In this document: in pieces, positions 1-28,747 of the stretch | How the letters are laid out: the number at the start of each line of letters is the position of its first letter | Numbering within the stretch: the stretch's first letter is position 1 | Source: a virus | Strand: one strand, 5' to 3' | Length of the DNA: 28,747 nt | IMG/VR virus record: IMGVR_UViG_3300042945_001394 | Location: 1-28,747 of that record | Position numbers and translations under genes: made by a program | The notes under the pieces: model-generated | Database searches by the model: none | Seen by the model: only the letters and a program-made list of their open reading frames with translations | Told to the model about the DNA's origin: nothing

Positions 1-1179
1 TTTTCCCTGCTCATATAAGCTGGCAATCGGCTCCGCTCGCGTAATTTTGCCCTTAGATGCCCGTACAGGTCGATACGATACTGATTTATCCACAATCCGC
101 AGAATTCTTTCGACCATATCGCCGCCATTATTGACCTCGGCAACGATCCGATCGGCTGAATGCTCGCGATAAAGTTTCACGGCTAAGTTAGCCCATTCGT
201 CTGGTTTGTATCGACCGCTTTCATCTTCTAAGACGTAATATCGATTATCTTCGCCTAAACCAGCGACGATAATGCCGGTTTCGTCTGATTCTGCGCCAGA
301 AGTAACCGCCGGATCGATCGCGATCACGATTCGGCGCATATCTGGCAGATTTTCGGCTTTTCGACGCTCCCGGTCAATCAAACCGTGCGTCCAAAGCGCG
401 CCCTCTACATCGTCGAGGATTTCAGCGTATAGCTCTTGCCGTCCTAGCCGGGTGCCTTCGTACTTCTCGCGCCACTTGTCTAAGACAGTCTGCGACAGAG
501 CAGTGTTCTCAAACGTTGAGCCGTGTACGAGATACGTCTTAGGGTCGGCAATAATCTGCCGAATGAGCTTCGTAGGCCTAGGCGTTGAGGTTAGACAAAG
601 CCTCGGGTGCTTGCCGAGACGTACTCCTAGGTTTAGCTGGTCGTAAGCATCATCGTAGCGCCAAGCTGCGACCTCATCGCCCCAGGCGTAGTGATACTGA
701 GGGCCGCGCATTCGATCTGGCTCATGCGCAGAGAAGCCGAGCAGCTTCGATCCGTTCCAAAGAACAAGCTCTGACAAATTCCGGTTATAGGCTTTGTCGA
801 TTTTGCCTTTCCAAAGGCATACCTGCGGGATCGCTTGAATAATGCCCGACGGACCCTCAAAGCAAACCCGCCTGAGATCGGATGAGGTAGGCGCGACGAT
901 CGCGCCGATCGTTTCGGGCTGAGTTAGAGCTTGAATAGCGATCCAGTTAGCACCGGCTAGCGTTTTGCCGAACGAGCGACCAGCGTTGATGAACCAAATA
1001 GACCACTGGGCTTCCCTGGTGCCAGGAAAGCCATTAGGCGCTAGCTGGTTGGGTCGAGCGGTTTCTATCCATTTCAACGACGCTAAGATTGCCGCCTGTT
1101 CGCTTTTGCTCGGCGAGTCTTGCAACAATTGCTCTAGCCTCGTCAAGCTCCGCTCGGAAATCTCCGACATCGCGCCCAT
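1..1179 (-). CDS. terL: Terminase large subunit (partial, C-terminus outside window)
   Basis: This is the ATPase-nuclease motor that packages DNA into the prohead. The first 393 residues are visible and the frame is still open at the left edge. Walker A is GRSFGKT (residues 67-73), Walker B is WGDE (166-169), and the coupling motif TSTPRPT lies at 197-203. The RNase-H-like nuclease starts at IDP (D289), with a second acidic stretch AEVNNGGDM near 348-356. The N-terminal run ARPNQLAP (41-48) is typical of Terminase_6-type large subunits, which argues for this early start. The start at 1179 has AGGAGA 11 bases upstream; a second ATG lies at 1170. The N-terminus overlaps the small-subunit gene by 146 bases in another frame. 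Portal and capsid genes are expected downstream, beyond the edge. Confidence 0.95.
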   Translation of the reverse strand, partial: MGAMSEISERSLTRLEQLLQDSPSKSEQAAILASLKWIETARPNQLAPNGFPGTREAQWSIWFINAGRSFGKTLAGANWIAIQALTQPETIGAIVAPTSSDLRRVCFEGPSGIIQAIPQVCLWKGKIDKAYNRNLSELVLWNGSKLLGFSAHEPDRMRGPQYHYAWGDEVAAWRYDDAYDQLNLGVRLGKHPRLCLTSTPRPTKLIRQIIADPKTYLVHGSTFENTALSQTVLDKWREKYEGTRLGRQELYAEILDDVEGALWTHGLIDRERRKAENLPDMRRIVIAIDPAVTSGAESDETGIIVAGLGEDNRYYVLEDESGRYKPDEWANLAVKLYREHSADRIVAEVNNGGDMVERILRIVDKSVSYRPVRASKGKITRAEPIASLYEQGK

Positions 1180-1648
1180 TCTCTGTAGATTCTCCTAATG
1201 CTAATCGTCCGACTTTTTGCGCTGTAGCAAGTGCCATAGCCATAGATGACAGCGCGGATGAGGTGAAGATTTTGCGCTCTGGCTCCAGGCCTTGAGCGAT
1301 CTTCTGGCGCTCGTATTGCGCCGCAACAAGCAGTTGGCCGATCTCTGCTTGTATCGCCTTAGCCAGCTTAAGCGATGACGAGTCGAATTCGACCGAAGCC
1401 TTGAGAAGCTCTTTCCGCTTCTTGGCATCGATATCCTCTCTGAGCTTACGCTCGAATATCGCTCGCTCTTCCTGCCAGCCTTCCTTTTTGCAGCGCAGCG
1501 CGATTGTGCCGTAGTTAACGTTGTACTCGGCCTCTAGCTGTTGGTAGGTCGGAAACCTACGGAAGCCGTTTTCGTCCTCTACGCCTTGAACGTAAGCGGC
1601 TCGTACACGCTGCCACAGCTCTTCCGGGTATTTAGCGCCTCTAGGCAT
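1034..1648 (-). CDS. terS: Terminase small subunit (predicted)
   Basis: Predicted DNA-recognition subunit that binds phage DNA and loads the large subunit. It has 204 residues. The N-terminal part (about 1-60) reads as a helix-turn-helix: YPEELWQRVRAAYVQG, then a QQLEAEYNVNYGTIALRCKKE segment with the spacing of a recognition helix. Residues 60-150 are helical and charged, suited to oligomerisation. The assignment rests on the N-terminal HTH, the size and the position immediately upstream of the large terminase. The family is too divergent to assign by a unique motif. The last 146 bases also encode the start of the large subunit. Confidence 0.75.
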   Translation of the reverse strand: MPRGAKYPEELWQRVRAAYVQGVEDENGFRRFPTYQQLEAEYNVNYGTIALRCKKEGWQEERAIFERKLREDIDAKKRKELLKASVEFDSSSLKLAKAIQAEIGQLLVAAQYERQKIAQGLEPERKIFTSSALSSMAMALATAQKVGRLALGESTENGRDVGDFRAELDEARAIVARLAEQKRTGGNLSVVEMDRNRSTQPASA

Positions 1649-2387
1649 TTTGTTCCAAGATCAAAGAGAAAGTGCAAGACACTGCCGAATCACCAGAGCT
1701 TGAAACCGCCCTAGCCTCTATATCCGATTTTTCGGGAATCGCTAGCGCAACGCCGAAATCGAAGCCGACGAACTGATTGGTTAGCGTTAACACGGTTTTC
1801 GTCTGAAAGACTTCACCGAAAGGACGAACCTTTAAACGCACAATAACGTATTTGTTAGAACTTTCCGCGCCTACAGAGACGGTTCCCTGTTGCATGTACG
1901 CCGTATATCCAGCAGGAACCGTATAGATGGTCATAAGAGTCTGACCTTCTCCAGCGGTGATGCGAGCGTATAGGTTCGCAGGTACACCAGATGTAACCGT
2001 ACCAGTGCCAATATTGATATTGCCTGCGTTCGTCTGGCCGCTTCCAGCAGTCAGTACGCGAGCGCGAAACATTCGAATATATGACTTAGTAGTGCTTACA
2101 GCCGTCTGGCCGTTAAGCGTGATCGTCTCGCTCGCCTCCGCATAATTTTCGTCGAGCCCTGAGATAAGAACCGTTCGCGCACCGGTGCCGGCAGCGGCAT
2201 CGTCTGCTGATGAACTACTTACCGTCATCGTAGACGCCGAAGGGGGATAAACGTATAAGCCGCCAGCGTCCCATATCGTTTCTTCGCTGGTACCCACCAA
2301 TTGGTTGTAACCAAACTTGAATTCAGACTTATGCTTGTAGAGCAGGCCCTTCGAAAGCTGAATTCCGGTAAATGAATCTATCGGCAT
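1641..2387 (-). CDS. Predicted virion structural protein
   Basis: This 248-residue protein resembles a beta-rich protein often met in aquatic podo- and siphoviruses near the packaging or structural genes. Recognisable segments are a FGYNQLVGTSEETIWDAGG stretch (about 25-43), a Ser/Thr-rich segment with TMTVSSSSADDAAAGTGART, and ETITLNGQTAVSTTKS. These fit a small jelly-roll or decoration-type virion protein. No catalytic motif is present. Its stop overlaps the start of the small terminase by 8 bases, so it probably opens the packaging operon. The exact virion role (decoration, head fibre or baseplate) cannot be told from sequence. Confidence 0.65.
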   Translation of the reverse strand: MPIDSFTGIQLSKGLLYKHKSEFKFGYNQLVGTSEETIWDAGGLYVYPPSASTMTVSSSSADDAAAGTGARTVLISGLDENYAEASETITLNGQTAVSTTKSYIRMFRARVLTAGSGQTNAGNINIGTGTVTSGVPANLYARITAGEGQTLMTIYTVPAGYTAYMQQGTVSVGAESSNKYVIVRLKVRPFGEVFQTKTVLTLTNQFVGFDFGVALAIPEKSDIEARAVSSSGDSAVSCTFSLILEQNA

Positions 2388-2448
2388 TTGGTCACCAGAG
2401 GGTTAAAAAGTGTTTCCTGTGCGTAATTTACATGGATAAACGATAACA

Positions 2449-2721
2449 ATGCAATGTCACTGCGGAGGGGAGACTCGGGTACTTGAGTCTCGCAAAACGT
2501 CTGATGGCCTTAAACGTAGGCGCAAATGCACACTTTGTGCGTACAGGTTTACCACCGTAGAGCGCATCTTAGAAGTGCAGCCGGTACCTAAGCCAGCCAA
2601 GCCAGCGCCACAAATCCGACCAAAACCGACCAAAACCGACAAGGTTCACGTTCGTAGGCGCATAGAAGACCTAGCGCTAGAAGATTCCTATTTCGATACA
2701 GGCTCACGCTATCGATGGTAG
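2449..2721 (+). CDS. NrdR-like zinc-ribbon protein without ATP cone
   Basis: This 90-residue protein starts with the zinc-ribbon signature of NrdR, the repressor of ribonucleotide reductase genes. C3 and C5 form the first knuckle and C27-x2-C30 the second, followed by the hallmark YRFTTVER (32-39) and preceded by the basic patch LKRRRKC. Canonical NrdR is about 150-170 residues and continues with an ATP-cone. Here it is replaced by a Pro/Lys-rich linker (about 44-65) and a short charged tail. The first pair is C-x-C rather than the usual C-x2-C. The linker DNA contains 2.6 copies of a 10-bp repeat (2616-2641). A DNA-binding or decoy role is inferred, not shown. Confidence 0.7.
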   Translation: MQCHCGGETRVLESRKTSDGLKRRRKCTLCAYRFTTVERILEVQPVPKPAKPAPQIRPKPTKTDKVHVRRRIEDLALEDSYFDTGSRYRW

Positions 2722-2930
2722 CCAGCCCATAGATATTTACTACTTTACGCAATTTATAAATTTGATTAATGTTCGCTTTCTGTGTCCTATCGCATCCTAG
2801 ATAGGTCAGATTGGTGCGAATGCTTTTCTTAATGACTCTTGGGTCATTTACTGACGCTTAGTCCAGCTTGGTGATTTCTTAAAGAGCTATTGATTAAGAC
2901 TGGCTTACGGCGTCTTTTTAAGGAACTTTT
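2722..2930 (+). promoter_or_regulatory. Structured leader with terminator-like end upstream of the LuxR-type gene
   Basis: This 209-base stretch has no convincing gene. It holds several inverted repeats. CCTATC (2786-2791) pairs with GATAGG (2800-2805), and this competes with TCGCAtCC (2790-2797) pairing with GGTGCGA (2813-2819). AATGAC (2831-2836) pairs with GTCATT (2843-2848). A long-range pair, GACGC (2853-2857) with GCGTC (2910-2914), is reinforced by AGTC (2860-2863) with GACT (2898-2901). The last arm is followed directly by TTTTT (2915-2919) and then the ribosome-binding site of the next gene. This has the form of an attenuator, but the final stem encloses a long loop, so the call is tentative. 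Confidence 0.4.
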
Positions 2931-3212
2931 ATGGGTCCACGGATGATGGAAATTCTTACGCTAGTACATAAAGGTGCGACGCTTAGAGAGGTAGCGCAGA
3001 AGTTAGATATCAGCTATTCGACGGTTGCCGTACATCTGTCGCGTATCTACCGGGCTTGTGGCGTTAAGGATGTTGACGAGCTACGAATCATTGATCGGCG
3101 CGAAATCGAGCGTCGGATGGCCGTTAACTTGATCGCTCGCAAATTGAAGGCTTGGAAGGGCTCTCCTGATCTTAAGAGGCTTATGCCGCACGTTTTAGAG
3201 GAGCTTAAATAA
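2931..3212 (+). CDS. LuxR/GerE-type helix-turn-helix protein
   Basis: This 93-residue, single-domain DNA-binding protein is probably a phage transcription regulator. Residues 5-65 follow the LuxR C-terminal HTH pattern: EILTLVHKGATLREVAQKLDI, then STVAVHLSRIYRACGVKDVDEL. The recognition helix is SYSTVAVHLSRIYRA. There is no receiver or ligand domain, which is usual for small phage members. AAGGA precedes the ATG by 6 bases. The stop overlaps the start of the next gene (TAATG), so the two are translationally coupled. The structured leader ahead of it suggests control after initiation. The target is unknown. Confidence 0.85.
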   Translation: MGPRMMEILTLVHKGATLREVAQKLDISYSTVAVHLSRIYRACGVKDVDELRIIDRREIERRMAVNLIARKLKAWKGSPDLKRLMPHVLEELK

Positions 3213-3370
3213 TGTGGTGGGTAATCATTGGCGGCTGGATGGTGCTTTCGTGGTTCACGCATATTATTGCGTGCCTACAGGATGGCAGTTGGGGCTTTCT
3301 GATAGCCGGGGCGCTGTTCTTCCCGATTGCTTGGATTCACGGAACTGGAGTGTGGTTAGGGGTATGGTAG
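3212..3370 (+). CDS. Small membrane protein, 52 residues
   Basis: A very hydrophobic Trp-rich mini-protein. Residues 2-22 (beginning MWWVIIGGWMVLSWF) and 27-42 (WGFLIAGALFFPIAW) form two likely transmembrane helices joined by a short polar turn with DGS. It starts on the TAATG that ends the HTH gene and its stop overlaps the next start (ATGGTAG), so it sits tightly inside the operon. Similar WGFLIAG-FFPIAW proteins occur in phages without known function. A longer reading in another frame from 3214 overlaps this region, but its first third looks like noise whereas this frame is a coherent membrane protein. Confidence 0.75.
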   Translation: MWWVIIGGWMVLSWFTHIIACLQDGSWGFLIAGALFFPIAWIHGTGVWLGVW

Positions 3371-3564
3371 AGCGACCAGTTGTCGACCCGGAATATTTCT
3401 GGCGACCGATTGATACTTACCCTGGCGGAAGTAAAGCACTGCTTCTTAATCGTGCCGGTATGGCCGTCGTAGGTAAGACCACCGGCAAAGATGACTGGTT
3501 TGTGGCGTGGTGCCCTCTGCCGAAGATTCCGCCGGACATAAAACAACTGCTGGGGAATACATGA
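3364..3564 (+). CDS. Hypothetical protein, 66 residues
   Basis: A short soluble protein beginning MVERPVVDPEYFWRPIDTYP. The frame is open further upstream to 3214, but the ATG at 3364 is preferred: it overlaps the membrane-protein stop, and the upstream part would overlap that gene completely. The middle, KALLLNRAGMAVVGKTTGKD, followed by DWFVAWCPLPKIP, looks like a small beta-sheet domain ending in a Trp-Cys-Pro motif. No family or function recognised. The stop overlaps the next start (ATGA). Confidence 0.7.
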   Translation: MVERPVVDPEYFWRPIDTYPGGSKALLLNRAGMAVVGKTTGKDDWFVAWCPLPKIPPDIKQLLGNT

Positions 3565-3725
3565 CAGACGATGACCTAAGGCGAATTCTGCTGCGGTTGA
3601 ACCTAGATCGTATGCCGCAAAGCAAGGAAGCGTATTACGAGGCGCTTAAACGGGTCGTGGCAGAAGCCAAGCGACAAGAACAGTGGAAACCAGCGACCAA
3701 GATTGGTGCGCTTTTAGGAGATTGA
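3561..3725 (+). CDS. Hypothetical protein, 54 residues
   Basis: A small helical, charged protein (MTDDDLRRILLRLNLDRM at the start; about a third of its residues are charged). The ATG at 3561 overlaps the preceding stop as ATGA and is preferred over the in-frame ATG at 3507, which would lie wholly inside the previous gene. The end of the gene supplies AGGAG for the MazG-like gene that follows. No function can be assigned. Confidence 0.65.
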   Translation: MTDDDLRRILLRLNLDRMPQSKEAYYEALKRVVAEAKRQEQWKPATKIGALLGD

Positions 3726-3727
3726 CC

Positions 3728-4048
3728 TTGAGATACGAACAACTGCAAGACAACATCATCGGCTGGGCGAAAGATCGCGGCATCATCGAACACAGTACCG
3801 CTCAAGCTCAGTTCTTAAAGGCCGTCTCAGAGCTTGGCGAGCTAGCCGATGCGCTAGCCAAGAACCGACCTCAAGAACTGGTCGATGCTGTCGGAGACGT
3901 ACAGGTTTGCCTGATCAATATGTGCGAAATCCTGAATATCGATACGGTCGAATGCCTGGAAGCTGCATGGCAACAGATCAAAGACCGTAAGGGATACATG
4001 ATTGCTGGCGGCGTATTCGTAAAAGAAGATGACACGCCTAAAGCCTGA
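3728..4048 (+). CDS. MazG-like nucleotide pyrophosphohydrolase
   Basis: Predicted all-alpha NTP pyrophosphohydrolase that cleaves (d)NTPs to monophosphates and pyrophosphate; phage copies are thought to reshape nucleotide or alarmone pools. The metal-binding pattern is present: ExxE at 35-38 in SELGEL, then ExxD at 50-53 and D57 in QELVDAVGDVQV. A TTG start at 3728 is chosen because AGGAG lies 7 bases upstream; the ATG at 3683 would sit inside the previous gene without such a site. At 106 residues it is a compact single-domain form. The neighbouring DNA-modification and recombination genes fit a nucleotide-metabolism role. Confidence 0.8.
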   Translation: MRYEQLQDNIIGWAKDRGIIEHSTAQAQFLKAVSELGELADALAKNRPQELVDAVGDVQVCLINMCEILNIDTVECLEAAWQQIKDRKGYMIAGGVFVKEDDTPKA

Positions 4049-4340
4049 TAAAGACTTCGTGGCGGTGCAAGCTGCTCGGATGAAAGAGCTATTGCACCAG
4101 AGAGCTATGCTTGAGCGCGACGATCTCGAATACGTCGTAGAGCGAATCTCTAAGCTCAAAGATCAGCGCTTACAGGAATGCGTGGCAGAGCTTATCGGCT
4201 GGTCAGACGATGATAGAGCGGAGATAGAGACGTTCGTGGCGATCGCGATTGAGATCATGAAAACTACGAACGTTTCTAAGCTCAGAGATGCAGCGCGTAA
4301 GGTTGAATTGCGCTTTCTACTACGAGAGCAGCCAGAGTAG
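4029..4340 (+). CDS. Hypothetical helical protein, 103 residues
   Basis: A predicted all-helical, highly charged protein starting MTRLKPDKDFVAVQAARMKE. It contains LEYVVERISKLKDQRLQECV and a C-terminal VSKLRDAARKVELRFLL segment. It overlaps the MazG-like gene by 20 bases and ends the plus-strand unit, with only 7 bases to the convergent glycosyltransferase gene. No family is recognised. It could be a small partner or regulator of the preceding enzyme, but only its position suggests that. Confidence 0.7.
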   Translation: MTRLKPDKDFVAVQAARMKELLHQRAMLERDDLEYVVERISKLKDQRLQECVAELIGWSDDDRAEIETFVAIAIEIMKTTNVSKLRDAARKVELRFLLREQPE

Positions 4341-4347
4341 AGATACG

Positions 4348-5220
4348 CTATCGCTTCTTATGTTCTTGGCTCACGATTTGTGGTACCGCATTCTTCCAGA
4401 TTACTTTATGGTGTAGCCGTCTATTCTTTGCTCCCATTTCAGAAATTTTTACGCAGCTAGGTGCATACATGACCGAGTAGAAGCTCTTAACGTATGTACC
4501 TAGATCGAGATAAATATCCGTTAGACCACCCTGATTGGCTTGTGTCTGTATCTGTTCGAGTCGAATCCTAGGCACTGTAACGAATAGCAAACCGAGATTG
4601 CCTAGCGTAACGTATGCGTTCACATCTTCGTTGATTCGACCCATAAACTTAAAGGGCCGCTCGGTAGCCATGAAAAACGAATTCATCGCTTTTCTAGAAA
4701 AGAGTTTTTGAGCACCGATCTTGCCAACCTTAGAGCCTGGGCCACCTACGAAATCACCACCTTGCGACATGCAAACTGCGTGGGCTTTAGACTCTATAAG
4801 AAAGTCTACGAAAGCCTCGCATATCTTATTCATGTCATTTATTTTTGTTTGCGCAGTTATATATTCGTAATCGTTGTTAAAGGTATGCCTGAACGTAGTG
4901 TAATCATCATCTAACTGCAAAAAGTAATCGATACCTAACTCTTTAGCGACCACAAAATTCCAATTGCGAGCGTATACAACCGAATTGCGTTTTCTGAAGT
5001 TATCGCCACTGTCGGTGTAGTCAATAGCCGCTTGCTTACTGAACACTACTACCTGATCTTTGTATAGCTTCTTGTATTCGTCAACCTGCGAATCTTCATC
5101 ATCTACCATTAGATATATCTTGCCAGTGTAGCCCTGCGCTCTTAGCGTCTTGCATGTGCGTACATTATTTGCTCGACCATGTGTAAGGATGAAAACGGCA
5201 AAATTATTCTTCATCTTCAT
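4348..5220 (-). CDS. TET-associated-type glycosyltransferase (predicted DNA base glycosylation)
   Basis: This 290-residue GT-A-fold glycosyltransferase resembles the family first described beside phage TET/JBP oxygenases. The N-terminus has the typical FILTHGRANNV start (9-19), KTLRAQGYTGKIYLMVDDED follows, and the metal-binding DDD is at 104-106 (LQLDDDY). An acceptor-site-like GRINEDVNAY follows later. In that family the enzyme is thought to add sugar to an oxidised pyrimidine in phage DNA, protecting it from restriction. It overlaps the ParB-like gene by 17 bases and has GAGGA 8 bases upstream. Its base composition is visibly more AT-rich than its neighbours, which suggests later acquisition. 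No TET gene is visible in the window. Confidence 0.8.
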   Translation of the reverse strand: MKMKNNFAVFILTHGRANNVRTCKTLRAQGYTGKIYLMVDDEDSQVDEYKKLYKDQVVVFSKQAAIDYTDSGDNFRKRNSVVYARNWNFVVAKELGIDYFLQLDDDYTTFRHTFNNDYEYITAQTKINDMNKICEAFVDFLIESKAHAVCMSQGGDFVGGPGSKVGKIGAQKLFSRKAMNSFFMATERPFKFMGRINEDVNAYVTLGNLGLLFVTVPRIRLEQIQTQANQGGLTDIYLDLGTYVKSFYSVMYAPSCVKISEMGAKNRRLHHKVIWKNAVPQIVSQEHKKR

Positions 5221-5971
5221 CGTAAATGTCCTCTATTTTTTTGGACAAGTTTACCCATCCGTTTTTAATCGCATCATCGAAATCGACGATCACCAACGCA
5301 GAAAGCTCCATCAATTCCTGTACTTCTTTAGATGAGTGCGCGTAATAGTCAGCGATCCTCTCGAAGTTCAAGACCACATGCCTTCCAGCCGTAAGCATTA
5401 AGAAGTCTTTTTCTTCTTGCGGTATCTTGGCTTTCTTAATCGCATCTATGATCTCGAATGCCTTCGAGTCATCGTAAAGGTCTTTAACGTTGGGCTTTTC
5501 GCCGGACGGCTCATAGGTCGGAGCTTCTACTTTCTTCGTATATGGATTGTCTTGCTCTAAGTCTACGTCGAGAATTTCTGTTAGTTCTTCTTCGTTGAAG
5601 CCTAGCAGATCGATATTAAAGTCAGAATCCTTTAGATCGGCTATCTCTAAAGCCAGCATATCCAGATTCCAGCCGGCATTAAGAGCTAATTTATTGTCAG
5701 CAATGACTAACGCCTTTCGCTCTGTATCCGATAGATGATCTAAGACTATGACCGGCACCTGCTTGAGCCCGAGCTTACGCGCCGCAGAAAGTCGGCCATG
5801 CCCAGCTACGATTACGCCATCATCGCCAACTAGGATCGGATTCGTAAACCCAAACGCCTTTATGCTGGCGGCGATCTGTGCGATTTGCTCTTCGGAGTGA
5901 GTGCGCGAATTTTTCGCGTATGGCAGTAGGCGATCAATGTCCCACTGCTCGATTCTGTCTACGATTTTCAT
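5204..5971 (-). CDS. ParB-like nuclease-fold protein with modification-linked C-domain
   Basis: Residues 1-110 are a ParB/Srx N-terminal domain: WDIDRLLPYAKNSRTH, FGFTNPILVGDDGVIVAGHG, then RLSAARKLGLKQVPVI and ADNKLAL. The box reads GHGR, as in phage ParB domains fused to DNA methyltransferases, not the GERR of chromosome-partition ParB. The C-terminal part (about 150-255) has no methylase motifs. It contains PTYEPSGEKPNVKDLYDD, an LTAGRHVVLNFERIADYYAH helix, and ALVIVDFDDAI. It is translationally coupled to the gene before it (ATGA) and to the glycosyltransferase after it. A role in targeting or regulating DNA modification is inferred from that linkage. Confidence 0.8.
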   Translation of the reverse strand: MKIVDRIEQWDIDRLLPYAKNSRTHSEEQIAQIAASIKAFGFTNPILVGDDGVIVAGHGRLSAARKLGLKQVPVIVLDHLSDTERKALVIADNKLALNAGWNLDMLALEIADLKDSDFNIDLLGFNEEELTEILDVDLEQDNPYTKKVEAPTYEPSGEKPNVKDLYDDSKAFEIIDAIKKAKIPQEEKDFLMLTAGRHVVLNFERIADYYAHSSKEVQELMELSALVIVDFDDAIKNGWVNLSKKIEDIYDEDEE

Positions 5972-6609
5972 TTGACTAGATAGTCCTTAAGTACGATACC
6001 GTTATCGGGATCGCCTACGCGACATTGCCGGACCCAGATGTTACGCCCGGATGGTAAAGATCGCCAGTGGCCGCGCCGATCATGCGCCCGAGGGCTTGCG
6101 TGGGTACCACCCAGGCTAACAGACTCAGTAGGCCGAGGATCGACTCGCAGCATCTTCCATTCGAACATCGGTTTAGACTTTATACGCGCCAAGCCTGTCG
6201 TTTTTCTCACCCGGTGGTAGCAAGTCTGCGGCTTCTGCAATCTTGATAACAGAGTGTCGATCACTGCCAGCGCTTGTACGATCTGCTCTCTGCTCGGCAA
6301 CGATCCGTCTTTCGGCGGATATAGCTTCAGCCCTTCCTCGGTATTCATGTAGGCAAACGGCGCAATCGGATGAACCTTATTGCCTATGATGACTAGCCCC
6401 CCTATAGCCACGCTATCGCCTCCGTATGAGGCCCTTATAGAGAACCAGCTTCCAGAAGCATCTATCGCCACGATCATTGTTTGATCGTATGGCAGATGCA
6501 AGAGCCTCTCGCCGTCTAGCTCGAAGTGAACCTCTTGTTTAAGCTGGCCGAGATCGAACCAATGCCCGTCTGGGCTGAATTGCGAGAAATACCGAATCAG
6601 TGGTGTCAA
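5968..6609 (-). CDS. Conserved phage protein of unknown function
   Basis: A 213-residue protein starting with TTG at 6609; AGGAG lies 6 bases upstream within TTTACTAGGAG. The body (about 20-115) alternates strands, for example QTMIVAIDASGSWFSIRASY. The C-terminus carries a motif seen in many uncharacterised phage proteins: RRGHWRSLPSGRNIWVR (from about 178), then VGDPDNGIVLKDY. The His-Arg-rich tail with GDP could contact nucleic acid, but there is no catalytic signature. It immediately precedes the ParB-like gene (ATGA overlap), so it may belong to the same modification or replication unit. Confidence 0.7.
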   Translation of the reverse strand: MTPLIRYFSQFSPDGHWFDLGQLKQEVHFELDGERLLHLPYDQTMIVAIDASGSWFSIRASYGGDSVAIGGLVIIGNKVHPIAPFAYMNTEEGLKLYPPKDGSLPSREQIVQALAVIDTLLSRLQKPQTCYHRVRKTTGLARIKSKPMFEWKMLRVDPRPTESVSLGGTHASPRAHDRRGHWRSLPSGRNIWVRQCRVGDPDNGIVLKDYLVK

Positions 6610-6626
6610 TTTTCGCTCCTAGTAAA

Positions 6627-6872
6627 TCAAACGATCTTTAGGAAATCTTGATATGCAGACTCGATCGGCTCTTCGGACCCGCGCAAACCCTTGGCCCACG
6701 CCTTCCTTGTCACTCTTAGAAGGGTATCGGCAGACGTATCGCCCCTAGCCTTACGAACGTCTGCGATGTATTGATCGGCTGCCGTTTTAGGCGTCTTAGC
6801 GGCGGCGATCTTACGCAGCAGCCATCTCACTTCGCAAAAGTGACGATAGCTTTCTGATCGCTTGTCTAGCAT
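6627..6872 (-). CDS. Small conserved phage protein
   Basis: An 81-residue protein with the pattern ESYRHFCEVRWLLR near the N-terminus and DQYIADVRKARGD followed by LLRVTRKAWAKG. This matches a family of small phage proteins of unknown function usually found next to replication genes. The start at 6872 (MLDKRSES) fits the family length; an in-frame ATG at 6896 would add 8 residues and increase the overlap with the preceding gene from 62 to 86 bases. Neither start has a strong ribosome-binding site, so translation is probably coupled. Confidence 0.65.
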   Translation of the reverse strand: MLDKRSESYRHFCEVRWLLRKIAAAKTPKTAADQYIADVRKARGDTSADTLLRVTRKAWAKGLRGSEEPIESAYQDFLKIV

Positions 6873-7362
6873 CGTCTCGCCTACAGTCTGCTCCATCTGT
6901 CTTTATCAAGTGGTCTAGTATTTCGCGCAACCTACGATCTTCCTTAGCCCCGCGCATCAGCAGATCGACCGCCTTAGCAGACCCAGGATACTTAGCCCAG
7001 TCTAGAAAATCATAATCCGGCCTACGAATCGTAGTCTGAATCTCGGCATGCATCTGCTTACCGAGTTCGGTGGCTTGGTGCTTAGGCGGCGGTAAAGCCG
7101 CTCTTTGTTCTGGTCGATTGTATTCTCGACAAAGCTGAATGAATTCAGCTAGAGCCGGAGGCCACTGCGGAGGATTCTCGGCCAGCGATCGCAAGGCAGC
7201 CTGTATTACTTCAGGCTTGGTGTTCTGTAAGAACGACTCCCAGCTAGCGGCCATCTCTTCTCGTGCTTCTGGTGCTATCTCAAAGACAGCAGCGACCTTC
7301 TGCTGCCCAAAGAGCGTACTAAAACGGAACATTATTCGCTGGAAGTAACGGAACTCTGTCAT
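6811..7362 (-). CDS. Replication protein P-like (candidate helicase loader)
   Basis: A 183-residue protein with features of lambda P-type loaders, which deliver the host DnaB helicase to the phage origin. It has an N-terminal helix with FSTLFGQQKVAAVFE, a MAASWESFLQNTKPEVIQAAL helix, and the diagnostic WPPALAEFIQLCRE around 67-80. It follows the DUF1376 replication protein, equivalent to the O-P order of lambda. The start at 7362 has AGGGGA 5 bases upstream; a second ATG at 7332 lies in the overlap with the previous gene. It has no Walker motif, so it is not a DnaC-type AAA+ loader. Confidence 0.65.
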   Translation of the reverse strand: MTEFRYFQRIMFRFSTLFGQQKVAAVFEIAPEAREEMAASWESFLQNTKPEVIQAALRSLAENPPQWPPALAEFIQLCREYNRPEQRAALPPPKHQATELGKQMHAEIQTTIRRPDYDFLDWAKYPGSAKAVDLLMRGAKEDRRLREILDHLIKTDGADCRRDDARQAIRKLSSLLRSEMAAA

Positions 7363-8098
7363 CGCTTTCCCCTGAGTTTCGCTGATACAAAAAGTCTAAA
7401 GTATCTTTCTTCTGGTCGGCTTTGCTCTTCTGAGCCCACTCGCTCTTAAAACCAACCCAGCCCCGTGTTACGCACTCTCGAAGCACAGCCTCCAGGCTAA
7501 GACCGGCCTTCCTTGCCTCTCGGCTCAATACGTCTAGCGCAGTCTGCGTGATATCCGCTCGCTTGCGCTTCCGCATCTGTACGAAGTCTGTCCAAGTCTG
7601 CTCGGTCACTTCTGGTGGGCACTCAAGCACAGGCGCACTTGTGCGCTTCTTCTTTTCTATTGGTTCTTGGTTAATGGTTAATGGTTTATGGTTTGCATTA
7701 GGGGTGGATTGGGGTGGCGATAGGGGGGCTATGGCCTCGGCATCTCTATGCTTAGCCCATCTTATAGCCGCGCCTTTTCTGCCGCCCTCAGCAATCGACA
7801 AATATCGTGCGATCTCTTCATCGCATCGCTTGTGTCGCCAAACTTGCGTTGGATTGTCATCATCACCGCCGGATTCTTCTACGAAAAACTCATGCAGTAC
7901 CTGCTGGACAGCTTCCACATGATCACGCAGGCGAATCATCCTAGCTATCTGGTCTGGCCTTCCGACTGGCGGATGTTGATGCAGATAGTAGTGATCAATA
8001 AGCCTTCGGTAGGCCAAATCCTCGATATCAGACAGATGCGAGGTGTGTGCGTAGTAGTCACCAAGATGAAACAAGAATGAATGCAAGCCAATCTCCAT
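7319..8098 (-). CDS. DUF1376-family replication initiation-like protein
   Basis: A 259-residue protein with the DUF1376 (YdaU-like) domain at about residues 8-95: FLFHLGDYYAHTSHLSDIED, LAYRRLIDHYY, RMIRLRDH. Phage members occupy the position of the origin-binding initiator. The C-terminal part (about 165-225) has WTDFVQMRKRKRADITQTAL and CVTRGWVGFKSEW, found in many phage replication proteins. Between them, DNA at 7660-7728 carries tandem 7-bp repeats and a G-rich block, arranged like an origin inside the initiator gene. The start codon lies inside a 23-bp RNA helix, and no good ribosome-binding site precedes it, so expression is probably structure-controlled. Confidence 0.85.
   Translation of the reverse strand: MEIGLHSFLFHLGDYYAHTSHLSDIEDLAYRRLIDHYYLHQHPPVGRPDQIARMIRLRDHVEAVQQVLHEFFVEESGGDDDNPTQVWRHKRCDEEIARYLSIAEGGRKGAAIRWAKHRDAEAIAPLSPPQSTPNANHKPLTINQEPIEKKKRTSAPVLECPPEVTEQTWTDFVQMRKRKRADITQTALDVLSREARKAGLSLEAVLRECVTRGWVGFKSEWAQKSKADQKKDTLDFLYQRNSGESDDRVPLLPANNVPF
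7660..7694. repeat. Five tandem 7-bp repeats (candidate origin iterons)
   Basis: Five contiguous heptamers read on the plus strand as TTGGTTC, TTGGTTA, ATGGTTA, ATGGTTT and ATGGTTT. The period of 7 is not a multiple of 3 and the encoded peptide (NHKPLTINQEP on the minus strand) is not repetitive, so the repetition is a DNA property and not a protein one. Its position inside the initiator-like gene parallels lambda ori within gene O. Confidence 0.6.
7701..7728 (+). repeat. G-rich block next to the heptamer repeats
   Basis: The plus strand has G tracts of 4, 2, 4, 2 and 6 bases within 28 bases, including two near-identical 10-bp units (GGGGTGGATT, GGGGTGGCGA). A two-tetrad G-quadruplex is possible. 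It encodes a Pro/Ser-rich linker on the minus strand. Confidence 0.45.
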
Positions 8099-8182
8099 CG
8101 GTGGACAGTCCCAGAGTGAGAATTCCGGGTCGGGCCAACCTGACGGTTGAAGATACGGGTCTGAGACCGTCCCCGATGGAGA
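8092..8182 (-). ncRNA. Leader RNA helix enclosing the start codon of the replication gene
   Basis: On the minus strand, UCUCCAUCGG (8182-8173), GGAC, G, and GUCUCAGA (ending 8160) pair with UCUGGGAC (8115-8108), U, GUCC, a bulged A, and CCGAUGGAGA (8101-8092). That gives 23 base pairs with one bulged A. Two of the pairs are G-U wobbles; on the plus strand they would be A-C mismatches, which points to a minus-strand RNA. The AUG of the DUF1376 gene (8098-8096) is inside the helix, paired with CAU. The 44-base apical part holds a second hairpin, CAACC-GUCA-GGUUG (8149-8136). It resembles a translational switch or RNA thermosensor; no known class is recognised. Confidence 0.6.
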
Positions 8183-8224
8183 CTGCTACGACCCCAACCT
8201 ATGCGCTTCTCACGGCGCAAAAGC

Positions 8225-8253
8225 ACTCTAAGACATGGCGAGCAGCCTGTAAA
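8225..8253 (-). promoter_or_regulatory. Candidate sigma-70 promoter for the replication/modification operon
   Basis: On the minus strand TTTACA (8253-8248), a 17-bp spacer and TAGAGT (8230-8225). Transcription would begin near 8218, giving a leader of about 120 bases that contains the whole start-codon helix. The -10 matches consensus at 4 of 6 positions. Confidence 0.45.
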
Positions 8254-8319
8254 GCGATAGCTGATTAAAGTTTTTTATCGGCCATGAAAAATCAATAGAA
8301 ATATTTTTCTCATATGATC

Positions 8320-8348
8320 TTTACACCAAGAGTAAATCTCTATAAAAT
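8320..8348 (+). promoter_or_regulatory. Promoter with TTTAC-N7-GTAAA operator, early accessory cluster
   Basis: TTTACA (8320-8325), 17-bp spacer, TAAAAT (8343-8348). A perfect dyad TTTAC (8320-8324) with GTAAA (8332-8336) overlaps the -35 and spacer. The same dyad at the same spacing occurs in the promoter at 18027. The flanking 8269-8397 DNA is AT-rich and has no credible gene; a further palindrome-like GTAAATTTTAC lies just before the ribosome-binding site. Confidence 0.6.
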
Positions 8349-8397
8349 TCAATCATGCAAGTTTGATTAAGAAGTAAATTTTACTAGGAAAGAAATT

Positions 8398-8598
8398 ATG
8401 AAAACGATTCAAGCATTACTGCACAAGCGCTCATGGATAGCATTCATTGATGACGAAAGATCGCAAGGCAATAGCATCATCGTCACACTAAAAAATAACT
8501 GGTTTTTTTCTGATGAAAACGGATGCGGTGTGCGAGGCTTCGACACAATCAAAGAATTGGAAGAAGGCACTAGAAAACATAACGTATCTCAAAACTAA
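8398..8598 (+). CDS. Hypothetical accessory protein, 66 residues
   Basis: First gene of the plus-strand accessory cluster, downstream of the dyad-containing promoter; AGGA precedes the ATG in a TTTTACTAGGA context. The protein starts MKTIQALLHKRSWIAFIDDE and has beta-type stretches (NSIIVTLKNNWFFSDENG), suggesting a small mixed alpha/beta fold. The gene is more AT-rich than its neighbours. No family recognised. Its position suggests early expression, possibly an anti-host function, but nothing in the sequence shows that. Confidence 0.65.
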   Translation: MKTIQALLHKRSWIAFIDDERSQGNSIIVTLKNNWFFSDENGCGVRGFDTIKELEEGTRKHNVSQN

Positions 8599-8610
8599 AA
8601 GACGGCAATC

Positions 8611-8817
8611 ATGGGATTACATATGAATACCAAATACCGCGACAACATGAGCGAGACCGAATTGCGCGCCCTAATAGGCGAGATAGACAAGCTGAATGAG
8701 GCATACACCGCAGCCGCCGCTTACGATGCCGACAACACGCAGTCCGTAACCGATGAACATGAAGACGAAGGCGAATACTGGCGCAGGGCTGGCCTTGATA
8801 GCAGGGGCCGCCCATGA
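8611..8817 (+). CDS. Hypothetical acidic protein, 68 residues
   Basis: A short acidic helical protein (SETELRALIGEIDKLNEAY, then an acidic DEHEDEGEYWRRAG tail). In-frame ATGs lie at 8611 and 8623; the second has GGGA 6 bases upstream, so MNTKYRDN may be the true N-terminus. The stop overlaps the start of the next gene (ATGA). Function unknown. Confidence 0.6.
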   Translation: MGLHMNTKYRDNMSETELRALIGEIDKLNEAYTAAAAYDADNTQSVTDEHEDEGEYWRRAGLDSRGRP

Positions 8818-9086
8818 CACACCTTGTCATCAACGGATTGGATTTGATCTACCGCAAAAGGCGCGACATTTGGGTGGCGTGTCTCGGACCAGGTTATTTC
8901 GTGCATTTTGTTCACCCTCCTGGGGCTCATTGGAAAGCACATCTACCGCTCGGCCTTGAGCCTATTGCAGTATCGAGCAGTTTGCACGACTGTGTCATTG
9001 CCGCTCAGCAGCATTACGAGCGACGGCAACAGGAAAGAAAAGCTCAAGTGCGAGTGATTCTCTATGATGCATATCATGCAACATAG
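8814..9086 (+). CDS. Hypothetical protein, 90 residues
   Basis: Coupled to the preceding gene by an ATGA overlap. The N-terminal half looks like a small beta domain (HLVINGLDLIYRKRRDIWVA), the C-terminal half like a helix (CVIAAQQHYERRQQERKAQ) with a basic run. It contains several His and Trp residues but no metal-binding pattern. Not recognised. The next 105 bases lack a gene. Confidence 0.6.
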   Translation: MTHLVINGLDLIYRKRRDIWVACLGPGYFVHFVHPPGAHWKAHLPLGLEPIAVSSSLHDCVIAAQQHYERRQQERKAQVRVILYDAYHAT

Positions 9087-9099
9087 GTCTAGGGGCAAT

Positions 9100-9119
9100 C
9101 TATCTTGTAAGCTATCTTG
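9100..9119 (+). repeat. Two direct repeats CTATCTTG
   Basis: CTATCTTG occurs at 9100-9107 and 9112-9119, 12 bp apart, in the 105-base gap before the lipoprotein gene. A TTTACA (9135-9140) with a weak TACTCT 17 bases later follows, so this gap may hold a regulated promoter. Confidence 0.3.
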
Positions 9120-9191
9120 ATAGAAAAATTTATCTTTACAGTGCAAGATTTCGGATTTACTCTTACACTCAATTAACTAGGAGGTGATTAG

Positions 9192-9365
9192 ATGAGAGCT
9201 TTAATTTTTGTCCTACCACTGCTAACCGGCTGCGCCACACCGATCGTTGACCTACCTGCGCTGGCTAGGCAGATACAGGTTCCGGCTAACTATTGTCCAT
9301 ATGGAACTGTTAACCGACTCGGTTCATGCCAAACAATCCAAGCCGTTGAAATCAAAAAGAGGTAA
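9192..9365 (+). CDS. Small lipoprotein, 57 residues
   Basis: It begins MRALIFVLPLLTGCATP, a short signal sequence ending in the lipobox LTGC, so the mature protein would start at the acylated Cys14 with about 44 residues exposed to the periplasm or outer surface. The mature part has two further Cys (39 and 46) that could form a disulphide. It has the strongest ribosome-binding site in the cluster (AGGAGGTG, 5-6 bases before ATG), suggesting high expression. Small early phage lipoproteins often block superinfection, which would be a reasonable but untested role here. Confidence 0.75.
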   Translation: MRALIFVLPLLTGCATPIVDLPALARQIQVPANYCPYGTVNRLGSCQTIQAVEIKKR

Positions 9366-9367
9366 TC

Positions 9368-9616
9368 ATGTACCTAGACATTTTTAAGTCGCAGATAGAT
9401 GGCGTGCCTTGCTTGATCGGTCTTACAGAGTATGTCGCAGAAATCCCGGCCATTCTGCACGGTCCGCCGGAGCGCTGCGAAGAAGGCTGGCCAGCAGAGA
9501 TTAGCTTCGATGTGCTTAAGCTCAACAGCAAGCCATATCACTGGCTAGCAGACCAGATGACTCATAGCGACTACGAGCGTATCTGCCAAGAAATCGAACT
9601 GAGGCGCGAAAAATGA
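9368..9616 (+). CDS. Hypothetical protein, 82 residues
   Basis: The AGAGG ribosome-binding site overlaps the lipoprotein stop, so the genes are coupled. The protein begins MYLDIFKSQIDGVPCLIGLT and has PAEISFDVLKLNSKPYHWL and a C-terminal helix, HSDYERICQEIELRREK. The pattern of an acidic small domain plus a terminal helix recurs in phage accessory clusters without known function. The stop overlaps the next start. Confidence 0.65.
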   Translation: MYLDIFKSQIDGVPCLIGLTEYVAEIPAILHGPPERCEEGWPAEISFDVLKLNSKPYHWLADQMTHSDYERICQEIELRREK

Positions 9617-9849
9617 ACGTGCACGAAAAGCTGAAGAGGCTGGGCATAACGATGGATTCTTTTCCTAGCCTATATCAAGAAATTATCGAATTGGTAGATA
9701 AGAGCGTGCTCGAAGAGCGCGAGGCTTGCGCGAAGATATGCGAGCAATCATCGATCACACTAGGTGATGCGCTGGTCATCGGCTCAGATAACAGACGGGT
9801 TGGAATTAACGTATGCGAAAACTTAGCCAGAAAGATTCGATCGAGATAG
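9613..9849 (+). CDS. Small phage protein with EREACAKICE motif, 78 residues
   Basis: Coupled by ATGA. The central EEREACAKICEQ (about 34-45) followed by a variable loop and a C-terminal ENLARKIRSR matches a widespread pattern of small phage proteins in which a conserved Cys pair lies in a helix. The function of that family is unknown. The last 37 bases overlap the next gene in another frame. Confidence 0.65.
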   Translation: MNVHEKLKRLGITMDSFPSLYQEIIELVDKSVLEEREACAKICEQSSITLGDALVIGSDNRRVGINVCENLARKIRSR

Positions 9850-10046
9850 TCTCTGCTAGCGACACGGTAGATACGTTGATAGCAGACTGCAAAGCCATCG
9901 TTGACTACTACGTCGATAACGTCAAGCTACCTGGAAACGGTAGGAAGGTCGTGCGAGATGCGATGTACGCACGGGTTACACGCCTGACGTTCTCGGGGTT
10001 TGGGCCGAGGTTGCCGTTTCGGTGGGCGGGGGTAAGGAAAAAATGA
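9813..10046 (+). CDS. Hypothetical protein, 77 residues
   Basis: It begins MRKLSQKDSIEIVSASDTVD and contains TLIADCKAIVDYYVDNVKLP, a probable helix pair, with a basic Gly/Pro-rich end. It overlaps both neighbours (37 bases upstream, 4 bases downstream). The C-terminal GFGPRLPFRWAGVRKK looks less protein-like, so the gene boundary is less certain than those around it. Confidence 0.5.
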   Translation: MRKLSQKDSIEIVSASDTVDTLIADCKAIVDYYVDNVKLPGNGRKVVRDAMYARVTRLTFSGFGPRLPFRWAGVRKK

Positions 10047-10486
10047 GCATTGACGCAATGAAACAAGCCTTGGAGGCGTTAGAGCGAGGCGAAACCAAGT
10101 TGCGCTATGAAGCTATCGAAACTCTCCGCGCTGCAATCGAGAAGGCGCAGCCGAATGCTCGTGCGCATCATAAAATGATGATCGCGATGATAAAAGAGCA
10201 TTGGCGCAGCATCGACCAGCAATGGAAAGATGATCCCGAGCTTTGTCACGCTATTGGGTACGAAGCTGGATATCACGACGCAGTAGCTCGAAGGGTAGAG
10301 CCTCCGGCAGCGGAGAGTGGTGCAGGGTTCGAATCCCTGCCTGCGTCACCTCAATGGCAAGGGCTGACGGATTCACAGATCGGCGCTGTGGCCGCAGACA
10401 TATGGGGCAGCGTATTGATCGCCCCGCAAAGCTATCAAGCATTTGCCCGCGCCATCGAAGCCAAGCTAAAACAAAAAAATATGTAA
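10043..10486 (+). CDS. Conserved phage protein containing a tRNA-derived linker
   Basis: This 147-residue protein has the pattern MSIDAMKQALEALERGETKL at the N-terminus and a separate C-terminal block, WQGLTDSQIGAVAADIWGS, ending ARAIEAKLKQ. Both halves look like common phage hypothetical-protein modules. They are joined by VARRVEPPAAESGAGFESLP, encoded by DNA that folds as a tRNA cloverleaf (10277-10348). GFES is what GGTTCGAATCC, the tRNA T-loop, encodes. The start at 10043 (AAGGA upstream, ATGA overlap) is preferred to 10022. This looks like a gene built or interrupted by a tRNA sequence that has kept its frame. Confidence 0.65.
   Translation: MSIDAMKQALEALERGETKLRYEAIETLRAAIEKAQPNARAHHKMMIAMIKEHWRSIDQQWKDDPELCHAIGYEAGYHDAVARRVEPPAAESGAGFESLPASPQWQGLTDSQIGAVAADIWGSVLIAPQSYQAFARAIEAKLKQKNM
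10277..10348 (+). tRNA. Degenerate tRNA-like cloverleaf inside a coding sequence
   Basis: Acceptor arms GACGCAG (10277-10283) and CTGCGTC (10341-10347) pair over 7 bp. T8 and A9 are in place. The D-arm is GCTC/GAGC around GAAGGGTA. The T-arm is CAGGG/CCCTG around TTCGAAT, with one more G-C pair (10322-10340). The anticodon arm is aberrant: CTCCG/CGGAG closes a tetraloop GCAG with no U33 or standard anticodon. It is followed by ACC and not CCA. It therefore cannot be a normal decoding tRNA; it is a remnant, a mimic or an attachment-site fossil. Confidence 0.5.
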
Positions 10487-10519
10487 TTGCAATTAAATCA
10501 GAGACTAAGGAGCGGAATC

Positions 10520-10729
10520 ATGCAGTCACAAGCAAGTAAGATTTTGGAATACATGACGCAGAACCCTATCGATCCGATGACAGCACTTCGAAAGTTCGGA
10601 TGCTTTAGGCTTGCAGCTAGAATCAACGACCTTCGTAACGAAGGCCACAAAATCATCACAACAAAGAAAGACCTGCCGAACGGTAAGTTCGTTGCAGAGT
10701 ACAGACTATTAAAGAGGGCGTATGACTAG
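10520..10729 (+). CDS. Helix-turn-helix protein (HTH_39-like)
   Basis: A 69-residue single-domain protein. QASKILEYMTQNPIDPMTAL and FGCFRLAARINDLRNEGHKI match the small phage winged-helix family with the RLAARI-DLR-GH pattern. AAGGAG lies 7 bases before the ATG at 10520, which decides this start over the in-frame ATG at 10487. The short gap before it contains AT-rich DNA only. It is probably a DNA-binding regulator of the accessory region; the target is unknown. Confidence 0.8.
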   Translation: MQSQASKILEYMTQNPIDPMTALRKFGCFRLAARINDLRNEGHKIITTKKDLPNGKFVAEYRLLKRAYD

Positions 10730-10823
10730 AGAAGCGATGATCGAAGCACTAGAGAACAAATGGCCGAAAGAACTTGCAGATATAGGACGGCTAATCTTAA
10801 AACTGCAGACGAGGAAACGATGA
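10722..10823 (+). CDS. Possible micro-protein, 33 residues
   Basis: A short reading frame overlapping the HTH gene by 8 bases and the next gene by 4 (ATGA). It encodes a single amphipathic, basic helix (MTREAMIEALENKWPKELAD, then IGRLILKLQTRKR). The protein-like composition and perfect tiling support it, but at this length chance cannot be excluded. Confidence 0.45.
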   Translation: MTREAMIEALENKWPKELADIGRLILKLQTRKR

Positions 10824-11065
10824 ATTGGAAAAAATGGAAGCCTGGCGCAGATGTGATGGCAACCTGGAAGCGTCAAAAAATTAACTTCGAAACGAAAGAG
10901 GTAGGTGAAAATGTTGAAGGTGAATTCTGGCGTCCGCCAACAGAGTACCGCACAGATTATCAATTTCGTCCCGATTATGATCGGGGAACTGGTGAGGTTC
11001 CCGAGCGGGAGGAAAGCTGTCTACAAGGGCTGCGAGAGAGTCGGGACTGCGACCGAAGAATTTGA
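10820..11065 (+). CDS. Hypothetical protein, 81 residues
   Basis: It starts on an ATGA overlap, MNWKKWKPGADVMATWKRQK, and contains EFWRPPTEYRTDYQFRPDY, which reads as genuine protein. The C-terminal third (after about residue 55) is less convincing and overlaps the next gene in another frame. No family recognised. Confidence 0.55.
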   Translation: MNWKKWKPGADVMATWKRQKINFETKEVGENVEGEFWRPPTEYRTDYQFRPDYDRGTGEVPEREESCLQGLRESRDCDRRI

Positions 11066-11135
11066 ATTTGAGTTTATCTCCGGCGGCATGATCTGCATCA
11101 GCCGCCAGAACCTTTGGATTGCAGCCCGAGACTAA
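10977..11135 (+). CDS. Small beta-barrel-like protein, 52 residues
   Basis: MIGELVRFPSGRKAVYKGCE followed by FEFEFISGGMICISRQNLW has the strand pattern of small SH3-like or Kow-like phage proteins. The frame is open upstream to a GTG at 10905 and an ATG at 10911, which has AGAGG 9 bases ahead. The ATG at 10977 is used here because the upstream part lies in DNA where the other frame looks more protein-like. The overlap with the previous gene is 89 bases. It ends the accessory cluster, 8 bases from the convergent endolysin gene. Confidence 0.5.
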   Translation: MIGELVRFPSGRKAVYKGCERVGTATEEFEFEFISGGMICISRQNLWIAARD

Positions 11136-11141
11136 GCCAGA

Positions 11142-11176
11142 CTCTACGCTAGTGCTTGCATAGCGTTAGCGTAGAG
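11142..11176. terminator. 10-bp inverted repeat at a convergent gene junction
   Basis: CTCTACGCTA (11142-11151) and TAGCGTAGAG (11167-11176) are perfect inverted repeats around 15 bases. They overlap the last codons of the endolysin gene just after the accessory cluster ends. There is no T tract on either strand, so it may act as a bidirectional stop of a non-classical kind or protect 3' ends. Confidence 0.4.
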
Positions 11177-11800
11177 CGCTTCTCTCTGTTGTAAGCCGAA
11201 ATCGCCGCCGTTGATTAGCTTGGTAACGGTGCGAATATCGCCACTCTGCGCGGCATCTTCAATCCCTAGTCGCCGCCTAGAAGCCCAGAACCATGCAGCA
11301 GAAAGCGCGGCAGCTACAGGCTGTGCAAGCTGATCAGGGTCATCAATTAGATTCAGACCAAGCGACTCGCCGCATGCTTTGTAGTTCGCTCGACCTGTAA
11401 GCTGCTTAAGACCTCGACCGCGATACTTCCACCCGTCGCCTTGCTCTGTATTGCCAAGATTCTTGCGACCAAAATCGCCGCCGTAGATGATGTTTGCGAT
11501 CGCTTCTTGATTGGCTTTCTGTCCTGTAGCGTCATTGCGACCGTAGCGAGCCGCATCTTCCTCGCTAATACGACGGCTACCGAACAACGCAGTCAGAGCT
11601 TGAACTTTGTAGTTCAGATTTTCTACGACGGTAGTTAATCCGCCTGATTCGTGGCCGACTTGACTAAGGAAAGCAGCAATAACGCTCGCATCGTGAATAT
11701 CGAACAATCCCATTGCATCATTCAACGGCCCGAGATACTTCTCGCCGTTGGCTGGCGTAGCGCCAGTGGCAGCGCACAATTGATCTAGCGTAATGATCAT
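11144..11800 (-). CDS. Endolysin, glycoside hydrolase family 19
   Basis: A 218-residue chitinase-like muramidase that cuts the glycan strands of peptidoglycan at the end of infection. The catalytic region has SQVGHESGG with E51 as the general acid and E60 (TVVENLNY) as the probable second acid. The substrate-binding segment is WKYRGRGLKQLTGRANY (about 124-140), and the C-terminal INGGDFGLQQRE is typical. There is no signal peptide or wall-binding domain, so release depends on the holin encoded just upstream. The start overlaps the holin stop by 4 bases. Length and motifs match single-domain GH19 phage lysins. Confidence 0.92.
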   Translation of the reverse strand: MIITLDQLCAATGATPANGEKYLGPLNDAMGLFDIHDASVIAAFLSQVGHESGGLTTVVENLNYKVQALTALFGSRRISEEDAARYGRNDATGQKANQEAIANIIYGGDFGRKNLGNTEQGDGWKYRGRGLKQLTGRANYKACGESLGLNLIDDPDQLAQPVAAALSAAWFWASRRRLGIEDAAQSGDIRTVTKLINGGDFGLQQREALYANAMQALA

Positions 11801-12207
11801 TTCTTACCTTTCATATCGATAATCTTTTCAAGAGTACGACCGCCAAAATAAAAGCTCATGATAAGCATTCCCCATTGGCCAAGTAGCTCGACATAAGCCT
11901 GATTCGTATCCATTTTGAACGCTGACATCATCGCAAACGTGAAATAGCCAGCAAGGATAGCAATTAGAGTCATAGGGCGAATGTTCTTTGACAGCCAAGA
12001 GTCGCTCGCCATATCGGCTTTGAGCCGATCGGTTAAGTTATTTTGCTCGATTTCAAATAGCTTCGTCTCATTCGCCATCTTGGCGAGTTCGCCGCTTTGC
12101 TCTAATTGCGCGAGTTCGGCCTTAGCCTTCGCGGCTGCAGCAGGATCAGGCAAGACCCGATCTAAAATCTTCGATCCGACCTCAAGTAATGGGCCTAGAG
12201 GTAGCAT
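11797..12207 (-). CDS. Holin (3TM/GTA-holin-like)
   Basis: A 136-residue protein. The N-terminal half is soluble and helical (PDPAAAAKAKAELAQLEQSG). Two hydrophobic helices follow, IRPMTLIAILAGYFTFAMMS (about 77-96) and GQWGMLIMSFYFGGRTLEKI (about 110-129). This is the layout of phage and gene-transfer-agent holins of the 3TM family, in which SWLSKNIRPMT precedes the membrane part. It would form inner-membrane lesions that let out the endolysin. It overlaps the genes on both sides (26 bases upstream, 4 bases downstream). Confidence 0.85.
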   Translation of the reverse strand: MLPLGPLLEVGSKILDRVLPDPAAAAKAKAELAQLEQSGELAKMANETKLFEIEQNNLTDRLKADMASDSWLSKNIRPMTLIAILAGYFTFAMMSAFKMDTNQAYVELLGQWGMLIMSFYFGGRTLEKIIDMKGKK

Positions 12208-12490
12208 TTTGTTCGTCCTTTTCTGGCTCAGCCGGTGGCGGCTTATTGTTCAAAATGTCCTTGCCTTTGATCGCTAACAGTGTAGCTAGCGAGCCGAGAA
12301 TATATTTGCTCATATCAGACAAGAGGAAGAAGAACTGCTTATCTGCTGGCGCGATACCGCTCATAGGTTGCGTTACAAAAACGAGCGAGTAAAGCGAGAA
12401 GAACACCATACCCATGACGGTAAGAGCAAATACGATTCCGATGATGAATCGCAATATGCTATCTAATTGCTCAGGCGATCGATTTATCAC
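12182..12490 (-). CDS. Lysis-cassette membrane protein, two helices
   Basis: A 102-residue protein with two transmembrane helices, FIIGIVFALTVMGMVFFSLY (about 15-34) and a second around YILGSLATLLAIKGKDIL. The C-terminal tail is Pro/Glu-rich. It lies between a lipoprotein and the holin, so it could be an antiholin, a second holin or a spanin partner. Topology alone cannot separate these. It overlaps both flanking genes. Confidence 0.65.
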   Translation of the reverse strand: MINRSPEQLDSILRFIIGIVFALTVMGMVFFSLYSLVFVTQPMSGIAPADKQFFFLLSDMSKYILGSLATLLAIKGKDILNNKPPPAEPEKDEQNATSRPIT

Positions 12491-12720
12491 GGCTCGCGCT
12501 CCGATTTCATATCGTTCGGTCGGTTAAGCTGATCAGGACAAGTGCCGGTAACTGCACACTCAGGTCGCTTGCATTCTTCTTTCGCCCAGTTTTTCGGGTC
12601 TTGGCACTGATAGCGAAAGCGATCAGAGCAGCCAGCGAGTGCTAACAAAAGCGTAATCGCCAGCCCTAATACTGACCAGCGGAATCCCATATACGCAGAC
12701 ATATAGCGGTGCTCGCTCAT
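12487..12720 (-). CDS. Lipoprotein in the lysis cassette
   Basis: A 77-residue protein with a signal sequence, SVLGLAITLLLALAGC, whose lipobox LAGC places the acylated Cys near residue 31. The mature part is Cys-rich: a YQCQDPKNWAKEECKRPEC segment followed by TGTCP, a pattern met in lysis regions of aquatic phages. It might be the outer-membrane partner of a spanin pair (Rz1-like), but it is less Pro-rich than classical Rz1. It overlaps the next gene by 4 bases and abuts the previous one. Confidence 0.75.
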   Translation of the reverse strand: MSEHRYMSAYMGFRWSVLGLAITLLLALAGCSDRFRYQCQDPKNWAKEECKRPECAVTGTCPDQLNRPNDMKSEREP

Positions 12721-13289
12721 TATCTGCCCAGCGGATTGGTGGTGGCGCGTTTCAGCACGCTCATTTCTGATCGTAGAGCAGCGGCGGTAGCGTCTAAGTC
12801 TTGCTTGAGCGAAGCTAATCGCGTCTCTACCTCTCTCTGCTGGCTAGTAAGAGATACCTTTAGCTCGCGCTGTTGACTATCGAGAGCGGCCTTAACCTCT
12901 CGAACCTGGGATTCGGCGAGCGATTTTGTCTCGCGTCCCATCGCAGCAGATTCCGTAGCGGTACCTAGGGCGACTGCTTTAGTCTCCCGAGCTAATGCAA
13001 TTGCATCACTCGATCGCTCGGCAATTCTGACAACCGCTTCGGCGGTTTGTATTTGCCGCTCTTTCATCGCTTGCATTTCGATCTGCAACGTTTGTAGTTG
13101 CTCTCGAAGCGGACCGTCGTTATACGGCTTGAACTTATCGACCGCCTCGATCGTCTCCATCATCTTCCCATAGAACTTCATTCCTCCGTAGCCCGCGCCA
13201 CCGATCACGGGAAGGCCCGTTAGGATCAAGCCAAGAATCATCTGGCTGGAGAAGTTCAGCGAGTAAGTTTTGTTCTCGTCTGTAGGCAT
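12720..13289 (-). CDS. Membrane-anchored coiled-coil protein
   Basis: A 189-residue protein with one N-terminal membrane helix (MILGLILTGLPVIGGAGYGG, about 17-36). It is followed from about 58 to 180 by a long coiled coil with tandem QQRE-type repeats (DSQQRELKVSLTSQQREVET). AGGA precedes the ATG by 8 bases. A single N-terminal helix plus a long periplasmic coiled coil is the architecture of i-spanins (Rz-like), and a lipoprotein gene follows directly, so a spanin pair is plausible. Its first 155 bases also encode the C-terminus of the preceding gene in another frame. Confidence 0.65.
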   Translation of the reverse strand: MPTDENKTYSLNFSSQMILGLILTGLPVIGGAGYGGMKFYGKMMETIEAVDKFKPYNDGPLREQLQTLQIEMQAMKERQIQTAEAVVRIAERSSDAIALARETKAVALGTATESAAMGRETKSLAESQVREVKAALDSQQRELKVSLTSQQREVETRLASLKQDLDATAAALRSEMSVLKRATTNPLGR

Positions 13290-14064
13290 CTGGCAATTCC
13301 TGTGTAAACGGAACTAAGTTAGCTAGAGGCCGCTGAGGCTGTAACAACTGTGGCGCTACCGAGCGTTGCGGTAATGCCGGTGTTACTGCTGGCGCGACCG
13401 ACGAGGACGATTGTTGATGTACCTGGGGAGCAACCATAAGCGGCTGCTCTTGATGGTGCTGATGCGGCTTGGTGAATAACCTCGACGTAGCAGGATTCGT
13501 CATCAACTGTATAGCAGCTTGCCGGCCCTGTTCTATAGTCGTAATCGACCGGGGTATCTGTATAAGCTCCGATGGCTTTGGCAATACAGGCGGAACAGGC
13601 TTGATTTCCGGCGGCACAGGCTTGATTTCCGGCGGGAGGGCAAACACAGGACATGATTGGATTACTTGCCAGTTTTGCCAGACGGGAGAGCCGAAGGGGT
13701 CTGGGCAGACGCTTTGCCGCGTTTTGATTTCATGGCCGCCGTTTTGGCAGGCTTGCGTTTGCGTTTCTGCGGTAGCTTTACAGGTTGGCTCTCGGACGGC
13801 TGGTCTACAAGTGCTGTCTTTGTAGTACCAGCCTGTGTCGAAGGCGACACCGTTGACACATCCGGCTTCGCGATAGCGGAATTGCCCCCCCGCTCCGCTA
13901 GCGCACGGCTCAGGGCTGATCCACGATCGAGAGCAAGTCGCTCCTGTATTTTGTCCAGCAGGGCAAGAGCACGCGAGAACATCATTTTTCACCCCCAGGA
14001 ACGCGACCATAAAGGCGCTTAAAACGCTCAGGGTGTAGCTCGATCCACGCTTGCCTTGCCACAT
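13135..14064 (-). CDS. Secreted Cys-rich and Pro/Gln-rich protein
   Basis: A 309-residue protein with an N-terminal signal sequence (LSVLSAFMVAFLGV, cleavage near VLA/CS). A Cys-rich region follows (about 32-145) with a thrombospondin-like stretch, ETQTQACQNGGHEIKTRQSV and VWQNWQVIQSC. Then comes a twice-repeated PPEIKPV, a Gln/Pro/His-rich linker and an acidic-basic tail. GGAG lies 9 bases before the ATG. It overlaps the previous gene by 83 bases and the next by 155. Two other minus-strand open frames (13985-13662 and 13654-13319) tile the same DNA with little overlap, but their compositions look like shadow frames. An export or envelope role is inferred. Confidence 0.65.
   Translation of the reverse strand: MWQGKRGSSYTLSVLSAFMVAFLGVKNDVLACSCPAGQNTGATCSRSWISPEPCASGAGGQFRYREAGCVNGVAFDTGWYYKDSTCRPAVREPTCKATAETQTQACQNGGHEIKTRQSVCPDPFGSPVWQNWQVIQSCPVFALPPEIKPVPPEIKPVPPVLPKPSELIQIPRSITTIEQGRQAAIQLMTNPATSRLFTKPHQHHQEQPLMVAPQVHQQSSSSVAPAVTPALPQRSVAPQLLQPQRPLANLVPFTQELPDAYRREQNLLAELLQPDDSWLDPNGPSRDRWRGLRRNEVLWEDDGDDRGGR
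13595..13635. repeat. Tandem 21-bp repeat, two copies
   Basis: Two nearly identical 21-base units (13595-13615 and 13616-13635) each contain GGCTTGATTTCCGGCGG. On the minus strand they encode the peptide repeat PPEIKPV. A period that is a multiple of 3 and keeps the frame supports the 309-residue reading as the real one. Confidence 0.7.
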
Positions 14065-14407
14065 CGCCTATCGCTCCACCAATCGGGCATGGCGAGCCGC
14101 TCATTTCCATCGCTTCCCAGACGCGAATATCCTGGCAAAGCACGGCGACCGCCGAAACCTTTAGACCAACATCGTTCAGAACCTTGGCGAGCTTGATGCG
14201 TTGGCAGTTTTCATCGTGTACGACCGTTCCGCCGCTAAAGCCAATTACGGTGCTTGAGACGGCCCCGGAAACAGGGACCGCACAAACGTCTTGGCTCATC
14301 ATGCTAATGGACGGGCTTATAGCCGCCGCTGGGGGCTGGCCTCGGTAATTGATCGTCGTATCCTGCGCTATCGCCAAAACCGGGATAAGCAGCAGTAACC
14401 AGCGCAC
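13982..14407 (-). CDS. Secreted phage protein of unknown function
   Basis: A 141-residue protein with a clear signal peptide, MRWLLLLIPVLAIAQ. The mature part has Cys pairs (DVCAVPVSGAVSSTVIGFSG; ENCQRIKLAKVLNDVG; AVLCQDIRVWEAMEMSGSPC) and a C-terminal RQAWIELHPERFKRLYG. The NCQR, LCQD and AMEMSG-PCP elements recur in uncharacterised secreted proteins of aquatic phages, typically in lysis cassettes. It follows the XhlA-like gene by one base. An envelope function is likely but undefined. Confidence 0.7.
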   Translation of the reverse strand: MRWLLLLIPVLAIAQDTTINYRGQPPAAAISPSISMMSQDVCAVPVSGAVSSTVIGFSGGTVVHDENCQRIKLAKVLNDVGLKVSAVAVLCQDIRVWEAMEMSGSPCPIGGAIGDVARQAWIELHPERFKRLYGRVPGGEK

Positions 14408-14408
14408 G

Positions 14409-14612
14409 TTAGCCGCCGAACAATCGTTTTATGGCTAGCGTGACAGCACCACCGATAGTGCCAGCTACAGCCATCACAACCCAGATGCCGCCTTTTGTCT
14501 GGTTGATTGTGTCGCGCATAAGAGCCATGTCTTCGCGCAGCAGCTTGATTTCCTCGCGCAGAGTGCGAACATCCGCCTCCAATGCGCCGAAATCACGGCG
14601 GTCGATTTCCAT
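14409..14612 (-). CDS. XhlA-like small membrane protein
   Basis: A 67-residue protein: an amphipathic coiled coil (FGALEADVRTLREEIKLLRE, about 7-26) continues as DMALMRDTINQTKGG, then a C-terminal membrane helix, IWVVMAVAGTIGGAVTLAI. This is the layout of XhlA-type and other small accessory lysis proteins. The start at 14612 has GAGGG 5 bases upstream; the frame is open to 14678, but that part lies within the previous gene. It overlaps that gene by 20 bases. Confidence 0.7.
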   Translation of the reverse strand: MEIDRRDFGALEADVRTLREEIKLLREDMALMRDTINQTKGGIWVVMAVAGTIGGAVTLAIKRLFGG

Positions 14613-14931
14613 CTGTACCCTCGCTGAGCAGTTCGGCTTTGATCTCCCAGCGATTGCTGCGATTCTTTGCCCACCCATGGAGCCAGACCTGCCATCCAGC
14701 GCTAATCATATCTGGGAACGCCTCGCTAGCCAATATTTTCGCCCGTCTGCTAGAGAGATTAGAGCGACTAGTCACCTGTACGGCTAGCGTGTGGCCGTTG
14801 CCAATCGCCAACAGATCGATACAGCCAAAAAGGTCCTTTTTAGTCTTGGTGAAAGCGTTCCATTTCTCGACAACCTCGACCCGATAGCCTTGCTGCCGAA
14901 GGTACGCCATCGATCGCGCTGAAGGAGTCAC
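14593..14931 (-). CDS. Restriction-endonuclease-fold-like phage nuclease (candidate)
   Basis: A 112-residue protein with a VRR-NUC/Holliday-resolvase-like core. SMAYLRQQGYRVEVVEKW forms the first helix and strand, KKDLFGCIDLLAIGNGHTLA carries the metal-binding Asp (about D39), and VQVTSRSNLSSRRAK follows with a Gln in the position of the usual Glu-x-Lys. The C-terminal HGWAKN is also typical of this phage family. It is the first gene of the lysis operon and divergent from the recombination operon. Nuclease activity is inferred; the Q-x-T variant could be inactive. Confidence 0.65.
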   Translation of the reverse strand: MTPSARSMAYLRQQGYRVEVVEKWNAFTKTKKDLFGCIDLLAIGNGHTLAVQVTSRSNLSSRRAKILASEAFPDMISAGWQVWLHGWAKNRSNRWEIKAELLSEGTDGNRPP

Positions 14932-14960
14932 TTTACATCCAGATCGTAGTCTTATATAGT
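14932..14960 (+). promoter_or_regulatory. Sigma-70-type promoter of the recombination operon
   Basis: TTTACA (14932-14937), a 17-bp spacer and TATAGT (14955-14960), about 45 bases before the ERF start. It uses the same TTTACA as the other phage promoters here but lacks the TTTAC-N7-GTAAA dyad, so its control probably differs. Confidence 0.6.
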
Positions 14961-15004
14961 CAACATTGTGCCATGTGGCATACCAAACCAGCTAGGACTA
15001 GACC

Positions 15005-15616
15005 ATGAAAACTGTATATCAGCTTATCGCTTCCGTATCTGCCGATCTCGCCCGTACAGGCATCTCCAAAGCTCAGAAGAACGACCAGCAGGGCTACAAG
15101 TTCCGAGGGATCGACGATGTGCTCAATGCTCTAGCACCGATGCTAGCAACGCATGGGCTAGTCATCCTGCCTCGCGTTATCTCTCGCAGCCAGACCGAGC
15201 GCACTACGCCTCGCGGCGGCGTCTTGTTCTATACGATCGTTGAGGTCGAATTCGACTTCGTAAGCTCGCATGACGGATCGCGGCATACCGTTAAGGTCTT
15301 TGGCGAAGCGATGGATTCTGGCGATAAATCGACCAACAAGGCCATGTCAGCCGCCTACAAGTATGCAGCCTTCCAGACGTTCTGCATCCCGACGGAAGGC
15401 GACAACGACGCAGACAAAACTACGCACGAGGTTAGCCCTTTCGTAAGCGCTGAACAGGCCGCAGAGATAGAGCGACTAGCGGAAGAAAACGGTGTTGATC
15501 TACAAGCAATACTTAACTGGGCAAAAGTTAGCAAGACAACTGAAATCCCATCTAACCGATATGAGGTGATCGTTGCCAGACTACAAAAGAAAACCGCCGA
15601 AAACCGAGGAGTTTGA
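15005..15616 (+). CDS. erf: ERF-family single-strand annealing protein
   Basis: A 203-residue recombinase of the ERF superfamily. It binds single-stranded ends and anneals them for genome circularisation and recombination. The signature lies at about 20-135: SKAQKNDQQGYKFRGIDDVL, NALAPMLATHGLVILP, GVLFYTIVEVEFDFV, and DSGDKSTNKAMSAAYKYAAF ahead of the FCIPTEGDNDADK segment. The C-terminal part (about 145-195) is a separate helical region. It is the first gene after the promoter and is paired with the YqaJ exonuclease two genes later, a Red-like pair. Confidence 0.9.
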   Translation: MKTVYQLIASVSADLARTGISKAQKNDQQGYKFRGIDDVLNALAPMLATHGLVILPRVISRSQTERTTPRGGVLFYTIVEVEFDFVSSHDGSRHTVKVFGEAMDSGDKSTNKAMSAAYKYAAFQTFCIPTEGDNDADKTTHEVSPFVSAEQAAEIERLAEENGVDLQAILNWAKVSKTTEIPSNRYEVIVARLQKKTAENRGV

Positions 15617-15785
15617 TTTACGAGACTTATTCGCCGCCTTTGCCGTAGTTGGTTGGCTAGCAAATAACAAGCAGCTACGGCCCAAAGATACGGCGAACAT
15701 GGCTTATGACATAGCAGACGCAATGATAGAGGCGAAATATGCTAACAGAGATGAAATTAGAACAGGGAACCGAAGAATGGCTTGA
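15573..15785 (+). CDS. Small conserved phage protein, 70 residues
   Basis: It starts with TTG at 15573 (GAGGTG just upstream) inside the end of the ERF gene, overlapping by 44 bases. The core LRDLFAAFAVVGWLANNKQL and DTANMAYDIADAMIEAKYA matches a family of small phage proteins found beside recombination genes. It is helical, with a hydrophobic face but no true membrane segment. Function unknown. Confidence 0.7.
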   Translation: MPDYKRKPPKTEEFDLRDLFAAFAVVGWLANNKQLRPKDTANMAYDIADAMIEAKYANRDEIRTGNRRMA

Positions 15786-16569
15786 GATGCGCCGCCGATT
15801 TAGGATGGCTAGCGAGACTCCAGCGGTAATGAGACTCTCGCCGTATTCAGGGCCGCAGCAAGTTCGAGACGCTAAGGCTGGCAAGCGAGGCTACGTTAAC
15901 GCAGCAATGCGCAGAGGTACCGAAGAAGAGCCGAAAGCTAGGATGTGGTTTGAGGAACAAACGGCTGAGCTTATGCGCCCAGCAGTGTTTACGAATGGGC
16001 GATACGGCGCGAGTCTTGATGGCATTAGCCTTGATGGCAAAACGATCTTAGAAATTAAGACTCCGTACAAAGAAACCAGCGAGCGCTGGGAGCTTATCTT
16101 CGACGGCAAAATTGCCGACTATGACATGGCGCAAATACAGCATCAGTTGATGGTGACTGGTGCTGACGAGTGCTATTTCATGGTCTGGTCTGCAGAAAAG
16201 CAGACTGGGGTAATTCAAATCGTGAAGCCCGATAAAGACTGGTGGGCGCGAATCCAAGAAGCCTGGGGCGAGTTCGATGAGACGATCGCAGAGCGGGACG
16301 ATGAACAATGGGAGCTTGCAGTTACGGAGTACCAGGCTGCAAAGCGCTTGTTTACGCATGCCGAAGATCGACTAGAAGCCGCGAAGAAAGCGCTTATCGA
16401 GATAAGACTTACAGACTCAGACAGAGGGAAAGGGGTTCGTATCGCTAAAGTGACACGACAAGGAAACATTGATTGGAAGGTAGTACAAAAGAACCACTTA
16501 GTTGGTATCGACCTAGATCAGTATCGCGCTAAATCTACAGAGTATTTCAAAGTTGAGGACGAAAAATGA
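15739..16569 (+). CDS. YqaJ/lambda-exonuclease-family viral recombinase
   Basis: A 276-residue 5'-3' exonuclease of the PD-(D/E)XK type that makes the single strands used by ERF. Near the N-terminus, QGTEEWLEMRRRFRMASETP is the usual QGT-EW-R-R start, and MRRGTEEEPKARMWFE is the next conserved block. The active site is D94 (ASLDG), then E105-I-K107. IQHQLMVTGADECYFMVW follows. GAGG lies 6 bases before the ATG at 15739; MKLEQGT at 15751 is another possible start. It overlaps the genes on both sides. Confidence 0.92.
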   Translation: MLTEMKLEQGTEEWLEMRRRFRMASETPAVMRLSPYSGPQQVRDAKAGKRGYVNAAMRRGTEEEPKARMWFEEQTAELMRPAVFTNGRYGASLDGISLDGKTILEIKTPYKETSERWELIFDGKIADYDMAQIQHQLMVTGADECYFMVWSAEKQTGVIQIVKPDKDWWARIQEAWGEFDETIAERDDEQWELAVTEYQAAKRLFTHAEDRLEAAKKALIEIRLTDSDRGKGVRIAKVTRQGNIDWKVVQKNHLVGIDLDQYRAKSTEYFKVEDEK

Positions 16570-16943
16570 CTGAGTACGATCGTACAAATACCGGAGCACT
16601 GTTCGAGCCGCGTTATCAAAAGCTCATTAGGTACGGGCGCATCAACATCGAAGGGCAAGAAGATAGCTATTCGATCGTGCAGGTACAAACCAAGAGCGGC
16701 AAGACTGTCTACGAATTGCACAAGCGCGTAGGAGTCTTGTTTACCAATGCTAAACAGCGCGAAGGTAAGCGCGACCCGGACACTTACGGCAAGCTCGAAG
16801 CTCCGCAGTCTCATGTGCTCTATAACATCAGCGGATGGCGCAAGGTCGGGAAGAACGAAGAGCCGTTTACATCGTTGTCGATTCGACCTGCGCAGCTAGA
16901 CGAAAAAGACGAGAGCCAAGATGACGAACTTCCACCATTCTGA
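16566..16943 (+). CDS. Single-stranded-DNA-binding-like protein
   Basis: A 125-residue protein starting MTEYDRTNTGALFEPRYQK, with an apparent OB-like beta domain (SYSIVQVQTKSGKTVYELHK; NISGWRKVGKNEEPFTSLSI) and an acidic tail ending DDELPPF. The tail imitates the DDIPF end of SSB proteins, which recruits partner enzymes. NTGALF and SGW are typical of small phage DNA-binding proteins encoded next to exonuclease genes. It is coupled to the exonuclease gene (ATGA). ssDNA binding is inferred from tail and context. Confidence 0.7.
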   Translation: MTEYDRTNTGALFEPRYQKLIRYGRINIEGQEDSYSIVQVQTKSGKTVYELHKRVGVLFTNAKQREGKRDPDTYGKLEAPQSHVLYNISGWRKVGKNEEPFTSLSIRPAQLDEKDESQDDELPPF

Positions 16944-17148
16944 AGTCGACCATCCGTCGCACTACAACCAAGGTGGCATAGAGGCGATAGATGGCATCGC
17001 CTCTGCTTGTCACGGTCTGCATGGTATCGAGGCTTTTTGTACTGGCAATGCCATCAAGTATTTGTGGCGCTGGAAACAGAAAGGCGGCGTTCAAGACCTC
17101 GAAAAAGCGCAGTGGTACATAAACCGATTGATTAGAGAGCAGCAATGA
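16921..17148 (+). CDS. DUF3310 protein
   Basis: A 75-residue protein with the full DUF3310 pattern: DHPSHYNQGGIEAIDGIASA, AFCTGNAIKYLWRWKQKGG and DLEKAQWYINRLI. The family is common in phages beside nucleotide-metabolism and recombination genes. Its biochemical function is not established, though a nucleotide-binding role is often suggested. It overlaps the SSB-like gene by 23 bases and the NinB gene by 4. Confidence 0.88.
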   Translation: MTNFHHSEVDHPSHYNQGGIEAIDGIASACHGLHGIEAFCTGNAIKYLWRWKQKGGVQDLEKAQWYINRLIREQQ

Positions 17149-17564
17149 TTATTTTGTGCAATGAGCCTGTGCAAGCTCACAAAGAGCTTACGACCGTAGT
17201 CTGGCCGCATATTAAGGCAGAGACTATGGCCGGGCATAAATTAGTTTTAGAGGTACGGCGCGAGACTAGATCGCTCGCAGAGAATCGCAAGCTGCACGCC
17301 CTGCTAGGTCTGATCTCCGATCAAATCGAATGGGGCGGCAAGCTGCGCGATGTTGAAACTTGGAAGCGCTTGCTAACGGCTGCTTGGCTACGCGCTCGCG
17401 GCGAAGATACGGAAGTTCTGCCAGCTATAGATGGGCGAGGCGTTGATGTTGTCTTTCGACGAACTGCCCAGCTTACGCGACAAGAGTGCGCCGAGCTTAT
17501 CGACTTCATAGAGGCTTGGTCGGCTGAACAAGGAATCGTAGATGAACAACAAGCTGTCAGCTAG
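17145..17564 (+). CDS. ninB: NinB (Orf-like) recombination mediator
   Basis: A 139-residue protein of the NinB/Orf family, which in lambda binds DNA and replaces host RecFOR functions. Recognisable blocks are GHKLVLEVRRETRSLAENRK followed by LHALLGLISDQIEWGGK, then WKRLLTAAWLRARGED and LTRQECAELIDFIEAWSAEQ near the C-terminus. The length equals that of lambda NinB. It is coupled to DUF3310 and to the Ref-like nuclease, consistent with a recombination operon. Confidence 0.9.
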   Translation: MIILCNEPVQAHKELTTVVWPHIKAETMAGHKLVLEVRRETRSLAENRKLHALLGLISDQIEWGGKLRDVETWKRLLTAAWLRARGEDTEVLPAIDGRGVDVVFRRTAQLTRQECAELIDFIEAWSAEQGIVDEQQAVS

Positions 17565-17796
17565 AGAGCGAGCGCATTTAGCAAGAGTCAAAGAGCTTCG
17601 CTGTTCTGTATGCGATGCGCCGCCGCCATCCGATGCTCATCACATCAAGCAGGGCTTACAGTGGACAGCCGTCGCTCTTTGCAAAGACTGCCATCAGGGT
17701 AGCTTCATGGGCTGGCACGGCCAGAAACGCGCCTGGGCGATCGCGAAGATGGACGAGCTAGATGCTCTCAACGTGACCCTATCGAGGCTGCTATGA
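17542..17796 (+). CDS. Ref-like HNH nuclease (recombination enhancement)
   Basis: An 84-residue zinc-containing HNH-type protein similar to the core of phage P1 Ref, a RecA-dependent nuclease. Ligands and catalytic residues are in place: C21-x2-C24, the AHHI pair H33-H34, C47-x2-C50 followed by HQG, and GWHGQKR with H59. It is about half the length of P1 Ref, as is usual for phage core versions. It overlaps NinB by 23 bases and the next HTH gene by 4. Confidence 0.85.
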   Translation: MNNKLSARERAHLARVKELRCSVCDAPPPSDAHHIKQGLQWTAVALCKDCHQGSFMGWHGQKRAWAIAKMDELDALNVTLSRLL

Positions 17797-18005
17797 CGCG
17801 CTTTAAGATCGAGCCGCGCCTCTTAAGCCGTTTAGACGCAGCGCGATACCTCGGCATATCTCTGAGTACGTTCGTGCGAATGCACCAGGCCGGCGAACTG
17901 CCGATGCCGCTCAAGATTCGCAAGCGCGTACTGTGGGATAGACACGATCTAGATATGATGATCGAAGCCGTTAGAGAAACACTATCGAAGCCGGATATTC
18001 GATAG
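17793..18005 (+). CDS. AlpA/excisionase-like helix-turn-helix protein
   Basis: A 70-residue MerR-fold DNA-binding protein: LLSRLDAARYLGISLSTFVR is the HTH, then GELPMPLKIRKRVLWDRHDL gives the typical wing with W and D. Such proteins act as excisionases or transcription activators (AlpA). No integrase is visible here, so a regulator role is at least as likely. It is the last gene before an 86-base gap holding a new promoter. Confidence 0.8.
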   Translation: MTRFKIEPRLLSRLDAARYLGISLSTFVRMHQAGELPMPLKIRKRVLWDRHDLDMMIEAVRETLSKPDIR

Positions 18006-18026
18006 CGAAAATTGTTGAAAAACAGC

Positions 18027-18055
18027 TTTACATCATCGGTAAATATCTATAAGAT
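18027..18055 (+). promoter_or_regulatory. Promoter with TTTAC-N7-GTAAA operator, downstream accessory genes
   Basis: TTTACA (18027-18032), 17-bp spacer, TAAGAT (18050-18055). A perfect dyad TTTAC (18027-18031) and GTAAA (18039-18043) overlaps the -35. Both the dyad and its distance to the -10 match the promoter at 8320. The ribosome-binding context TTTACTAGGAG downstream is also shared. Confidence 0.6.
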
Positions 18056-18091
18056 TTCTACATCGAAGCAAATTTACTAGGAGCTAACAAG

Positions 18092-18403
18092 ATGACAACC
18101 AATTATTTCAACGGATCAGAGCAACTTATATCAATTTGGCCTGTTCCTAATTCTGAATTCATTGCTTTAGGTGGAGTCAAAAGTGCTTCTAACGAATACG
18201 ATAGCTTCAAGCGTATTGTTGGCAAAACATCTGATGGGCGGATTCTTCCAGTCCAGCGCAAAATCGAATACAAAAAATTTCCAAGCAAGCATGAATGCAA
18301 TAGCAAATGCGTCAATGGAAAACATAACGGCGCTTGTGAATGTCAATGTGGCGGCAAGAATCACGGTATCGGTATGTTTACTAACCTTCTAAAAGCAGCA
18401 TAA
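18092..18403 (+). CDS. Cys-cluster phage protein, 103 residues
   Basis: The N-terminal half is a small beta domain (EFIALGGVKSASNEYDSFKR). The C-terminal half has a dense Cys/His cluster: H67, C69, C73, C82, C84, C86 and H91 within KHECNSKC, ACECQCGGKNHG. The CECxCGGKNHG end recurs in uncharacterised phage proteins and probably binds a metal. It is the first gene under the second dyad-containing promoter, so it is likely co-regulated with the genes after 8398. Function unknown. Confidence 0.7.
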   Translation: MTTNYFNGSEQLISIWPVPNSEFIALGGVKSASNEYDSFKRIVGKTSDGRILPVQRKIEYKKFPSKHECNSKCVNGKHNGACECQCGGKNHGIGMFTNLLKAA

Positions 18404-18411
18404 CTATCAAC

Positions 18412-18427
18412 AGGGGCTTCGCCCCCT
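18412..18427 (+). terminator. GC-rich hairpin after the Cys-cluster gene
   Basis: GGGGC (18413-18417) and GCCCC (18421-18425) pair around TTC, with flanking A and T extending it. Only a weak T-rich stretch follows, so partial termination or pausing is more likely than a full stop. Confidence 0.45.
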
Positions 18428-18448
18428 ATCAATTTCTAGAGGTGAATT

Positions 18449-18745
18449 ATGCAAAAGCAACAGCAAGCACTCAACAGAGCAACCAGCAACGAGTCAGTCG
18501 CTAACTACGCGACGATCATCAAAGGCTTTCTCGACAAAGGTATCGCGATCGAGGATATCAAGCCACGCGAGAATGTCTTCACATTCTATGCTTGGAAAGC
18601 TCTAGATCGATACGTTCGCAAGGGGGAGAAGGGCGTACAAGTTCTTACCTTTATCGAGCGCAAAGACAAAGATACAGGAGTGATCAGTCGCAGACCTTGG
18701 CGCACTACGGTATTCCATATCTCTCAAACAGAATCGATTAACTAA
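18449..18745 (+). CDS. ArdC N-terminal-domain-like protein (candidate antirestriction)
   Basis: A 98-residue protein that corresponds to the N-terminal DNA-binding domain of ArdC antirestriction proteins: ENVFTFYAWKALDRYVRKGE, KGVQVLTFIERK, and a final VFHISQTE. Complete ArdC is about 300 residues with a C-terminal zinc metallopeptidase domain, absent here; the next gene is not such a domain either. The single domain may still bind ssDNA and shield incoming DNA, or may have another role. It lies in the counter-defence-like part of the operon. Confidence 0.75.
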   Translation: MQKQQQALNRATSNESVANYATIIKGFLDKGIAIEDIKPRENVFTFYAWKALDRYVRKGEKGVQVLTFIERKDKDTGVISRRPWRTTVFHISQTESIN

Positions 18746-18756
18746 GGAGCAATTAA

Positions 18757-18957
18757 ATGTCACTCATTCAATCAATCTGCGTACACGGCGTAACCAGCAT
18801 CAAGATCGACCCGCCAAAAGAGCACATTCTTACAAATGACTGCTACGTCACCCGCACGATTACAATCTGCGCCGGCAATCAAAAGATCGAGCTAACGTGC
18901 TTTAGTGAGCACGGCTCGCTAGATGATGACAACGAACTAATGCGCTTCATAGTCTAA
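18757..18957 (+). CDS. Hypothetical protein, 66 residues
   Basis: AAGGAG precedes the ATG. It is a short, probably beta-rich protein: SICVHGVTSIKIDPPKEHIL, CYVTRTITICAGNQKIELTC, then an acidic LDDDNEL end. Four Cys are present but not in a metal-site pattern. It resembles no family I recognise. Confidence 0.65.
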   Translation: MSLIQSICVHGVTSIKIDPPKEHILTNDCYVTRTITICAGNQKIELTCFSEHGSLDDDNELMRFIV

Positions 18958-18961
18958 GATC

Positions 18962-19168
18962 ATGCGAGACAATGACCAGGATCGCTTCTGGCATGAGTAT
19001 CAACGCCAGCAGCAAGAAGATGAACGGCGAACATTAGAAATCTTGCACGAGGAAAAGATGAGAGAGCTTAACAATGAACGCGCCCAGCGCATCAATAACT
19101 GGCTTAACTTGATCGGCGGCAGTATCGTAGGCGCTCTGCTGGCAGTTATCATCTACTTCACGCTATGA
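18962..19168 (+). CDS. Small tail-anchored membrane protein, 68 residues
   Basis: Highly charged Gln/Glu/Arg-rich helix from about 5 to 45 (WHEYQRQQQEDERRTLEIL) and a C-terminal membrane helix, NLIGGSIVGALLAVIIYFTL. A cytoplasmic coiled coil with a C-terminal anchor would place it on the inner membrane. Its stop overlaps the oxygenase start. Function unknown. Confidence 0.65.
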   Translation: MRDNDQDRFWHEYQRQQQEDERRTLEILHEEKMRELNNERAQRINNWLNLIGGSIVGALLAVIIYFTL

Positions 19169-19689
19169 GAGAGCATGGCGTAGTCTTGGTGCGAACGATC
19201 GAGCCGAAAGTTTGCACCGAGCTTATTTCGCTCGCTAATGACAAGCCTTTGCGCGGTCGTATAAACACAGATACGGGCGTAGCCATAGATGCCATGCGAG
19301 ATGTAGACGTATGGCCGCTCGATAACTGGGTAAAAGGCCTTATGTCCGATCTGGCCGACGAAGCAAACGAGACACTCGGCTATGCGTGCGACGGCTTGCA
19401 AGAGCTTCCGCAGCTTTTACGCTATCAAGCCCCGTCTGCTCATTACGGCTGGCATACAGACATGGGTGAAGGTTTTGCCAGGAATCGCAAAATAAGCCTG
19501 ATCGTGAACCTTAATGAAGGCTACGAAGGCGGCGATTTCTGGGCATTCCTAGACGGCCCGTATAAGCTGCCGCTCAAGCGAGGTATGGCGATCGCATTTC
19601 CATCTTGGATGCCGCACAAGATTGGCCGAGTAAGCAAAGGCGAGCGGTGGTCGCTGGTAGCCTGGATTTCCGGTCCTGAATTACGGTAG
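19165..19689 (+). CDS. 2-oxoglutarate/Fe(II)-dependent oxygenase, prolyl-hydroxylase-like
   Basis: A 174-residue dioxygenase of the P4H-like superfamily. Iron ligands are H97 and D99 in GWHTDMGEG and H151 in WMPHKIGRV; R161 in GERWSLVAW binds 2-oxoglutarate. KISLIVNLNEGYEGGDFWAF between them is the typical strand and Gly-Gly turn. Phage enzymes of this type hydroxylate proteins or, in some families, bases. The substrate here is unknown. It coexists with a TET-associated-type glycosyltransferase at 4348-5220, but sequence alone does not place it in the TET/JBP family. A folded RNA element follows its stop at once. Confidence 0.85.
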   Translation: MREHGVVLVRTIEPKVCTELISLANDKPLRGRINTDTGVAIDAMRDVDVWPLDNWVKGLMSDLADEANETLGYACDGLQELPQLLRYQAPSAHYGWHTDMGEGFARNRKISLIVNLNEGYEGGDFWAFLDGPYKLPLKRGMAIAFPSWMPHKIGRVSKGERWSLVAWISGPELR

Positions 19690-19690
19690 A

Positions 19691-19744
19691 GTGCTTGTCA
19701 AAGACGCCAAGCCGGTAGTGGCGTATAACACCGGCAGCAAGTGC
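19691..19744 (+). ncRNA. H-type pseudoknot closed by an outer stem, 3' of the oxygenase gene
   Basis: Stem 1 is ACGCCA (19704-19709) with TGGCGT (19719-19724). Stem 2 is GCCGGT (19711-19716) with ACCGGC (19730-19735), interlocked with stem 1 through loops of 1, 2 and 5 bases. An outer stem GTGCTTG (19691-19697) with CAAGTGC (19738-19744) closes it with two G-U pairs that would be mismatches on the minus strand. It begins two bases after the oxygenase stop. No known RNA class is recognised. Confidence 0.5.
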
Positions 19745-19784
19745 AGAGCCTACCCTGTCTCCTCTGGTCTGTGAACTCGCTGAC

Positions 19785-19802
19785 AGCCGGGAAAGACCGG
19801 CT
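19785..19802. terminator. Hairpin at convergent junction before the tail module end
   Basis: AGCCGG (19785-19790) and CCGGCT (19797-19802) pair around GAAAGA. It lies between the plus-strand recombination operon and the minus-strand tail operon, where both must stop. No T tract follows on either strand. Confidence 0.4.
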
Positions 19803-20010
19803 ATTTCCGCTCCATGTTCAGACCAGCTAAAGTCAGCAGCCTTTCTCTCTCGCTTTCGCCTTTAGACGTAAGCTGCAATTTCTCGCCTTCGCAAGCGACG
19901 AATCCGGCATCGATAAGCTCTTTGGCTAAATCTTCTAGCGGCATGCGATCACGCGAGATCGTCAAGATACCGCCAAGCCTTCTTTGCTGAACGTTACTCA
20001 GCTTGCTCAC
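19801..20010 (-). CDS. Hypothetical winged-helix-like protein, 69 residues
   Basis: A 69-residue helical protein: SNVQQRRLGGILTISRDRMP, EDLAKELIDAGFVACEGEKL, then LQLTSKGESERERLLTLAG. The LTSKGE turn after two helices looks like the wing of a small winged-helix domain. It is the last gene of the tail operon, one base after the tail fibre gene. Genes in this position are sometimes fibre chaperones, but nothing in this sequence shows that. Confidence 0.6.
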   Translation of the reverse strand: MSKLSNVQQRRLGGILTISRDRMPLEDLAKELIDAGFVACEGEKLQLTSKGESERERLLTLAGLNMERK

Positions 20011-20011
20011 A

Positions 20012-20854
20012 TTACGCTTTCATAATGTACGCAAGAGCGTAGTACGGCGGGAGGTTTGCATTCGCCGGTGACGATCCACTGCTACCAACAGTAACCGAAT
20101 GCGAATGCGCCGGGATGCTCATGTCTACCGTTGGCCTCGACCCGACCCCGGCAGCGCCTTGCATCCTATTTGGAAGGCTCGCGCCACTTACTGAAAACAC
20201 GCCTGTTGCCGAGCCTGTCTGGTAAGAGCCGAAGTCGCTTCCGATGTTTGCAGAAATCGAGCCAGTTGCAGCGCCTTGCGAGTCCGTGCTCGCCGAGTGC
20301 GTATGTGCGGGAACAATTAAATCTTTATTACCGCCGGTCTGTGTTGCCGATCCTGTAATAGCGGTCTTTGCAACCCCGGAGTCATCCGCATTAGCTGCAA
20401 TAACGAATCTATTTCGTAAGTCTGGTGTCCCGTTATTTCCGTCGCATAGATACCATCCGGCTGGAATGCTTGCGATCGACCCCGACCACATAACAATAAC
20501 GCCAGTCGGAATAATGTCCCGTACAAACGCCGTAGTCGCAATTCTCGTTGAGTCATCGCTGGCGGCTGGCGTGTTAGACGTAGGCGAACCAGTAAGCGCT
20601 GCGCTAGAGACTAGCGAAAATGTATCGGTCGAGTTATCGACGTTTCCTAAAGAAATCCAAGCATCGTTATCGCCATTTCGTAGCTTAAGAACAGCAGGCG
20701 ATGCGCTTGTATCTACCCAAATTTGGTAGGGAAACGTAGGAGATGGTGCGCTCGACCCAGAGGAATGCGTCGCAAGTGCTTGCAAAGCATTATTCAGGTC
20801 TGATCGGAACCCCGGAAAACCTTGATTCGCAATCGTAAAATCATGCTGGCTCAT
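20012..20854 (-). CDS. Tail fibre with phage collar domain
   Basis: A 280-residue fibre protein. The N-terminal part (about 1-75) has a repeated-strand tail attachment segment with PYQIWVDTSASPAVLKLRNG. A middle segment follows with SDDSTRIATTAFVRD, typical of fibre shafts. The collar domain at about 115-165 reads GVIVMWSGSIASIPAGWYLC, DGNNGTPDLRNRFVIAA. The C-terminal Gly/Ser/His region (HSHSVTVGSSG, PPYYALAYIMKA) is the usual end of collar fibres and the likely host-contact part. It overlaps the tip-protein gene by 4 bases. Confidence 0.88.
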   Translation of the reverse strand: MSQHDFTIANQGFPGFRSDLNNALQALATHSSGSSAPSPTFPYQIWVDTSASPAVLKLRNGDNDAWISLGNVDNSTDTFSLVSSAALTGSPTSNTPAASDDSTRIATTAFVRDIIPTGVIVMWSGSIASIPAGWYLCDGNNGTPDLRNRFVIAANADDSGVAKTAITGSATQTGGNKDLIVPAHTHSASTDSQGAATGSISANIGSDFGSYQTGSATGVFSVSGASLPNRMQGAAGVGSRPTVDMSIPAHSHSVTVGSSGSSPANANLPPYYALAYIMKA

Positions 20855-23613
20855 ATTTCACCACCGTATCCGCGAGCAACCCAGTCAAACGTTCGATTGA
20901 CCGATGTATTCGCTGCGTTAAAGAACTGAATCGTAAAGCCTGTGCGGCTCTTACTGGTAATTGTGAAGTAATCACCAGTCGCCATATTTTGCGCGGCAAT
21001 AGAGAGTGCCGGGGTATCCTTAAACGCAGGGCTGAACGTAACTGTGTATGCCGCAGCGCCGCTCGCAATATCGTCACCAAACGCGACCCGATCAGGCATA
21101 TCGCAGTCAATGCTAAGAGCTTCTATTGCTGGAGTAGCGGCGGTTGTCAGCGACGTAAGCACCGCCTTAAACCTCAAAGCTCTAGCTACATATTCACCAG
21201 CATAGAACTTACGATAGGCACTCCACGTTGGCGTTCCGGCTGGGTTATCTTCAGTAGTTGATACATAAAGATCAACGTTAACATCGTCGAACTGCGTAGC
21301 GTCTCCGTCGAAGTCACCAGCCCGGTCATCGAAGTTTCCGCCAGCATCATCAAAATTATTTACCAAATCTTCGCGAATCACTTCAATATTTGCAGTAACT
21401 TTAGACGTAAATACCTGATCTAAATCGATGATGTTACTAAAGATGTATTCGCCAGAAGTTTGTCCACTAGACAGTTGTAAGCGAGAAGATACGACGGTGC
21501 AGTTAGTCTTAGTGCCGCTAAATGTTGGGTCTTCTGTAATTGTCTCTATCGCATTTTGATAAACAGCCTTCATTACATTCGTAATGATTAGCGCTGGGTT
21601 CGAAGATGGATTGCCTGTCTTATCGTATGCCTTAATAAGATACGTTCCCGTAAGCGCGGGAACGACAACAGAGTTGGCTGGCCTTGGAACCTTATCAACG
21701 AGGTCTACAGCATTAGAGTACGTCGCGCCCGTTGTAAGGGGCGAGTATCGTATCCGATAGTGAGACAAATCGAGGTCTGCTATAGGCGTCCACGATAGAT
21801 GCGCATCGCCTTCAATAATATTTACAGAGAATCCTGTAACGTCCGACGGCGGCGCAGTCTTGCCAACAATAATATGATTCTTAGTCGTATACTCAGACGC
21901 AGCCCCGAGTGTGCTGATCGTTCTAGCGCGAACGTTGTATGTAGCTCCATCTACAACGTTCTTTAACTCAAATACATTACCGGATGCTTGCCCAAGGTTT
22001 GTGTATTCAGTAGCCGTACTGATCTTTGCTTCTACTTCATAACGATCGCGGAAAAATCCACCGCCAGAGAGCGTTACGATTAGGCTAGTAAACAGCGTTT
22101 CCGCTTCCGAGCGAAGTTCATCGGAGGTCGAGATGCCGGGGGCGATTACTGTAAACGGGTTCGGCAGATTTGTATTCGGCGCTGCATCAACCGAGCTTTC
22201 TTCGGACGTTGACCAATCGAAAACAGAAGAGGCTGTCTCTCGTAGTTCAAGATCAAACCCGATCAACGTTCCGTCATTTTGTTGCTCAAGAACGATTGTA
22301 TTGCCAACAACCTCGAACGGCTTGTTAGACCATCCAAGACGAGTGTTATTGATATAGATAACGTCGCCAACACGAACGTCCATCGCCGTTAGCTTCGCAG
22401 GGTAGTTCAGCGTAATCTCTTGCCGAGACGCAAGAAGATCGATTTTCGCCAACCTCTGCGCCATCGAGGCTGAGGTAGTAAACGGCAAAGAAATATCTTT
22501 CCAAACCGTTTGATTGTTGTCTAAAGCTATATAAGTAGCAGAGCTAATCGGCGGAAAGTCTGTAGGCTGCCACAAGTTTTCGGGCGAAGCGAACACGCCT
22601 TTAATGCTATTAAACTGCTGCGCTCTCGATACCTTCGTTTTAATCCGCATTCCGCCGCGAAGGTCATCTTCGTCTAGCGTAATCGTTGGCGTGTTGTAAG
22701 CCCCGGCGATTACCGTCCATCTACCGTTCGTGTAGATGAGCTTGCCGTGCATTGCGGTAATAATCTTGTTAAGAATATCCTCCGGCGTCATGCTCGTATC
22801 AAACGTTCCATGCGCTTCGTAACGATTCTCTGTTCCGCCACCAGCAAGATTTACATCCTCATCACAGATGTTTGCGGCGGTATTAAACGATGTTGTGTCG
22901 ATCTCCGAGCTTGACAGCCCAAGCCCGTATCGCGCATTCGTTAGGTAGTCATAAATTACCAATGCCGCATTCGAAGAGTATGCGGTTGTGGCTGTACGGG
23001 TATCGTATAGCTTTTTGCCTTGCACAACCGCCGTAATGTTTGGGATTCCATTCGGGAATATGTCGGTTGAGAATTTGAGCCGAACATATATCGCGGCACG
23101 ACCGCGTAGACGATGCGCAGAAGTCCAGTACCCGTTCGACTCCGATACAAGGTCTGCAAACGCAGCTTGATCGTCAGTGCCAAGCGCTTTTTTTATGCGA
23201 ACGTAACCCGTATAGCGAGCATCGGTCGCGTCGCCGTTACCGTCTAGCGTTACTTCGTGATCGTCGAAATAAATCTTTTCGATCGCCTGAACTTCATGGC
23301 ATGCGAGAACGATAACAACATGCAGATATTCGTTGCTAACCTCGGTAGTCTCCATGTAGACAACCGTACCACCGACTCGAACGCGACCGTATATAACTCG
23401 ATGCGCCGCGATAGCATCACGGCGACTAATCATTCTTCCTTGGCTTTGTTGTTGAAATCCAGACTCCGCTTGCTGCTGTGCGTATAAATACGCCGCGCCG
23501 CTAATAATAAAAGTAACAGCTGCAGCCGAAAATGCAGCAGCAACTGTAGCGCCGACTGCTATCTGAACGCCATAGGTCGCAACAGCGGCAATAATTACCG
23601 GGGGCATCGCCAC
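20851..23613 (-). CDS. Tail tip attachment (J-like) host-specificity protein
   Basis: A 920-residue J-like protein forming the central tail tip. It has a hydrophobic Ala-rich N-terminal segment (about 5-45), then the tip-ring region with RVIYGRVRVGGTVVYMETTE, RYTGYVRIKKALGTDDQAAF and GRAAIYVRLKFSTDIFPNG. A fibronectin type III domain lies around 588-675 (HLSWTPIADLDLSHYRIRYS). A four-fold FDD/FDG Asp-rich repeat follows near 750-775 and may bind metal. The C-terminal block has SIAAQNMATGDYFTITSKSR. It overlaps the genes on both sides, as in other siphovirus tail operons. Receptor specificity usually lies in the C-terminal part. Confidence 0.92.
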   Translation of the reverse strand: MAMPPVIIAAVATYGVQIAVGATVAAAFSAAAVTFIISGAAYLYAQQQAESGFQQQSQGRMISRRDAIAAHRVIYGRVRVGGTVVYMETTEVSNEYLHVVIVLACHEVQAIEKIYFDDHEVTLDGNGDATDARYTGYVRIKKALGTDDQAAFADLVSESNGYWTSAHRLRGRAAIYVRLKFSTDIFPNGIPNITAVVQGKKLYDTRTATTAYSSNAALVIYDYLTNARYGLGLSSSEIDTTSFNTAANICDEDVNLAGGGTENRYEAHGTFDTSMTPEDILNKIITAMHGKLIYTNGRWTVIAGAYNTPTITLDEDDLRGGMRIKTKVSRAQQFNSIKGVFASPENLWQPTDFPPISSATYIALDNNQTVWKDISLPFTTSASMAQRLAKIDLLASRQEITLNYPAKLTAMDVRVGDVIYINNTRLGWSNKPFEVVGNTIVLEQQNDGTLIGFDLELRETASSVFDWSTSEESSVDAAPNTNLPNPFTVIAPGISTSDELRSEAETLFTSLIVTLSGGGFFRDRYEVEAKISTATEYTNLGQASGNVFELKNVVDGATYNVRARTISTLGAASEYTTKNHIIVGKTAPPSDVTGFSVNIIEGDAHLSWTPIADLDLSHYRIRYSPLTTGATYSNAVDLVDKVPRPANSVVVPALTGTYLIKAYDKTGNPSSNPALIITNVMKAVYQNAIETITEDPTFSGTKTNCTVVSSRLQLSSGQTSGEYIFSNIIDLDQVFTSKVTANIEVIREDLVNNFDDAGGNFDDRAGDFDGDATQFDDVNVDLYVSTTEDNPAGTPTWSAYRKFYAGEYVARALRFKAVLTSLTTAATPAIEALSIDCDMPDRVAFGDDIASGAAAYTVTFSPAFKDTPALSIAAQNMATGDYFTITSKSRTGFTIQFFNAANTSVNRTFDWVARGYGGEI

Positions 23614-23984
23614 CCCTTTTTCGCAAGCGTCATGCTGTAGAACAACACTCCGTTCGGACCAGCGGCAGCGAACTTACTCCCAACACAAATTCCTAGCGCC
23701 GCACCCTCTTCGGTTTCACACAAGATTACATCTCCACGCCGCGCAAGCGCCGGGTTTATAGGGGTTAAAAGTCCGTCGACAATAGAAGATAGCCCTCCTG
23801 CCTTATAAATCCTTCTAGCGGCTCCAAATCGCGTCGTATAGCCTCTTAGGCTCGCAGCATAGTCTACGTTCGTAAGCACCTTTACCGCGTCCGCGACAAA
23901 TAGACAGCAATCGTTCGTACCCCACTCAAACGGAGTGTTGCGCCGCTCGATCAGAAACGCTTCTAGTTTAGTAAGAGGTTCCAC
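23595..23984 (-). CDS. DUF6950-like (NlpC/P60-fold) tail protein
   Basis: A 129-residue protein with FEWGTNDCCLFVADAVKVLT (about 19-38); the Cys after Asp is the candidate catalytic residue. Then ARRGDVILCETEEGAALGIC and a C-terminal KKGWRCPR. The family resembles cysteine peptidases of the NlpC/P60 fold found between the tail assembly proteins and the J protein, in the place of lambda K. It may trim peptidoglycan during DNA entry, though the expected catalytic His is not obvious. It overlaps J by 19 bases and the preceding gene by 17. Confidence 0.78.
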   Translation of the reverse strand: MEPLTKLEAFLIERRNTPFEWGTNDCCLFVADAVKVLTNVDYAASLRGYTTRFGAARRIYKAGGLSSIVDGLLTPINPALARRGDVILCETEEGAALGICVGSKFAAAGPNGVLFYSMTLAKKGWRCPR

Positions 23985-24591
23985 CGGTATCGCTCGGCGT
24001 CGATGTAACAGGCTCTACTGCCTGAAGGTTATTTCCTGCTCTACCCCACGGAATGTCTTTGTCTTGTAAGGCTAGAACAAACTCCATTCCTAAATCGCCC
24101 GGAAATTCTCGCTTTTGGTCTTGATCTGTATATCGCGACGATCTCGGGCGGCTAAGATCGATTAGCCGCGACTCGTAGGTGATCGCGATCGAACACGACT
24201 CCGCATCTTCGGAAATAATAGGCGTATCGATACGCCCTTCGAAGATTAGCCATGGCGTCGCAACGACGCTTCCTGAAGAAAGGAATCCTAGCCAAACTTT
24301 CCCTAAAGCACCCTGCCGTACATCCGACAAGACAAGCGATAATAAATCGGCAGGAATACCGTTAAACGTAACAACGATACCCGTTGCCTTAATTTCCGCC
24401 GACTCTTCGATGTTCGATACTTGTACGAGACTTCCAGCGCCTAGCCATGTCTGACTATCCCACGACAGATCGCCGATACCGCTCCACATCCGCACGTTCC
24501 CAGACGCAAACTCGCCGTAGAAAAACAGAATCGGCGTAACGCTAGCAGAGCCGATCTGCGAGAGCATTCCCGCTGATAAGCCTCGACTCAT
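23968..24591 (-). CDS. Distal-tail-like minor tail protein
   Basis: A 207-residue beta-rich protein with VRMWSGIGDLSWDSQTWLGA (about 33-52), WLIFEGRIDTPIISEDAESC and SIAITYESRLIDLSRPRSSR, then RYTDQDQKREFPGDLG. The W-G-G-W opening, the GR-D turn and the RYT-DQ-DLG end are characteristic of a phage tail protein family encoded between tape measure and tip genes. It probably forms part of the baseplate hub. It overlaps both flanking genes by 17 and 4 bases. Confidence 0.78.
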   Translation of the reverse strand: MSRGLSAGMLSQIGSASVTPILFFYGEFASGNVRMWSGIGDLSWDSQTWLGAGSLVQVSNIEESAEIKATGIVVTFNGIPADLLSLVLSDVRQGALGKVWLGFLSSGSVVATPWLIFEGRIDTPIISEDAESCSIAITYESRLIDLSRPRSSRYTDQDQKREFPGDLGMEFVLALQDKDIPWGRAGNNLQAVEPVTSTPSDTGGTSY

Positions 24592-25217
24592 AGCGCCTCG
24601 GTCGCAGAAAACGTAATACCGTACTTCGAAACGTGATCAGCATCCCAGCTAAGCTCGTTCGAATCCATGCGGAATACGGCTTTAGGTGAAATAAACGTAA
24701 CCGCAGCGCCGCCAGATGCGGTAGCCTTGATAGTCGGCTCTACGCTAACGCTGACCACACCGGAGCCATTACTCGTAGCGTCAGCCGTAATCATGTATAG
24801 CTTTGCAGTCGCAGCCGATCCGATCTGGATGTAATCGCCAGCTTTGAAAGCAACTATGCTATTACCTACGCCAGCGATCGAAACGTCATAATCGCCGATC
24901 GCAACAGCCGTATTGAGCGTAGGCGTCGCAGAAAGACTAATAGCACCGCGAGGATTCTTGGCGTCAGGATCGCCAAGCAAGAAAGTTCCGCGCCGGCCAT
25001 GTAGCTGCATAAAGAATGACTGCCAGGCTGCGGCGGTTTCCCGCTTCATAGGCGGCAGCTTAATTTCGGCAACCCACAGCGCCATCGGCCATTCGTAGAC
25101 TTGCTGCTGCCCGGTAAACGGCGACTGCGCCATAGCGACAGCGCGACGGATAGCGAATCGAGACGCTACCGGGGCTGGCGTTGCCGGCATTGTAAGCGGA
25201 TAAGACGGGGCTGGCAT
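24588..25217 (-). CDS. Minor tail protein
   Basis: A 209-residue protein whose conserved core reads QQVYEWPMALWVAEIKLPPM, KRETAAAWQSFFMQLHGRRG, then TFLLGDPDAKNPRG. The WP-W-AEI-LPPM and GTFLLGDP blocks occur in a family directly downstream of tape measure genes in siphoviruses. The C-terminal half (about 110-209) is a beta-rich Ser/Ala/Val domain. Starts on the TAATG that ends the tape measure gene. Predicted to sit at the distal tail end. Confidence 0.8.
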   Translation of the reverse strand: MPAPSYPLTMPATPAPVASRFAIRRAVAMAQSPFTGQQQVYEWPMALWVAEIKLPPMKRETAAAWQSFFMQLHGRRGTFLLGDPDAKNPRGAISLSATPTLNTAVAIGDYDVSIAGVGNSIVAFKAGDYIQIGSAATAKLYMITADATSNGSGVVSVSVEPTIKATASGGAAVTFISPKAVFRMDSNELSWDADHVSKYGITFSATEAL

Positions 25218-27745
25218 TATGCGAACGCCTTACGATAAGAGCCGCCACGGGTTGCAGCTTGCGCTACCGCAGCCTTAGTAATATCGGCGATCTGCGGCAT
25301 CATGTTGTTAATCTCTGCTCGCACCGTAGCCTGAACGCCAGTGGTTACAGCGATCGTCTGGTTTACGACTACGCCACCACCGCCGCCTAGCGCCGAGCGC
25401 GTATTGTTGGAATTCATAATCGAGCCAGCAGAGTGCGGGATAAATAGCTCTGGTCCGCGCTCGCCAACAATCGTCGCTTGGCCAGAAGATACCGCCCCTC
25501 CGGTAGCTCGTAGAGTCGGCCCGATTACGCCATACGATCCGGCTAAAGCGACTTGATCGGGCGTCGGTACGGTTGCCATACCAAGCGCGGTACGAATCGT
25601 ATTCATTAGAGGCACTACGATTAGCATTCGCGTGACTTCTTGAAGAATCATATTCGTTAGATTCTTCATAAAGGTTTTGAACGAATCGCTAATCGTCTCT
25701 ACGCCGCTAAAGATGTTGACCAGCGATGTAGTCATCAACGATTCTGTTTGCGTGATCATCTCGCCAACAGACTTCATCAGCGGGTTGGTCATCATAAGTT
25801 GCTCGTTGAGCTTCTTAATCGCGAACCCGTATTCATCCGCTGTGATTTTTCCGGCTTCGAACGCATTGGTAACGTCGCCGATTGTCTGACGTACTCGTTT
25901 CTCTTCTGTATCAAACGATCGCACGGCGCTTACACCAGCATCTATACTGCCTTTCAGTTTTTCCGCGCCTTTAATTTCTGCGAACACTAATCTCGCTCGC
26001 TTATAGACCTCTTCTAATTGCCCGTCCGTCAAGACTTGCCTTGCTCCAGCAGTGAGCCGAGCGAAGAACATCTCGAACTCGTCGGTCGTTCGAGCTTCGG
26101 TTCGCATATCTTCTAGTTGCTTCGTGATGCCCTTAATCGCATCGCTTTGCGTAATGAGGATAAAGTTATTGCGAAGCGCGGAAACGTCTATTCCCAGAGC
26201 TTTGATACGAGCTAGGTTTTCAGCGCCTACAAACTGACTAAATTGCCTCTCAAGCTCAGGAAGTGCGTTTTCGTTCCTTGTAAGCGCAAGTTCTTTGCGA
26301 AGATTAAACACAAGAAGGTTTAACTTCGCGAACTCGTTCACATCGACAGCGCTTTGTAGCGCTTCTAGGTCTTTGCGCGAGCCTGTAAATAGACCTTCGT
26401 TAGTAAACTTTGGCAGCATGTCCGCAGACTTAAGCGCTGCAACCATATCTTTAGAGAAGCCGCTCGCCTCAAGTTTTGCGGCCACCATTTCTTCACGCAA
26501 ACCTTTTATTGCGTCTGTAAACTTTGCTGCGGCTTGTTCCGCCGGTTTTGGGTACGCATCTTCAATAGTTTTATTCAATTCTTCTTGTGATTTTTTTAAT
26601 TCTTCCGTCGCTTCTCCAGTCTTAAATAACGTATTGCCAATTTTTTCTAAAACGTGATCAAGAACTCCTGTTACTTGAGCAAGAAAACCTAATCCAACAG
26701 CAATTATAGTTAGAGGATTTTTCTTAAGAATTAGAGCCAACGCCGCAAATGCAGAACCTGCTCTAGCTACGCTAAGACCAAAAGTAATCATAGCTGTTGA
26801 TAGGGCAAGAATTTTATTAACAGTAATAACAGCAAAAAATACTAAAATCACTTTAGTAATCGTATCGAAGTTTTCTTTAAGGAATACGATCGCGCTACCT
26901 AAACCTCGCACTGCGCTAGCAAGCGACTGACCGATAGTCCTGGCTAGAGAATCGCCCTCGCCGACAGTATCGGTAAATAGTTTCACAATATCAGTTAGCG
27001 CTTTTTTAAGTCCGGCCTCGCCGATCAGCTTGAAAAACCGATTGGTAGCATCTTCTAAGTTAGAGAACCTACCAGTAAGCGTCTGCGCTGCCTTATCCGT
27101 AGCATCACCGAAGTTCGTCTGCGAGATTTGTCGCAGGTATTCGAGGATGTTGGATTTATTGATCGTGGTAGATACGCCTTTAAACGTAGCAACGGCACTA
27201 TCGCCCTCAGTACGAACGACGATGCCCAGGCTTTTGAGCATCTCAAATTCGCCGGTAGTCGCGTTCAGGATGGCTTGCGCAACGTCCTGAATGCTCTTAC
27301 CTCTAGCAGCGGCCAAGTTACCAACGTCACGCAGTACGTCGCTAGTCGGCGCAATACCGGCAGAGACAAGCGTCGTAAAGGCCTGGGTTACTTCCTGAAC
27401 CTGAAAGGTCGTGCGCTCGCTGTAGTTCGTAATAGTCTGCATCGCCGCTGCCGCTGCTTCTGCGGTAGGCGATAACGACTTAAGCCGCGCTTCTAAATCT
27501 TCGAATTCTCGAATGGTACTTACGACTTTACCGAGCGTAAGCGTACCTAGCACCGCGCCGATAGCAACGCCGAGATTTCTAAAAGCGTTAGATGCGCCAG
27601 TGGTCGCGCCCTCCAAATTCTTGAGCGAACCGGTGGCACTAGTGCCGAAGGTCTTGATTTGCCCTTCGACTTTAGAAAGGTCCCGGCGCAGGCCCGATAG
27701 ATCAGCCTCGATCCTAACTAACAACGTATCAAGGGTGGTGGCCAT
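25217..27745 (-). CDS. Tail tape measure protein
   Basis: An 842-residue protein that sets tail length and helps DNA enter the cell. It starts TTLDTLLVRIEADLSGLRRD, a coiled-coil opening typical of the family. A long helical region is interrupted by a hydrophobic section at about 290-370 (ITKVILVFFAVITVNKILAL and later segments). The C-terminus has GGAVSSGQATIVGERGPELF, a signature of tape measures, then Gly-rich and Asn-rich parts. By the usual 1.5 A per residue it suggests a tail of roughly 125 nm. The hydrophobic section is encoded by visibly more AT-rich DNA than the rest. Confidence 0.93.
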   Translation of the reverse strand: MATTLDTLLVRIEADLSGLRRDLSKVEGQIKTFGTSATGSLKNLEGATTGASNAFRNLGVAIGAVLGTLTLGKVVSTIREFEDLEARLKSLSPTAEAAAAAMQTITNYSERTTFQVQEVTQAFTTLVSAGIAPTSDVLRDVGNLAAARGKSIQDVAQAILNATTGEFEMLKSLGIVVRTEGDSAVATFKGVSTTINKSNILEYLRQISQTNFGDATDKAAQTLTGRFSNLEDATNRFFKLIGEAGLKKALTDIVKLFTDTVGEGDSLARTIGQSLASAVRGLGSAIVFLKENFDTITKVILVFFAVITVNKILALSTAMITFGLSVARAGSAFAALALILKKNPLTIIAVGLGFLAQVTGVLDHVLEKIGNTLFKTGEATEELKKSQEELNKTIEDAYPKPAEQAAAKFTDAIKGLREEMVAAKLEASGFSKDMVAALKSADMLPKFTNEGLFTGSRKDLEALQSAVDVNEFAKLNLLVFNLRKELALTRNENALPELERQFSQFVGAENLARIKALGIDVSALRNNFILITQSDAIKGITKQLEDMRTEARTTDEFEMFFARLTAGARQVLTDGQLEEVYKRARLVFAEIKGAEKLKGSIDAGVSAVRSFDTEEKRVRQTIGDVTNAFEAGKITADEYGFAIKKLNEQLMMTNPLMKSVGEMITQTESLMTTSLVNIFSGVETISDSFKTFMKNLTNMILQEVTRMLIVVPLMNTIRTALGMATVPTPDQVALAGSYGVIGPTLRATGGAVSSGQATIVGERGPELFIPHSAGSIMNSNNTRSALGGGGGVVVNQTIAVTTGVQATVRAEINNMMPQIADITKAAVAQAATRGGSYRKAFA

Positions 27746-27912
27746 TAGTCCGGGTACCTTTCCATCAGATCATTAAGCTCGTCCCTACTCAGCGGCGGCG
27801 GCTTCGCCGAATTGAACTGCTGGAATCCACGAATCGCTGCATACCATTCTGCCGGGCTCTGATCCCAGAAATCACTGGCTCGCATACTCATCGCACCAAG
27901 CCCGATCTCCAT
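27745..27912 (-). CDS. Tail assembly chaperone, T-like part (expressed by -1 frameshift)
   Basis: Encodes 55 residues from its own ATG (MEIGLGAMSMRASDFWDQSP, then AEWYAAIRGF and PLSRDELNDLMERYPD). This matches the small GTA/Phage_TAC family that follows the G-like chaperone. The frame is open upstream past the end of the G-like gene and is reached by a -1 slip at GGGAAAG (27966-27960), giving a 178-residue fusion of 107 and 71 residues. The fusion is the expected functional form; the internal ATG may never be used. Its stop overlaps the tape measure start (TAATG). Confidence 0.8.
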   Translation of the reverse strand: MEIGLGAMSMRASDFWDQSPAEWYAAIRGFQQFNSAKPPPLSRDELNDLMERYPD

Positions 27913-27929
27913 GAACTTAACCCACGGTA

Positions 27930-28280
27930 TTAGCTCGATTCGCTGTCCGCCGCCACCACCTTTCCCGGCTCGCCTCCTGCCGTAAGCGCATAAGCGATGA
28001 TCTCACCCGCTACACGCATTGCTTCGGCTAGGCCAGCAGCCCACACCATCTCGCCGATTTCTTTCTGATCTACGCTATTACCGCCAGCACGCACAATAGG
28101 CGTGATGATGGATAAAAGCTCGTTAACCTTGAGATCGCCCTCTTGCAATTTCTGCGCGATCTTAACCAGTCCCATTCCGAGCGCATTCTCGATCCGCATA
28201 AGGGTATCGAGCGTGACTCGCCCGGTATAGGTTTTCTCACCTAGGTTAACTTTGATTTCGCCGCGTTGTGGGTTTAACAT
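27930..28280 (-). CDS. Tail assembly chaperone, G-like (GTA gp11 family)
   Basis: A 116-residue protein with GEIKVNLGEKTYTGRVTLDT, MRIENALGMGLVKIAQKLQE, and VWAAGLAEAMRVAGEIIAYA, the pattern of GTA gp11-like tail chaperones. It binds the tape measure during tail assembly. GAGGT lies 5 bases before the ATG. Near its end, codons CCG GGA AAG contain the slippery heptamer; ribosomes that do not slip end at 27930 (VVAADSESS), while those that slip make the G-T fusion. It overlaps the preceding gene by 35 bases. Confidence 0.88.
   Translation of the reverse strand: MLNPQRGEIKVNLGEKTYTGRVTLDTLMRIENALGMGLVKIAQKLQEGDLKVNELLSIITPIVRAGGNSVDQKEIGEMVWAAGLAEAMRVAGEIIAYALTAGGEPGKVVAADSESS
27960..27966 (-). 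promoter_or_regulatory. Programmed -1 frameshift site GGGAAAG
   Basis: On the minus strand the heptamer reads G GGA AAG in the zero frame, exactly X XXY YYZ and identical to the lambda G-T slippery sequence. A -1 slip enters the downstream frame, which stays open (GGT GGT GGC GGC GGA) to the T-like stop at 27745. Confidence 0.85.
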
Positions 28281-28476
28281 CGATTACCTCAATGGTAGAT
28301 ACCAACCAGACCTCGCCACGATTGGCGACGTTTTCTACTTCAGCAACAGCGTAAGTTTTTCCGTCGGCTACGATTGTAGCCCCTACCTGCACTTCTTGCA
28401 GAACAGAAAATTTCTCACCCTTCTGCGCTACCGTAACAGCTTGGCCGTCGATCAGAGCATCAACCTGCGTCCACAT
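28246..28476 (-). CDS. Small tail-module protein, 76 residues
   Basis: It lies between the tail tube gene and the chaperones. MWTQVDALIDGQAVTVAQKG, EVQVGATIVADGKTYAVAEV and EVWLVSTIEVIDVKPTT suggest a small beta-barrel, as in head-tail or tail-tube accessory proteins. AAGGAG lies 6 bases before the ATG at 28476, which decides the start over an in-frame ATG at 28518 inside the previous gene. The role is inferred from position only. Confidence 0.7.
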   Translation of the reverse strand: MWTQVDALIDGQAVTVAQKGEKFSVLQEVQVGATIVADGKTYAVAEVENVANRGEVWLVSTIEVIDVKPTTRRNQS

Positions 28477-28486
28477 GGCAAGCTCC

Positions 28487-28747
28487 TTATGCGAACGTGA
28501 CAGCGCCAGCAGACTCAAGCGTTACAGAGTAAGTGACCTCGCCGTTATACTCCCCAGCATACTCAAGCGAAGCAATCATAAAGGTACCGGTATAGGTACC
28601 AAACTCTGGGATCACAATTTGGTAACTGCTGAACGATGCGGCATTAAATGCCGTGCGCAGCGTTGCATCAGCGGTTACGTCAGTAAAGACGCCCGAACCG
28701 GAGACGGTCATAGAGTTAACGCCGCCTTGAGCTAAGAGCGTGCGAAC
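28487..28747 (-). CDS. Major tail (tube) protein, C-terminal part
   Basis: The frame is open to the right edge, so the N-terminus is missing; 86 residues are visible (VRTLLAQGGVNSMTVSGSGV at the edge). The end reads PEFGTYTGTFMIASLEYAGE, then YNGEVTYSVTLESAGAVTF, the characteristic C-terminal strands of TP901-1-type tail tube proteins, where SGSGVF and SLEYAGEYNGEVTYS recur. The tube protein forms the inner tail by stacking hexamers. The ATG at 28711 is internal and not the true start. Capsid and connector genes should lie further upstream. Confidence 0.88.
   Translation of the reverse strand, partial: VRTLLAQGGVNSMTVSGSGVFTDVTADATLRTAFNAASFSSYQIVIPEFGTYTGTFMIASLEYAGEYNGEVTYSVTLESAGAVTFA

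Follow-up and report, generated by a model that had tools for sequence, protein, structure and literature searches.

The window analysed here is the whole 28,747-nt stretch of IMG/VR virus record IMGVR_UViG_3300042945_001394 (positions 1–28,747). Its minus strand carries a DUF1376 gene whose product, judged by its Pfam and PHROG matches, resembles phage replication initiators of the O-like or primosomal type, and the next gene of the operon weakly matches a P-like helicase loader (Table 1). The intergenic segment ahead of the DUF1376 gene, at about 8218–8089, forms its structured leader of ~130 bases. This leader is predicted to be a 5'-terminal RNA with two pseudoknots that extends from the first transcribed base to a few bases before the start codon, with nested helices P0, P1, P3 and P4, and crossing helices PK-A and P2.

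Table 1 The leader and its neighbouring genes in the window (columns: feature, positions, strand, basis)
−35 box TTTACA	8248–8253	−	TTG(A/C) equally far from P0 in 70 distinct upstream regions
−10 box TAGAGT (family TAnnAT), 17-nt spacer	8225–8230	−	pattern and conserved position
Transcription start (predicted) at the initial G of P0	8218	−	inferred from conserved −10 position
P0 hairpin GCGC-CGUGAGAA-GCGC, within UGCGC-CGUGAGAA-GCGCA (stem 8218–8215/8206–8203)	8203–8218	−	compensatory GC/AU, CG/UA
PK-A 5' strand GUGAGAA, the P0 loop	8207–8213	−	pairs with 8122–8116, covaries
P2 5' strand GGUUGGG, crosses P1/P3	8193–8199	−	compensatory changes in 7/7 pairs
P1 5' strand CAGUCUCCAUCGG (anti-SD)	8173–8185	−	covariation and folding
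P3 5' strand GGACGGUCUCAGA	8160–8172	−	covariation and folding
P4 apical hairpin AACC-GUCA-GGUU	8137–8148	−	covariation
P2 3' strand CCCGACC	8128–8134	−	covariation
CGGAA, joins P2 and PK-A	8123–8127	−	invariant in 64-sequence set
PK-A 3' strand UUCUCAC	8116–8122	−	pairs with P0 loop, covaries
P3 3' strand UCUGGGACUGUCC	8103–8115	−	covariation and folding
Bulged A between P1 and P3	8102	−	folding; mostly A across family
P1 3' strand CCGAUGGAGAUUG, holds the SD	8089–8101	−	covariation and SD survey
Shine-Dalgarno (SD) GGAG, paired within P1 3' strand, 6 nt before UUG	8093–8096	−	homologue survey
Start codon UUG of DUF1376 gene	8084–8086	−	homologue starts
DUF1376/O-like replication initiator, 255 aa	7319–8086	−	PF07120, E 1e-16; PHROG primosomal and O-like matches
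Weak P-like helicase loader, next operon gene	6811–7362	−	phrog_109, E 6e-4

Alignment of 70 distinct upstream regions on P0 revealed TTG at −34 and TAnnAT at −11 to −6. The promoter proposed at 8253–8225 by the first-pass annotation, which was made from the letters of the window, is thus real as a pattern. Its constant spacing from P0 points to a sigma-70-like promoter with predicted initiation at the P0 base; from the fixed distance of the −10 box and the usual spacing, we infer that the first transcribed base is the first G of P0. Judged by the position of the promoter, transcription would therefore start ahead of the 5' arm of the long helix, and not downstream of it. No terminator-like site was found in the leader region, which favours translational over transcriptional control.

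Two viral contigs encoding a 56–57% identical DUF1376 protein have this leader as well, with other letters at the paired positions. A first pattern, consisting only of the two short strands GTGAGAA and CGGAATTCTCAC, matched 71 IMG/VR contigs, nearly all of which have a replication gene directly after the element. Further patterns, one on P0 alone and two on the P3 region with PK-A left free, yielded more contigs. A covariance model, R1, recognised the element in 72 complete contigs and one partial contig of the first set in 69 of the second, and in three divergent members (L186, L227 and L258) that were found only via the protein, giving a total of about 145 IMG/VR contigs with the element besides the window. 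The expectation that the helix would accompany the conserved gene was borne out in part: 7 of the 80 best DUF1376 loci selected by protein alone carry the element, while most distant DUF1376 phages use an int-alpA-type RNA or none.

The first alignment, of 64 sequences, had 94.1% of its cells paired, compared with 32–44% in slid controls, and both sides had changed in 27 of the 47 pairs. The alignment fitted to the model (76 distinct sequences), which leans towards P0, P1, P3 and P4 with PK-A and P2 left out of the model, gave 96.5% standard pairs among 3546 pair cells and compensatory changes in 39/47 pairs, so that the homologues do hold the compensatory changes on which the first-pass annotation had staked its proposal. 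The covariation score of this alignment was 0.476, compared with 0.178 after shuffling and about 0.05 after sliding; shuffle counts are not to be read as probabilities here, because the sequences are related. PK-A and P2 were paired in 98.7% and 92.7% of cells, respectively, although they lie outside the fitted model, and both showed strong covariation. Variants of PK-A include GUGGAAA/UUUCCAC, GUGACAA/UUGUCAC, GUGGC/GCCAC and CUAGAAA/UUUCUAG, and the helix covaries also in sequences that were gathered without reference to it. Both main sequence groups contain the GUGGAAA form, as do divergent members, and it therefore probably has multiple origins. The unpaired invariant core is small, comprising CGGAA and CCG.

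In the window, P1 and P3 (13 bp each) form a 26-bp rod with a single bulged A and an energy of −46.7 kcal/mol. The rod had previously been described as a 23-bp helix with one bulged A; the helix and the bulge stand, but the length does not, since CAG/UUG lengthens P1. The hairpin noticed in its apical part is P4, while both pseudoknots had gone unnoticed. In P2 (7 bp), the segment after P0 is paired with a segment inside the P3 loop. Folding of the minus strand gave an MFE of −58.5 kcal/mol (z −3.1, with 0/200 shuffles as good), compared with −52.6 kcal/mol (z −2.4) for the plus strand, and the covariance model scored the minus strand at 114.5 bits and the plus strand at 17.6 bits, in agreement with the initial view that the element is best as a minus-strand RNA. 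G-U pairs are common at several positions, accounting for 36/76 cells at columns 52/152, for example. The intergenic position adjoining a replication gene would suit a DNA-level feature, with the pairing reflecting an inverted repeat, a protein site or an origin; since G-U pairs are so common, the bit score differs so strongly by strand, and crossing helices make no sense as cruciforms, this explanation is very improbable. The similar order of its crossing helices also brought an HDV-like ribozyme into consideration; it was rejected by eye, as the conserved P0 and PK-A lie upstream of the would-be cleavage site and no catalytic motif was seen.

The AUG that had been taken for the start codon of the DUF1376 gene (8098–8096) lies inside P1 and is not conserved, many homologues having AAG or other letters there, whereas the position of the UUG is where homologous proteins begin, with residues like M-H-Y-Y-Q-F. 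Among 68 homologous genes with a recognisable start, 25 begin with GUG, 25 with UUG and 18 with AUG, so that 50/68 have a weak start (GUG or UUG). Likewise, the gene had been said to lack a clear ribosome-binding site, but GGAG is present and buried by P1. In the 68 homologues, the SD (AGGAG, GGAG, AGGA, GGGG or AAGG) is located inside P1, 4–9 nt (mostly 5–7, typically 6) before the start, with a median unpaired probability of 0.0006. At the SD-facing columns 51/153 and 52/152, 0/76 cells are unpaired and changes in the 5' strand are nearly confined to C–U exchanges, indicating that pairing with the G's of the SD is maintained. Placement of the SD within a conserved, covarying helix before the next gene is what characterises an SD-sequestering cis-regulatory leader, and supports the central claim of the first-pass annotation, a minus-strand leader kept by compensatory change that sequesters the translation-initiation signal of a phage replication gene. 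Its suggestion of an RNA thermosensor, in which melting of P1 with temperature frees the SD, fits the location of the SD in a helix but fared badly: the SD remained paired from 20 to 60 °C (unpaired probability <0.002 in a nested folding model), showing no release, and a thermosensor is the most improbable of the explanations considered.

Of the 66 ORFs that come first after the leader, 59 match the start motif of DUF1376, and Pfam assigns a further one (L088) to DUF1376. The remaining loci that were checked have replication initiators of different PHROG families, directly or further downstream: a non-DUF1376 initiator follows the leader directly in L130 and L163 and after a short gap in L168 and L039, and in L050 and L064, as well as by its letters in L060, an HTH_36-type initiator comes after an HNH gene. 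The N-terminal domains of the initiators behind this RNA are thus unrelated (DUF1376, HTH_36 type, RIRTIKPEF type and others), and, on the evidence of these gene assignments, the RNA is tied to the slot heading the replication operon and not to one protein. In L050, L060, L064 and L097, the HNH-type endonuclease gene between leader and initiator uses the SD and start position of the leader.

This variety of initiators weakens the case for autoregulation by DUF1376. In an autogenous operator, the replication initiator would bind the leader and repress its own synthesis, like T4 gp32. The layout invites the comparison, as in the gene 32 operator of T4 and RB69 a pseudoknot at the 5' end likewise precedes the SD of a phage replication gene (PMC535899), and P0, PK-A and P2 lie at the predicted transcript start. 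The gene 32 operator comprises a single pseudoknot of about 28 nt and a less structured UUAAA-type RBS region coated by gp32 (PMC535899), whereas the leader described here has ~130 nt, two pseudoknots, an SD that is itself within a 13-bp helix, and a variable downstream gene. The variability of the downstream initiator argues against gene 32-type repression by the encoded protein, and we regard an autogenous operator as distinctly improbable, although a shared C-terminal domain could serve as the leader binder in some initiators. The E. coli alpha-operon (uS4) leader is likewise a pseudoknotted leader governing translation initiation, but differs in its ribosomal-protein target and in acting through ribosome entrapment (PMC10931766).

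We propose that the leader is probably a translational gate on the replication-initiation operon that is opened by a trans-acting trigger, with both the repression and the trigger being conjectural parts of the model. Comparative sequence data, namely the covarying structure, the pairing of the SD, the position of the promoter and the association with replication initiators, underlie the proposal, and the predominance of weak start codons agrees with it. In the closed form, P1 would pair the SD with the anti-SD strand, P3 would prolong P1 into the 26-bp rod, and P0, PK-A and P2 would form a pseudoknotted receptor domain around the rod, so that synthesis of the replication initiator is restrained. 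The putative trigger would open P1, allowing translation of the replication genes, and the gate could in this way set the timing of replication. The trigger would most likely be a factor recognised by the pseudoknotted domain; alternatively, it could be cleavage of the rod. Counting against the gate are the cost of opening the rod, the small invariant core, the short stretch between P2 and P1, and the rarity of the element among DUF1376 loci selected by protein.

Because a rod of −46.7 kcal/mol is costly to open, cleavage and co-transcriptional escape are serious alternatives. In the phage lambda N leader, cleavage by RNase III reportedly frees the SD and activates translation. That leader also has a long helix in an early phage transcript, but is not known to contain pseudoknots, compared with two in the leader here. 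Cleavage of the P1+P3 rod by RNase III could similarly activate translation, and among homologues the rod is kept as a near-perfect duplex of 24–26 bp while its sequence changes; in L025, two matching bases are inserted on both sides of P3. An RNase III-processed leader would have no need of the strongly conserved pseudoknots, however, and we consider this explanation unlikely.

A further alternative is a metastable timer, in which the pseudoknotted form arises first during transcription with the SD open, and the stabler P1+P3 rod later shuts translation. The 3' strands of P2 and PK-A are transcribed ahead of those of P3 and P1, which suits such a timer. Across homologues, just 4–10 nt separate P2 from P1, compared with a rod of 24–26 bp, and this leaves two options: P2 may dock along the rod, or P2 and the complete rod may be alternative states, as a timer would have it. 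Possible coexistence of the pseudoknots and the rod speaks against the timer. In the window, the 5' strand of P3 can form a local hairpin with the bases after it (8172–8155), as it can in most homologues. L025 and L033 have lost this hairpin, its mean z is only −1.1, and as a conserved competitor of the rod it is suggestive but not universal; a timer is on balance unlikely.

A ligand-sensing riboswitch, with the pseudoknotted domain as aptamer and P1 as expression platform, is unlikely to about the same degree. The double pseudoknot, the SD in the last helix, the invariant CGGAA and CCG and the occurrence of the same leader ahead of unrelated initiators are all consistent with it. Typical ligand aptamers have more invariant unpaired core positions than this leader, and its small core, the lack of association with metabolic genes and the lack of a match to any known class speak against a riboswitch.

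No Rfam 15 family reached its gathering score in the window or in the elements of 15 homologous loci, and a search of the window at E ≤ 10 returned only sub-threshold matches in the region, far below gathering. The leader is thus a real structured RNA outside Rfam, of the cis-regulatory leader kind. The literature searched contained no paper linking DUF1376 with a structured RNA. In other phages the slot of the leader, immediately before DUF1376, is occupied by int-alpA RNA (RF02996), with a covarying pseudoknot of its own; that RNA differs in its fold of about 71 nt with a CUAG and CGAAAAG core, and has no visible sequence or structural similarity to the leader. Matches to the RF02996 model were confined to other DUF1376 loci (L008 and L197), the window having none.

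Inspection of the loci from two protein searches revealed about 30 distinct int-alpA-type RNAs (CGGCUAG...CCGAAAAG...CCUGCC) directly upstream of DUF1376 (L008, L010, L018, L020 and among L184–L261), few of which reach the Rfam gathering score. Their loop pairs with a 3' segment (TCTTCAC/GTGAAGA, TTATCAC/GTGATAA, GAACTCCC/GGGAGTTC and others), forming a covarying pseudoknot that is unpaired in the Rfam structure line. A third kind of element, a long inverted repeat with a T run at its end and apparently unrelated to the other two RNAs, lies upstream of DUF1376 in L245 and L262 (phage MW202520).

A broader and tentative reading, possible though doubtful, is that the leader represents a new class of two-state switches (ligand-sensing or metastable) in uncultured phages that times the onset of replication whatever the initiator, with int-alpA, an unrelated RNA, filling this role in sister phages. 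Returning to the leader as a gate, the presence of the same RNA before several unrelated initiator families suggests that the conserved part of this control point is the leader and not the initiator protein. The analysis contributes a structured RNA family with good support, not present in Rfam, that is linked to the start of phage DNA replication, provides a ready test system for phage replication timing, and suggests what the orphan int-alpA RNA, located at the same place in sister phages, may do.

A search of named phages and plasmids for DNA similar to the element gave no real match, the weak 27-nt matches falling inside annotated genes, and the element was not found in named phages with related DUF1376 proteins (L262–L265). 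One exact pattern (the GUGAGAA form only), searched in 84,980 bacterial and archaeal species genomes, matched once (L093), by chance, and this match was discarded as a carrier. The carriers therefore seem to be phages outside cultured collections that are rarely caught as prophages.

Two further features of the window were noted. Within the DUF1376 gene, positions 7651–7694 hold a stretch of 35–43 bases that is 90–97% identical in phages with much less alike proteins and contains the iteron-like AACCATAAACCATTAACCATTAACCAAGAACCAAT. By analogy with lambda O, whose gene contains the replication origin, this stretch is possibly a replication origin inside the initiator gene. Elsewhere, the window encodes a TET-associated glycosyltransferase (4348–5220), a ParB-like protein (5204–5971) and a 2OG-Fe(II) oxygenase (19165–19689), a set of predicted genes suggesting that the phage may have hypermodified DNA.
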